Origin: a virus
Strand: one strand, 5' to 3'
DNA length: 43,822 nucleotides
IMG/VR virus record: IMGVR_UViG_3300009609_000015
Span: 1 to 43,822 of that record
The position numbers and the translations under genes were made by a program. Positions 1 through 43,822 of this stretch are shown in pieces (within the stretch, counting starts at the first letter, position 1; each line of letters begins with the position of its first letter). The notes under the pieces were generated by a model. It was not told the origin of the DNA, did no database searches, and was given only the letters and a program-made list of their open reading frames with translations.

Positions 1-105
1 ACCCTCTCGCCTTGGCCACTCCGTCGCGGGAAGGAGCCTAGATGCTCCCCCACCGGGTGGGTTAACTGCATAGCTAAATACCCCTTGGAGGAATCCCCCA
101 CATGA
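1..105 (+). CDS. 3' end of small zinc-ribbon protein (continues from 43607)
   Basis: This is the last 34 codons of the gene that begins at 43607 on the other side of the junction. Position 1 is the first base of a codon in that frame. The stop TGA at 103-105 overlaps the ATG of the next gene at 102, an ATGA coupling. See the entry at 43607 for the protein. Confidence 0.85.
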   Translation, partial: TLSPWPLRRGKEPRCSPTGWVNCIAKYPLEESPT

Positions 106-123
106 TCCGCGCCGAACGTGAAA
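1..123. repeat. Terminal direct repeat, left copy (assembly overlap)
   Basis: These bases are identical to 43700-43822. An exact 123-base repeat at the two ends of a contig is what a short-read assembler leaves on a circular or circularly permuted molecule. It cuts through a zinc-ribbon gene and the start of the next gene, so it is not placed like a true packaging repeat. The unique genome is about 43,699 bases. Confidence 0.9.
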
Positions 124-425
124 CCGTCATCATAGCCAACCTAGGCGACCTCGATGAGGGCTTCTTCCTCATCTCGACCACTGAGCCTGGCGTACTCGCA
201 CGCCTTAAGCGCTTAGCCGCCTCGCGCCTAATCATCGAAGCCGCAAAGAATGCCAAAGGCCGGGAGGTCTCTTGGGAGATCCGCGTCCCCGCAGACCTAT
301 GGCGGGGGTCCGCCCTGAGGGTCGCCCGGCGCAGGACACTCTCGGAGGAATCCAAGGCCCTGCGCTCCTCCAACCTGAATGCCCAACATGCCCCAAAACC
401 GCCCATAGCTATGGGCGAGGAATGA
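102..425 (+). CDS. Hypothetical early protein, 107 aa
   Basis: The ATG follows a strong Shine-Dalgarno site, GGAGG at 88-92, and overlaps the previous stop as ATGA. The protein begins MIRAERETVIIANLGDLDEG. It has alternating hydrophobic stretches over about 50 residues followed by an Arg/Lys-rich half, and I do not recognise the family. Its stop at 423-425 overlaps the next start by four bases, so it belongs to the early chain that crosses the window junction. The first 22 bases are repeated at 43801-43822. The reading frame and coupling are visible; the function is unknown. Confidence 0.75.
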   Translation: MIRAERETVIIANLGDLDEGFFLISTTEPGVLARLKRLAASRLIIEAAKNAKGREVSWEIRVPADLWRGSALRVARRRTLSEESKALRSSNLNAQHAPKPPIAMGEE

Positions 426-688
426 CCTATCTCTATCCACCCATACCTAGGTATGGCTCGGAGGGCTTTACCCTCTGGAAGGCCCAATTAGCCATGACCC
501 CCAATGATCCCGTTGCCGTGGACATCCTACTTGCCATAGGACGCCGCTTTATCAATAACGATGGCACCCTACACCTTCGAGGAGTGTGCTGGTGCTTTTG
601 GCAACCTGGTCCCGACGGCAAACCTACCCATACTCCACCATGCCTAGCTGCCAAGGCTTACGTTGGGCAGCCTTTCACAATTCCTTGA
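422..688 (+). CDS. Hypothetical early protein, 88 aa
   Basis: I chose the ATG at 422 because it overlaps the upstream stop as ATGA and is preceded by GGGCGAGGA. A longer reading from 272 would overlap the previous gene by half. The protein starts MTYLYPPIPRYGSEGFTLWK. It carries a C-W-C-F-W core and a second Cys late (residues about 60-75), so metal binding is possible but unproven. The stop lies inside the -35 box of the promoter at 685-713, so this gene ends the transcript arriving from the left. Confidence 0.65.
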   Translation: MTYLYPPIPRYGSEGFTLWKAQLAMTPNDPVAVDILLAIGRRFINNDGTLHLRGVCWCFWQPGPDGKPTHTPPCLAAKAYVGQPFTIP

Positions 689-713
689 CATCCCCTTCCC
701 CCAAGCGTATCCT
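685..713 (+). promoter_or_regulatory. Sigma70-type promoter for the small RNA/peptide unit
   Basis: The -35 box TTGACA (685-690) is a perfect consensus. A 17-base spacer leads to TATCCT (708-713). A start near 719-721 is expected. The next elements downstream are the 20-codon ORF at 756, the cloverleaf-like segment at 822-933 and the terminator at 937-970, so this promoter appears to serve a short stand-alone transcript. Confidence 0.65.
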
Positions 714-755
714 TACTGAGCGCCCACCCTTACCCTAACCCCAAAGGAGAGCCCC

Positions 756-818
756 ATGCTCCTCACCATCCTCGCAGGCTTGAGCCTGGTGGATATTTTT
801 TGGTTTCTCTGGCGTTGA
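756..818 (+). CDS. 20-aa hydrophobic peptide
   Basis: The ATG is preceded by an excellent Shine-Dalgarno site, AAAGGAGA (743-750), five bases upstream. The peptide is MLLTILAGLSLVDIFWFLWR: one continuous hydrophobic helix with an acidic residue in the middle and a terminal arginine. Such peptides sit in membranes. Known examples include type I toxins (Ldr, TisB, Fst) and regulatory membrane peptides. It lies between a promoter and a structured RNA, so it may be the coding part of a dual-function RNA. Translation is likely from the site quality; the role is not known. Confidence 0.5.
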   Translation: MLLTILAGLSLVDIFWFLWR

Positions 819-821
819 GCC

Positions 822-933
822 TGGTTCGGCGACGTGGAAGGGACACATGCCCAGACAGTGGGACGAGTCGGTGACGATCTGATGCAACTGACTAAGCCCG
901 GCCAAGAGTAGGTTTCGAGTCCTACGCGAACCA
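822..933 (+). ncRNA. Cloverleaf-like structured RNA with a T-arm-like hairpin
   Basis: A 7-bp closing stem pairs 822-828 with 927-933. Inside it are GTG/CAC (834-836 with 844-846), CCC/GGG (850-852 with 860-862), a 6-bp stem (866-871 with 888-893, one G-T pair) and a T-arm-like hairpin GTAGG/CCTAC (908-912 with 921-925) whose loop reads TTTCGAGT. The last matches the TTCRANY T-loop but has eight bases. At 112 bases, with no U33-type anticodon loop and a weak D-arm, it is not an ordinary tRNA. A promoter (685-713) lies upstream and a terminator (937-970) downstream. The pairings are by eye; the RNA is inferred. Confidence 0.45.
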
Positions 934-936
934 CTC

Positions 937-970
937 GGGGAGGAAGGCTAACCACCTTCCTCCCCTTCTT
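937..970 (+). terminator. Intrinsic terminator after the cloverleaf-like RNA
   Basis: GGGGAGGAAGG (937-947) and CCTTCCTCCCC (955-965) form a perfect 11-bp stem around a 7-base loop. TTCTT follows. Its first bases belong to a copy of the dispersed ACTCGGGG motif (933-940). Confidence 0.75.
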
Positions 971-1043
971 GCTACCTGCCGCCACCCTCCCCCCGAGTCT
1001 GGCACACCCTGCCCCTACGCACCATACCTAGCCAAATCACCAC

Positions 1044-1072
1044 TTGACTTGGGACCTGCGGTCCCATAACCT
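1044..1072 (+). promoter_or_regulatory. Promoter with hairpin in spacer, adjoining an ATG
   Basis: TTGACT (1044-1049), 17 bases, then TAACCT (1067-1072). The ATG of the next gene is at 1079, six bases beyond the -10 box, so transcription would begin at or next to the start codon. The spacer holds the inverted repeat GGGACC-TGC-GGTCCC (1051-1065), a plausible operator covering the polymerase site. The same box spacing and distance to ATG recur on the minus strand at 22468-22505. Confidence 0.5.
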
Positions 1073-1078
1073 CAAGCT

Positions 1079-1258
1079 ATGAAGATCCACCACGCACACG
1101 CCATCCTTGCCAAGGTCGGAGAGGTCCATTACCTCAAGGTCCCCTCAAGCCACAAGACCCCTTGGGGTTGGTCCATCCATTGGGCACCAATGGCCGCATA
1201 CGAATCCTTGGTCATCGCTGAGGCTTCCTTAACCACCTACCGAAAGGCCAAGCCATGA
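1079..1258 (+). CDS. Hypothetical protein, 59 aa
   Basis: The frame opens at ATG 1079 directly behind the promoter at 1044-1072 and has no Shine-Dalgarno site, which fits a leaderless message. The protein begins MKIHHAHAILAKVGEVHYLK and has a PWGWSIHW core. I do not recognise it. Its stop overlaps the next start as ATGA at 1255-1258, the first of a run of couplings through 2009. Confidence 0.6.
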   Translation: MKIHHAHAILAKVGEVHYLKVPSSHKTPWGWSIHWAPMAAYESLVIAEASLTTYRKAKP

Positions 1259-1518
1259 TGGTCACATCCCCTTCCACATGCGGCTTTTGCCATCGGACCT
1301 ATCGCCGGGGGGTCCATTGGTGTTTTGCCTCGATGGGCTTGGCGAGCCTATCCACCTGGACCCACAGGGCCATGGCCGCATGCGACCACGCCCTCCAAGT
1401 GGCTGAGCGCGAACACACCATGGCCTCCATGCTCCAAGTCCCCGCCATCGAGGCCATGATCCTCGAAGCTAGGGCGAAGGGCATCCTTGCCAAACTCGGG
1501 GGGAGGGCTACCCGATGA
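1255..1518 (+). CDS. Small Cys/His-rich protein, 87 aa
   Basis: The ATG overlaps the previous stop by four bases. Near the N-terminus is CGFCHRTYRRGVHWC, a CxxC followed by His and Cys that could hold zinc. The rest is alanine-rich and probably helical (residues about 40-80). A further Cys lies near residue 43. The family is unknown. The stop overlaps the next ATG at 1515-1518. Inside, ACTCGGGGGG at 1494 is a copy of the dispersed motif. Confidence 0.6.
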   Translation: MMVTSPSTCGFCHRTYRRGVHWCFASMGLASLSTWTHRAMAACDHALQVAEREHTMASMLQVPAIEAMILEARAKGILAKLGGRATR

Positions 1519-1673
1519 CTTGGTATAACCTTGCAAGTGCGCGCATTCGTCTCCGAAGGGATTGGCTCCTTTTGAGCCCCCAACTATTTCTACGGTACCA
1601 CATTGGGGCAGTCCGCGAGGCCCTCATCATCCGCATAAAGGCCATCCCATGGACCAAACTGAACGGCTCATAG
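1515..1673 (+). CDS. Hypothetical basic protein, 52 aa
   Basis: The frame starts at an ATGA overlap with the upstream gene. The product, beginning MTWYNLASARIRLRRDWLLL, is rich in Arg and hydrophobic residues with one amphipathic helix (residues 5-25) and may be membrane-associated. It overlaps the next gene by 25 bases in another frame. Support comes from the coupling and the gapless arrangement; no family is recognised. Confidence 0.45.
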   Translation: MTWYNLASARIRLRRDWLLLSPQLFLRYHIGAVREALIIRIKAIPWTKLNGS

Positions 1674-1843
1674 CCAGCCACATGTGGCGCGCGGCGAAGA
1701 TCATCCACCAGGTGACTGAGCCAAAGGCCGACCCACGCCATCCCAGCATCGTCCTCAAGTCCCTGGACCAAGCGGAGATACACCTCCTGAGTGTCCTAAA
1801 GCACATGGTCTCCCTACGGGCAAAGTGGCATGAGAAGCCCTGA
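1649..1843 (+). CDS. Hypothetical helical protein, 64 aa
   Basis: I chose ATG 1649, which has AAAGG about eight bases upstream, over an earlier start at 1562 that lacks a ribosome site and would lie largely inside the preceding gene. The product, beginning MDQTERLIASHMWRAAKIIH, looks all-helical with a Leu/Ile heptad pattern near residues 38-55. The next gene overlaps its last 14 bases. Confidence 0.5.
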   Translation: MDQTERLIASHMWRAAKIIHQVTEPKADPRHPSIVLKSLDQAEIHLLSVLKHMVSLRAKWHEKP

Positions 1844-2009
1844 ACTCCCGATCTTGCGGACTAAGGCTTGGTGGAAGTGGGTAGCACCGTGCCGCAACCA
1901 GCTTGAGCGGGACATTTGGCTTGGCACGCGGATAGGTTCCCCCGCTCCTGGGTCTCTAAACTTCATACAATGGATGGAGCGTCTTGTCACAGAAACCCCT
2001 AGCCTCTAA
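1830..2009 (+). CDS. Hypothetical Trp-rich protein, 59 aa
   Basis: The ATG at 1830 overlaps the end of the preceding gene by 14 bases and the frame is open to TAA at 2007-2009. The product begins MRSPELPILRTKAWWKWVAP and contains several Trp and Arg residues. No family is recognised. It is probably the last secure member of the short-gene run that begins at 1079. Confidence 0.45.
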   Translation: MRSPELPILRTKAWWKWVAPCRNQLERDIWLGTRIGSPAPGSLNFIQWMERLVTETPSL

Positions 2010-2199
2010 GCTCGTCACGGCTTACGCCGTAGGCACCCATTCCACTGGGAGGGCTACCCCAGATGCTTTCCATCCACACCACATGCACCTCCGAAGGATG
2101 CTGGGCATTCCAAACAACCACATGGGCGCCATGGCGTTTAATTTTAAAATGGGACTCGCCCGCGCCCCCAAGGCGGCCCCGCGGGCGGAAGGGTACTAG
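1984..2199 (+). CDS. Doubtful ORF, 71 aa
   Basis: The frame needs a TTG start at 1984, overlapping the previous gene by 26 bases, or a weak ATG at 2083. There is no good Shine-Dalgarno site. The product is basic with several His and Met residues and resembles no family I know. Its stop lies at the left edge of the inverted repeat at 2196-2263. It may be real or simply leader sequence. Confidence 0.25.
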   Translation: MSQKPLASKLVTAYAVGTHSTGRATPDAFHPHHMHLRRMLGIPNNHMGAMAFNFKMGLARAPKAAPRAEGY

Positions 2200-2263
2200 G
2201 GAGGGAGAGTAGGAGTGAGATACCACTTCCTCCCTCCCTCCCACTCACTCTCCTACTCCCTAG
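2196..2263. repeat. Long purine/pyrimidine inverted repeat with G-run
   Basis: CTAGGGAG (2196-2203) pairs with CTCCCTAG (2256-2263), TAGGAG (2210-2215) with CTCCTA (2250-2255), and TGAG (2216-2219) with CTCA (2244-2247). Together they make an interrupted stem of about 18 pairs. The minus strand of the loop side has runs GGGAGGGAGGGAGG, which could form a quadruplex. No U-run follows, so it is a poor terminator. It borders an AT-rich tract and the helicase gene, which suggests an origin or control structure. Confidence 0.5.
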
Positions 2264-2428
2264 GGGGGAGTATGAGGGGGGGTATTGGGGAAAACCATGC
2301 GCCCCATAGACTTACAGGTAATTGGTGCTAATTATTACCTAATTAAATACATACACCCGCGTGTTCAATTTATTTTGCCAAACTTTTTACCAGCCAAATG
2401 AGGAGTAGTTTCCCACCTCATTTTCGCA
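2264..2428. promoter_or_regulatory. AT-rich non-coding control region (origin candidate)
   Basis: No gene is convincing here. TAATT occurs three times at 2319, 2329 and 2340, about one helical turn apart. AGGTAAT (2316-2322) and ATTACCT (2334-2340) form a perfect inverted repeat. AAATGAGG (2396-2403) pairs with CCTCATTT (2416-2423), and AATGAGG recurs at 2445-2451 inside the following promoter. An AT-rich tract with phased repeats beside a replicative helicase gene is typical of phage origins. That role is inferred. Confidence 0.4.
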
Positions 2429-2457
2429 TTGACCTCCCTAGCCCAATGAGGTAGATT
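2429..2457 (+). promoter_or_regulatory. Promoter of the helicase-led operon
   Basis: TTGACC (2429-2434), a 17-base spacer, then TAGATT (2452-2457). The spacer contains AATGAGG (2445-2451), a third copy of the element that forms the inverted repeat just upstream, so a repressor binding there would cover the promoter. Transcription should begin near 2464, about 100 bases before the helicase start. Confidence 0.55.
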
Positions 2458-2569
2458 ATGGACTCTAGTATGCTCCGTTGGAAAGGATTGAAGCATTGGG
2501 AAGTCTGTGCATGGGAGCCGTCCGACCATCCACTCCTGTTTTGGGGCCTGTTAGAGATTAGGAGTGCCA

Positions 2570-3418
2570 TTGAAACTACTCACCGCAGCCCAAGTCACCA
2601 AAATCCAGATGCCACCTTGGGTGCTGGACGGGTGGATACGGGCTAAAACCCTAACCATGCTCTCGGCCCCTGGCTTCGCCGGGAAGTCAAACCTAGCCAC
2701 TGCCCTGGCCGCCCACGCGGCCTCCGGCCGTGGTTTCCTTGGCCAACCCGCGCCTGTAAGGCGCATGAGGGTAGTCTATGTCGGAAACGATGCCGCAGAT
2801 TGGGACCACGCCACTCAGCTCAGGCGCATACTTGCCGGCGCCGGCCTCCCCCCCGAGTCTTGCGACCCTACAGACGAGCACTCCGGCGGCCTTTGGTATT
2901 GCTTCCAATCCCTCACACTTTCTGATCCAAGTAGGTTCGATGAGATATTGGGTAGTGTTGCGTACCCTTCCGGGGCCCTTCCTGACCTCATCGTGGTGGA
3001 CACGCTTAGGGCGTTTCACGACCTTGATGAAAATGATTCTACGGCGATGACCCATGTTATGCGCTTCTTCCGGGGATTTGCTGCAAGGAATGCCGCCATC
3101 CTCTTGCTCCATCATTCCAAGAAACCCCCTCGGGGGGAGGGTGCCGGCTCATGGGAATGGGATTCTGCCAGAGGCTCTAGTGCCATTCATAATTCCCTTG
3201 ACACGCATATGATCCTCGTGCCATTCTCAGGGCGAGGTAGGCGACCGAAGCTGGGGGCCAAATCCTCAAAGATCAGCGTTAGGTGGGTGAAGGGAAGGGG
3301 GGGGGCTGCGGCACCTGCGTTACGCTACAAGATGGAGTGGTCAGATGAAGCCATTCGGTTCACGGAGATACGCCCGCCTGGCCGACCTATGGTATCAGGC
3401 GTGGAGAGGGTCCTCTGA
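2570..3418 (+). CDS. RepA-type hexameric helicase / AAA_25 ATPase
   Basis: This is a RecA-fold ATPase of the plasmid RepA / phage replicative helicase kind (282 aa), expected to unwind DNA ahead of the fork. Walker A reads SAPGFAGKS at residues 32-40 (Lys39). Walker B is LIVVDTLR with Asp144. The LLLHHSKKP stretch (178-186) and RGSSAIHNSLD (201-211) match the sensor and Arg-containing motifs of the family. I chose TTG 2570 because AGGAG (2560-2564) lies five bases upstream; a GTG at 2564 would overlap that site. It is the first gene behind the promoter at 2429-2457 and beside the origin candidate. About 118 untranslated bases with a small hairpin (3424-3439) separate it from the next gene. 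Confidence 0.8.
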   Translation: MKLLTAAQVTKIQMPPWVLDGWIRAKTLTMLSAPGFAGKSNLATALAAHAASGRGFLGQPAPVRRMRVVYVGNDAADWDHATQLRRILAGAGLPPESCDPTDEHSGGLWYCFQSLTLSDPSRFDEILGSVAYPSGALPDLIVVDTLRAFHDLDENDSTAMTHVMRFFRGFAARNAAILLLHHSKKPPRGEGAGSWEWDSARGSSAIHNSLDTHMILVPFSGRGRRPKLGAKSSKISVRWVKGRGGAAAPALRYKMEWSDEAIRFTEIRPPGRPMVSGVERVL

Positions 3419-3537
3419 TATAGAGGGGCTTGCACCCCTACGAATCAAATTAGTTTGGCGGGATAGGTTAACCCACCCTAACTTCAAGTTTGCCTGTCAG
3501 CGTGATTGGTTCGATAACCTCAAAGGAGATAGCTCAA

Positions 3538-3882
3538 ATGCTTAAGTCCAAGCAGATTGCCCAAGGTGACTTGCTTTTCGTCGCCGTCGATACGGAGGAG
3601 TTCCGTGGAGAAGTCATGGCAAAGGATGAGTTCGGCCGCTACATTCTCGCGCGTGGTGAAGCCACTGGCCACGTCCACGCCGTGGCAGAGTCCCCGAGTG
3701 TGGAGATTGTTGAGCGAGGTGGAAATCTCTATCTTAAGGTCCTTGAAGACACCGAAGTGACCCACGAGACGGCGCCCAAGGTCCTCACCATGGAGCATGG
3801 TACGGTCACCCTCACCCCTGGGACCTGGCAGCTTAAGCGTCAGTTTGAGTGGGATCAGGGCGCGCGGTTGATGGCCGATTAG
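3538..3882 (+). CDS. Conserved phage protein, GEATGHVH type, 114 aa
   Basis: The ATG at 3538 has AAAGGAGA nine bases upstream and is preferred to an earlier TTG at 3490. The sequence has two features I recall from small conserved phage proteins: ARGEATGHVHAV (residues about 39-50) and a later HGTVTLTPGTWQLKRQFEW segment near the C-terminus. It reads as a small all-beta protein. The His pair in GHVH and the later His could bind a metal. The biochemical role is not known to me. It stands between the helicase and the DUF6745-like gene with non-coding gaps on both sides. Confidence 0.7.
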   Translation: MLKSKQIAQGDLLFVAVDTEEFRGEVMAKDEFGRYILARGEATGHVHAVAESPSVEIVERGGNLYLKVLEDTEVTHETAPKVLTMEHGTVTLTPGTWQLKRQFEWDQGARLMAD

Positions 3883-3918
3883 GTGGCCTTGGTTAAGCTA
3901 TACGTCCACGCGGTTACT

Positions 3919-3938
3919 GGACCGCTGTGTAGCGGGCC
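3919..3938 (+). terminator. Possible weak terminator hairpin
   Basis: CCGCT (3922-3926) pairs with AGCGG (3931-3935) around GTGT, and flanking GG/CC extends the stem past one mismatch. ATTCTCTT follows. It sits in the 111-base gap between two genes. The stem is short, so attenuation rather than full termination is likely. Confidence 0.35.
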
Positions 3939-3994
3939 ATTCTCTTACTACAGTGTCATAATTAGCTTGAAAGATAGAATGGAGGCCAGTAAGG

Positions 3995-4900
3995 ATGTCC
4001 CAAAAGCTCACCAAGGAACAAGAGGCGCTGATCCCCAAGTACCACGCTAAGTGGGAAAAGATCGCGCAATCTACCACCTTCGATATGCCTGCGGCTGAGG
4101 CGGCACTGCGTCGGTGCTACGATGCTGGTGGCCTCCCTCAGCCGCGGGATATCTTCTACGCAGATGATCCAGTCCAGGGGCGTGATCTTTGGATGGAGAA
4201 GTCTGGCCAAAAGAACTACTCCGATGCCATCCTCTATGGCTCCATGGAAGCAGGCTGGCTAGCCTACTTCGACTTCATGGAGGAGGTGGTTAAGGAACCA
4301 CAAGAGCCCATCATCCTGGCATTCATCGAGCTGGCAAAGGTCTCCGGCTGGTGTTTCGTCCACGATGAGTGGGCGATCATCACCCCGAAGCCTGCAACCC
4401 TCCGAGTGGATGATAGGTTTCGTGCCCACTCCCTCGCTGGCCCTGCACTGGCGTACCCCGGTGGGAAGCTGGTGCAGCATTTCATCGACGGGATCCCTAT
4501 TCCTCCAGAGGACTACGAGGGATGCCGTTCTTGGCCTGTCTCTAAGCTCCTCCAATACCCCAACATTGAGATCCGGCGATGTCTCATCAAGCTCATTGGT
4601 GGGGCTAAGCTGGTTAAGGAAGCTGGGAAGCGCATCCACTCCGACGATTTCGGCACCCTCTACGAAATCGAAGGCGCCGCGGATGGGGATACCCGTTTCC
4701 TGGTATGCCATGTTGTTAACGGGACGCCAGAGCCAGACGGGACCTACCGGGACTTCTTCCTGATGGTCCACCCTGAGCTGCGGCCCATCCTCAATGACCG
4801 CGGGGACCTAGGCGAGCCGCAGAAGCTCACCGCCCGGAATGCCGTGGCCTCGACCTACTCCCTCCGCGGGGAAGACTACAAACCTGCCTTGCGGACATAG
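3995..4900 (+). CDS. DUF6745-like protein, 301 aa
   Basis: The start has AAGG close upstream (AGTAAGGATG). The C-terminal two-thirds match the pattern I associate with DUF6745: a GPALAYPGGKLVQHFIDGIP segment (residues about 150-170), NIEIRRCLIKLIGG (about 193-206), a GTLYEIE strand, then CHVVNGTPEPDGTYRDFFL (about 238-256) and a terminal TARNAVASTYSL helix. DUF6745 proteins occur in cyanobacteria, planctomycetes and actinobacteria, often with leucine-rich repeats. Their function is unsettled. Here the domain is alone with a helical N-terminus and lies within the early phage operon. It may act on a host target. Family assignment is from memory of the motif order. Confidence 0.65.
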   Translation: MSQKLTKEQEALIPKYHAKWEKIAQSTTFDMPAAEAALRRCYDAGGLPQPRDIFYADDPVQGRDLWMEKSGQKNYSDAILYGSMEAGWLAYFDFMEEVVKEPQEPIILAFIELAKVSGWCFVHDEWAIITPKPATLRVDDRFRAHSLAGPALAYPGGKLVQHFIDGIPIPPEDYEGCRSWPVSKLLQYPNIEIRRCLIKLIGGAKLVKEAGKRIHSDDFGTLYEIEGAADGDTRFLVCHVVNGTPEPDGTYRDFFLMVHPELRPILNDRGDLGEPQKLTARNAVASTYSLRGEDYKPALRT

Positions 4901-4901
4901 G

Positions 4902-5063
4902 TTGTCTAGGCCAACTTGCGAGACCTGTAAGCAGCCCTCCGATGACCTGGTGCGGGTGAGGGTACTCCATCCCTTCGCCGCTGCCTGGGACATTTGCGAG
5001 GGCTGCTACAGGAACATGGCCCATTACCTTGAGTCCCTTCGACCACAAGAGATGTTCCGATGA
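4902..5063 (+). CDS. Small zinc-ribbon protein, 53 aa
   Basis: TTG 4902 starts just after the DUF6745-like stop. An earlier start at 4839 would overlap that gene. The product has two CxxC knuckles, CETC (residues 6-9) and CEGC (about 33-36), the signature of a zinc ribbon, followed by a short helix. Such proteins bind nucleic acid or partner proteins. The stop overlaps the next ATG (5060-5063). The start codon is uncertain because only weak ribosome-site sequence precedes it. Confidence 0.55.
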   Translation: MSRPTCETCKQPSDDLVRVRVLHPFAAAWDICEGCYRNMAHYLESLRPQEMFR

Positions 5064-5191
5064 GGCTTGTAGACCTAAGAGATAATCATTGGGCTAAGTG
5101 GTATGCAGCCATGTCTGATATGTCGTGTATCAGGTTCTCGTTGCAATACAGCATTAGCTTGGCGGAACTAAAGCGAGTAATCCTAAAATGA
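5060..5191 (+). CDS. Microprotein, 43 aa
   Basis: The ATGA overlap at each end (5060-5063 and 5188-5191) makes this one link in a coupled chain. The product begins MRLVDLRDNHWAKWYAAMSD and ends in a Lys/Arg-rich helix. It has no recognised family. The case for translation rests on the exact couplings on both sides. Confidence 0.5.
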   Translation: MRLVDLRDNHWAKWYAAMSDMSCIRFSLQYSISLAELKRVILK

Positions 5192-5283
5192 GCCAATGGA
5201 CGCGAGCGTACATTTTCGGCTTGGTGGCAGGGATGTTGTTCCTAGTGGGCTTAGTCACCTTGTGGAAAGGCATCGCCCCATGA
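5188..5283 (+). CDS. Single-span membrane microprotein, 31 aa
   Basis: The start overlaps the previous stop and the stop overlaps the next start, both as ATGA. The product has one transmembrane helix (residues about 7-25, YIFGLVAGMLFLVGLVTLW) bounded by Arg before and Lys after. It may anchor or regulate a membrane complex. No family is recognised. Confidence 0.55.
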   Translation: MSQWTRAYIFGLVAGMLFLVGLVTLWKGIAP

Positions 5284-6092
5284 TCCTTCAACACATTGAA
5301 GGGCGGGATATGGTTGCGGCGCTTTCCTACCCAAGTTTCCATGGCTTCGTCTTCCAATCTGGTCAACATGACCCAGATGCCCGCGATGCTGCCCTAGCAC
5401 TATGCAAAACCCATAAGGTGATGTACCTGTACAAGCAAACACTCACGCGGCCAGAGCCGGATTGGGTAGGAGGTGGGGATGCCTGGTTTGACTTTGTTGA
5501 TGGGCTCCCCTTCCTTGGGGTAGATGGAGCAGCATCCATTGCGTGGGCCTTTGGGCGTAAGATCATTGGGTGGCCTGAGTTAACGCAGACCCAAATAGAT
5601 ACCATGGTAAACCTACTAGTCGAGCAGATGCGCTCCCTCACCCCCCCGAGTGATGCGACACCAGGTCTTTTCCTTGATCTAACATGGAGGCGTCCACATC
5701 CTTGGATGTTCCGGGAGGGGGGGCCAATGTACCCAGATTATACCGCGGAAACCTGGACGCAATGGGAGCGCCGTTTCATTTACTTCCTTGAATCCCTTAA
5801 GGATAAGTCTATTCCATTTTTAGCTAATGGTGATAGGTCCTTAACGCCCCATGCGCTCTATCGAGAGCATTCCCAAAATAATTGGCTTGAAGATTCTTCA
5901 GCTTGGCTTATGGAGCCAAGCCGGGATGTTCTCTCAGTCCTTGCAGAAGACGGGGAAGCAGTCTTCCGCTTGGTGGATTTAGCAGCTATTCATCGGCGGA
6001 AGTGGATTGGCTTTACCGGGCATGATCCTCATGCGATTAATGCAGCCTATGCTTACGCAGCTGAAGTACTTGGTTGGAGGGTGGGGAAATGA
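5280..6092 (+). CDS. Putative TIM-barrel glycosidase-like protein, 270 aa
   Basis: ATG 5280 is in an ATGA overlap with the previous gene. The run of motifs looks like GHL-type putative glycoside hydrolases: a short LYKQTL strand early, GLFLDLTWRRPHPW near residues 133-146 with Asp and Trp, then a W-x(6)-F-x-YFLESL helix, PFLANGDRS (about 183-191) and a NNWLEDSS segment (about 205-212). In GHL families these positions carry the acidic catalytic residues at strand ends. No signal peptide is present, so it would act in the cytoplasm or leave at lysis. The fold call is moderate and the substrate unknown. Its place in an early microprotein chain is unusual for a hydrolase. Confidence 0.5.
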   Translation: MILQHIEGRDMVAALSYPSFHGFVFQSGQHDPDARDAALALCKTHKVMYLYKQTLTRPEPDWVGGGDAWFDFVDGLPFLGVDGAASIAWAFGRKIIGWPELTQTQIDTMVNLLVEQMRSLTPPSDATPGLFLDLTWRRPHPWMFREGGPMYPDYTAETWTQWERRFIYFLESLKDKSIPFLANGDRSLTPHALYREHSQNNWLEDSSAWLMEPSRDVLSVLAEDGEAVFRLVDLAAIHRRKWIGFTGHDPHAINAAYAYAAEVLGWRVGK

Positions 6093-6607
6093 GCGCGGAG
6101 CGAGACCTGGCCATCGCGCGGGCGTGCACGTCACTGCGGTACTCCAATGGCGAAGTGAAGATTAACGGGTACCCGCCGACTAATGCCGACCTGCGCGCCA
6201 TCATCGCGCAGGTCAATGCTTCGCTCGGGGGAGGTGATGCCTCTGATCCCAGTGACGGTCAACTATCCGTACCAGCCATTGAGTCCCTACCAGTGACTTC
6301 GGGGGCGTCCGGGATAGACGAATCGAGCAGCACTATCGGCCAAGGAGCCAGCGCGGAATGCTCGTCCCGTATGTCTGGACCTCCGGCGCAAGCGGCCGAG
6401 CCCCCGAGCGATCTTCCGTCTATCTGCTGCCAAATGTGCGCGGCAATCGCTAGGGCCGCCGCCCGCGAGGCTAAGCGCGAGGCGGTGTGGCTGATACGCG
6501 AACTCGTAGAACTAGCAGCGCACTACCCAAAGCATCCAGCCGTACAACATGGCCGCCTCTACATCGCCGCCGCCGAAGCGGATGCAGCGGAGAAGGGGAC
6601 GGCGTGA
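6089..6607 (+). CDS. Hypothetical protein with low-complexity middle, 172 aa
   Basis: It starts in an ATGA overlap. Residues 1-47 look folded (IARACTSLRYSNGEVKINGY). Residues about 48-108 are Ser/Gly/Pro-rich and probably disordered. A helical C-terminus follows with CCQMC (about 115-119) and an Ala/Arg-rich helix. The last codons lead into a GTGA overlap with the next gene at 6604. I do not recognise a family. The layout suggests two short modules joined by a flexible linker. Confidence 0.6.
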   Translation: MSAERDLAIARACTSLRYSNGEVKINGYPPTNADLRAIIAQVNASLGGGDASDPSDGQLSVPAIESLPVTSGASGIDESSSTIGQGASAECSSRMSGPPAQAAEPPSDLPSICCQMCAAIARAAAREAKREAVWLIRELVELAAHYPKHPAVQHGRLYIAAAEADAAEKGTA

Positions 6608-6771
6608 ACTTCCTGCGCCTGCTGTTCCATCGTTGCTGCCGGCATGAAATGCACACCAGCTACAAAGCTGAGCCGGGAAAATGGGGGAAGTGGATGTGGA
6701 TGATGTGCTGTAAGTGCGGCCAACGAGATGAGCAGTTTTTCCCGGCCGTAGCGTGTAAGGCCAAGCCATGA
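6604..6771 (+). CDS. Small zinc-binding protein, 55 aa (GTG start)
   Basis: The GTG at 6604 overlaps the previous stop as GTGA. The product begins MNFLRLLFHRCCRHEMHTSY and later has CCKCGQRDEQFF with a further Cys. Small phage proteins of this build, an N-terminal hydrophobic stretch then CxxCG and aromatics, are usually annotated as zinc-ribbon hypothetical proteins. Its stop overlaps the next ATG at 6768. Confidence 0.55.
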   Translation: MNFLRLLFHRCCRHEMHTSYKAEPGKWGKWMWMMCCKCGQRDEQFFPAVACKAKP

Positions 6772-7064
6772 CCACCGACAGCGCGCGTCTGGCGGCGGAG
6801 GAGTGGTTAATTGACCAATTCGAGGAGATCATTTTCCGCAACGAGACGGGACTAGAGACGGCCATAACGCTAGCCAGCATCGCCGCCGACTTTGCGGAGA
6901 GGTTGGCGAGGGCACATGGCGAGGCCGTGCGTTTCCCACTCGGCGTCTCGGTGCAGCCAGACGATCCGATGATCGGTCTTAAGCTTATAAACGCACGCAA
7001 TCGGGCCTGGGCGGTTGCCGATGCACCGCTCCCCTGGGCCGAGGCGATGAAGGAGGGGAAGTGA
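6768..7064 (+). CDS. Hypothetical helical protein, 98 aa
   Basis: The ATG overlaps the previous stop. The product is acidic and mostly helical, beginning MTTDSARLAAEEWLIDQFEE, with a central SIAADFAERLARAHGEAVRF helix. AGGAGG at its 3' end (7051-7056) also serves as ribosome site for the next gene at 7061, which overlaps by four bases (GTGA). No family is recognised. Confidence 0.6.
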   Translation: MTTDSARLAAEEWLIDQFEEIIFRNETGLETAITLASIAADFAERLARAHGEAVRFPLGVSVQPDDPMIGLKLINARNRAWAVADAPLPWAEAMKEGK

Positions 7065-7240
7065 CCGTCGCAGAACTTATCAGCTTGCTTCAACGTGAAG
7101 ATCCAGCATCGAAAGTGATACTTGATGGATGCGATTGCTACGGTGATGCTTACGCTGTTAAACGTAAGGTCTCAGTTAAACGTAAGGTCTCAGAGGTTTA
7201 CATTGTGCGCCCAGATGGGTGTTGGTTAATGGACAAATGA
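7061..7240 (+). CDS. Small conserved phage protein, 59 aa (GTG start)
   Basis: The GTG lies four bases behind AGGAGGGG. The N-terminus, MTVAELISLLQREDPASKVI, followed by a D-G-C-D core, is a pattern seen in many short phage and plasmid proteins of unknown role. Residues 34-45 are a duplicated VKRKVS segment made by an exact 18-base tandem repeat (7157-7192), in a likely beta-hairpin. The stop overlaps the ATG at 7237. Confidence 0.6.
   Translation: MTVAELISLLQREDPASKVILDGCDCYGDAYAVKRKVSVKRKVSEVYIVRPDGCWLMDK
7157..7192 (+). repeat. 18-bp tandem duplication inside a gene
   Basis: GTTAAACGTAAGGTCTCA occurs twice in a row (7157-7174 and 7175-7192). The length is a multiple of three, so the frame is kept and six residues (VKRKVS) are doubled. 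The two copies are identical, which points to a recent slippage event. Confidence 0.9.
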
Positions 7241-7527
7241 ATCCCCTCATAGCGGCAGCTAAGGTGTGGCATGGCGTTGCAAAGCAACGCGGATGGGTGT
7301 GGCTTCAAGGAGACCGAAGGGCATGGTGGTTAACATCTCACAGGTCGAGTCTTTCCTCGAATGTCCTCGGCTTTGGTGGTGGAAATACCACCTCAAGCGA
7401 GGGCATGATGAGGGACGAGCAAGTTATGATACAGATGGAAGCAATGCGCTTGATGTGGGAAAACTTTGGCATAGGGTCGCAGCCGGTGAGGAAGCTCTCC
7501 CCCTTGATGCGCCTCTTTGGATGGTGA
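7237..7527 (+). CDS. Doubtful overlapping ORF, 96 aa
   Basis: The ATG at 7237 is in an ATGA overlap with the preceding stop, and the first 30 residues (MNPLIAAAKVWHGVAKQRGW...) fill an 86-base gap. The remaining two-thirds lie on top of the nuclease gene at 7323 in another frame. Either a short peptide is made here that happens to run on, or the start is chance. Confidence 0.25.
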   Translation: MNPLIAAAKVWHGVAKQRGWVWLQGDRRAWWLTSHRSSLSSNVLGFGGGNTTSSEGMMRDEQVMIQMEAMRLMWENFGIGSQPVRKLSPLMRLFGW

Positions 7528-8195
7528 GGGCATATGAAAGCCTCCTTGCGTGGGAAGATGCTCACAAAGATGTCACCACCATTGGAAACGAGCTTGAGCT
7601 GCGCGCTACTTTGGAATCACACGTACTTGTCGGACGACTTGATCGGCTGGTTTCATGGAGAGGGAAGCTCTGGCACTTCCAACATAAAACCATTGCTCCC
7701 TCAAAGCCCCTGGGGGTCTTTAAACGCCTGATAGCGAGGTCCTTCCATGAAGTCGCATACGCCTACCTCGTATGTAATACGAGCGAAATCCCTTTGTCAA
7801 ACTATGGAGGAACTATACTCGCGGTGGTGCGAAAGCTATCAGATAAATCCCTCGCTTTACAGGAGCCTTTCTCTGTCGAGTACCTCCCTCTTTCGGGATA
7901 TATGGAGATGGTTAAGAACCTTAAAACGCACATAGACGCTATGGAAAGCTGGATCCCTCCAAGCTACCATCCTTTTGGCCTAAACATAACCGCAACTGCC
8001 GTTGCCTTAATTAATCCCCCAAGGAAACCCAAGGGCCTCCCCCCTCAAAACCCATCAGCTTGTGGAGGAAAGTATGGAAACAAGCTCTGCCAATACATCG
8101 ACGCATGCGAAGGGCGGGCGGATATCTCCTCCTACCCTCAATTGGACCCGTTTGAGGGCTATGCGGAGAACCGAAGTGCTCTCCTCGGATCTTAG
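7323..8195 (+). CDS. PD-(D/E)XK nuclease, Cas4/RecB type, 290 aa
   Basis: The ATG follows AAGGAGA (7307-7313) by nine bases. The protein fits the Cas4/AddB-type RecB nuclease fold. It opens with an ISQVESFLECPRLWWWKYHL segment holding Cys14, has the GRLDRL motif with Asp107, the FQHKT motif with Lys122, and three C-terminal cysteines (247, 256, 262) that with Cys14 would hold a 4Fe-4S cluster. The residue before the lysine motif is Gln120 rather than the usual Asp/Glu, which is seen in some phage members but should be weighed when predicting activity. In this operon it would resect DNA for the RecA-fold and SSB-like proteins that follow. The next gene starts immediately after its stop. Confidence 0.8.
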   Translation: MVVNISQVESFLECPRLWWWKYHLKRGHDEGRASYDTDGSNALDVGKLWHRVAAGEEALPLDAPLWMVRAYESLLAWEDAHKDVTTIGNELELRATLESHVLVGRLDRLVSWRGKLWHFQHKTIAPSKPLGVFKRLIARSFHEVAYAYLVCNTSEIPLSNYGGTILAVVRKLSDKSLALQEPFSVEYLPLSGYMEMVKNLKTHIDAMESWIPPSYHPFGLNITATAVALINPPRKPKGLPPQNPSACGGKYGNKLCQYIDACEGRADISSYPQLDPFEGYAENRSALLGS

Positions 8196-9098
8196 ATGGT
8201 ATTGGGGGATATGGATACTTGGGGACTTCTTCCTTTGCCTGCGGGACAGTACAGGTACGTTTTTTCTAAGAGCGCCCTGGGAATAACGGGGACTTGGGTT
8301 ACTTCCGAAGCGTCCCTAAGGAGATTCATTGGAAACTACGCATCCTCTAGTGACTGCTATATTCAACTCAATCCGGTCTCTAAACCGGGACTCATTCGGC
8401 CTTCAAATGCAGATGTGCTTCAACTCCAAGCCATTCTCATTGACATCGACCCAATTTCTGACGACGCGCTCCCCGACCGCGGACTTCTGGCTTGTCAAGC
8501 CAGATTGGAAGAATTGGGTGTCGGACATGGTTGCCGCACAGTCATCGACTCGGGGAGGGGTATCCAGGTCTGGCTCCATATACACCCAATTCCCATCATC
8601 GGAGAAGGCTCCCTAGGCAGGTCCGTAAGGAGGTTCATCCATGCTTTGGCTAAGTCCATGGGTACGGTTGCGGGGTGCCGCATTGACACTTCCTGCGCAG
8701 ACCTATCACGTTTGGCTAGACTTCCGGGCACCATCAACCAAAAGACTGGAAAACCTACGAAAATCCTTGACAAAGGCACTCCTTCTGAGGCATATTGGTT
8801 ATACCGATGGGACGAGGAAGTAGCGCCTAAGGCGCCAAGGGTAGCCTCCCCCATCCGTACCAAGTGGCCAGACATAGAGCTTCATTTAACCAAGACCGCA
8901 AAGGACTTTATCCTTGAGGGTGTTGAAGAGCCTGGCAGGCACAAAGCGGCTGTCGCTGCGGGAAGAAGCCTTAGGGAAAATAACGTGGAACCTGGGGTGG
9001 CTTTGGGCTTCCTCGAACGCGGTGCTGAGCGGTGTTCGCCACCACTTGATCCATCAGATGTACAAAGGATCTTCCACCAAATCTGGGGGCAAAGATGA
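8196..9098 (+). CDS. Archaeo-eukaryotic primase (PrimPol-like), 300 aa
   Basis: The start abuts the nuclease stop. The AEP catalytic pattern is clear: ILIDIDP with Asp83 and Asp85, SGRGIQVWLHI (residues 119-129) with His128, and DTSCADLSRLARLPGTINQK (164-183), whose Asp and Arg complete the metal and nucleotide site. The C-terminal 80 residues resemble a PriCT helical domain that aids primer synthesis. It would make primers for the fused polymerase at 12473. The genome shows no DnaG-type primase, so this is probably the replicative primase. The stop overlaps a possible small ORF at 9095. Confidence 0.85.
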   Translation: MVLGDMDTWGLLPLPAGQYRYVFSKSALGITGTWVTSEASLRRFIGNYASSSDCYIQLNPVSKPGLIRPSNADVLQLQAILIDIDPISDDALPDRGLLACQARLEELGVGHGCRTVIDSGRGIQVWLHIHPIPIIGEGSLGRSVRRFIHALAKSMGTVAGCRIDTSCADLSRLARLPGTINQKTGKPTKILDKGTPSEAYWLYRWDEEVAPKAPRVASPIRTKWPDIELHLTKTAKDFILEGVEEPGRHKAAVAAGRSLRENNVEPGVALGFLERGAERCSPPLDPSDVQRIFHQIWGQR

Positions 9099-9292
9099 AG
9101 TTTAGGCATAGGATTGCTGCCGTCCTCCTAAGGATGGCAATATTCATCATGTGGCCCCCCGCCCATATGGCTTTGTTTATCACCAAGCTCGCGATGAAGG
9201 TTCATGGAGGAACCAATGAGAATCCTGACCGCCCCGGAGAAAGCGCCAGAGAGGGTGCTTATTTACGGGTCTCCGAAATCAGCAAAAACTAG
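9095..9292 (+). CDS. Possible small membrane protein, 65 aa
   Basis: The ATG overlaps the primase stop as ATGA. Residues 1-35 form a hydrophobic, Met-rich helix (AAVLLRMAIFIMWPPAHMAL) that could span a membrane. The last 25 codons overlap the next gene, which has a far better ribosome site. The frame may encode a short membrane peptide or be spurious. Confidence 0.35.
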   Translation: MKFRHRIAAVLLRMAIFIMWPPAHMALFITKLAMKVHGGTNENPDRPGESAREGAYLRVSEISKN

Positions 9293-10016
9293 ACTTGCCA
9301 CCGCCCTCCCTTGGGGTCCCAAGTGGGGTGAGCGAGCAATCTACATAGCTGCCGACCAAGGTGCAGCGTCCCTCCGCTCGGTCCTCCTCCCCGACCGATC
9401 GCACCTTATTCCGGTTATTCCCCGCCCGGAGGTCGGCAGCTACGACCCTTTGCATGAAGCGGTGGCTGCTGCGACGGGGGATTGGGTATCCCATGGCGCA
9501 GGGACCATCATTTGGGATACTATCACTCAGACCGCCCATGACCTCCTTGAGGCTTACGCTAAGATAGGAAACTATGCCCAACAGCAAATCACCTTTGGGA
9601 AGCGAAATACCCCCGAGTTTCATGCCCATCCAACCCCAGGTGATTATGGCGCTGCGCAGAACTCCGTATGTGAACACCTCATGGGGCATCTCTTTGGACA
9701 GCCTCTTAATCTTATCGTCATTGCTCACGAGGATTGGAGTGAGTCTAAGAACTCCGGTGAGGTCGTGGGGGGTCCTAGTACCGTTGGGCAAGCCACCATC
9801 AAGTCCCTCCCTGGACGCTTTGATACGGTCATTCGATGCGAGGCCAAGCGCCGGCAGGAGCCTGGCAAGCCGCCCGTAGCCACTTACATTGCGCATACCC
9901 AGCCCCATGGATCATGGATCGCAGGGGTACGCAACCCAGGGGTTAATCTTCCCGACATCATCCTTGCGGAAGATCCCCGACACTTCTGGCAGGAATACGA
10001 TAAGCTCGTCAGTTAA
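9216..10016 (+). CDS. RecA-fold ATPase, Sak4/AAA_24-like, 266 aa
   Basis: ATG 9216 has GGAGG (9206-9210) five bases upstream and is preferred to ATG 9204. Walker A is GSPKSAKT (residues 18-25). Walker B is TIIWDTI near 88-94. The PWGPKWGERAIYIAADQGAA segment after Walker A and the late RFDTVIRCEAKR strand match the AAA_24/Sak4 group of phage recombination ATPases. These work with a dedicated SSB-like partner in strand annealing, and an SSB-like gene follows directly. It is expected to promote recombination-dependent replication. A role as a second helicase loader cannot be excluded. Confidence 0.75.
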   Translation: MRILTAPEKAPERVLIYGSPKSAKTRLATALPWGPKWGERAIYIAADQGAASLRSVLLPDRSHLIPVIPRPEVGSYDPLHEAVAAATGDWVSHGAGTIIWDTITQTAHDLLEAYAKIGNYAQQQITFGKRNTPEFHAHPTPGDYGAAQNSVCEHLMGHLFGQPLNLIVIAHEDWSESKNSGEVVGGPSTVGQATIKSLPGRFDTVIRCEAKRRQEPGKPPVATYIAHTQPHGSWIAGVRNPGVNLPDIILAEDPRHFWQEYDKLVS

Positions 10017-10034
10017 CCTTAGGAGGATAGAGGA

Positions 10035-10661
10035 ATGGATTCCTTGTACAGCGGTTCAACCTACACTGAAGATAACGATCCCTATACCTTTGGGGAGGAG
10101 GCCCGCAAGGCTTATGACCAAGCAGGCACGTCCCTCCTGATGCCCCCTGATACCGCACGGACGCGGGGGAAGGATTCGCATGGAGAGCCCCTCTGGTACC
10201 ACTGGAATGAAGAGGTCACCATTACCTCGGTGGACTTCAAGGCCCCAATCCCTGGGAACTTTAAGCCCGAGAAGGATGGGGATGTTACCTGCATCCTTAC
10301 CTTTGGCCTTACGATCAGCCCTACTTCTCAGCAGGACGGAAGTAAGTCTCCGAACGTTAATCGGAAACTTACTGCTAACGCTCGTTATAACTTCTCCGCA
10401 TACAAGCGAGAAGCCAACGCAAGCGGCGACTTCTCAAAGGGCCATGCCGCGATGACCCAAATGTCAAACGCCATGGTTAAGTCCCTCCTTAAGTCCCTTG
10501 AGTATGACCCTGAGCTTGGGATGCGGCCCAAGATCCTCGCTGAGACCTACCGCGAAAACCTCATCGGGAAGCGTGTGTGGGTCGCGGTTAAGCAAGGCCG
10601 CAAGAATGAAGATGACCAGAAGCGCGTCGATGTAGACCGCTTCGTCCCGGAGCGTGTGTAA
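10035..10661 (+). CDS. SSB-like protein, partner of the RecA-fold ATPase, 208 aa
   Basis: The ATG follows AGGAGG (10021-10026). The protein is acidic at the N-terminus with a beta-rich middle (EVTITSVDFKAPIPGNF... DVTCILTFGLTISP) and a C-terminal GKRVWVAVKQGRKNEDDQKR segment. The same closing pattern occurs in phage SSB-like proteins paired with Sak4 ATPases. Binding of single-stranded DNA is inferred mainly from this context; the OB fold is not obvious by eye. The next gene follows three bases after the stop. Confidence 0.55.
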   Translation: MDSLYSGSTYTEDNDPYTFGEEARKAYDQAGTSLLMPPDTARTRGKDSHGEPLWYHWNEEVTITSVDFKAPIPGNFKPEKDGDVTCILTFGLTISPTSQQDGSKSPNVNRKLTANARYNFSAYKREANASGDFSKGHAAMTQMSNAMVKSLLKSLEYDPELGMRPKILAETYRENLIGKRVWVAVKQGRKNEDDQKRVDVDRFVPERV

Positions 10662-10663
10662 CC

Positions 10664-10879
10664 ATGAAGATGCATAAGGATAATTCCACTCCTGAATGGG
10701 TAGGTAAGTACCGTGTTTATATTTCTAGACAGCCTGAGGAGTTCATGGAGTTTGACAATTGCTTCGTGAGCTTCGTGGGGAGTGACAGCTTAGCTGTCTA
10801 CTCTTACACAGAAAGCCAAGGCCGCTGGGGAGTGCTCATCGCTGCATTCCCACGCTGGTCCTTCGTGGAAAAGGTCTAA
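10664..10879 (+). CDS. Hypothetical protein, 71 aa
   Basis: It begins MKMHKDNSTPEWVGKYRVYI three bases after the SSB-like stop and ends just before a terminator. It reads as a small beta protein with aromatic residues (CFVSFVGSDSLAVYSY). It may be an accessory of the recombination pair. No family is recognised. Confidence 0.6.
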   Translation: MKMHKDNSTPEWVGKYRVYISRQPEEFMEFDNCFVSFVGSDSLAVYSYTESQGRWGVLIAAFPRWSFVEKV

Positions 10880-10886
10880 GGCCCTT

Positions 10887-10957
10887 GGCCCCAGGGAGGT
10901 TCTGGTTCGGTTTGAAGCCTCCTCCCCGGACTGGTCCTTACCTGGGGCCTTTCTTCT
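10887..10957 (+). terminator. Branched terminator
   Basis: GGCCCCAGG (10887-10895) pairs with CCTGGGGCC (10941-10949), nine perfect pairs, and TTTCTTCTT follows. The interior can form a second stem (GGAGGTTC near 10895-10902 with GAAGCCTCC near 10914-10922, one bulge) and GGACTGGTCC. The result is a three-way junction rather than a plain hairpin. It ends or attenuates the helicase-to-SSB transcript. Confidence 0.65.
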
Positions 10958-10964
10958 TGAGGTT

Positions 10965-11390
10965 ATGATGTCTGCGCGAATTGACTTAAGTGGACAATGG
11001 GGTACGGCCAATACAGATGACACCATCTCGGCGGTTGTCACCCACCCCCCGAGTGTGGCACACCGGGTCTATCCCACGGGTGCAGTAAGGGATTCCCGAG
11101 CAGGCAAAGGGAGATGCGATCTCCTCATGCCGCGGGCACTCCTTGAGGTAGCGAAGCATTTGGAAAGAGGGGCTGAAAAGTATGAAGATCGCAATTGGGA
11201 AAGTGGTATGCCCCTTTCTGCCTTCACTGATAGTGGCATGAGGCATCTCCTTCAGTTCATGGCAGGGGAGGCAGAGGAGGACCATCTTGTGGCAGCCGCC
11301 TGGAACATCCTCGCAGCCATCGAAACCAGGGAGCGATGCAGAAGCGGAATCCTCCCAACAGAACTTGAAGACATGCCGCCGAAGGGTTAA
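10965..11390 (+). CDS. dATP/dGTP pyrophosphohydrolase-like (DUF5664), 141 aa
   Basis: The core matches the phage dATP/dGTP diphosphohydrolase N-terminal family, an all-alpha MazG-like fold: GAVRDSRAGKGRCDLL (residues 39-54), LERGAEKY (66-73) and DRNW (75-78), GMRHLLQFMAGEAEEDHLVA (91-110). The Glu/Asp and His positions of GEAEEDHL would bind Mg and the triphosphate. The enzyme would cut dNTPs to monophosphates and pyrophosphate, which changes precursor pools for the phage polymerase. Related enzymes support 2-aminoadenine DNA in some phages, but no PurZ is present here. ATG 10965 is followed at once by a second ATG at 10968. Confidence 0.75.
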   Translation: MMSARIDLSGQWGTANTDDTISAVVTHPPSVAHRVYPTGAVRDSRAGKGRCDLLMPRALLEVAKHLERGAEKYEDRNWESGMPLSAFTDSGMRHLLQFMAGEAEEDHLVAAAWNILAAIETRERCRSGILPTELEDMPPKG

Positions 11391-11955
11391 GCAGGAAGCA
11401 TATGCAAAACGACTTCTTGGGGGTCGGTGTGGTAAATGTGGGCGAGAAGATTCAGCCCCACGATGTACCACGTGCCGTGCATACGCTCGTGCAAACAAGG
11501 CGCGGCAGCGAATGGTTCGCGCTACGCGAATCTATGAGCAACTTATTCGATACGCACCCGGGGCAGATGTTCGGAGACTTGCAGAGTCTTTCGCCCGAGA
11601 CGATGCCGAATGCGCCATTTGTAAAGTTCCCCAATGGTGGATTCACCGATGGTGCGTTGTCGAAGGACGATGGCTTCCTGGAGGCCTACAACATTGGAGT
11701 CGTTTAACCATTGACCACATTAATCCCCTTAATAGAGCAATCGAAGATGGCAACGTTAGATTGCTTTGCTATGGCTGCAACCAACGTAGAAACCGTGGGA
11801 AGTTTACCGATGAGCAAGTCCGCATCAAAGCCAATCACTTTTGGACCCATTGGCTAGGAAACAAACCTTGGCGGAAACTTCGGTCGCAAGGATCTCGCGG
11901 GAGTTTACCCAAGCCTATAATGAGTCCGAAGCCTGGACTAAAACCTCCTGGCTAG
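11365..11955 (+). CDS. HNH endonuclease with zinc knuckles, 196 aa
   Basis: The HNH core is clear: LTIDHINPLNRAIEDGNVRL then CYGCNQRRN, with His and Asn of the beta-beta-alpha metal site. Upstream are CGKCG and CTTC, and CAIC, zinc knuckles that frame the domain. The N-terminus is uncertain: TTG 11365 lies within the previous gene's end, the open frame extends back to 11287, and no ATG with a ribosome site is available. The 3' end overlaps the next gene by about 90 bases. It may be a free-standing homing nuclease or a recombination/packaging nuclease. Its closeness to an intein-split polymerase makes the former attractive. Confidence 0.7.
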   Translation: MKTCRRRVKQEAYAKRLLGGRCGKCGREDSAPRCTTCRAYARANKARQRMVRATRIYEQLIRYAPGADVRRLAESFARDDAECAICKVPQWWIHRWCVVEGRWLPGGLQHWSRLTIDHINPLNRAIEDGNVRLLCYGCNQRRNRGKFTDEQVRIKANHFWTHWLGNKPWRKLRSQGSRGSLPKPIMSPKPGLKPPG

Positions 11956-12461
11956 GCGTCCAAGTCCTCAAGCCAGTTACAGACCTTTGGCTCTATCAGG
12001 AGATCATTTCCCTTGAACGCCCAAACGCAATCCTCAAAACCGGCACCCGCTCAGGCGGCTCTGCCCTATACTTCGCATCCATCATGGACCTTGTTGGCCT
12101 CAACGGCCTCGTTGTCTCCGTTGACACCCAAACGAAGCGACTCAGCCACCACCCTAAGATACGATACCTTATCGGGTCTTCCACAGATCCATCTACAAGG
12201 GATACAGTGGCTTCCCTTGTACCAAATGGATTTGGACTTGTGTGTCTTGACTCAGACCATTCAGTCGCTCATGTTAGGGGGGAACTCGACTTGCTATCAC
12301 CTCTTGCAACTGACATACTAGTTGTAGAGGATACCTTTACGTCTGAAGCTAGGGATGCCGTTCGAGATTGGCTCGCAACTGACCCGCCCTTTAAGGTGGA
12401 TGACTACCTCCAAAAGAAGTTCCTCTCGACCTTCCACACCTGGTTGAGACGCATTAAATAG
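11868..12461 (+). CDS. CmcI-like (cephalosporin hydroxylase family) protein, 197 aa
   Basis: The Rossmann-type sequence matches the CmcI/rhamnosyl O-methyltransferase family: TSWLGVQVLKPVTDLWLYQE, then ILKTGTRSGGSALYFAS (SAM-site glycine loop), LVVSVDTQ, CLDSDHSVAHV, and LVVEDT, where the Asp and Glu-Asp positions bind Mg in CmcI. The family methylates or is annotated as hydroxylating small molecules and sugars. TTG 11868, with AGGA about nine bases upstream, is my choice; the frame is open from 11841. It overlaps the HNH gene, a sign of insertion or compression. The substrate is unknown: a modified nucleotide or glycan is possible. Confidence 0.7.
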   Translation: MAETSVARISREFTQAYNESEAWTKTSWLGVQVLKPVTDLWLYQEIISLERPNAILKTGTRSGGSALYFASIMDLVGLNGLVVSVDTQTKRLSHHPKIRYLIGSSTDPSTRDTVASLVPNGFGLVCLDSDHSVAHVRGELDLLSPLATDILVVEDTFTSEARDAVRDWLATDPPFKVDDYLQKKFLSTFHTWLRRIK

Positions 12462-12472
12462 GGAGAACATGG

Positions 12473-15400
12473 ATGATCTCCTCAACAGGGCGCATGGACG
12501 CGCCCATCCTCGTTTGCGGTGAGGCGCCTGGGCGCCAAGAACTAGAGCAAGGCATTCCCTTCGTTGGCCCCACAGGCCGCATCCTTTGGGCCGTCTTTAA
12601 GGAAGCCGGCATTGACCGAAAGGATTGCTTCGTCACTAACGTAGTGCAAAGTGCCCCCCTCGGGGCAGGAGGCCAGCCCACGCCCTCCCAAGTCAAGGCT
12701 GAATGGGAACGCCTCGATGACCTCCTCAGTAAGAGCCACGCAAAGATCTTAGTCCTTGTTGGTGGGATCGCCCTCAAGCGCGTGACTGGCCTGACCAATA
12801 TCACCAACCTCCGAGGGTACTGCTTGGCTCCCGAGGATTGCCCTCCGATGTTGGTGGGTAGGTCTATCAAGGTGGGCGAATACAAGACCACCAAGGCTGG
12901 GAAGTACGTCAAGGGCGACCCAAAGTACGCCATGAAGCGGATCCCGCAGCAGCCTACCCTCCCGAGTGGTTGCGAGTGGGTCGTGCCGGTCCTGCATCCC
13001 GCAGGGATCATGCGCATGCAATTCAAGACGTTGCCTGCCTTGAAGGCCGACCTCATGCGAGTGGGGAAGCTCCTACGCGGTGAGGCTAACGTCATATCTA
13101 CCAAGGACATCTCTTGGTTGGAGGAAGACAGTGAGCTACCAAAGTCTAACGTCTGGGCTATTGACATCGAAACTCCAATGCCCCCTAATGATTGGGTCGT
13201 GGAGCGTATTGGCTTGGGATGTGGAAGTGGGGTGCTTTCAACTACGGATGTTTCTCATGCGAGTAGATTAGTTGAAGGGATTTTGGGCGACTCTACCTGC
13301 ACGGCGGTACTCCATAACTCATCGTTTGATTTACCGAGATTGGGTGGAGTGGATTCAAAGGCCAAACTCTTCGACACTATGGCCGCTGCTCAACTACTTA
13401 ACCCTGATCTCCCAAAGGGTCTTGAACGAGCCGCCACCATCCACCTCGATGTCCGACCGTGGAAGCACCTCTTCTTAGAAGATCCATCGGTCTACAACGC
13501 CATGGACGTGAGGGTGACATTGGCGTTGGCACAGAAGCAAGCGGTCATCTTAGACGCAACGGGCCAGCGGCCCGTCTTTGAGACCATGATGCGGGCCATG
13601 CCTACGCTCATGCGCCTCACTGAAAGGGGGATTAGGGTTGATGAAGGCAGACTCAAGGCGTGGCGGGAAAGCCTCGAAAAAAACCTCGCGGAAGCGCACG
13701 CCCGCTGGGCGCGCCCGGACATCTCGCCCACGAGCTACCCGAAGCTCGTCAAGTACCTCTACGAGGATCTCGCGCTTCCAAAGCAGTATTCAAAAGATGG
13801 TGGCCTCACCACAGACGATGCAGCAATCTTCCACCTATTGGGGTTATCCCCGCCCGCACCCGCTCGTAGAGCTTTGGAATCATTGCGAGACATTCGGGCA
13901 TCCGGACGGAACCTGGGGACCTACGCGGCTGTCGAAGCTAGCCCGGATGGGCGCGTACATCCGCGGTATGTCACAGCAGATAAAGACGAGTCTGGCGCAA
14001 CATTTTCGCAGAAGGGACATGGTGCGGGAACTGGTCGCATACAGGCTCGCGATCCCAACATTATGAACCAACCTGTGGAGGCACGGCGCCTCTACGTCCC
14101 TACCTCCCCAGGGTGGGCCTTTGCCTACGTAGATTGGGCCTCTGCGGAGGCCCGCGTGGAGGCTGCCCTCTCGGAGGATGACAAGTTAATGGAGGCTCTT
14201 GGCGATGACTTACATGAGGTTATTCGAGCATCTCTCAACATTGACCGTACACGAGCTAAGAACATCTTTTATGGTTGCGTGCCCATGGATACGGAAGCTC
14301 TAACTCGGGGTGGTTGGCGGCGGTATGAAGACCTCGAAGTAGGGCAGGACATTATGGTTTATGATCCAAAGTCTGACACCATGAAGTGGGGACCTATGGA
14401 GTATAAAGTTCATTATCGCTCCGCTCCTTTGATGAAGTTAGAGAATCAATACTTCAAAGCAGTTACTACCCCAAACCATCGTTGGTACGGCGATCGTAGA
14501 ATAACTAGTAAAAACTGGCGGCGTTACACCCCGTTGGGTGATGTGACTTCTGAGGCGTTTACATACGAGCATCGCATTAGATTGGCTGCCCCCTTTGAAG
14601 GGGGATTAGGTGTTCCTACGGATTGCCTACATAAGTGGAATACTGATTGGATCTCCTACGTTTTAGGGGCCACACCATCTCAGCGTGCTGCTTTCCTCAA
14701 TGGGGTAATTATTTCTGATGGGCATATGATGGGTGCTAACGATGGTTATTTTGGAATCTCGCAAAAGCCCGGAGAGCTTTGTGAAGCGATGCGTTTAGCA
14801 GCAGTTCTTCATGGCTTCCGGGTTAATTCATCTGTAGAAGGTATCAATCCTACTGAGCGAATGCGGCTTGGAACTCGGCGGCATATCACAGGCGACATCT
14901 CTAAGTCAAACGCTGGAACTGGAGATGTCTGGTGCCCTAAAGTTGCAACGAGTTACTGGTTGATGAAACAAGGACATCGCATTTCTATCACGGGCAACAC
15001 GGGGCGAGGCGCTGGGCCACGCACTCTCTCGCGCAGTATGGCCGACGCAGGTTTTCCTACTTCGATTGCTGAATGTGAAGAGATGCAGAATAGGCTCTTC
15101 CGGTTGTTTCCGAAGTGGGCCGTATGGCGAAATAGTGTGGTGGATGAGGGACGATCGCAAGGATGGGTCTCTAACCCCTTTGGCCGGCGGCGCTACTTCT
15201 ACACGAGAAACGTCGGAGGCCAAATGATTGGCTTCACCCCTCAGTCCACTGTGGCGGACATGCTTTGGACCATCATCCCTGAAGTCCCAGGCCTCGTAAC
15301 CATGATCCACGATGCCGTCCTGGTGGAAGCCCCCTTGGATAAGATCCAAGCGACAGTCGCCCAAACCAAGGAGATCATGGAACGTGAATGGCCCATGATT

Positions 15401-15490
15401 GCGTCTGGCTTCAAGGTCCCTACGGATGTCAAGGTGGGGATGCCTGGGGAATCGTGGGGGGACATGGAGTTGCGCCTTGCGAGTCACTGA
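12473..15490 (+). CDS. Fused uracil-glycosylase-like / 3'-5' exonuclease / family A DNA polymerase with intein
   Basis: Domains in order are as follows. Residues 1-205 are UDG family 4/5-like, with GEAPG (16-20), PFVG (29-32) and HPAGIMR (175-181); the CxxC pair that usually precedes motif A is absent. Residues 220-355 are a DnaQ-type exonuclease with DIE (231-233), HNSSFD (281-286) and YNAMD (341-345). The rest is family A polymerase: TGRIQARDPNIMNQP (520-534), YVDWASAEAR with Asp554, O-helix R592-x3-K596-x3-Y600-G601 as in T7 polymerase, and MIHDAV with Asp947. An intein fills 602-842, so the spliced enzyme has 764 residues. GGGAG lies seven bases before the ATG. This is the replicative polymerase. 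The UDG part may sense uracil in template DNA; whether it cuts is unknown. Confidence 0.9.
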   Translation: MISSTGRMDAPILVCGEAPGRQELEQGIPFVGPTGRILWAVFKEAGIDRKDCFVTNVVQSAPLGAGGQPTPSQVKAEWERLDDLLSKSHAKILVLVGGIALKRVTGLTNITNLRGYCLAPEDCPPMLVGRSIKVGEYKTTKAGKYVKGDPKYAMKRIPQQPTLPSGCEWVVPVLHPAGIMRMQFKTLPALKADLMRVGKLLRGEANVISTKDISWLEEDSELPKSNVWAIDIETPMPPNDWVVERIGLGCGSGVLSTTDVSHASRLVEGILGDSTCTAVLHNSSFDLPRLGGVDSKAKLFDTMAAAQLLNPDLPKGLERAATIHLDVRPWKHLFLEDPSVYNAMDVRVTLALAQKQAVILDATGQRPVFETMMRAMPTLMRLTERGIRVDEGRLKAWRESLEKNLAEAHARWARPDISPTSYPKLVKYLYEDLALPKQYSKDGGLTTDDAAIFHLLGLSPPAPARRALESLRDIRASGRNLGTYAAVEASPDGRVHPRYVTADKDESGATFSQKGHGAGTGRIQARDPNIMNQPVEARRLYVPTSPGWAFAYVDWASAEARVEAALSEDDKLMEALGDDLHEVIRASLNIDRTRAKNIFYGCVPMDTEALTRGGWRRYEDLEVGQDIMVYDPKSDTMKWGPMEYKVHYRSAPLMKLENQYFKAVTTPNHRWYGDRRITSKNWRRYTPLGDVTSEAFTYEHRIRLAAPFEGGLGVPTDCLHKWNTDWISYVLGATPSQRAAFLNGVIISDGHMMGANDGYFGISQKPGELCEAMRLAAVLHGFRVNSSVEGINPTERMRLGTRRHITGDISKSNAGTGDVWCPKVATSYWLMKQGHRISITGNTGRGAGPRTLSRSMADAGFPTSIAECEEMQNRLFRLFPKWAVWRNSVVDEGRSQGWVSNPFGRRRYFYTRNVGGQMIGFTPQSTVADMLWTIIPEVPGLVTMIHDAVLVEAPLDKIQATVAQTKEIMEREWPMIASGFKVPTDVKVGMPGESWGDMELRLASH
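14276..14998 (+). other. Intein in the polymerase O-helix (241 residues)
   Basis: The insert starts at Cys602 and ends at Asn842, followed by Thr843. Block A is CVPMDTEALTRGGWRRYEDL, block B has TTPNHRW (TxxH), and block F/G is DVWCPKVATSYWLMKQGHRI ending ITGN. The penultimate residue is Gly, not the usual His. Between them, AAFLNGVIISDGH resembles one LAGLIDADG motif, so a partial or degenerate homing domain is present. The exteins join as IFYG-TGRGAG, which restores the O-helix. Three sampled 60-base rows inside gave 47, 45 and 40 percent GC, against 67 and 68 percent in two flanking rows. Confidence 0.9.
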
Positions 15491-15494
15491 TGAA

Positions 15495-15617
15495 ATGCTC
15501 CTAGCCATGCTCCTCCTCAAGGAAGCGTGCGCAAAGGAAGTGGAGCGCGCAGAAAACCTACCCCAGGCGGCTGCGAACATCAGGGCCATCGACGTAGAAA
15601 GGCTGGTGCATGGATGA
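15495..15617 (+). CDS. Microprotein, 40 aa
   Basis: The ATG lies five bases after the polymerase stop and the frame closes at the next gene's ATG (15614-15617). The product, beginning MLLAMLLLKEACAKEVERAE, is one amphipathic to hydrophobic helix and could interact with the polymerase or membrane. No clear ribosome site is visible, so coupling to polymerase translation is likely. Confidence 0.4.
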   Translation: MLLAMLLLKEACAKEVERAENLPQAAANIRAIDVERLVHG

Positions 15618-15937
15618 TCTACACCTACCTGAAGCCTGGCATTAGCCGTAAGCCTTGGTCGAAGATGCGCCAAGAGCTTATAGACCGCATCGACTCTACG
15701 GTGGATCGGAAGAGTTATTATCGGCGTAACGACCCACTCGGAGAGAGGGATGGGGGCACCTCCACCCCCGAGTGGTGCGGTCCATGGGATGAGGCTGATG
15801 CCGTCTATCCGCCTATGGAGCAAGAGGTATGGCTTCCTTATCGCTTAGGGAACCTCATCTATGCAGCGTGGGGTCCTGGTGGGATTGCTTGGGCGAATAC
15901 CCGCATAAAGGAGATCTCAGGATGCGCCTCGAAGTGA
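15614..15937 (+). CDS. Hypothetical protein, 107 aa
   Basis: ATG 15614 overlaps the preceding stop as ATGA. The product, beginning MIYTYLKPGISRKPWSKMRQ, is Trp/Tyr-rich with a polar N-terminal helix and a VWLPYRLGNLIYAAWGPGGI stretch near the end that is hydrophobic enough to touch a membrane. It sits directly before the putative lysis enzyme and overlaps it by 16 bases, so a role in lysis is possible but not shown. Confidence 0.55.
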   Translation: MIYTYLKPGISRKPWSKMRQELIDRIDSTVDRKSYYRRNDPLGERDGGTSTPEWCGPWDEADAVYPPMEQEVWLPYRLGNLIYAAWGPGGIAWANTRIKEISGCASK

Positions 15938-16302
15938 CGAATGCCATGGACTTCACCATCCTGGTGATGGTAGGGTCGAAGATGTATGACCTAGACACTG
16001 CCCAGGCTTGGCCTGTGGTGAGTGGGCCATATGGCAAGGGCAAGGCACCCAAGGGTCGGTACAAGGTGGATAAGCCCAAGGCCATTGAGGCTACAGAAGC
16101 AAACAAGTCCTTCAGGGATACTGAAGGACTTGCCTGGTTTGCTCCGATCACGCCGTTGTTCCAAACGGATCGGACTAGCTTGGGGATTCACCCTGATGGT
16201 GGGGTGCCCGGCACCTTAGGGTGCATTGGTGTAAAGGGGGCTACTAAGGGACTATATGAGTTCCTTGCACAAGCTCCGAATGTGTCGTTGTTTGTCCTAT
16301 AA
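15922..16302 (+). CDS. L,D-transpeptidase-fold protein, putative lysis enzyme, 126 aa
   Basis: ATG 15922 follows AAGGAGA (15908-15914) by seven bases. The sequence has a YkuD-like beta pattern: VVSGPYGKGKAPKGRYKV (residues about 32-49) and GIHPDGGVPGTLGCIGV (88-104) with His90 and Cys101 where the catalytic pair stands. The usual Arg after the Cys motif is missing (GCIGVKG). Bacterial enzymes crosslink peptidoglycan through this Cys; phage relatives may cleave it. No signal peptide is seen, so release would need a holin. It is the last plus-strand gene and faces two small membrane-protein genes across the terminator, which supports a lysis role. Confidence 0.6.
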   Translation: MRLEVTNAMDFTILVMVGSKMYDLDTAQAWPVVSGPYGKGKAPKGRYKVDKPKAIEATEANKSFRDTEGLAWFAPITPLFQTDRTSLGIHPDGGVPGTLGCIGVKGATKGLYEFLAQAPNVSLFVL

Positions 16303-16376
16303 AAAAGGACGCGGCTACACTAGTTCGACGCCCCGCCGTGTAAATTAATAAGGCGTGGGCGGTCGTAGCCGCGTCC
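16301..16376 (-). terminator. Strong intrinsic terminator of the minus-strand operon
   Basis: GGACGCGGCTAC (16307-16318) and GTAGCCGCGTCC (16365-16376) form a perfect 12-bp stem. The inner arms GACGCCCCGCC and GGCGTGGGCGGTC extend it with bulges. Read on the minus strand, the stem is followed by six U residues (16306-16301), which overlap the stop codon of the plus-strand lysis gene. It can also block plus-strand readthrough, but without a U-run on that side. Confidence 0.85.
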
Positions 16377-16379
16377 GGT

Positions 16380-16424
16380 TTAAGCCTACAAGCCGTAACC
16401 TGTAGGCGTTAAGTTACGGCTTAA
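16380..16424. other. Interleaved inverted repeats (H-type pseudoknot potential)
   Basis: GCCTACA (16384-16390) pairs with TGTAGGC (16401-16407). AGCCGTAAC (16391-16399), which lies in the loop of that stem, pairs with GTTACGGCT (16413-16421). The order a-b-a'-b' is the geometry of a pseudoknot. TTAAGCC/GGCTTAA (16380-16386, 16418-16424) offers a third, competing pairing. The right arm overlaps the stop codon of the holin-like gene. Confidence 0.7.
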
Positions 16425-16716
16425 CGGCGCCGGCAGCCGACAAAGCCACCGTCATAGCACGCTTCAGCACATCCTTGTTAGCGGTGCGCGAGGCGGGCGG
16501 CAGGGCTTCCACAAGGCGTGAGACAGCAAGCTCTATTAGCTCCGGCCACTGAGCATCGGGAAACTCAATAAGGAGCTGCGCAGCTACCGCAGTAGCAATG
16601 CGTTCAATCATCCGCGCGCGCTGCTCATTTCTCGCAGCGATAGGCAAGAGGATTGGGATAAGGATGAACTCGATTACGGCCGGGATCAGATTGCGAAGGA
16701 TCTTGAAGATACCCAT
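16414..16716 (-). CDS. Holin-like small membrane protein, 100 aa
   Basis: The product, beginning MGIFKILRNLIPAVIEFILI, has one strongly hydrophobic segment (residues 5-27) followed by charged helices with RNEQRARMIERI and an Ala-rich C-terminus. Single-span phage holins and holin-like anchors have this build. It is the last gene of the minus operon, across the terminator from the putative lysis enzyme. Its start overlaps the upstream small membrane gene by 92 bases. There is no lipobox, so it is not an outer-membrane spanin. Holin is the best guess. Confidence 0.5.
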   Translation of the reverse strand: MGIFKILRNLIPAVIEFILIPILLPIAARNEQRARMIERIATAVAAQLLIEFPDAQWPELIELAVSRLVEALPPASRTANKDVLKRAMTVALSAAGAVKP

Positions 16717-16984
16717 TTTTCTCCGGGGCTATTGGAACGAGGATAATACCTCGTTGCATTTCTTTAACGTCCTGTCGGACTTCTTGGACAAGTGAAAGTA
16801 AATCTTCCACCTTAGTTTCTAGGCGTGAGAGCCTACTTTCCTTAGCAAGCTCAGAGGTCCCCCATCCAGTAGCGCTCCCTATCAGGAGGGATAGTACAGC
16901 AACAATGATATTCTTGTCAAGTGGTTTATACACCTCGCGCTGCAAACCGCGGGACCTACTCCGAAGGGGTTTACTACGGGCCAA
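16625..16984 (-). CDS. Membrane protein with coiled coil, i-spanin-like, 119 aa
   Basis: A basic N-terminus (MARSKPLRSRSRGLQREVYK) leads to a transmembrane segment (NIIVAVLSLLIGSATGWGTS, residues about 25-44). A heptad-rich stretch follows (RLSRLETKVEDLLSLVQEVR, about 51-70). N-in membrane anchor plus coiled coil is the build of inner-membrane spanins, but the overlapping downstream gene is not a lipoprotein. A holin or an ejection-complex membrane protein are alternatives. It overlaps the large internal virion protein gene by 11 bases. Confidence 0.5.
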   Translation of the reverse strand: MARSKPLRSRSRGLQREVYKPLDKNIIVAVLSLLIGSATGWGTSELAKESRLSRLETKVEDLLSLVQEVRQDVKEMQRGIILVPIAPEKNGYLQDPSQSDPGRNRVHPYPNPLAYRCEK

Positions 16985-19900
16985 ATCTACGGTTCCTTTC
17001 CTTTTTAGGCTTTTTCGGTAATGCCTCTTGATAAGGAGAGGTCTTCGGTAGATATGGGCGGCCCTTCTTCATAACACCCCTGCGAACAAGTTCCTCTTCC
17101 ATCTCGCGGACGCGGTTTCTGAGGATTCGCCCCTGCGCCTCACTCAGGTCATATTCTTTCAGGTCCACCCCGGTGAAGAAATCCACTAGGAAGGACTTCT
17201 CATCATTAGAGGCGTGCTTCACATCAGTAGAGAAGATCCTTGCAAGGAAGTAAGACTTGAAAAGGAGGTAAGCCTTGAGTCCGTTCATCTCATACGCAGG
17301 CCCCTCAGGCGTCATTTCCTCCCGGAACTCAAGATAGTTTTGTATCTGTGGCGGGAGGCGCTTGATGACATTGGACCCCATGGTCCCAAGGGCTTGCCGC
17401 TCATCGAGGGACCGTCCTGTCCATAGGTTCCTACGGAAGCCCACTTCTACTGCCGTCTTGAGGAATGGATTTATGGCCGCGAGGTTTTGTTGGACTGCTG
17501 TGTGGCCGGAGGACCCAAAGACCTGCTCTATTGCAGACGTGATGGGGAGGTCCAAGCCGGTCACATACGTCAGCTTTCCATCGTTCCTCAGCTTGAGCTT
17601 GAAGTCACCCCGAAGGTAGTTCGGGAGCATCTCCCGCTCAGGCCCGCGGTCCTGGTCATTTAGGGCAAGCTGGGCCTTAACTCGTCCGGGGTGTTGGACA
17701 ATTTGCTTCGCAACCAATCGAAGGTTCTTTGATGTCCAGGTGTAGAAGGGGAAAAGGCGTCTTAGCACATCACGCTCGAATGGGGCCAGTTGCTCGTAAT
17801 CAAATAGCGTTCCATGGACCCGTTCAGCAGCCGTAGCAGGGTCAAGCCCGCGCTCAAGGTGCGTAACAAAGTTGAGGAGCTTTGCGTTGTCTTCAACCTT
17901 CTGCCCGACCTTTCTCCCGACCTTGGTGGCAGGATTCTCTACTAGGATATTCTTCTTGAAGTGGCGGCCTACAGTATCGGCAAGCGCCGTCTCAGGCGTC
18001 CCTAGGCCGTATCGCTCAAAGAGGTTCCTAATCTCTGCGTGTGTGTATCGCCGGCCACCCTCGGAGAGGAGGGTCCCATCCTGCCCAAGCATGATAGCCG
18101 CAACCTGGGTCACGCGTCTAGGGTTAAATGCTGCCAAGCCGATGTCTGTGAAGGTGGTGGCCAGGTTAGACATGGCATTTCGGATGTGGAACGCAGGGAA
18201 AACCGAAGTTATCCAGGTCTTGAAGATATCCTGACCTATGTCGAAGGTCTTGAGGAGCTGGCCCACTTCCTTCCGATTTACTATGGTAGTGCCAATGCGG
18301 GCGGCCTCCTCAGCCATAGCCTTGGGGAGGTACATACCTTGGTACGGCCCTGAGTCGATACGGGCGTAGGGCTCATTGAACTCAGAGAGGAAACGACGGC
18401 GGCCTATGCCAATGATGTTCCTGATGTCCTCCAGGACCTTTGGATCTACCGTGGAAAGCTCGTCAGCATGGGCCCTGAGGAGGCGCTCAAGCTCGGGGAG
18501 GCTTTGGGCTTCTTGGGCGCGCCCCATCCAATAGAGGGCTTGGACCTGGGGGGAGTAGCGTCCAATTTCCTTCGCGCCAATGGCTGGCTTCTCAGCAAGG
18601 AGCCGCCCCACTTGGTAGGCTTCATCCCCAGGGAATAGCCGTTGGAGGATGGTCTGCTCCCCAAGGCTTTCACCTAGGCCTTCCTCTGCGACGGCCTTTA
18701 GCTTCTGCGCAATCTCTGGGAAGGTCCGGCGGAAGGTTTCATCCGCCACCTGCTCGGGGGAGAGGCCCATATGGTTGAGGATTCGCGTGTGGTAGCGGCT
18801 AGCAGCCATGGTAACGGCGTTGGAATCCCCCCGCTTCGCCAAGACCTCGCTGACGTTCAAGACTGGCTTCAGGTCGAAGTTGATGATGCCCTCGTTCTTG
18901 AGGCGTTGGGCATACTCCATGGCATCAGTCAGCGTGGGGAAGACGCGGCTCTCTTTCCATGGACCGAGCATGAAGGTCTTGTCGAAGGGGATACCCCTCT
19001 CACGAGTCCAGCCCTCTGAGAGCTGCTTGATCTCATCGTCTGTGTTATCGAAGATGTGCGTGAAGTAGTTATCCCGCCAAGCCCTGGGGTCGATAGCTTC
19101 CGCGCGCGCTTCATTCCTAAACCACTCCGCAGTCATGGCGCGGATGCGTGGGATCTCATCTTGGACTGCCGGAGGCAGGTTATTCTTGGGGAAGCGCGCG
19201 GGATCATCTAGGTGGAGACTGACGTATTCCCCCACGGTGGCGATGGGGCGACCAAAGAAGTCGGCGGGCTCCTTGAGCTTCTGCTTCATCATGCCCTTGG
19301 TGAGCTTACCCACGCTCTCCAAGTTCATCCTGCGGAAGTTCCTATTCTCCGCGCGGAAGAGCGTCCGCGCTTCAAGGGCACCAGGGACCCTTCGTGCGGC
19401 TTTCAAAGTCTCATTGAACATGGAGTCAATGCCATGAGTGATAGCTTTAACCCCGCGGGAATCATTGATCTTCTTGATACCCGCCATGATTTGCGCTGCG
19501 GGAGGGAGTTCGCCAGCGGCCCGAAGGAACCGTGACGTGGGCGTCCCTACGGCCTTGAACATCTCCTTAGTGAGGAGGGTCTTCCCTGCAAACCGGACCA
19601 CGGAGTCATTGGCATACTTATGCGCCCCCCGCTGTATCAAGTCATGGACTTGGGAGATGGCATTTTGGTGGGCGATCTCAGAGCCAAGTACCCTAGCTTC
19701 CCGCGCAAACTGAAGGGCTTCCGTGCCATCCACGCCCGTCAAACCTGAGTGGATGCTAGAAGGGATGGGCCTGGCGGCGAACTCCTCGACTACATTCCGT
19801 GTGTTTAGGAGCTGGTCAAAGTGGGCGACCTTTTCTGCGGCGCGCTGTTGCGCAGCCATGCGAACAGCATCAAGCGGCTCCTGCCGCAGCATATCATCCG

Positions 19901-20681
19901 CTGACTTAAGCTCTCGCTTAGCGAGGTCTAGGGCGCCCTCAAGGCGCGTGCGGCTAGTGGACTTCCTGGCTAAGCCCCCAACGGAAGCGACCTCTTCAGG
20001 GCGCGGTGTAGGGGTTGAGCGCTTCCGCATATTCCTGAGGATTCTCTCAGCGAGGCGCGTGGCTTCGGGGAGTTCATGCTCATATGCTTCACCCACGGCC
20101 TTGAAACCCTTCTTGGAGAGGGCTTGTTTTCCTACAACCCTCCCGCCCTTGGTGACTAGGACCCTAGCAAGGGGTCCTGCACCAAAGCTAAGGTAGGTGG
20201 TGGGATCTAAGGGGATGTCAAGGCCAAAACCAATGGTCCCTCTACCAGTTAGATCAAGCAAACCACCTTGCTTGAACTTCCATCCTTTCCCCTCTTCGTT
20301 ATAGAGGAAAGGCGCGATGGAGGAGAGGTGGCCCATCTCGGGGAGGCCGGCAGCCTCAAGCACCGAGGAAAAGGTCTTCTTTTGTCCCTCAAGGTCCCCT
20401 ACACCTGAGAAGAACTCAGTGCCAGAACGCTTGAGCGCATCCCGCAAGTCCGCGGTGGTGAAGTATTCTTCAAGGCCCCCTGCGGCTGCGTAGGCTGGGC
20501 GCATGAGGATGTCCACGCCCTTTTGCAACCCGGTGAGGGCAGCCATGGGGATACCCCCACTGGCTTCGAGGAGGGTTTCTGCCCTGACCTCGCGATCCTC
20601 TAAAGTTTCCCCTCGGGGTTGCGGCGCCTCGGCGCCGCGAAGGAAACTAGAACGGCCTTTGTTACGAAGGAGGAAGGGCAT
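16974..20681 (-). CDS. Large internal virion (DNA ejection) protein, 1235 aa
   Basis: This is the largest gene. It begins MPFLLRNKGRSSFLRGAEAP and is largely helical with many Ala, Arg and Glu. The stretch FPAFHIRNAMSNLATTFTDI (in the C-terminal third) and the later FDYEQLAPFERDVLRRLFPF then YTW segment are typical of large phage proteins carried in podovirus virions and injected with the DNA. No lysozyme or transglycosylase motif is evident. It starts with a one-base TAATG overlap with the previous gene and is the third of three likely ejection proteins. Size and position agree with T7 gp16/P22 gp16-type proteins, though homology was not tested. Confidence 0.7.
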   Translation of the reverse strand: MPFLLRNKGRSSFLRGAEAPQPRGETLEDREVRAETLLEASGGIPMAALTGLQKGVDILMRPAYAAAGGLEEYFTTADLRDALKRSGTEFFSGVGDLEGQKKTFSSVLEAAGLPEMGHLSSIAPFLYNEEGKGWKFKQGGLLDLTGRGTIGFGLDIPLDPTTYLSFGAGPLARVLVTKGGRVVGKQALSKKGFKAVGEAYEHELPEATRLAERILRNMRKRSTPTPRPEEVASVGGLARKSTSRTRLEGALDLAKRELKSADDMLRQEPLDAVRMAAQQRAAEKVAHFDQLLNTRNVVEEFAARPIPSSIHSGLTGVDGTEALQFAREARVLGSEIAHQNAISQVHDLIQRGAHKYANDSVVRFAGKTLLTKEMFKAVGTPTSRFLRAAGELPPAAQIMAGIKKINDSRGVKAITHGIDSMFNETLKAARRVPGALEARTLFRAENRNFRRMNLESVGKLTKGMMKQKLKEPADFFGRPIATVGEYVSLHLDDPARFPKNNLPPAVQDEIPRIRAMTAEWFRNEARAEAIDPRAWRDNYFTHIFDNTDDEIKQLSEGWTRERGIPFDKTFMLGPWKESRVFPTLTDAMEYAQRLKNEGIINFDLKPVLNVSEVLAKRGDSNAVTMAASRYHTRILNHMGLSPEQVADETFRRTFPEIAQKLKAVAEEGLGESLGEQTILQRLFPGDEAYQVGRLLAEKPAIGAKEIGRYSPQVQALYWMGRAQEAQSLPELERLLRAHADELSTVDPKVLEDIRNIIGIGRRRFLSEFNEPYARIDSGPYQGMYLPKAMAEEAARIGTTIVNRKEVGQLLKTFDIGQDIFKTWITSVFPAFHIRNAMSNLATTFTDIGLAAFNPRRVTQVAAIMLGQDGTLLSEGGRRYTHAEIRNLFERYGLGTPETALADTVGRHFKKNILVENPATKVGRKVGQKVEDNAKLLNFVTHLERGLDPATAAERVHGTLFDYEQLAPFERDVLRRLFPFYTWTSKNLRLVAKQIVQHPGRVKAQLALNDQDRGPEREMLPNYLRGDFKLKLRNDGKLTYVTGLDLPITSAIEQVFGSSGHTAVQQNLAAINPFLKTAVEVGFRRNLWTGRSLDERQALGTMGSNVIKRLPPQIQNYLEFREEMTPEGPAYEMNGLKAYLLFKSYFLARIFSTDVKHASNDEKSFLVDFFTGVDLKEYDLSEAQGRILRNRVREMEEELVRRGVMKKGRPYLPKTSPYQEALPKKPKKERNRRFGP

Positions 20682-21793
20682 TAATAGCCACCACCACCAC
20701 CACCAGCACGCTCAATAGGGCGGCCACGAACAACGTTCCCGATGTTCCTTGCGGCCTTCCCCGCCATGGCGCGGTTACGCGCATTCCGCTCTTCTTTCTG
20801 TTGGAGCTTGTATGCGCGAGTCTTTGCTTCAGTAGCTCCCTTTCGTGCTGCTTCCCGGCGGTTGATGGCTTGCTTCATGGTCCATTGCTGGAGTATTTCA
20901 TCCACCGAAGACTCAAAGGAGGAGCGTGCCGCTTCACCCAGATTGTTTGAGCCATCAGGATCTTCCCCAAGAGCCGCAAAGTAGTTAACCACACCTTCTA
21001 GGTCATCTTCAAGGTATCGCTTGATCTCATCGCCTTGAAGGGTGATCTCCGCACCGGAGGAATCCTTGATGGTGATAGAAGGAATAGCGTCACCGCGGGA
21101 GAAACTTTCCCGCAGCTTAGCGTTGATCTCCCCAAGGGAAATAGTGTAATCCTTGAGGGATGATAGCCCTTCCTCTCGGTCGGGGTTTTGCTTCCGAAGC
21201 AGCTCACCCTTCATACGCTCAAGCTCCGCTTGGCTTAGGGCGTCCGCAGCTTCCATGCGCTCTCGATCTACCCCGAGGCGTTCCCTCTCCACCCGGAGTT
21301 CAGACTCCGCTTGGGAGATCCTTTGGCGATCGCCCTCTAGTTTGGCGTCATCAAGCATCTGCTTCGCGCGTCCCTCCCGGTCCTTTCGGTTTGCTTCCAT
21401 CCCCTGCATGATGAAAGATAGCTTCTCTTCTCGGGCCTTCTCTCGCGCTTGGCGATTCTCTTCCTGGATCTGAGCTATGTTATTCTTCACCTGGAGGATC
21501 CCTCCAAGTGCCCCACCTATACCTCCTCCCCCGAGTAGGTTTCCTAAGGCCGCAAGGGTGTAGTCAAGCGCTTGTGAGCCACGCCCTGGTGCTTCCTGTT
21601 GCTCAGGCGGAGGGAAAGCCTCTGGGCTTTGGAGCAGCCCAGCGTAGTCAGCTGGGATCTGTGCACCGCCGAACTCGGGGAGGGAGACAGGCGGGGGCTG
21701 AACCATAGTCCCGGCAAGGGACGTAGGAGGTGCCGGACTTGTGGGAGGAGGGGTATTTGCTGGCCTAGTAGGCGGGACGAGGCCGGAGGGCAT
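20681..21793 (-). CDS. Internal virion protein with long coiled coil, 370 aa
   Basis: Residues 1-75 are Pro-rich and disordered. A Gly-rich hydrophobic stretch (ALGNLLGGGGIGGALGGILQ, about 81-100) could insert in a membrane. A long charged coiled coil follows (about 100-205, EENRQAREKAREEK and so on). The tail is basic and ends in a run of glycines. This build suits a DNA-ejection protein that lengthens the tail through the envelope. It lies between two other ejection candidates and shares short overlaps with both. Confidence 0.6.
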   Translation of the reverse strand: MPSGLVPPTRPANTPPPTSPAPPTSLAGTMVQPPPVSLPEFGGAQIPADYAGLLQSPEAFPPPEQQEAPGRGSQALDYTLAALGNLLGGGGIGGALGGILQVKNNIAQIQEENRQAREKAREEKLSFIMQGMEANRKDREGRAKQMLDDAKLEGDRQRISQAESELRVERERLGVDRERMEAADALSQAELERMKGELLRKQNPDREEGLSSLKDYTISLGEINAKLRESFSRGDAIPSITIKDSSGAEITLQGDEIKRYLEDDLEGVVNYFAALGEDPDGSNNLGEAARSSFESSVDEILQQWTMKQAINRREAARKGATEAKTRAYKLQQKEERNARNRAMAGKAARNIGNVVRGRPIERAGGGGGGY

Positions 21794-22470
21794 TATTGAA
21801 CTCTTGGGCGACCGGCATAAGCAGAGCCCACTTGTGCAGCACCACCTAGCAAGGTTTGACCTGCTTGATCCCAGAAGGATCCACCGCCACGGTAGCCTTC
21901 AGCCAGACCAGGGAAGTTCCCGAGGCGGCCCATGAGCAACTGCAAGGCTTGCTGCTGGGCATCATTAAAGAGTCCTGCACGCGCTTGGTTCATGTTGTTT
22001 GCAGCGAGGCTCTGACCTAGGCCCCCGGTGACAGCACCAATGCCAGAGCTTGAGAGGCCCGTACGGCCAAGGGCGGATTGGATCCCGGTGTTTGCTGTCT
22101 GCCCGGCTTGGCCTGCGCCTTTGAGAATCTGCGCAAACATGGGGTTGCCAGCGAGGTATTTATAGAGGTTTAGGGTATCGGTAGCTAGGCGCTCAGGGCC
22201 AAAGAAGGCTTGCATCTCCCCCGCGGCCTTAGCCCCTCGACCTCCACCGGCAGTTGCGCCGGTATCGGGGATTCCATAGGAGTTAATGGGGGGACCCTGG
22301 GACCCTGGGCGTGGCATTCCTGCAGCGACATTACCTACCATATTAGGTATGCTTCCGCCTTGGATAGATGGACCCATTCTTAGGCTTGCAAAATTAGGGG
22401 TGGGGCGGTTTATGCCTCCCATAGGCCGGCGGACAATGCCACCCATCTGGGAGTTTCTATTTACTGGCAT
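21793..22470 (-). CDS. Small internal virion protein, Gly/Ala-rich, 225 aa
   Basis: The N-terminal 80 residues are Gly/Met/Pro-rich. The rest has GQAGQTANTGIQSALGRTGL and SSSGIGAVTGGLGQSLAANN stretches, typical of podovirus ejection proteins such as the P22 gp7 or T7 gp14 group in composition. The ATG lies six bases after the -10 box of the promoter at 22477-22505, with no ribosome site, so a leaderless transcript is expected. It begins a separate three-gene ejection unit inside the minus operon. Confidence 0.55.
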   Translation of the reverse strand: MPVNRNSQMGGIVRRPMGGINRPTPNFASLRMGPSIQGGSIPNMVGNVAAGMPRPGSQGPPINSYGIPDTGATAGGGRGAKAAGEMQAFFGPERLATDTLNLYKYLAGNPMFAQILKGAGQAGQTANTGIQSALGRTGLSSSGIGAVTGGLGQSLAANNMNQARAGLFNDAQQQALQLLMGRLGNFPGLAEGYRGGGSFWDQAGQTLLGGAAQVGSAYAGRPRVQ

Positions 22471-22476
22471 ATATGT

Positions 22477-22505
22477 ATTCTACCATTTTGAGTAGGGTTT
22501 GTCAA
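22477..22505 (-). promoter_or_regulatory. Near-consensus promoter for the ejection genes
   Basis: Read on the minus strand: TTGACA (22505-22500), exactly 17 bases, then TAGAAT (22482-22477). The ATG of the next gene begins six bases later at 22470. A start site six to seven bases past the -10 box would fall on the A of that ATG. Confidence 0.75.
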
Positions 22506-22513
22506 CCTAGGGC

Positions 22514-22834
22514 TTATTCCTCGATGTTGCGCCATATCTGGACGGTGTTAGTGGTGAATAGCATGGTGGCATTGGCTAAATAACCTGCGGGGAGGCTTGA
22601 GAAGTAGGCAGCAAAAATATCTGCTGCTGGCGTGAGTTTATAGTTCTGGGTGATAATACTGACGCCTACCACAGGGAAGTTATTTGTAATGCTGTCGGCC
22701 GTCCTGGTCCTTAGGAAGAAGTTCACACCGATGCCTTGGGCAGACCATTCGATGACCGTCCCAAGAGAGAAATCTGTGACGATTTTCGTTTTGAGTATCT
22801 CTGCATACTTAGTGATCTTAGTAATGTTTGCCAT
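22514..22834 (-). CDS. Hypothetical virion-associated protein, 106 aa
   Basis: It begins MANITKITKYAEILKTKIVT and is rich in Thr, Ile and Asn, as expected for a beta-structured surface or tail component. It overlaps the beta-propeller-like gene by one base (ATG shared with the TAA stop). It is the last gene before the promoter at 22477-22505. No family is recognised. A tail-fibre accessory or adhesin cap is likely from position. Confidence 0.6.
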   Translation of the reverse strand: MANITKITKYAEILKTKIVTDFSLGTVIEWSAQGIGVNFFLRTRTADSITNNFPVVGVSIITQNYKLTPAADIFAAYFSSLPAGYLANATMLFTTNTVQIWRNIEE

Positions 22835-23475
22835 TAAACCGCCAGCATGGTGTAGATAAACTCCCCATCAAAAGTCATGCCGTTGGCATCGCCACCAGTA
22901 GTTTCACCTGTTACTCGTCGCACCACTGCTCCTGTCGCTCGATCGAGGTACACAAGATCCCGCGTGCCGCTGTCAAAAGTCTGGGTAATGAGAAACTCGC
23001 CATCGAATACTAGCCCATTAAGAAGAATGGGAATGGTGTATTGTTTGCTGATACCATTGGTAGAGCGGTCAAGCTGGAATAGGATTGTAGTGCCCTCAGC
23101 TAAGATGTTAATGTAGTGGCCCCAAAGATAATGGCCATCGAAAGCTATGGCAATGGGGCTTTGAGAAAAGACCGAACCTATTAAGTTAACGCGAGCGCCT
23201 GACCGATCAAGCTGGCCAATGCCTGCGTTCCCTGAGACGGGGCCCCAGAAGTATTCCCCATCGAATACAATATCCTCATACGTCTCAACAGGGCTGATAG
23301 TTGTAGTCTTCGTAATGACATATGGTTGGTCAATATACGTTAGGTTTGCATCTGAGGCTACTAGCTGATGGCCGTCAAAGGTTAAACCACGAAATACCGT
23401 AGCAGGGAACATGGTGGGTGCTTGGTTTACCACCACGTTATCGCGGGTCCGCTTATAGATAATTGCTACAGCCAT
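22834..23475 (-). CDS. FDG-repeat beta-propeller-like protein, 213 aa
   Basis: Five repeats share a pattern h-x-FDG-[EH]-x-h-x: LTFDGHQLVAS, IVFDGEYFWGP, IAFDGHYLWGH, LVFDGEFLITQ and MTFDGEFIYTM, spaced about 40 residues apart with intervening QLDR-type strands. Such repeats form propeller blades. The gene follows the fibre gene, so the protein probably sits on the fibre or receptor-binding tip. No enzyme motif is visible. A similar repeat style occurs in bacterial surface proteins that contact glycans. Confidence 0.65.
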   Translation of the reverse strand: MAVAIIYKRTRDNVVVNQAPTMFPATVFRGLTFDGHQLVASDANLTYIDQPYVITKTTTISPVETYEDIVFDGEYFWGPVSGNAGIGQLDRSGARVNLIGSVFSQSPIAIAFDGHYLWGHYINILAEGTTILFQLDRSTNGISKQYTIPILLNGLVFDGEFLITQTFDSGTRDLVYLDRATGAVVRRVTGETTGGDANGMTFDGEFIYTMLAV

Positions 23476-25772
23476 TAGTTCTTAAGGATGAGTGTGGCGT
23501 TTGACACTACAAATGTCGCCGAGGCTGAGGTCCCTTGGCAAACAATCCTGAAGCGAATGAAGTCGCCCACGCAAGTACCTGAGTAGCATCGAGAGATTCC
23601 CGGGGTGGTTCCTACAGCTACGTCATCATAGAGGAGCTGACCCCAGAAGTCATTTCGGTAGGCAAACCAAGTGGTGCCGCCATCGTTCGAGAACTCGCAA
23701 ATGACCTGTATATCAGTCGGGGCATTCGCCCGGAAGACGCTCCAGAGGAACATGAAATCGCGGGCGCGCGAGCAATCTACTGTAGCTGAGGTTGCTGTGG
23801 TGGGCGAGTCATCATAAGTGATATTAAGTGCCGTTAAGGTAGTTCGGCTATACTTAACAATGTCGGAGATATGAAGTCCACGATCATCCGTTGCGCCAGT
23901 TGTGTTAGCGTTAGCTACCTCATTAGAGACTCTATCGTAGGTAGTACCGCTCTGCCGGCGCCCATGTACATACGATCCTACAATGGGCGTGGTAGGATTA
24001 GCTACGTTATCCGCAAGGGTAGCAGCATCAGGAAGTTCGGTGTTTGACCACAGGCGCCCTGTGCTATCAGTAAGGAGTGGGACGTAATCGCCATTCGCAG
24101 CGGTTGCGGCAGCAGTGTCCGCTCGGACGGCCAGGGCCATGACACCCACGTCTCCTGAGGCATGCGCGGAATCCTCTGCCTTCCCCAGGTCAGATGCGCC
24201 GGAGCCAGGAACAAGAGTGGTGACAAGCCTCCCTGAGGAGTCTGTAAGGAGGATTTGCGCATTCGTTCCATCATAGCCAGCAACGAGGCGTGCTTTGTTA
24301 TCCCCAATGGCTTCCCCATCATCTACCATATAGGCAGGAATGATGTGGCCTTCCTCTGCGGTGACTCTTATTGCACGGGCATAATCACTTTGGACCGGGG
24401 TACCCACATCCACTTGGGCTGAGATCGTGGAGATGCGCACTTCCACGCCAGCGGCGGGATCAGCATAAGCCACAAGAAGGATGGCTTCTAGCTCATCTAC
24501 AGTCCAAGGCGCTGAGGTAAAGGGATTTTCCTGCTGAAGCCACGCGACAAGCTGGTAAGACGAAGATCCACCAATATTTGTGTCGGTGGTAAGGTAGGTC
24601 ACATCACTTGAGCCAGAGCTGTTGAAAGCAAGGATGGCTACACGATTGACATAGCTACCTGCGGTAGTAGCGCGGGTGATGTTACAAAACTGAACTGCAT
24701 TGATAGGTGCGCTAAGACCTGCGGGATGGGTTTGCGTGAAAGACTGCCACCTATCGCCTGTACCTGAAACGGCAATATAAGATGTATCCCCATCATGCGG
24801 TATTGTACAAGCCTGATACCTATTAGGTGCGGCATGTGTCCCACCCCACACACTCGCAAGAAGACCATCCGCCGTAAGGCTCAAGGCATACACCGAGCCT
24901 TCAGGCGGGTAATCAATAACATTGATGGATGCACCTGCTTCAAGCATGATGTCATCCACAATCATGGTGTAGGTTCCTGCAGAAGCAGCCTTACCAAAGA
25001 CAATGTTTACTACTGCATTGGATGCCGCAGGCGTGGCTGAGATTTCAATGCCACGGTTAAGTAGCAGGGTATGAGAACCTGAACCGGCAGATTCATACTT
25101 GCCGACTAGTTCATACCAAGTATCCACCAAGAGGGGTGTGGTACCAAGCGTTCCATCTAGGGATAGGATACCTCCACTTGTGAGGGAAAGAACGCTTTGA
25201 TCTGCACCAGCTGCACCTTCTAGGGTAAGAATGGTGCGCGTAGCGTCGGGGAGGGCGCTAAAGCGTACCCACGCACGCCAAGAGACCGCATTGGAAGCCA
25301 CCGTAGTCGAGGTTTGGCCATCAGCATCAATGATGAAGGCCATACTAAAGCTAGCAGCGGCAGCTCCATTGTTGGTAATAGTTGCAGCATAAGTCCCTGA
25401 GTGGACTGTAGTGCTTTGAATAACTACATTACCAGTGAGGGCATCCCCATTCAGGTTAATAAAGGTATTAAGCTCAAAACCCTCAATGCGCGTGATAATG
25501 TGATCGGATAAATCAACGGTATCAGCAAAATCCGAAGCGCGCCCGAAGGAAAGGATCCCCTCGGTGGCATCATGTACTACTTCAAACTCATCTACTTCAT
25601 TTGGGCAGCAACTACTCACTGTACTACCTGAAGCCCCAGTTGCACCAGGCTGCCCAGCAAGGATACCTGCCCGTGCCACTTGGTCAAGGAAGCGATCAAT
25701 CTTGAAGAAATATTGGCGACTCCGCTCATCCTTGATCTCCGGTATGGCATTAAGACCTTCCCAGGTTCTCAT
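23475..25772 (-). CDS. Tail fibre/receptor-binding protein, 765 aa
   Basis: The N-terminus (to residue about 35) is a polar attachment helix. A short collagen-like GQPGATGASG segment follows. Residues about 95-280 resemble a LamG/concanavalin jelly roll: a GTYAATITNNGAAAASFSMA strand pair, VSWRAWVRFSALPDA and DTWYELVGKYESAGSGSHTL. The middle carries DSSGRL and DSTGRLW repeats common in fibre shafts, and the C-terminus is a beta domain with FEFSNDGGTTWF-like strands. This looks like the main adsorption protein. It overlaps the tail-hub gene by four bases. Confidence 0.7.
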   Translation of the reverse strand: MRTWEGLNAIPEIKDERSRQYFFKIDRFLDQVARAGILAGQPGATGASGSTVSSCCPNEVDEFEVVHDATEGILSFGRASDFADTVDLSDHIITRIEGFELNTFINLNGDALTGNVVIQSTTVHSGTYAATITNNGAAAASFSMAFIIDADGQTSTTVASNAVSWRAWVRFSALPDATRTILTLEGAAGADQSVLSLTSGGILSLDGTLGTTPLLVDTWYELVGKYESAGSGSHTLLLNRGIEISATPAASNAVVNIVFGKAASAGTYTMIVDDIMLEAGASINVIDYPPEGSVYALSLTADGLLASVWGGTHAAPNRYQACTIPHDGDTSYIAVSGTGDRWQSFTQTHPAGLSAPINAVQFCNITRATTAGSYVNRVAILAFNSSGSSDVTYLTTDTNIGGSSSYQLVAWLQQENPFTSAPWTVDELEAILLVAYADPAAGVEVRISTISAQVDVGTPVQSDYARAIRVTAEEGHIIPAYMVDDGEAIGDNKARLVAGYDGTNAQILLTDSSGRLVTTLVPGSGASDLGKAEDSAHASGDVGVMALAVRADTAAATAANGDYVPLLTDSTGRLWSNTELPDAATLADNVANPTTPIVGSYVHGRRQSGTTYDRVSNEVANANTTGATDDRGLHISDIVKYSRTTLTALNITYDDSPTTATSATVDCSRARDFMFLWSVFRANAPTDIQVICEFSNDGGTTWFAYRNDFWGQLLYDDVAVGTTPGISRCYSGTCVGDFIRFRIVCQGTSASATFVVSNATLILKN

Positions 25773-27679
25773 CGGCCCTTCGTTACCTTGTGCTCAAAAC
25801 CCACATAATGGAGCGCCGCCGCAGAGGTGATGGTTGCGCCGAAAGCCTCCCCATTCCCATGCAGCTCTAAACGCACAAGGCGGTTCTCCGTAGTTGATGG
25901 GGTGAAGGACTTCGAGGTATCCGTAGTGATATTTGCATCCGACCGCCGAGCGCGAATGGCTATGTTATGCGTCCCACCAGTGTAAGGACCACAAAGGATG
26001 CGCACACGCTCTACATATGTCTCAGTGTCAAGGGAGCCAGCCTCGGGGTAGATGAGCCTGGTGGTCGCCGTGACCGTCCCCCCCGAGTCGGTTACATCTT
26101 CCTCAAAGACATTGGTGGTAGAAGCCAAGGCTTGATACGTTAAGGCGTTATAATCTGCTGCGCGTGTATCGAGGGATGTAGGCCCAGCTACCTTAAGGAA
26201 ACCACCTTCTTTGAGGTGTTGCGGGTGATATGAAAGGATAAGGAGGCGATTGTTCGGTGCGCCTGACCCAGCAGCAATGTAATAGAAGAACAAACACCAT
26301 AGGTGTTGGACATTGAGGAGTATAGCTGATCCAAGCTCATCTTTATCCACCAAGGTATCCCAATCAATGTCTTGGGTGAGAAGCCTGGTGCTGAAGCCAT
26401 CAGTCATGTACAAGCCATCATGGCTGACGTATGCTAAACGGGGAGCTGAATCCACCATGGCAAAGATACAAGCTGCATCTGGTCCCATGATCCCATGGTT
26501 AGGCGATATAAGCTGTCGTACTCGTCCGCGGTTAAAGTCAGAGTCAGTCTCAAGGGGAAGGTAGTTAACACGCCATATCTGACTCTGAAGCCCTACAATG
26601 AGGGTTTCCCCTAAACCCTTGATGTTTGTTACGGTATCAGCTTGTTTCGTGGAGAAGCCAATGAAGTATAGCTCAGGGAAGGAGTGCGGTAAGCCAGGGA
26701 AGCTATACCGAATTATATTGCTGTTCTCTGTATCATTCACTACTACAGAGTCTTCAAAGACATCCCCAGTGTCCCAAAGTGGGGGCGGAATATCACGAGA
26801 AAAACTAGCCGCAGGGGCTCCTGCTACAGATATGGTTATTGCACCATAAGGCACATCAGAAGCAATACCTGTATCATCAAAGGTTGTAGTAGCAGGTACC
26901 CCAGGTATAGTTACCTCTCCGACTAACACACCAAAGGGAAAGATCCCTGGTTGCTCCCCAGACCCAATAGTGGTGTCAAGAGATTCAATAGACCTATAAA
27001 TCCTCCATCTAGTGGCGTGATCTGTGTGCTTAGTGAGATACTGGGCCAAACCATATGGTATGGTAATAGTTACCGTGTCATCATCTGTGGTAACATTAGA
27101 GAATTGTGCCGCTAAAGGGGCAACCCCTGCACTCTCTAAGCCATTACTGTGGTTATATTCCGTGATCCAATAACCATAATGCCCTAAGCCTAAAGTTTCC
27201 CACCCATCTCCACCTGCGTTAGCTGTGCTTACCGTCCAATCATTAGAGTCTGTAGGCTCCATACCATGCGGGATTGTGGATGCAGCACCCCCACCCGCGG
27301 CTGCTGCAATAGGTGTATCTGTCCCATTAGAGATAAAGTATTCAGTGTTAGCCTCATTATAGTGGATGGATTCCACTCGAAGCCCAGTAGTAACCCCTGT
27401 GCGTAAGTCCGTCCATACTCCCAGGGGATTGGTTTGCCATACTGTCCCATGCGCAATAATGGTGTAATCAGTATCGAGTTCAAATGGAATGGCTCGAAGC
27501 CCAGTGATGTTCACTCCCACCGTAGGCATGAATTGCGCCCGTGCCTTGATGGGGGAGATAGCTTGGTTAAAGGGCCTATAAATCCCGTTGAGCGCCTGGG
27601 AAAGCTCCCCTTCATTAAGAAGGGAAGCATCCCGAGCAGTAACTAGCCCCCCGGAAAGTGGCTCAATATGAAGGGCCAT
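25769..27679 (-). CDS. Tail hub / stopper-like beta protein, 636 aa
   Basis: The sequence is Thr/Asp-rich and beta throughout, with WRVNYLP, RLAYVSHDGLYMTDGF and RLLILSYHPQ strands that suggest a propeller. It begins MALHIEPLSGGLVTARDASL, a start I associate with podovirus tail-hub or stopper proteins, where GG-L-x-T-x-x-D segments follow the first strands. It sits between the adaptor and the fibre. A role in closing the portal channel or carrying fibres is inferred from position. Confidence 0.6.
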   Translation of the reverse strand: MALHIEPLSGGLVTARDASLLNEGELSQALNGIYRPFNQAISPIKARAQFMPTVGVNITGLRAIPFELDTDYTIIAHGTVWQTNPLGVWTDLRTGVTTGLRVESIHYNEANTEYFISNGTDTPIAAAAGGGAASTIPHGMEPTDSNDWTVSTANAGGDGWETLGLGHYGYWITEYNHSNGLESAGVAPLAAQFSNVTTDDDTVTITIPYGLAQYLTKHTDHATRWRIYRSIESLDTTIGSGEQPGIFPFGVLVGEVTIPGVPATTTFDDTGIASDVPYGAITISVAGAPAASFSRDIPPPLWDTGDVFEDSVVVNDTENSNIIRYSFPGLPHSFPELYFIGFSTKQADTVTNIKGLGETLIVGLQSQIWRVNYLPLETDSDFNRGRVRQLISPNHGIMGPDAACIFAMVDSAPRLAYVSHDGLYMTDGFSTRLLTQDIDWDTLVDKDELGSAILLNVQHLWCLFFYYIAAGSGAPNNRLLILSYHPQHLKEGGFLKVAGPTSLDTRAADYNALTYQALASTTNVFEEDVTDSGGTVTATTRLIYPEAGSLDTETYVERVRILCGPYTGGTHNIAIRARRSDANITTDTSKSFTPSTTENRLVRLELHGNGEAFGATITSAAALHYVGFEHKVTKGR

Positions 27680-28380
27680 TAAAAGCCGTCGATCTCAGCG
27701 AGGATATTAGCCACAGAGTCCAGCGGATACCTAAAGGACGCGGCCGCTGCAGGAAGGAAGCCCTCATCCTGATCCGGCGAGAACTGATCTTCCTGAATCA
27801 TCATTTGAAGGAAGCGATCAGCGCGGGCTTGATAATACTGGGCGCGTCCCTCATTCTCTGAATGATTCTGGAGGAGAGTTGCTCTGGCTTGCATAATGGC
27901 CCAGGGCTGGTACCTTTCCACAATGTCAAGCGCTGTTCCATCTACGCTTGGGGTAGCAATGAGCTTATAATACCTAACCCGCGCAGTGTCCGCCGCCCCC
28001 GGAGGTGGGATAAACCTAATCTTACTTACGGTGTTCGAGGTCCTGAGGATGGTGTACGAGAAAGGCGTCCCGTTCGATGAGGGGTCTGATGCAACCCTAT
28101 CCCAGAGCCTCTGAGGAATGTGCATAAGGGGACGCTTGTTCCCGAGAAGTCTAGCATCATACACCTTTCGCATGTCCCCTGCGGTGAAGGTGTAATCCTC
28201 GGTTCCTGCAACTAGTACGATGTCCTCAAAGGTAAGGAGCCACTCCCAATCCCGCATGTTAAGCTCGGAGATAGCATGTTGGATCTCCTCGCCTGCTTCC
28301 GTAAGGAGGTCTGTATCCGTTGACTTTCCAATTACCTCAGCTACTTGGGCCTTTGCCTGCGCGAAAGTTAAGATTGCGAT
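27679..28380 (-). CDS. Head-tail adaptor protein, probable ATC start, 233 aa
   Basis: From ATG 28257 the frame gives 192 residues beginning MRDWEWLLTFEDIVL. The open frame upstream reads well as an adaptor N-terminus: TIAILTFAQAKAQVAEVIGK, then STDTDLLTEAGEEIQHAISE and LN joining that Met. No ATG, GTG, TTG or CTG occurs in this extension. ATC at 28380, five bases after the previous stop, is the likeliest start. The middle (FIPPPGAADTARVRYYKL) matches gp4/gp6-type adaptors that bind beneath the portal. Its 3' end overlaps the tail-hub gene by one base. Confidence 0.6.
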   Translation of the reverse strand: MAILTFAQAKAQVAEVIGKSTDTDLLTEAGEEIQHAISELNMRDWEWLLTFEDIVLVAGTEDYTFTAGDMRKVYDARLLGNKRPLMHIPQRLWDRVASDPSSNGTPFSYTILRTSNTVSKIRFIPPPGAADTARVRYYKLIATPSVDGTALDIVERYQPWAIMQARATLLQNHSENEGRAQYYQARADRFLQMMIQEDQFSPDQDEGFLPAAAASFRYPLDSVANILAEIDGF

Positions 28381-28384
28381 GGTA

Positions 28385-29095
28385 TTACTCTACAAGCGTC
28401 AGTCCGTAGGACGTGCGCAATTTTGGCTTCATAGACTTAGCCCACCCCCAACATCCACCCACATCAGCGTCCTTGACTGTCGATATAAGCCTCTTGGCTA
28501 GGGGGACAAAATCCCCCGTGAAGTCCACGATATACCCACGTCCCTGTGGGTCTACGCCCCACGCGACCAAGCCCCCATCATCCTCGTAGAACTTCACACA
28601 ATCCGCCTCCAAACATCTGCGCGTCTGCGTGGCCGGCTTGAGAAGTTCCATGCGCGCCCCGGTCTTCTCCACGTCGCTGGGGTAGCCCAACTCGGGGGGG
28701 GAGGTGACGAAGAACGTATATCGTATGTGCTCCGACCACCGCCTCCCCCGAGTTAGGCGATACTGGAATGGACGCACATCAATCATGGAAGGGGCGTTCC
28801 ACGCCGTCGGCTGCCCCCCAATGCCTTCAACCCAGTCGATGAGTGCGTCTACAGAGGAAGGCCGTGAAGCGGCGGACAGGATCAAGCCTTGATAAGGTGC
28901 CGCCGTGGGAAACTCGTTTAGGTCCCTGACGATAAGCGCGGTGGTTAAGGAACCACCTTCCCAAGCTCCAACAACTACTGGGCGGTCGGCCTCTAGCCAC
29001 GAGGGCGTGACAAAGAGAGAGGTTTGGTGGGAATTAGCAACTAACCGCTCCCATTCCTTGGAAGCGGTATTCGCGGGCTTGGCTTGGATACTCAT
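28385..29095 (-). CDS. FemAB/Acetyltransf_6-like acyltransferase, 236 aa
   Basis: The opening SKEWERLVANSHQTSLFVTP-SWL is the usual FemAB-like N-terminus, followed by PYQGLILSAASRP and an APSMIDVRPFQ strand. The second half (TGARMELLKPATQTRRCLEA, then KFYEDDGG) fits the second GNAT subdomain. Relatives transfer aminoacyl or acyl groups to cell-wall precursors or sugars. It overlaps the glycosyltransferase gene by four bases and sits inside the head/tail genes, so it may modify a virion glycan or the host surface. The family call is by pattern only. Confidence 0.55.
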   Translation of the reverse strand: MSIQAKPANTASKEWERLVANSHQTSLFVTPSWLEADRPVVVGAWEGGSLTTALIVRDLNEFPTAAPYQGLILSAASRPSSVDALIDWVEGIGGQPTAWNAPSMIDVRPFQYRLTRGRRWSEHIRYTFFVTSPPELGYPSDVEKTGARMELLKPATQTRRCLEADCVKFYEDDGGLVAWGVDPQGRGYIVDFTGDFVPLAKRLISTVKDADVGGCWGWAKSMKPKLRTSYGLTLVE

Positions 29096-30438
29096 GGGAC
29101 CTCAATGAGTTTCTTTGGTTGGTGGGCATCGGCGATTTCAGAGATGTTCCCGTAGAGGTCTTCGAGCTTGGAGCCCTGGTAACGGGCCTTCACCTTATCG
29201 GAGGTCCCCCGCATCCACTCGATGAGTGCAGGGACGTTCTTCCGAATGTCTCGATGCTCATGGACCCAATCCTTGGCATTATGCGCAAGGCGGCGCCTGA
29301 GCGCCGCGTCCTCGATGAGCTGGCCTAGCTTGGCTTCAAACGCAGCGGGGCTTTCGTAGAGCATGCCCGTCTGGCCATCCTCTATCTCAAGGAATGGGCC
29401 GAAGGCCCCCGCTAGGGTGGCTGCTGGCCGCGAGATCACTGAGGACTCATACCACTTGATGGCGCTCTTCGCCTCGTTAAACTCAGAGGCGCGGAGTGGG
29501 CATAGGTTAATGTCGTGGCCGATGATGCTCAGGCGATAAGTGTAAGCGTCTGGATCCACCCAGGGGATGTACTCAAAACGGTCACTAAACTCAGCAAACC
29601 ACCTGGCCATCACAGGGGCTTCCTGCCCAAAGGAGATGAACTTCGCCTGGGGATATTTCCGCATGACATTCTTTAGGGGATCCCTAATGCCATACAGGTC
29701 TGCCATGTGGCTCGACCCGCCAGTCCAGAGGATGCGGACCTCTTCCCCATGTTCCTCTAGGTCCACTTTGGGATATTGGGCGAAGTTGATGGAGTTTGGC
29801 CATACGAAGATATTCTTGCACCCATAGGAGGCATAGACCTTCCGCAAGGGCTCAGTGGACACAAGAACACCATCGGACTCGAAGGCTACAGACTTATGGA
29901 GCTTTAGGTTCTCAATGTTTCGTGCAATATCAAAGAGGACCCCATGCTCAATGTTCACCTTATCCTTCCAAATTGGAAGGTGCTCCCCAGTGTCGTTCAC
30001 CATGTAGATGTTCTTGCCTGGTTCAAGCGGCTCTCCATGCATACCGCGTGTCCCAAGGCCAGCAAACTGTGGGTTGTAAGGCTCTATTGCCTCTGTATGG
30101 TCATCCGCGCCGAATATGATGGCGGGGCGTGGTTCCATGAGGCAGAGCTGAAGTACCTTAGGGGAGTAGGCTAAGTGATAAAGGTGAACGTCTGCATGGG
30201 CCATCGCTTGGAAGCGGGCTTCCTCTGCGGGGGCGTCCGTGTATTCCTTAAAGGATTGGTTTCCTCGGTCAACGACTACATCCGCGATTCCTAGTTGCTT
30301 AGCTACCTTAAGAGGGCCGGTAATACGGTACTTTGAGATCCAGGTATCCGAGTCACCCCACATGGTATAGACCAAGAGGGGCTTTGGATCGTACTTTATT
30401 TCCTCTAGCTGGATGTCATCGCGCGATATTTTACGCAT
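29092..30438 (-). CDS. GT4-like glycosyltransferase, 448 aa
   Basis: The GT-B layout is visible. The N-terminal half has YRITGPLKVAKQLGIADVVV and VHLYHLAYSP. The C-terminal half has VRILWTGGSSHMADL, the FNEAKSAIKWYE segment (the E-x7-E-type donor site), a PFLEIEDGQTGMLYESPAAF stretch and the closing helix DAALRRRLAHNAKDWV. These are standard GT4 features for a nucleotide-sugar donor. It is cytoplasmic with no signal. It lies next to an acyltransferase among virion genes, which suggests decoration of capsid or fibres. It overlaps the upstream gene by 34 bases. Confidence 0.8.
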   Translation of the reverse strand: MRKISRDDIQLEEIKYDPKPLLVYTMWGDSDTWISKYRITGPLKVAKQLGIADVVVDRGNQSFKEYTDAPAEEARFQAMAHADVHLYHLAYSPKVLQLCLMEPRPAIIFGADDHTEAIEPYNPQFAGLGTRGMHGEPLEPGKNIYMVNDTGEHLPIWKDKVNIEHGVLFDIARNIENLKLHKSVAFESDGVLVSTEPLRKVYASYGCKNIFVWPNSINFAQYPKVDLEEHGEEVRILWTGGSSHMADLYGIRDPLKNVMRKYPQAKFISFGQEAPVMARWFAEFSDRFEYIPWVDPDAYTYRLSIIGHDINLCPLRASEFNEAKSAIKWYESSVISRPAATLAGAFGPFLEIEDGQTGMLYESPAAFEAKLGQLIEDAALRRRLAHNAKDWVHEHRDIRKNVPALIEWMRGTSDKVKARYQGSKLEDLYGNISEIADAHQPKKLIEVP

Positions 30439-30746
30439 TGATACTCAGGGTGTCGGTTCAACCACCTATAGAACCGCTTCTTATTCTGAAAGAAGCCCGG
30501 TTCCACTTGCTCAATGCAAGCTATGACAGACAGCGGGATGGACGCTACTCGCATCCAATTCCCGCTGTCTGACATGCCTGCTACGCGCCTGAAGTTCGAG
30601 ATTTTGTAGGCCTCTTCGTTGGCTGCTCGAATGTCCGATACAGCCTCAACGAAGGTGTCCATACGTCCCTCAGGGAGGGTATCCTTGAGGACGTGCGCTG
30701 AGGTCACTTCATCAAGGACGTTCTCAAACTTCTTAACGTATGCCAT
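30405..30746 (-). CDS. Hypothetical protein, 113 aa
   Basis: It begins MAYVKKFENVLDEVTSAHVL and has a conserved-looking centre EEAYKISNFRRVAGMSDSGN and a C-terminal KKRFYRWLNRHPEYQCVKYR. Such proteins occur among head-completion genes in podoviruses, but I cannot name the family. Its 3' end overlaps the glycosyltransferase start by 34 bases. The gap to the preceding gene is three bases. Confidence 0.65.
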   Translation of the reverse strand: MAYVKKFENVLDEVTSAHVLKDTLPEGRMDTFVEAVSDIRAANEEAYKISNFRRVAGMSDSGNWMRVASIPLSVIACIEQVEPGFFQNKKRFYRWLNRHPEYQCVKYRAMTSS

Positions 30747-30749
30747 AGG

Positions 30750-30974
30750 TTAGTAATTCTCGTTCCGTCGCTTCTTCCTGAAGCGCACTCCCCGAAGCGC
30801 AGGTCCGAAAGCGCGAGCCTCAATTACTCGTTCTCGCACTTTATCGGATCCACGCTTCCCTTCTCCAAGGACGAGAGGTTGGTTGAACATGGCTTTCTTT
30901 TCCCTAGCCAACTCCTCTTCCTTCTCGAAGTTCGCGCGCGCTTGAGAGCGAACGCTAGGAGCCTTTCTAGCCAC
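30750..30974 (-). CDS. Small basic protein, 74 aa (GTG start)
   Basis: It starts at GTG 30974 and overlaps the upstream stop by eight bases. The product, beginning MARKAPSVRSQARANFEKEE, is highly basic with an early charged helix and ends RFRKKRRNENY. Nucleic-acid or capsid binding is plausible for a small basic protein between capsid and tail genes. No family is recognised. Confidence 0.6.
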   Translation of the reverse strand: MARKAPSVRSQARANFEKEEELAREKKAMFNQPLVLGEGKRGSDKVRERVIEARAFGPALRGVRFRKKRRNENY

Positions 30975-31119
30975 GGCTGCCCTGCGTGTGGCCGTCCGAC
31001 CATTCAGGGCCCGTTCGCTTCACGCGGGAATCGCGTGCAGGCTGGGTCTTGAAGCTGTCGTTCGGCGCATTCGGGGGGCCGCTTTCAGCGGTCGTCTTAT
31101 TCATAGGACCTTGACTCAT
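30967..31119 (-). CDS. Small disordered protein, 50 aa
   Basis: The frame starts at ATG 31119, two bases after the preceding stop, and ends in TAG 30969-30967. The product, beginning MSQGPMNKTTAESGPPNAPN, is Pro/Ser/Arg-rich and probably disordered. It fills a gap between two structural genes. It could be a small head-decoration or assembly peptide. The lack of any recognised motif keeps confidence moderate. Confidence 0.5.
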   Translation of the reverse strand: MSQGPMNKTTAESGPPNAPNDSFKTQPARDSRVKRTGPEWSDGHTQGSRG

Positions 31120-31121
31120 AG

Positions 31122-31403
31122 TTACTCCGCGCCCACTTTCCCCGGAGCGGGGTCATGGGTCTTTGGTTTGGTGTTGAAGGTGTAAGGGGCTCGCTTCACC
31201 GTGGAATCTTCCTCCCGAGAGGGGGGGAGTTCATAACTCCCCCCCAGGTTCGGATCCACAAACTCCTTGGGAAAGCCGCAAGACAGGTATGAACCGTGGG
31301 TCTCCTCGGCCTTATCCCAAGCAGTGATGTGAGGCGAAAGCCGCTCAGGGTTGTCCGGCTCAGCATCCTGAGCCTTAGTGCGGTACTTTCGGTAGGTTGC
31401 CAT
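31122..31403 (-). CDS. Hypothetical protein after the capsid gene, 93 aa
   Basis: It begins MATYRKYRTKAQDAEPDNPE two bases after the capsid stop. It is polar with Pro-rich ends and few hydrophobic residues, and resembles small head-associated proteins encoded beside SU10-type capsids. It could be a decoration protein; nothing in the sequence proves it. Confidence 0.6.
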   Translation of the reverse strand: MATYRKYRTKAQDAEPDNPERLSPHITAWDKAEETHGSYLSCGFPKEFVDPNLGGSYELPPSREEDSTVKRAPYTFNTKPKTHDPAPGKVGAE

Positions 31404-31405
31404 GG

Positions 31406-32386
31406 TTAGACCGTCGCGATGCCACGGATACCAGTCAGCATACCCAAGGCCTTCTCATGCCCAACTTCCAAGGTGAGTTCACCCAAGACAATGCCTCGGG
31501 CTGCATCACCATTCGGCGGAAGGGGAACATGCTTGATAGGCCGCAGGAAGGCATGACGGACCATAGGCGTCTCGATGAAGAACGCTCGGCCGGTTCCGCT
31601 TGCGGAAGCAGTGGCGGTTCCACCATTAGGCACCCATCTGTCAAGGACGATCTGGATGATACCGAAGTCAGACTCATACAGATCCACCGAGTTGATGAGG
31701 CGCTTGTCAGCGAGGGCGATGTTCCGTGCCACCGTGGTGTTAGTGGTGTAGGAGGAAATCTGCCGCTTGGCATACGCCCCTACATACACCGAGTCAGGAT
31801 TACCTCCATCATCGAAGATGTTCTGGAGCATATCATTGAAGATAGTCTCCGAAACCGTCGAAGCAGAGGCACCATTAACCACCGAGGCGGTATTGGTGGT
31901 GATGAAAGTCGCAAGATCCTTCATCACACGCGGCCCAGTGGAGGCAGTTGCAGTCGCCGCAGCCACAATGAATGAAGAAGCCTCAATGGAGCGAGCAAGC
32001 TCCTTAAGGCCCTTCATCACCTGGTAGGCATACTCGTCCTGAACGCCAGCCGGGTCAACCGCACGTTGGGTCTGGCTGGAGTTGATGTCCTTGCGGAAAA
32101 TCATAGTCCAGTTGCCCACGCGAGTCCGTGAGGTTTGAGAAGCGGTCGAGAAGCTATAATCAGCACCTTCATCAGCGTAATACGCCGACGACGTGGCCTG
32201 AAGAGCATCCTGCAACCACTCGTGGAACACATGCTTCGCCACGGTCTTCGGAGACCGGACGAACAGCGGAGTGTCCGATGGGTCGATGTTATAGATGATG
32301 TCTAGGAGGTCTTCTCGGTTGGGACCCTGGTTCCCGGTAATCGAGAACCCCCCACCGAAATAGACGCCATATCCAGCAGCAGCCAT
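31406..32386 (-). CDS. Major capsid protein, SU10/DUF5309-like, 326 aa
   Basis: The sequence follows the SU10-type HK97-fold capsid pattern. The N-terminus has REDLLDIIYNIDPSDTPLFV then a KTVAKHVFHEWLQDAL segment, where others have P-x-T-P-h-F and T-x-x-x-x-x-W-x-x-D-x-L. A TRVGNWTMIFRKDINSSQTQ stretch follows, with a GLKELARSIE helix (the spine helix) and a C-terminal beta P-domain with VYVGAYAKRQISSY and DRWVP. Length is normal for the family. It comes after the scaffold gene with a three-base gap, the standard order. Confidence 0.8.
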   Translation of the reverse strand: MAAAGYGVYFGGGFSITGNQGPNREDLLDIIYNIDPSDTPLFVRSPKTVAKHVFHEWLQDALQATSSAYYADEGADYSFSTASQTSRTRVGNWTMIFRKDINSSQTQRAVDPAGVQDEYAYQVMKGLKELARSIEASSFIVAAATATASTGPRVMKDLATFITTNTASVVNGASASTVSETIFNDMLQNIFDDGGNPDSVYVGAYAKRQISSYTTNTTVARNIALADKRLINSVDLYESDFGIIQIVLDRWVPNGGTATASASGTGRAFFIETPMVRHAFLRPIKHVPLPPNGDAARGIVLGELTLEVGHEKALGMLTGIRGIATV

Positions 32387-32389
32387 TTC

Positions 32390-33133
32390 TTAGTTATTAC
32401 CCTTCAGCATAGAGGCAGGCGGCGGTTCGCCAGGAGCCCACATCTCAATCTTCCCTTCAGGGCCGAAGAGACGCTCCCGAGCATACGCATTCTTTGCGTT
32501 CCAATCGCCTTCCCTAGCTGCCTTCGCCAGACTTTCCAGTCGTTCGGCGTGTTGGTTGGTATTGTCAGGAGTCGAGCGGCTCACTCCCCGTCCAGCAGGA
32601 ACCTCGGCCGCCGGCCGCGTCTCTGCGCGTTCGCGCCGAGTTGCGGTGTCTGTCGTTGAAGCATGAGCTTCAACGGTTGCAGCTTCATAATCCCTATAGC
32701 GACGGGAGATAAGATCCGCAGCGCCCTGAGGATCAACAGATGCCATGCGCTGGAAGGTTGCCTGGGCTTCAGGGTTATCACGGAGGTAGGTCGAAATCTT
32801 CGCCTGATCCTCCCCGAAGTAACCAACAGCTTCAGCAGAGGTCAAGAGCGGATGGAGAATCCGCTGAAGCTCTTCTGCAATGAAGGTTCGCTGGTTATCG
32901 ACATCCATGCCCGCTTGGGGATCCCCAGTATCTTCGAGGTTAGACAAACCTGTCACTCGAAGCTGTTCATTGGTGGCTTGGAGAAGCCGGATGCGCTCAT
33001 TGAGCGAGGTCCTCTCCGCAATGATCCGCTGGGTTTCGCGGGCCTGTTCGTTGTAACCCTTTTCCAAGGCTTCCGGGTTGGCATACTTACCGGCCCAAAG
33101 CCGTTCCTGGTTAGTTTGCGAGGGGTTGTCCAT
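32390..33133 (-). CDS. Scaffolding-like protein, 247 aa
   Basis: It begins MDNPSQTNQERLWAGKYANP, a KY-x-x-P-E-x-L-E-K-G-Y motif common to phage scaffolds. It is then helical and charged (coiled coil about 30-60, EELQRILHPLLTSAEAVGYF), with a disordered Arg/Thr-rich linker (about 155-195) and a C-terminal helix for capsid contact. It sits immediately before the capsid gene. No protease domain is visible. Confidence 0.75.
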   Translation of the reverse strand: MDNPSQTNQERLWAGKYANPEALEKGYNEQARETQRIIAERTSLNERIRLLQATNEQLRVTGLSNLEDTGDPQAGMDVDNQRTFIAEELQRILHPLLTSAEAVGYFGEDQAKISTYLRDNPEAQATFQRMASVDPQGAADLISRRYRDYEAATVEAHASTTDTATRRERAETRPAAEVPAGRGVSRSTPDNTNQHAERLESLAKAAREGDWNAKNAYARERLFGPEGKIEMWAPGEPPPASMLKGNN

Positions 33134-33154
33134 CGTTATATTGTTTAACCTATA

Positions 33155-33553
33155 TTAGGACGGGTTGTCCGTCGGGGGGGCATAAGGAGACTTATAACCG
33201 AACTCTGCATAGTGCCTGAGCTGACGCTCATTGGCTATACTACTATACACCAGTTCACGTTCTTTGTCAAGCACATCTTGCTCTAGTTCGGATTGTGGCC
33301 ACTTGAGAAGTTCCTTTAGGGCTGCAATTCGCCCACGGCGTCGGTTGCGCTCTCGTTCTCGAGAGGTTGGCAAGCCAATCGCCCAAAGAACCGTCTCAAG
33401 GACCCCTGCTCGAAAGTCCTCATTGAGAGAGGAAGCCGCAATGGCTTCCATCTCAGCCACGAGCTTCGCTTGGTATGCTGGGAGTACAATCTCCGTCCAA
33501 CCTGGCGAAGCTACAAAACTTTGGAGGTATCTAATGCGGTCTTCCTGATTCAT
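33155..33553 (-). CDS. Hypothetical helical protein, 132 aa
   Basis: It begins MNQEDRIRYLQSFVASPGWT and is charged and helical with RERERNRRRGRI in the middle. The position between portal and scaffold is where many phages keep a small accessory or portal-scaffold linker. Its start overlaps the portal stop as ATGA. No family is recognised. Confidence 0.65.
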   Translation of the reverse strand: MNQEDRIRYLQSFVASPGWTEIVLPAYQAKLVAEMEAIAASSLNEDFRAGVLETVLWAIGLPTSRERERNRRRGRIAALKELLKWPQSELEQDVLDKERELVYSSIANERQLRHYAEFGYKSPYAPPTDNPS

Positions 33554-35463
33554 GATCCTGATAACGTCCCTTCTAAGCTACCTTGCTGGGCCTCGCCGCC
33601 CATAGCTAGGAGTTGCATGGGGTCTATGGGGAGACCACCTACGCCCGGCTGGGGGAAGCCTGGTGCACCACTCGGGGGAGGGGCACCCATGGGCAACTGC
33701 CCGCCCTGGATTTGCTGCAAGGCCATCTGTTGGGCGGGCGTGGGTTGGAGTAACTCATCCACGTTATCCATCTCGAAGGTCTGAAATAGGTCGCGGATGA
33801 AGGCTTGCCAGTTGACAAGCTGCATGGCCATTGGGTTGGCTTGGAGCGCTTGGAGGAGCAGCACGGAGTTCTGCTGCCGCGCGGCTTTCCCTAGGGTTTG
33901 CGTAGCGCCGCGAGCCACCACATCATAGTCTTTGTTGATGTCCTCCAAGGTGATCGGGATGACCTCGGGAGGGATTTGCTCGCCGGTGATGGGATTGATG
34001 AGCGCGTTAATGCCCAGGATCTTGAGTTCCCGCGGGGTCTCAAGGAATTGTTGGTTCAGTGATCTGAAGGTATCCGCGAGGGGCTCAATGAAGCCCTCCT
34101 CTGCAAACCGGCTCTCAAGGAGGAGCCTGACGGAGACATTCTCCTGGCGGGCTAGGAACTCCCTTGCGGTTGTCCTTGACGACCCACCGCCCTCCGTCTG
34201 TAAGCCCTCGGTCAGGCCGGTGCCTTGCTCAAGGAAGCGCTTAAGCTGCTCGATCTCCCCATAGGCTTGCTGGATCTGCCGAAGATCCGGCACAATGGGC
34301 ATGAGGGCCTCGGCGGGGTTTCCATCTACACCCACGAGCTTCCCAGACCTCATGTAGAGGTTTCTGGTTTCGACCCCCTTTGAACGATCGTAAGCAAATA
34401 CGGGATCAATAAAAATGTCGAGAGCATCGAGTTTCTGATTCGCGATCCTGTTAATAGTGAGTTGGAGCTTCTCTCCAATTTCCATCTTGCCAATGCCATG
34501 GAAGAAGTGAGGGTCCTTGAGCGGGGAATAGGCGATGAAGGGCTTCTTTCCATGCCAGAAGGGGTTGGGTGCATTCCTCAGGACCTCCGTGCGGCCGGCT
34601 ATGGTGATGACACGTTGGGTGGCCATCCCATCGGTCAGGAACTCGGAGGGGATGGTCCCCCACATTTCCAGCAACTCTACGGGCTTGGCGTACTTTTCCA
34701 TCTTCTTCGCCTCAGGCTCGGCGAAGGGTCCCCGGAGCATCCCACGTCGGGCGTCCATCTCGCGGTCCACCTCGACGCGCAGGCCCTTTTCCTTGAGGCG
34801 GAGGAAGGCATTACGGTCGAACACCTCTGGCCCACCCTCCGAGATGGGCTTCGACATGAAGTCAAGCTCATCCATATCGAGGTAATATCGCCGGATGACC
34901 CAATCCATCTCCTCGATGGTACGGACATTTGGCTGGGGGAAGAAGTCGATCATATCGACCACCTCGAAGTTAGGCCCATCGAATTGGGTCACTTTCTCCG
35001 TGATGGTCTTCTCACGCTTACCCATCAGGGAAGCACCCTCAATGGGGGCTCTCTTCTTGAGGAACTCTTCTTTGTGGAGCCAACCTGTTTGGCAGATGGC
35101 CGTGCCATATAGGTCTGCGCAGAGGAACATATCTGCGGCCTTCGAGAGGATATGGATGTCGCGCATCTGAGCACTTAGTAATAGCTCGTTCTTCCGCGCG
35201 ATGGCAGTATCCTCTGGGCCATACCCGAACATGGACACGTATGGCCACACGCCGAAGGATATGTTGATCTTCCGCGCTACGTCCGTCCACACAGTGGAAA
35301 AGAGGAGCGGGATGGATACATCATTGCGGAAGGCTTGATGCGCGCCTGAATGCCACCCGCGGTATAGGTTATACCACCGCGCGGTGCGCATAAACATGGA
35401 GGTGTAGACGTTCTTTGAGTGATTGAACCTGGACATAACCAGGTCGCGTACATCAGGAGTCAT
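33550..35463 (-). CDS. Portal protein, 637 aa
   Basis: ATG 35463 overlaps the upstream stop (ATGA), so I prefer it to an in-frame ATG at 35508. Portal features include an N-terminal RTARWYNLYRGW, the RNDVSIPLLFSTVWTDVARK segment that opens the wing domain, the KKPFIAYSPLKDPHFFHGIG-KME strand, NRIANQKLDALDI (stem region) and a GSSRTTAREFLARQENVSVR crown helix. The C-terminus is Gln/Pro/Gly-rich. It forms the dodecameric DNA gate at the capsid vertex. It stands in the normal place after the terminase and before scaffold and capsid. Confidence 0.8.
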   Translation of the reverse strand: MTPDVRDLVMSRFNHSKNVYTSMFMRTARWYNLYRGWHSGAHQAFRNDVSIPLLFSTVWTDVARKINISFGVWPYVSMFGYGPEDTAIARKNELLLSAQMRDIHILSKAADMFLCADLYGTAICQTGWLHKEEFLKKRAPIEGASLMGKREKTITEKVTQFDGPNFEVVDMIDFFPQPNVRTIEEMDWVIRRYYLDMDELDFMSKPISEGGPEVFDRNAFLRLKEKGLRVEVDREMDARRGMLRGPFAEPEAKKMEKYAKPVELLEMWGTIPSEFLTDGMATQRVITIAGRTEVLRNAPNPFWHGKKPFIAYSPLKDPHFFHGIGKMEIGEKLQLTINRIANQKLDALDIFIDPVFAYDRSKGVETRNLYMRSGKLVGVDGNPAEALMPIVPDLRQIQQAYGEIEQLKRFLEQGTGLTEGLQTEGGGSSRTTAREFLARQENVSVRLLLESRFAEEGFIEPLADTFRSLNQQFLETPRELKILGINALINPITGEQIPPEVIPITLEDINKDYDVVARGATQTLGKAARQQNSVLLLQALQANPMAMQLVNWQAFIRDLFQTFEMDNVDELLQPTPAQQMALQQIQGGQLPMGAPPPSGAPGFPQPGVGGLPIDPMQLLAMGGEAQQGSLEGTLSGS

Positions 35464-35690
35464 TCGTGCTCTATATAGATGGCGGTCTCTTGACCGCACA
35501 TTGGGCATCGAGGAAAGTCAACAGAATCCTCGGGCATCATAACGGGCCATTGAAGATCACACTCTGGACACATAAACTCAATGGCGTACCACATAAACGG
35601 AGGATCTTCTAAGTCGGCGTTTATAAACTCCTCTTGGGAAAGGAAGTCAGCAAGGTTATCTTCAAACCACTTCGTCAGAGGTGGCGTCAA
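35460..35690 (-). CDS. Small zinc-ribbon protein, 76 aa
   Basis: It has CPEC and CPMC knuckles (residues about 41-44 and 62-65) on either side of a DLQWPVMMPEDSVDFP linker, a zinc ribbon, after a helical N-terminus that begins MTPPLTKWFEDNLADFLSQE. Its stop overlaps the portal start and its start overlaps the methyltransferase end by 29 bases. The partner is unknown. Confidence 0.65.
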   Translation of the reverse strand: MTPPLTKWFEDNLADFLSQEEFINADLEDPPFMWYAIEFMCPECDLQWPVMMPEDSVDFPRCPMCGQETAIYIEHE

Positions 35691-36189
35691 GGGGCACCTT
35701 CATACACACCGCCCTCGTGAAGATATTCCCGTCAGGGCTCTTGGCGGTGTCGCCGAGGCGGATATAGAAGGAACACTTGATGTCAGGATAAAGGAGCCGA
35801 TGGTCGGGGGTGTTTACAGCGTAATATAGGAAGCTGTTCTTATTCCAGAAGGACACATGCGTTGGGTCTTGGAAGGCCCCCCGCCCATCGGTGGACGGCA
35901 CCACAATGTCGATGACCCCGCCCATCTTGAGGACGCGCCACGCCTCGTTCATGGAGTGGATGGGCGAGCGCAAGTGCTCAAGGATGTGGGAAGCATCAAT
36001 GAAATCTACTGAATCATCCTCGAATGGCCACCGTTCATTCAGGTCTGCAACGTGGGTGATGCCTGGATGTGGGTAGATGTCTACGGTAATCCAATCAGGC
36101 CGGGCAAACCTACCAGCGCCAAGTTGGACGGCAATGCCATCTACAGGAGGGGTGGCGGTATGCTCAGTTACAAAGGCTTGCTCAGTCAT
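35662..36189 (-). CDS. SAM-dependent methyltransferase, 175 aa
   Basis: The class I fold is evident: VQLGAGRFARPDWITVD (SAM motif I and acidic strand-2 end), DLNERWPFEDDSVDFIDASH (motif II/III), then ILEHLRSPIHSMNEAWRVLK and GGVIDIVVPSTDG. GRGAFQDPTHVSFWNKNSF is a distinctive second-half segment seen in phage and cell-wall-gene methyltransferases. The substrate may be a sugar or a small molecule. It overlaps the following methyltransferase by four bases, so the two work in one unit. Confidence 0.8.
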   Translation of the reverse strand: MTEQAFVTEHTATPPVDGIAVQLGAGRFARPDWITVDIYPHPGITHVADLNERWPFEDDSVDFIDASHILEHLRSPIHSMNEAWRVLKMGGVIDIVVPSTDGRGAFQDPTHVSFWNKNSFLYYAVNTPDHRLLYPDIKCSFYIRLGDTAKSPDGNIFTRAVCMKVPLDATSDEVV

Positions 36190-36686
36190 ACGGTCCTTTG
36201 GTATATTGCCATGATATGGGCTTCATCTTGGTTGACTTCATATATCTCAGGATCTTGGAGTAGGTTTAAGCCTACCCATTCGCCTAAGGCGGCCATTCCA
36301 TCTGGGAGGAAGCGCCAACAGTCGATCGGGTGTTGGTGGATAGGCCATCTATGGGGTACGATGATACACACCCACCCATCAGGCTTAAGTACCTGTTTGA
36401 TCTGTTGCATCGTCACCCATGGATAAGCTACATGCTCCAAGGTATTACCTGAGATCACTACATCGTAGGACTCGTGGGGGAGATCCCACGCCCAAGGGTC
36501 ATCTAGGACTACATCGACATTTGGTCCTTCCTGGATGTCTGCGCCAGTATACTTGCAATGTGCAAACAAACTCCGAAAGGTGTCCGTTTGGCCGTCAGCT
36601 ATCCGTGAGCCAACATCAAGGACTTTAGATCCCGCGGGGATGCGCGCCCCAAAACTTGCCATTAGGTTCATGGACCGCTTATCCAT
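36186..36686 (-). CDS. SAM-dependent methyltransferase, 166 aa
   Basis: Motifs are clear: KVLDVGSRIADGQTDTFRSL (motif I), TGADIQEGPNVDVVL (strand 2), LPHESYDVVISGNTLEHVAY (motif post I/II) and LKPDGWVCIIVPHRW. It differs from its neighbour at 35662, so it is not a recent copy. Start ATG 36686 has TGAGGT upstream. The pair and the nearby glycosyltransferase suggest a sugar-modifying pathway. No DNA-methylase target domain is visible. Confidence 0.8.
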   Translation of the reverse strand: MDKRSMNLMASFGARIPAGSKVLDVGSRIADGQTDTFRSLFAHCKYTGADIQEGPNVDVVLDDPWAWDLPHESYDVVISGNTLEHVAYPWVTMQQIKQVLKPDGWVCIIVPHRWPIHQHPIDCWRFLPDGMAALGEWVGLNLLQDPEIYEVNQDEAHIMAIYQRTV

Positions 36687-36694
36687 GGAATACC

Positions 36695-36862
36695 TCAGGA
36701 ACCTTCTTCTTTCGGAGAACTGTCTTCGCCAGTAATTAAGTCTTTAATAGTCACATGTGAAGGCACATAACCCAGGTTCCAAACGTGACGATTTAAGTTA
36801 TTATTAACCGCTTGTATCACAGGCCATGCTCTCTTGAAGTTTTCAATGTATGGATCATTCAT
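36695..36862 (-). CDS. Microprotein, 55 aa
   Basis: The ATG at 36862 overlaps the previous stop as ATGA, and the frame closes nine bases before the methyltransferase start. The product begins MNDPYIENFKRAWPVIQAVN and has an Asn-rich helix followed by a short acidic tail. I do not recognise it. Codon use is like the neighbours, and the tight fit supports a real gene. Confidence 0.5.
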   Translation of the reverse strand: MNDPYIENFKRAWPVIQAVNNNLNRHVWNLGYVPSHVTIKDLITGEDSSPKEEGS

Positions 36863-37437
36863 CGCTGGAATACTTCTGGGACCTTAAGGGGCATGGGATC
36901 TCCGTTAGGGGCAACCACATAACCCATCTCACGGATATGTTCGAATAAATCCCTAGTCAAATAGACATCCGCCAAACAATAGTCGAATAGCTCTCCAAAG
37001 CGGCCTTGCCTCGCGAGGACAGGCGCTAAGGCACCAGTCATGCCATCTAGCTTCCCTCGTCCAATGGTTCGTTGGCATGTGGCGTCAAGTGACCATCCTT
37101 TCCGCGTATCGGCCGCGTCAACAATGAGTTCAAGAAGATCCAAGTGGTGGCTTGGGGCCAATAGTCGTCCACCCAAGGCTGATACCAATGGGAAGTCGAA
37201 TCCCTTACCGTTGAACGACACAACGTGACTAGCTTCATTTAACGATGACCAAAGGGAGCCAATGGTATGGAGATCGTATAGCCTGACTCGGGAGGAGGGC
37301 TCAGCCAGGACAACGGCTGCTGATAGACCGGCCCGGCCGGCTTTGGCCGCTTCCCACCCTCCGACGGCTTCGACGTTTTCGGTGATTTCGGTGTCAAAGA
37401 ATAGGATTTCATCTACCTGATCGGGCTCCTTGTCCAT
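36859..37437 (-). CDS. RNase H-fold 3'-5' exonuclease, 192 aa
   Basis: The DEDD pattern is readable: ILFFDTEI (Asp and Glu of motif I, residues about 11-18), VVSFNGKGFDFPLVSAL (motif II, Asp in GFDFP), then DLLELIVDAADTRKGWSLDA and FDYCLADVYLTRDLFEHI (motif III, Asp in ADV). This places it in the YprB/RNase_H_2 group. It would trim DNA or RNA 3' ends. It overlaps the large terminase by 25 bases, so it may help packaging or repair ends. Confidence 0.75.
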   Translation of the reverse strand: MDKEPDQVDEILFFDTEITENVEAVGGWEAAKAGRAGLSAAVVLAEPSSRVRLYDLHTIGSLWSSLNEASHVVSFNGKGFDFPLVSALGGRLLAPSHHLDLLELIVDAADTRKGWSLDATCQRTIGRGKLDGMTGALAPVLARQGRFGELFDYCLADVYLTRDLFEHIREMGYVVAPNGDPMPLKVPEVFQR

Positions 37438-39089
37438 TCTATTTCCTCTTGGTGGTCATAAATATCCCTCATGGCCTGGTTATTGAGCTTACCTGTCTTC
37501 AGGTAATCATCCCAAGGCCGCTGGGGATAAGGGGGCGAGGCATCCCTCACATCTGGTCTATGGGGGCGATAGACGACCGTAGAGAAGACATCAGCGGCGG
37601 CATCCGCCCAGTCATCATGGTCGGAGATCCCAATGCGGGACATCTGCCACATGAGGTTAGGGAGGCCTGGGGCATCACGGCAAAGATACACGTGACCATC
37701 TACCCAATAGCCTGCACTCTCCGAGATGCGCGTGACCTTCTTGGTGCCGCGCCGCTCGATCTCGTGGAAGGGCGGGAGCCACATACCTGAGTTGGAGAAG
37801 GCCGATTGGAGGAGGATCTTCCAGGTGCCTTCCTTCCCGCCGATCTGCTTCTCATCGGTGATGGCGCGGATGGTGCGGCTTGTGCGACGGTATCGCTGGA
37901 CGATCTCGATGAGCTTGTCCGTGAACTCCTCTGAGCGCCACCTGTTGGAACCATGTCCTTCTAGGAAGTACACATCGCCAGACTCGGGGGCGTGGCCCCA
38001 CACCTGGATTACGGACTCATCGCCCATCCCTATTTTCTTCGGGTCTTTGAAGGCGGTGTCGCAATGGATGGTGTAAGACAGGTTCTTAGGAATGTCCTTT
38101 CGGTCCATGAGGCGATCTTGGATCTGCTCCATCTGGAGGGGGACTTGATCGCCGGCTCCAGGCCGGAGGCATACCTGCGCGGCATAGTCTGCGGGGTATT
38201 TTCGATTGTATTCCTCCAGTTCATGCTTGGGCCACACCTTAGGCATGAGGGGCTCTCCATGCTCCGTGGCGGCGGGCATGAAGTACATGAACCACTTTCC
38301 CTTAGGGTTTACGTAGCGGCGGTATTCCGGCGGGAGGGGCTGGCCGATGACTTCTCGGACACCATCGAGGCGGATGGCGTTTGTTACAACGTCTCCGTCA
38401 ATGTAGGGGGTGGCGCAGAGGATACAGAGAGAATTATTCTTGAGGGCAGGGAAGAGTGATCCCACATGTGTATTTGCAAGTTGGACCCATCCGCCAGTGT
38501 CGCGGAGCTTTTCGCGTGTGATGGGATCATCAATGACAAGGTGGTCGGGGTGGTCACCTGTAATGCCCACCTCCACGGCCGAAGTCTCAACACTAGCTTC
38601 GGAACGAGAGACGCCTCGGGCCCGGTGGGTGAAGCGTCCCTTGGTCCAGGGGTCGATGCCTTCCCATTTTCCGTAGAGCCAAGTGAAGAGCGCACAAGGA
38701 TCCTTTCCTTCGTAGAGCTTCTTAAGGACCTCTACGAACTCCTCAGCCTTAGTGACCGTTACCGAGTCAACGACAGTTGATAGGTTTGGGTCTTGGAGGT
38801 GGAGCCAAGCCGTGAAGGCTTTGGTCACAATGACTGTCTTACCGCTACCGCGTGCGGCATCAATCATGATGTAGAAGCGCTTCTGCTCAGGCGAAGCCCT
38901 CATAGCTTGCCAATCCCTAGCTATCTTCTCTAGCCACTCACAGAGGGGCCTATGGACGGCTTCATCAAGCCAAAAACCGTCCGGGTTCTCAGCGACGCCA
39001 AAGGCGTATTGGACGAAGGGCCAGAAGTGTGCCTTACATCCATCAGCGAGGAGTTCTCGCTCTGCATAGAGGTCCCAGGCTAGGTGTAT
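37413..39089 (-). CDS. terL: Large terminase, probable ATA start, 558 aa
   Basis: Motifs: IDAARGSGKTVIV (Walker A), HLVIDDPITRE (Walker B), an ILCATPY coupling motif, and the nuclease acidic set with IHCDTAFKDPKK, ITDEKQIGGKEG and DHDDWADAAADV. A frame from ATG 38903 would begin only 13 residues before Walker A. The open frame upstream encodes HFWPFVQYAFGVAENPDGFW and LDEAVHRPLCEWLEKIARD, which look like a normal terminase N-terminus. No ATG, GTG or TTG occurs back to a stop at 39102-39104. ATA 39087-39089, seven bases after AAGGGAG, is the likeliest start. It overlaps the preceding gene by ten bases. Confidence 0.8.
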   Translation of the reverse strand: MHLAWDLYAERELLADGCKAHFWPFVQYAFGVAENPDGFWLDEAVHRPLCEWLEKIARDWQAMRASPEQKRFYIMIDAARGSGKTVIVTKAFTAWLHLQDPNLSTVVDSVTVTKAEEFVEVLKKLYEGKDPCALFTWLYGKWEGIDPWTKGRFTHRARGVSRSEASVETSAVEVGITGDHPDHLVIDDPITREKLRDTGGWVQLANTHVGSLFPALKNNSLCILCATPYIDGDVVTNAIRLDGVREVIGQPLPPEYRRYVNPKGKWFMYFMPAATEHGEPLMPKVWPKHELEEYNRKYPADYAAQVCLRPGAGDQVPLQMEQIQDRLMDRKDIPKNLSYTIHCDTAFKDPKKIGMGDESVIQVWGHAPESGDVYFLEGHGSNRWRSEEFTDKLIEIVQRYRRTSRTIRAITDEKQIGGKEGTWKILLQSAFSNSGMWLPPFHEIERRGTKKVTRISESAGYWVDGHVYLCRDAPGLPNLMWQMSRIGISDHDDWADAAADVFSTVVYRPHRPDVRDASPPYPQRPWDDYLKTGKLNNQAMRDIYDHQEEIEWTRSPIR

Positions 39090-39349
39090 TTCTTCGCTCC
39101 CTTACCGCCCTTTCCTTCCTTCAGCATCTTAGTGGAATACTTAACCCCGCGGGCTCGCCGCTCATCTTGCTCCCTCACATCACCAGCGCCAACCTTACGG
39201 GGATAGTCCATTTCCTTGAGTTCGCCAATGCGGCTTGAGGCCAAATCTGGTGCCAAGGACGCACGGAGCATTTCTATGTAGGGACCCTTTGGGTCCACGG
39301 GCTTACGGCGGATGGTTGCACTTTCTGAGGGGATCTTTCTTTTAGCCAT
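39080..39349 (-). CDS. Small basic protein before the terminase, 89 aa
   Basis: ATG 39349 shares a base with the preceding stop (TAATG). The product begins MAKRKIPSESATIRRKPVDP and ends in a Gly/Lys-rich tail. It is basic and probably partly disordered, and could be a terminase partner or DNA-binding accessory. A longer frame from 39451 would read through the whole zinc-ribbon gene upstream and is not favoured. AAGGGAG inside its last codons serves as ribosome site for the terminase. Confidence 0.6.
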   Translation of the reverse strand: MAKRKIPSESATIRRKPVDPKGPYIEMLRASLAPDLASSRIGELKEMDYPRKVGAGDVREQDERRARGVKYSTKMLKEGKGGKGAKKYT

Positions 39350-39522
39350 TATGTGCCAGACTCGGGGGAGGGGGTAGGCTCGCCCTTCAAGCCACAGATG
39401 CAGGTGTAGGCGAAGTCTCCCGGTGGGAGGGTATAGCCCATCCATGACCAAATGTGGCCGTCTGGGCAGGCATAGGATTCTTCATACAGGGGGGTCCCCT
39501 CCGAGTCGTAGCCTTGTGTCAT
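39349..39522 (-). CDS. Small zinc-ribbon protein, 57 aa
   Basis: It starts in an ATGA overlap (39522-39519). The product has ACPDGHIW and CICG, that is Cys-x-x-x-His and Cys-x-Cys, with the W-S-W-M-G-Y and PPGDFAYT linker typical of small phage zinc ribbons. The C-terminus carries a PTPSPESGT tail encoded across a copy of the dispersed CCCCGAGT motif. It is followed by a TAATG overlap. Confidence 0.6.
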   Translation of the reverse strand: MTQGYDSEGTPLYEESYACPDGHIWSWMGYTLPPGDFAYTCICGLKGEPTPSPESGT

Positions 39523-40364
39523 AGGCGTCCCCAACGGAAGTTGCGATACCGGACCTCAGGGGTCCCGCCAAAGAGGGACAGGCCATCCATGTTGCCGACG
39601 GCGAAGGCGGCGATGTCATGGGAGTCTGCGTGGATGCGGACGGTGCGGGCGCGGCCATTGAGGGAGTAGACGATCCACTCGCCTGCGCGGAACCACTCGA
39701 AGCGCAGTGGGATCCAAACTTGGGGTTGGAGGATGATTCCAGTGGACCAGACATCAACTACGATGTCGTAGTCGCCAGGGCGGCGCTGGAACCAGCGGCG
39801 GCCCTCCCCATCGGCGTTGTAGGTGCCTACGCGAAGCTCCGCGGTCGTCCCGTCGATGCCACGGGTTTGGAAGTCTGGCCGCAACCAGCCGGGATAGCCA
39901 CCATTCTGGATGGGAGTCCCAAGGGCTTTATGACCTGAGGCAGGGGAGAGGACGTGGAGGCCCCCCGTCCCCTGAGGGACGCGATCGGTGGCGAAGTAGA
40001 TATCTACCTCGATGAAGCCTTTTGAGATGGGCGTGGACCCATCTAGCCACCGGAGGGCCTCGGCGTTGGTGCGCATGGCCCCGTAATCGGTACCGCTTTG
40101 GAAGTTGCGCAGTTCATCCCCACAATAGCCAAGCCACCAGCCCACCAAGGGGACGTAGCCGGAGTAGCACTTGGCAGGATCCCCTGGAGGGTCAGGGGGA
40201 TCAGGAGGTGTGGTATCAGGGGGCGCCGAGTCCGCCAGGACTTCGACTAGCTTAAAGGACCCTTCGCCCTGCCATACGACCTTCTCGCCACCCTCGGTGG
40301 CGGCGCCGCTCAACGTCAGAAGTAGGAGGGCGGCGCTTGCGCTTAGGGGGAACCACTTTAACAT
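39519..40364 (-). CDS. Secreted jelly-roll (LamG/glucanase-like) protein, 281 aa
   Basis: A signal peptide (MLKWFPLSASAALLLLTLSGA, cut near Ala21-22) is followed by a Pro/Asp linker (about 47-65). A beta domain fills the rest: SKGFIEVDIYFATDRVPQGT, GDYDIVVDVWSTGIILQPQV and VWIPLRFEWFRAGEWIVYSL, ending in YRNFRWGRL. This is the strand order of concanavalin-like lectins and of glucan-active proteins. Catalytic residues are not evident, so glycan binding is as likely as hydrolysis. A Sec-exported protein between the terminase genes is unusual and looks like an inserted accessory gene. Its start overlaps the preceding ORF by 113 bases. Confidence 0.7.
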   Translation of the reverse strand: MLKWFPLSASAALLLLTLSGAATEGGEKVVWQGEGSFKLVEVLADSAPPDTTPPDPPDPPGDPAKCYSGYVPLVGWWLGYCGDELRNFQSGTDYGAMRTNAEALRWLDGSTPISKGFIEVDIYFATDRVPQGTGGLHVLSPASGHKALGTPIQNGGYPGWLRPDFQTRGIDGTTAELRVGTYNADGEGRRWFQRRPGDYDIVVDVWSTGIILQPQVWIPLRFEWFRAGEWIVYSLNGRARTVRIHADSHDIAAFAVGNMDGLSLFGGTPEVRYRNFRWGRL

Positions 40365-40605
40365 CCGGAAAATCTCCTAGGGGTACTACTCGCTGGATAA
40401 GGGAACGGGGGATTTGGTAGGTTCCTCGATAGTGTCCATCGGACCCTCGGTCAATTCCGAGGCGGATATGGGCCTCGGAGTCAGAGATGAGCCATCCTCC
40501 GGTTTCGAGGATGCAAGGCTCGACGGGGCCGGGTTTGGCTGTGTCAACGTCGGTGTCAACGTCAATTGAAGCATCGAGCCATCGAACGAGGATGTATTTG
40601 GCCAT
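40252..40605 (-). CDS. Hypothetical protein overlapping both neighbours, 117 aa
   Basis: Residues 1-75 look like a real domain: MAKYILVRWLDASIDVDTDV, CILETGGWLISDSEAHIRLG and YRGTYQIPRSLIQRVVPL, a beta pattern seen in short conserved phage proteins. The C-terminal 40 residues are strongly basic (PPKRKRRPP and so on) and lie in the region that also encodes the signal peptide of the secreted protein. The first half overlaps the C-terminus of the putative small terminase in another frame. About 330 of its 354 bases are used twice. Confidence 0.6.
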   Translation of the reverse strand: MAKYILVRWLDASIDVDTDVDTAKPGPVEPCILETGGWLISDSEAHIRLGIDRGSDGHYRGTYQIPRSLIQRVVPLGDFPDVKVVPPKRKRRPPTSDVERRRHRGWREGRMAGRRVL

Positions 40606-41363
40606 AACTTCTGGATAGAGGTGATGAGGGTTTCTTGTCCTACAACGCTAAGGAGGCGGGTTAGCCGGCCTACGCGCTCAAGCTCCGTCAGAGGCGCGGG
40701 GGGCCCGAAGGTCTCGGCTGGCCGGTGGACGGCTTGGAGGGTGGCCATCTCCCGGATGGCATGGATTCGATATTGCGGCGGAGCCGTCTTGGCGATGTGC
40801 GCCAGGACTGAGAGCATCTGCTCGACGGTTAGGGCGTTAGAGCCACCCTCGGGGGGAGGGCCAGCAGCCGCGGCGATAGCCGCTTGGAGCTTCTCCGGGA
40901 GGACTTCATCGCGATAGTTCCTCCGGAAGCCATCTGCGGTGCCCTCACTTGAGAGTTGCTGGATGGCCTTGGTCGCGACCTCTACGGGGTCAGGGCCGGC
41001 TAAGGTCCGGGCGACGGTGTTGACGATTGCGTCAGTGACGCGGCCGGAGATTTTCTCGCGCAGTTCGGGATAACGTTCGATGAAGAGTTTCTTATACGTC
41101 CCGACTGTACGATAGCCCACGCCCATCCGCGCGCCGATCTGGGCGTCTGTCATCCCATGGCCGGAGGTCCCCTCTCGGCCGACCCAACGGGTGATGAGGA
41201 GTTCGAGGAGTCCCTCTTGGGCAGTGGGCGTGAGGCGGCACCACCCGCCGCCCTTCTTCTTCCGCGGGGACTTGCTTACGTCCCCGCCCTTGACATCGTG
41301 GAGGTTTCGGCCCTTCCCGAAGGGCACTTCGGGGGCTTTTCCCTTGTTTCCCAGTTTCGGCAT
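40386..41363 (-). CDS. HTH protein, putative small terminase, 325 aa
   Basis: I start at ATG 41363: an earlier TTG at 41402 lies inside the promoter's -35 box. The N-terminus is basic (LGNKGKAPEVPFGKGRNLHD and so on, to a KKK run). A helix-turn-helix reads MTDAQIGARMGVGYRTVGTY at about 69-88. Central helices follow, and then a Thr/Pro/Ser-rich C-terminus (about 260-325) that overlaps the next gene. First position in the late operon, an HTH domain and basic ends fit a terminase small subunit. A late-operon regulator is the alternative. Confidence 0.5.
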   Translation of the reverse strand: MPKLGNKGKAPEVPFGKGRNLHDVKGGDVSKSPRKKKGGGWCRLTPTAQEGLLELLITRWVGREGTSGHGMTDAQIGARMGVGYRTVGTYKKLFIERYPELREKISGRVTDAIVNTVARTLAGPDPVEVATKAIQQLSSEGTADGFRRNYRDEVLPEKLQAAIAAAAGPPPEGGSNALTVEQMLSVLAHIAKTAPPQYRIHAIREMATLQAVHRPAETFGPPAPLTELERVGRLTRLLSVVGQETLITSIQKLWPNTSSFDGSMLQLTLTPTLTQPNPAPSSLASSKPEDGSSLTPRPISASELTEGPMDTIEEPTKSPVPLSSE

Positions 41364-41373
41364 TTTCTCAGCA

Positions 41374-41402
41374 AGTATATTCCTACACGCTACATTTGTC
41401 AA
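41374..41402 (-). promoter_or_regulatory. Main late promoter, near-perfect consensus
   Basis: Read on the minus strand: TTGACA (41402-41397), 17 bases, then TATACT (41379-41374). The ATG at 41363 lies ten bases beyond the -10 box, so the transcript would carry only about four untranslated bases. It drives the virion operon. Confidence 0.8.
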
Positions 41403-41782
41403 GTTTAGAAATTAGGAAAGCTTCACAAGGGGGGGCTCCCCCATGGCCTAGTCCTTGCTGCTGCACCACGCGTGCCATGATGTATGGACCAAGGCTTGCA
41501 TAAGCATGCATCATGCCACGCATGAAGACATGCGCACACACTTGCTCATGGTGGTTTCCCGCAGGAAACCCCTATAAATATAGGGATATCCTAGCAAGGG
41601 AGATATATTTAGCAATTTAGCTAAGTGAGCTTACCTGAGTGCATTTCGCCAATTGCAATGGCATTTCGCCCGATACCATAGCCGTGGTTTGTGGTAGCGC
41701 AAGCACTTGCGCCCGGCACGCACTTTGCTCTAACCCTTGGGCAACCGCGGCGACTAGGCGTCGCGACAAGATGGAGAATAAC
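41403..41782. promoter_or_regulatory. Divergent intergenic region rich in palindromes
   Basis: No gene is convincing in this 380-base gap. It holds an inverted repeat of 13-base arms (41470-41482 with 41509-41521, one mismatch). It also holds GGTTTCC/GGAAACC (41553-41570), CCCTATA-AA-TATAGGG (41570-41585) and GGATATCC (41584-41591). Direct repeats are TTTAGC (41609, 41619) and GCATTTCGCC (41641-41650, 41661-41670). The region separates the late minus operon from the early plus operon, so operators, an early promoter or an origin are likely. I cannot place a confident plus-strand promoter. Confidence 0.5.
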
Positions 41783-42361
41783 ATGAGAACGTCAAGGAAA
41801 ATGAAAGCGACGAAGCCTCAACCGTGGCTGGCCGCATCTACAAATGCGGCTCGCCCAATACTACAGAACGTGCTGTTAGCGTCTAGCGAAGGGTCAGAAG
41901 ACTCTTTTGACGTTACAGCCACCGACGGCCGTATTCTGGTTCATTGCCCGGGGTTTTTGTTTGCCCCGGACTTAGGGCGGAAGGCATGGCTAGTGAACGC
42001 TAAGGCTTTCGGGGCCGTGGTCAAGGCGGCAGGAACCCTGCCACCGGCTGTGGATCGGCTCAAGCTCGTGCTAACGGCCAGGCACGCGGCCGGATCGGTC
42101 TCGGCCGATCTAATTGACGAAGCCGGGCGTTTCCCGGCTTGGCGCCACTTGGTTCCAACGGGCGGGCCGACCGACTCGGCCGCGCTCCTGAATCCTTACC
42201 TGTACCACAGGCTCGCCAAGGCCATGGGGTTAGCGGATGATGGGACCGGGTTTGACTGCGAAACCTATGGGGCGACCAAGGCGGTCAAGGTCACGACCAA
42301 CAACAGTTTAGGTCTGATAATGCCGATTTTTGGCAAAGCCGCTGAGCGGGAGCGGGAATAG
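41783..42361 (+). CDS. Short beta-clamp-like protein, 192 aa
   Basis: ATG 41783 has GGAG (41773-41776) six bases upstream; the frame is open from 41639, but that part is low in coding character. RPILQNVLLASSEGSEDSFD then VTATDGRILVH is the signature of a sliding-clamp domain. Later RFPAWRHLVPTGGP matches the family's P-x-[WY]-x-x-L-[IV]-P motif, and the last strand IMPIF matches the usual clamp ending. Bacterial DnaN has about 365 residues in three domains; this has about half. It may assemble as a larger oligomer or bind the host clamp loader or polymerase. It would support the phage polymerase. Confidence 0.7.
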   Translation: MRTSRKMKATKPQPWLAASTNAARPILQNVLLASSEGSEDSFDVTATDGRILVHCPGFLFAPDLGRKAWLVNAKAFGAVVKAAGTLPPAVDRLKLVLTARHAAGSVSADLIDEAGRFPAWRHLVPTGGPTDSAALLNPYLYHRLAKAMGLADDGTGFDCETYGATKAVKVTTNNSLGLIMPIFGKAAERERE

Positions 42362-42407
42362 CCATGCGGCAATGGCATTCCTTGGCGTCCACGAGAGGAT
42401 GATTCCA

Positions 42408-42539
42408 ATGACTAAGGAACTACGCTACCGAACTTACGCTAGCTTCTCCGAAGCCTTCGCGCGCTTCTCCGCGGCCCGGCGCGTCATCCATTGGTATGGC
42501 ACTGACCATCATTGGGTCGTTGTCCTACGAGGAGCCTAA
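42408..42539 (+). CDS. Microprotein, 43 aa
   Basis: ATG 42408 follows GAGAGGAT by about six bases. The product begins MTKELRYRTYASFSEAFARF and ends with a beta strand WVVVLRGA. It seems to be a small alpha/beta protein. No family is recognised. The next gene follows after two bases. Confidence 0.5.
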   Translation: MTKELRYRTYASFSEAFARFSAARRVIHWYGTDHHWVVVLRGA

Positions 42540-42541
42540 CC

Positions 42542-42637
42542 ATGCGCTCCCTAATTTACCTCGCGGTCTTCTCCCTAATCCTTTTCGGTTGCTACCTCGC
42601 CGGCCGCATGGTAGCCTTGACCATGACTGGATACTAA
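42542..42637 (+). CDS. Single-span membrane microprotein, 31 aa
   Basis: The product, beginning MRSLIYLAVFSLILFGCYLA, has one hydrophobic helix with a Cys at residue 17 in an LFGC context, a weak match to a lipobox. The start is two bases after the previous stop, and the next gene begins three bases after its stop. It could be an anchored peptide or a small lipoprotein. Confidence 0.5.
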   Translation: MRSLIYLAVFSLILFGCYLAGRMVALTMTGY

Positions 42638-42640
42638 ACT

Positions 42641-42790
42641 ATGAACCCTTACCTTTGGTCACTCTATGAAGCCCTCGGAAACTCCCTAGAATGCCTCGGC
42701 CTCGGCCTCACGGCCGCCGCTCAACGCATCCGCCGTTGCCCTGATTGTGGTGGCTCACGCTACTACACCAAGGATTGCCGCAATGCCTAA
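42641..42790 (+). CDS. Small zinc-binding protein, 49 aa
   Basis: An N-terminal amphipathic helix (MNPYLWSLYEALGNSLECLG) leads to CPDCGGSRYYTKDC, a compact zinc knuckle. The last bases overlap the next ATG at 42783 by eight. It belongs to the set of tiny zinc proteins spread over the early operon. Confidence 0.5.
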   Translation: MNPYLWSLYEALGNSLECLGLGLTAAAQRIRRCPDCGGSRYYTKDCRNA

Positions 42791-42899
42791 TCACCTTCGT
42801 CTAATCTCCGCCTTTGCCTGTTTCCTTAGCCGCATAGGCCACGCGCTTGACCTGTGGGCTTACACCCACGCCACCCAAACCCCACGGAGGCATTGGTAA
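42783..42899 (+). CDS. Microprotein, 38 aa
   Basis: The ATG overlaps the preceding gene's end by eight bases and the frame ends at TAA 42897-42899. The product begins MPNHLRLISAFACFLSRIGH and is a basic, hydrophobic helix that may touch the membrane. No ribosome site is obvious, so translation by coupling is assumed. Confidence 0.4.
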   Translation: MPNHLRLISAFACFLSRIGHALDLWAYTHATQTPRRHW

Positions 42900-42923
42900 A
42901 AAATGCCCCTAGAGGAGTCCCCC

Positions 42924-43091
42924 ATGCGTCATTCCCCACTTTGGCTCGCGGCCTTGGCCTTAGCCTTGGTCGCTTGCTCGACCACGCGCTCTAAGCCCCA
43001 AACCTCCCCAGACCTGTTCACCATTGCCGAGGGCGACTCCATTGGCGGTCCACCGCTGATCGACGGCCTACCCGAATGTGAAGCGCGCTAG
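42924..43091 (+). CDS. Small lipoprotein, 55 aa
   Basis: ATG 42924 follows AGAGGAG by six bases; an in-frame ATG at 42903 lacks a site. The product has a full signal peptide with lipobox, MRHSPLWLAALALALVAC, with Cys18 as lipidation site and Ser-Thr following. The mature part is about 38 residues, Pro/Asp-rich, with a second Cys near the end. Phage lipoproteins of this size serve as outer spanins or block superinfection. The early position, far from the lysis genes, favours superinfection exclusion. Confidence 0.7.
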   Translation: MRHSPLWLAALALALVACSTTRSKPQTSPDLFTIAEGDSIGGPPLIDGLPECEAR

Positions 43092-43110
43092 GCGCGCTAA
43101 GGAGCTACCC

Positions 43111-43602
43111 ATGCGTGACTTTGACCGAATCAAGGCCCTCGCTGGCGAAGTCGCCAGCACCTTCGAAACCTCCACCCGGCCTGATGGTAAAACCTTTGTA
43201 AAACTTAAGGACGGGCATCCCCAGTGGATGCAGGACCTCTGCTTCGACGCCCATGGGGATGGCGCCATGCTCCCTAACGATTGGCGATACGAATACATCC
43301 GCGAAGCCTGCGACCGCCTTGCGGAAGCCTCCGACGAGGATGAAGCCCGCGACTCCATGGCCGAGCCTGATACCTACACCTCGCACCTCCTGGCCTGGCT
43401 GGCCTCAGGGGGAGGTCGCCTAAACTACTGCGATGAGGCCCTGGCAACCTACGGCAAGGTGGAATCCACCGAAGCCCTCATCGCCATTGGCCAAACCCTC
43501 GAACGCGAGGAGGTCTTTGGTCAAGTCCTAGCCTTCCTCGAAGCCTACGCCGATGACCTCGAAGACCTCGAAGACGAGCCCCAAACCTTGGGAGACGCCT
43601 AA
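43111..43602 (+). CDS. Conserved acidic protein, 163 aa
   Basis: ATG 43111 follows AAGGAG by six bases. The sequence contains GHPQWMQDLCFDAHGDGAML then PNDWRYEYIREACDRLAEAS, a conserved block I recall from plasmid and phage proteins of unknown function. DTYTSHLLAWLASGG and a D-E-A-L segment follow, and the C-terminus is very acidic (DDLEDLEDEPQ). Acidic early phage proteins can mimic DNA or bind host factors, but no target is shown here. Confidence 0.65.
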   Translation: MRDFDRIKALAGEVASTFETSTRPDGKTFVKLKDGHPQWMQDLCFDAHGDGAMLPNDWRYEYIREACDRLAEASDEDEARDSMAEPDTYTSHLLAWLASGGGRLNYCDEALATYGKVESTEALIAIGQTLEREEVFGQVLAFLEAYADDLEDLEDEPQTLGDA

Positions 43603-43606
43603 CCCC

Positions 43607-43804
43607 ATGCAATTCAAATCCTTAGCGGAAGCGGAAGCCTTTCTAGCCGCTAAGTCCGCCCAATGGCGCTCAGGCTCACCCTGCCCAAAGTGCGGCCGCA
43701 CCCTCTCGCCTTGGCCACTCCGTCGCGGGAAGGAGCCTAGATGCTCCCCCACCGGGTGGGTTAACTGCATAGCTAAATACCCCTTGGAGGAATCCCCCAC
43801 ATGA
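43607..43804 (+). CDS. Small zinc-ribbon protein, 65 aa
   Basis: ATG 43607 lies four bases after the previous stop; a longer frame from 43553 would overlap that gene. The product begins MQFKSLAEAEAFLAAKSAQW. CPKCGRTLSPW, RRGKEPRC and WVNC form a four-Cys zinc site. The end, YPLEESPT, is encoded over the ribosome site of the next gene, and the stop overlaps that gene's ATG. It continues as bases 1-105 of the window. Confidence 0.7.
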   Translation: MQFKSLAEAEAFLAAKSAQWRSGSPCPKCGRTLSPWPLRRGKEPRCSPTGWVNCIAKYPLEESPT

Positions 43805-43822
43805 TCCGCGCCGAACGTGAAA
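43700..43822. repeat. Terminal direct repeat, right copy
   Basis: Identical to 1-123. See the left copy. Confidence 0.9.
43801..43822 (+). CDS. 5' end of the gene at 102 (duplicate of 102-123)
   Basis: The first 22 bases of the 107-residue gene annotated at 102-425. The ATG overlaps the zinc-ribbon stop at 43802-43804. The frame is cut by the window end only. Confidence 0.85.

Follow-up and report, generated by a model that had tools for sequence, protein, structure and literature searches.

The DNA analysed (IMGVR_UViG_3300009609_000015; 43,822 nucleotides, the whole stretch being termed the window) represents a phage genome that is circular and 43,699 bp in size. The last 123 bases (window 43700-43822) are identical to the first (1-123), and since both ends of the window agree the genome is circular or circularly permuted. 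Genes for capsid, portal, terminase and DNA polymerase identify the phage as podovirus-like. A 20-aa open reading frame (ORF) and a tRNA-like RNA lie inside an early operon of very small genes. The features at this locus, window 685-970, are listed in Table 1. Every feature described in the first-pass annotation was recovered at its position; the D-arm-like hairpin, with the loop GAAGGGA that later proved diagnostic, had been missed. The promoter-like sequence overlaps the stop codon of the gene at 422-688. The pair next to the closing stem (P1), 829/926, is a G-G mismatch in the window and is paired in most members of the family described below.

Table 1. Features of the locus at window 685-970.
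Feature	Position	Strand	Remarks
Sigma-70-like promoter, TTGACA (685-690)-N17-TATCCT (708-713)	685..713	+	Putative, not above chance
Shine-Dalgarno site AAAGGAGA	743-750	+	Precedes the 20-codon ORF
20-aa hydrophobic ORF MLLTILAGLSLVDIFWFLWR	756..818	+	Shine-Dalgarno site at 743-750; codon usage
tRNA-like non-coding RNA, 112 nt	822..933	+	Covariation over 10 sequences; held-out covariance model match at exactly these bases
P1 (acceptor-like closing stem, 7 bp), 5' strand	822..828	+	Pairs with 927-933
D-arm-like hairpin, ACGTG (GAAGGGA) CACAT	832..848	+	Stems 832-836/844-848; one C-A mismatch
Variable insert replacing the anticodon arm, 59 nt	849..907	+	Includes a 7-bp hairpin, AGTCGGT/ACTGACT
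T-arm, GTAGG (TTTCGAGT) CCTAC, 8-nt loop	908..925	+	Stems 908-912/921-925
P1, 3' strand	927..933	+	Pairs with 822-828
Intrinsic terminator, 11-bp stem, tail TTCTT	937..970	+	Stem 937-947/955-965; 3 nt past P1

Features of the window were compared with chance expectation. Promoter-like sites numbered 9 in 15 kb against 8.4 expected, and the stricter form TTGACA-N16-18-TAnnnT occurred once against 0.23 per strand; the promoter noted earlier is thus present as letters, but the match is no better than chance. The terminator proposed at the same time fared differently: an 11-bp perfect hairpin with a T-rich tail was found in 0 of 30 shuffles. By folding energy alone the RNA was no more stable than its own shuffles (z = +0.68). 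The combination of a closing stem with a T-arm carrying the T-loop motif occurred once in the window and in 0 of 30 shuffles; it and the terminator were the only features to stand out in single-sequence tests.

Codon usage and the Shine-Dalgarno site of the 20-aa ORF are typical of the genes of this phage, and the peptide has a GRAVY of 1.68. The ORF is probably a real gene for a putative small membrane protein, and more plausibly belongs to a set of several tiny genes for membrane proteins that the early operon contains. Further tiny ORFs resembling membrane proteins and lipoproteins, with similar ribosome-binding sites, were observed in the operon at 42542-42640 and 42924-43091. Extension of the ORF into the RNA by frame-shift or read-through was considered and rejected, the downstream frames scoring near or below the wrong-frame level.

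Several other features of the surrounding DNA were recorded. A second promoter-like sequence, TTGACT-N17-TAACCT, lies at 1044-1072 directly 5' of the gene starting at 1079, its spacer being a GGGACC/GGTCCC hairpin. Imperfect inverted repeats at 2199-2258, one G+A-rich and the other C+T-rich, adjoin an AT-rich stretch and are a possible origin or control region. The octamer ACTCGGGG occurs at 19 sites over both strands of the window, including 933-940 and 991-998, against 1.87 expected from shuffles and a maximum of 5 in 100 shuffles. This dispersed motif is also enriched in the nearest relatives of the phage (G001-G003), one of which, G001, is additionally rich in AACCCGGGG (13 vs 0.7). These relatives encode tRNA-Trp and tRNA-Pro (in G001 at L051:13390-13466 and L052:1030-1104), the former directly upstream of the terminase gene and the latter after the primase gene. 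Neither tRNA is present in the window phage, and a homologue search did not find the tRNA-like element in the nearest relatives.

Beyond the window, initial homologue searches returned only near-identical copies of the same phage. The search for a family was started from a pattern modelled on the T-arm, unusual for its 8-nt loop; it gave one match, in a metagenomic viral contig (L086). Within the 127 nt around this match GGCGGCGTGGAAGGACACGC is present as well, together with an adjacent closing stem that differs in sequence. The search was extended by distant blastn, first with the contig sequence and later with newly found members and with short composite queries made from their conserved ends. 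The family comprises at least 10 distinct members (at least 11 loci), window 822-933 included. The others are in Caulobacter phage DMCA, a plasmid of Sinorhizobium meliloti LMB1, Pseudanabaena phage Pan3, Komagataeibacter phages phiKX1 and phiKX2 (whose elements are identical), Alcaligenes phage QDWS595, Acidovorax phage AP1, a Roseomonas mucosa plasmid, Iodobacter phage PLPE and contig L086. On the Roseomonas plasmid the element directly follows an endolysin-like gene for a glycosyl hydrolase 108, and the locus looks like a prophage end. Hosts span alphaproteobacteria, betaproteobacteria and one cyanobacterium; the genomes include podovirus-like, Schitoviridae and temperate ones. Each carrier record that was searched whole holds one copy. 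In annotated records the element is intergenic with no annotated feature on top of it. Ten distinct sequences are sufficient for covariation and too few to give the true spread of the family.

Matches from outside this set were inspected. A scan of 201 Chloroflexota genomes gave 4 weak matches and none was accepted, three lacking a T-arm and the fourth being imperfect at 29 bits. E. coli genomes gave no match to one 52-nt consensus query, and the full covariance model found nothing in 318 kb of other viral loci. Blast matches on plasmids of Cupriavidus, Methylorubrum, Streptantibioticus, Novosphingobium, Burkholderia and Paraburkholderia were not members on inspection.

All members, 112-163 nt in length, share an architecture of a closing stem of 5-9 bp or more, a D-arm-like hairpin, a variable insert, and a T-arm joined to the closing stem. 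P1 takes forms such as TGGTTCG(G), TCCTGCGG, GTTGCGG, ATCGGGAG, TGCATCGT and AAGGCGG, with the far side matching in each case; it is not always 7 bp, and in PLPE it is a perfect repeat of about 17 bp. Most members have GCGTG/CACGC as the D-like stem; the Roseomonas member has ATGTG/CACAT and the Alcaligenes phage TCGAT/ATCGA. This stem closes a loop of consensus GAWGGA (GAAGGA or GATGGA; GAAGGGA in the window). The insert, 59-111 nt across the family, occupies the anticodon-arm position of a tRNA. The T-arm has 5 bp, two of them varying, and an 8-nt loop of consensus NNTCRASY (TTTCGAGT, TATCAAGC, TGTCAAGC, AATCAAGC and similar). Window 822-933 shares these features, deviating in its 7-nt D-like loop, one C-A pair and one G-G pair.

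Covariation among homologues, whose absence had been named beforehand as refuting the initial reading, was measured on an alignment of 10 sequences, and this test was passed. Standard pairs filled 97.7% of 176 cells, 14 of the 18 pairs were changed on both sides, covariation was seen in all three helices, and 0 of 500 shuffles reached any of these measures. As the structure had been recognised from the window to begin with, the analysis was run again on the other nine sequences alone, which were 98.8% paired, with 15 of 19 pairs covarying. A held-out model built from the nine other sequences matched the window at exactly 822-933 with 41.7 bits (E 8.4e-7, from a rough, short calibration), which was its only match in 43.8 kb. 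The full model separated the members, at 76-106 bits, from all other sequences, the best of which scored 18.7. By this comparative evidence the fold overwhelmingly exceeds chance. No member core matched Rfam 15 and no corresponding description was found in the literature searched, absence from either being no proof of novelty. Judged by sequence comparison, the RNA at window 822-933 belongs to a family of structured RNAs that is apparently undescribed.

The order of elements is that of a tRNA: acceptor-like stem, D-like hairpin, an insert in place of the anticodon arm, T-arm and acceptor strand. The invariant GA.GGA and TC.A fall at the positions of tRNA D-loop G18 G19 and T-loop 55-56/58, the bases through which the two loops are joined in the elbow. 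In tRNA the elbow serves RNase P, RNase Z, TruB, CCA-adding enzymes and the ribosome as a recognition surface (PMC4810234). The family differs from tRNA in an invariant C at position 8, where tRNA has U, in a T-loop that is one base too long (8 nt), and in a position 54 that is often not U. The window member lacks an anticodon arm and has no encoded 3' CCA directly after P1. ARAGORN and RF00005 were both negative for the window core, and no 5-bp stem with a 7-nt loop and U33 could be read in 829-907; the initial description of the RNA as not a standard tRNA was therefore borne out. In Pan3 a tRNA-like body is nested in the insert (L109:2560-2625), scoring 34.9 bits with RF00005 without an aligned anticodon arm.

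The family was also compared with other RNAs that carry tRNA-like parts. The tRNA-like domain of tmRNA keeps the acceptor stem and T-arm and has other RNA in place of the anticodon arm (PMC3929946), and the family shares this plan. It differs in that it encodes no tag, lacks a 3' CCA, has a D-like stem of paired bases and is 112-163 nt long, and identity with tmRNA was rejected, the Rfam tmRNA models matching none of the member cores. Phage QDWS595 has a separate tmRNA (L112:67-493; tag ANDNVYAAAA by ARAGORN) that matches both the permuted and the betaproteobacterial tmRNA model; odd tRNA-like predictions come after it. YrlA, a bacterial Y RNA, is likewise a non-coding RNA with a tRNA-like module, proposed as a competitor of an anticodon nuclease (PMC7790460). 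Identity with it was rejected: the Ro-binding motif GNCGAAN0-1G is in no member, none of the ten carrier records has a TROVE/Ro60 gene, and there is no Rfam match. GOLLD and ROOL are structured non-coding RNAs, the former phage-associated; unlike the family, they are several hundred nt long and oligomeric.

Terminators lie 3-30 nt past P1 in the window, S. meliloti, Pan3 and phiKX1/2, with a weaker one in DMCA; a simple terminator scanner confirmed that of Pan3 and not that of DMCA. For the L086, QDWS595, Roseomonas and PLPE members the search gave no terminator, and a scan at DMCA, Roseomonas and Pan3 gave no consensus promoter. A gene on the same strand ends 3-107 nt upstream of the element in six members (window, AP1, Roseomonas, Pan3, DMCA and QDWS595). 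This arrangement, and the terminators after several members, would suit the main rival to a trans-acting elbow mimic, namely that the element is an RNase P cut site or 3' shield serving 3'-end processing or stability of the upstream mRNA, the released RNA being functionless. A stack of acceptor stem and T-arm is the minimal shape of an RNase P substrate, and the family has it. The upstream genes are, however, unrelated among members, the upstream neighbour in phiKX1 is a tRNA gene, and a cut site needs less than a conserved D-like hairpin and sequence; we consider this explanation unlikely. The layout in the window, with the gene at 1079-1258 downstream, could also be read as a riboswitch-like regulator in which an aptamer and terminator control the next gene in cis. 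The downstream genes of DMCA and Pan3 are convergent, on the opposite strand, which makes a cis-regulator unlikely, and no consistently co-oriented downstream gene is common to the members examined; regulation in cis is thus largely refuted, with only a slight chance left to it.

A decayed tRNA gene was suggested by the tRNA-Trp of relatives G001-G003, whose acceptor TGGTCCG and T-arm GTAGGTTCAAGTCCTAC are close to window 822-828 and 908-925. The form with the 8-nt loop is kept, with compensatory changes, in ten unrelated genomes, and because decay would not give such conservation an isolated tRNA relic at window 822-933 is refuted and decay itself is very improbable; a remote tRNA ancestry of the whole family is possible. 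Equally improbable is a type I toxin-antitoxin or dual-function RNA, in which the 20-aa peptide would be a toxin regulated by the RNA. The length and hydrophobicity of the peptide do resemble those of short membrane toxins, but the RNA lies downstream, on the same strand rather than antisense, a search over the ORF gave no antisense promoter-like site, and the other members follow quite different genes without this ORF beside them. The first-pass annotation is supported in its discrete, terminator-ended tRNA-like RNA and unsupported in its dual-function and type I toxin readings.

Two further candidates were tried and rejected. For an attP copy of a host tRNA 3' end, the 21-base tRNA-3'-end pattern was found only inside apparent coding matches in two Chloroflexi MAGs. 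Against a mobile element with terminal inverted repeats, P1 differs from member to member with compensatory changes, and each genome has a single copy.

A trans-acting mimic of the tRNA elbow is favoured because of the terminators, the convergent neighbours and the conserved elbow bases, and the window RNA is, with fair probability, a stand-alone mimic of the upper half of tRNA within a new phage-borne RNA family. The acceptor-like stem would be joined to the T-arm and the GG of the D-like hairpin would dock into the T-loop, forming a tRNA elbow in three dimensions, with the free-form insert taking the place of the anticodon arm. The RNA may arise as a short transcript or be released by cleavage from the 3' end of the upstream mRNA; RNase P would be the obvious candidate for the cutting, since it reads stacks of acceptor stem and T-arm. 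It would then act by occupying a host factor that recognises the elbow, candidate partners being RNase P, RNase Z, TruB, the CCA-adding enzyme, the ribosomal L1 stalk or a tRNA-attacking defence protein. The variable insert may be the host- or target-specific part. Recruitment of tRNA-handling enzymes by the RNA, as initially suggested, is plausible. More generally, the RNA probably helps phages to engage the host tRNA-handling machinery, as it recurs, as a single copy each time, in phages that are unrelated and in phage-like regions from several groups of bacteria. We tentatively suggest, at somewhat less than even chance, that such RNAs are widespread undescribed agents of phage counter-defence or takeover, elbow decoys with a swappable insert that would titrate or divert a host factor which binds or attacks tRNA during infection. 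In Pan3 the swappable insert would be the second tRNA-like body.

Small phage RNAs with a fold of their own are rarely recognised. What this family keeps of tRNA is exactly the part on which RNase P, TruB, RNase Z, the CCA enzyme and the ribosome act, and the codon-reading part is dropped. Some of the carriers have hosts in culture (Caulobacter vibrioides CB15, Komagataeibacter xylinus and Alcaligenes faecalis), and the covariance model allows the family to be annotated elsewhere.
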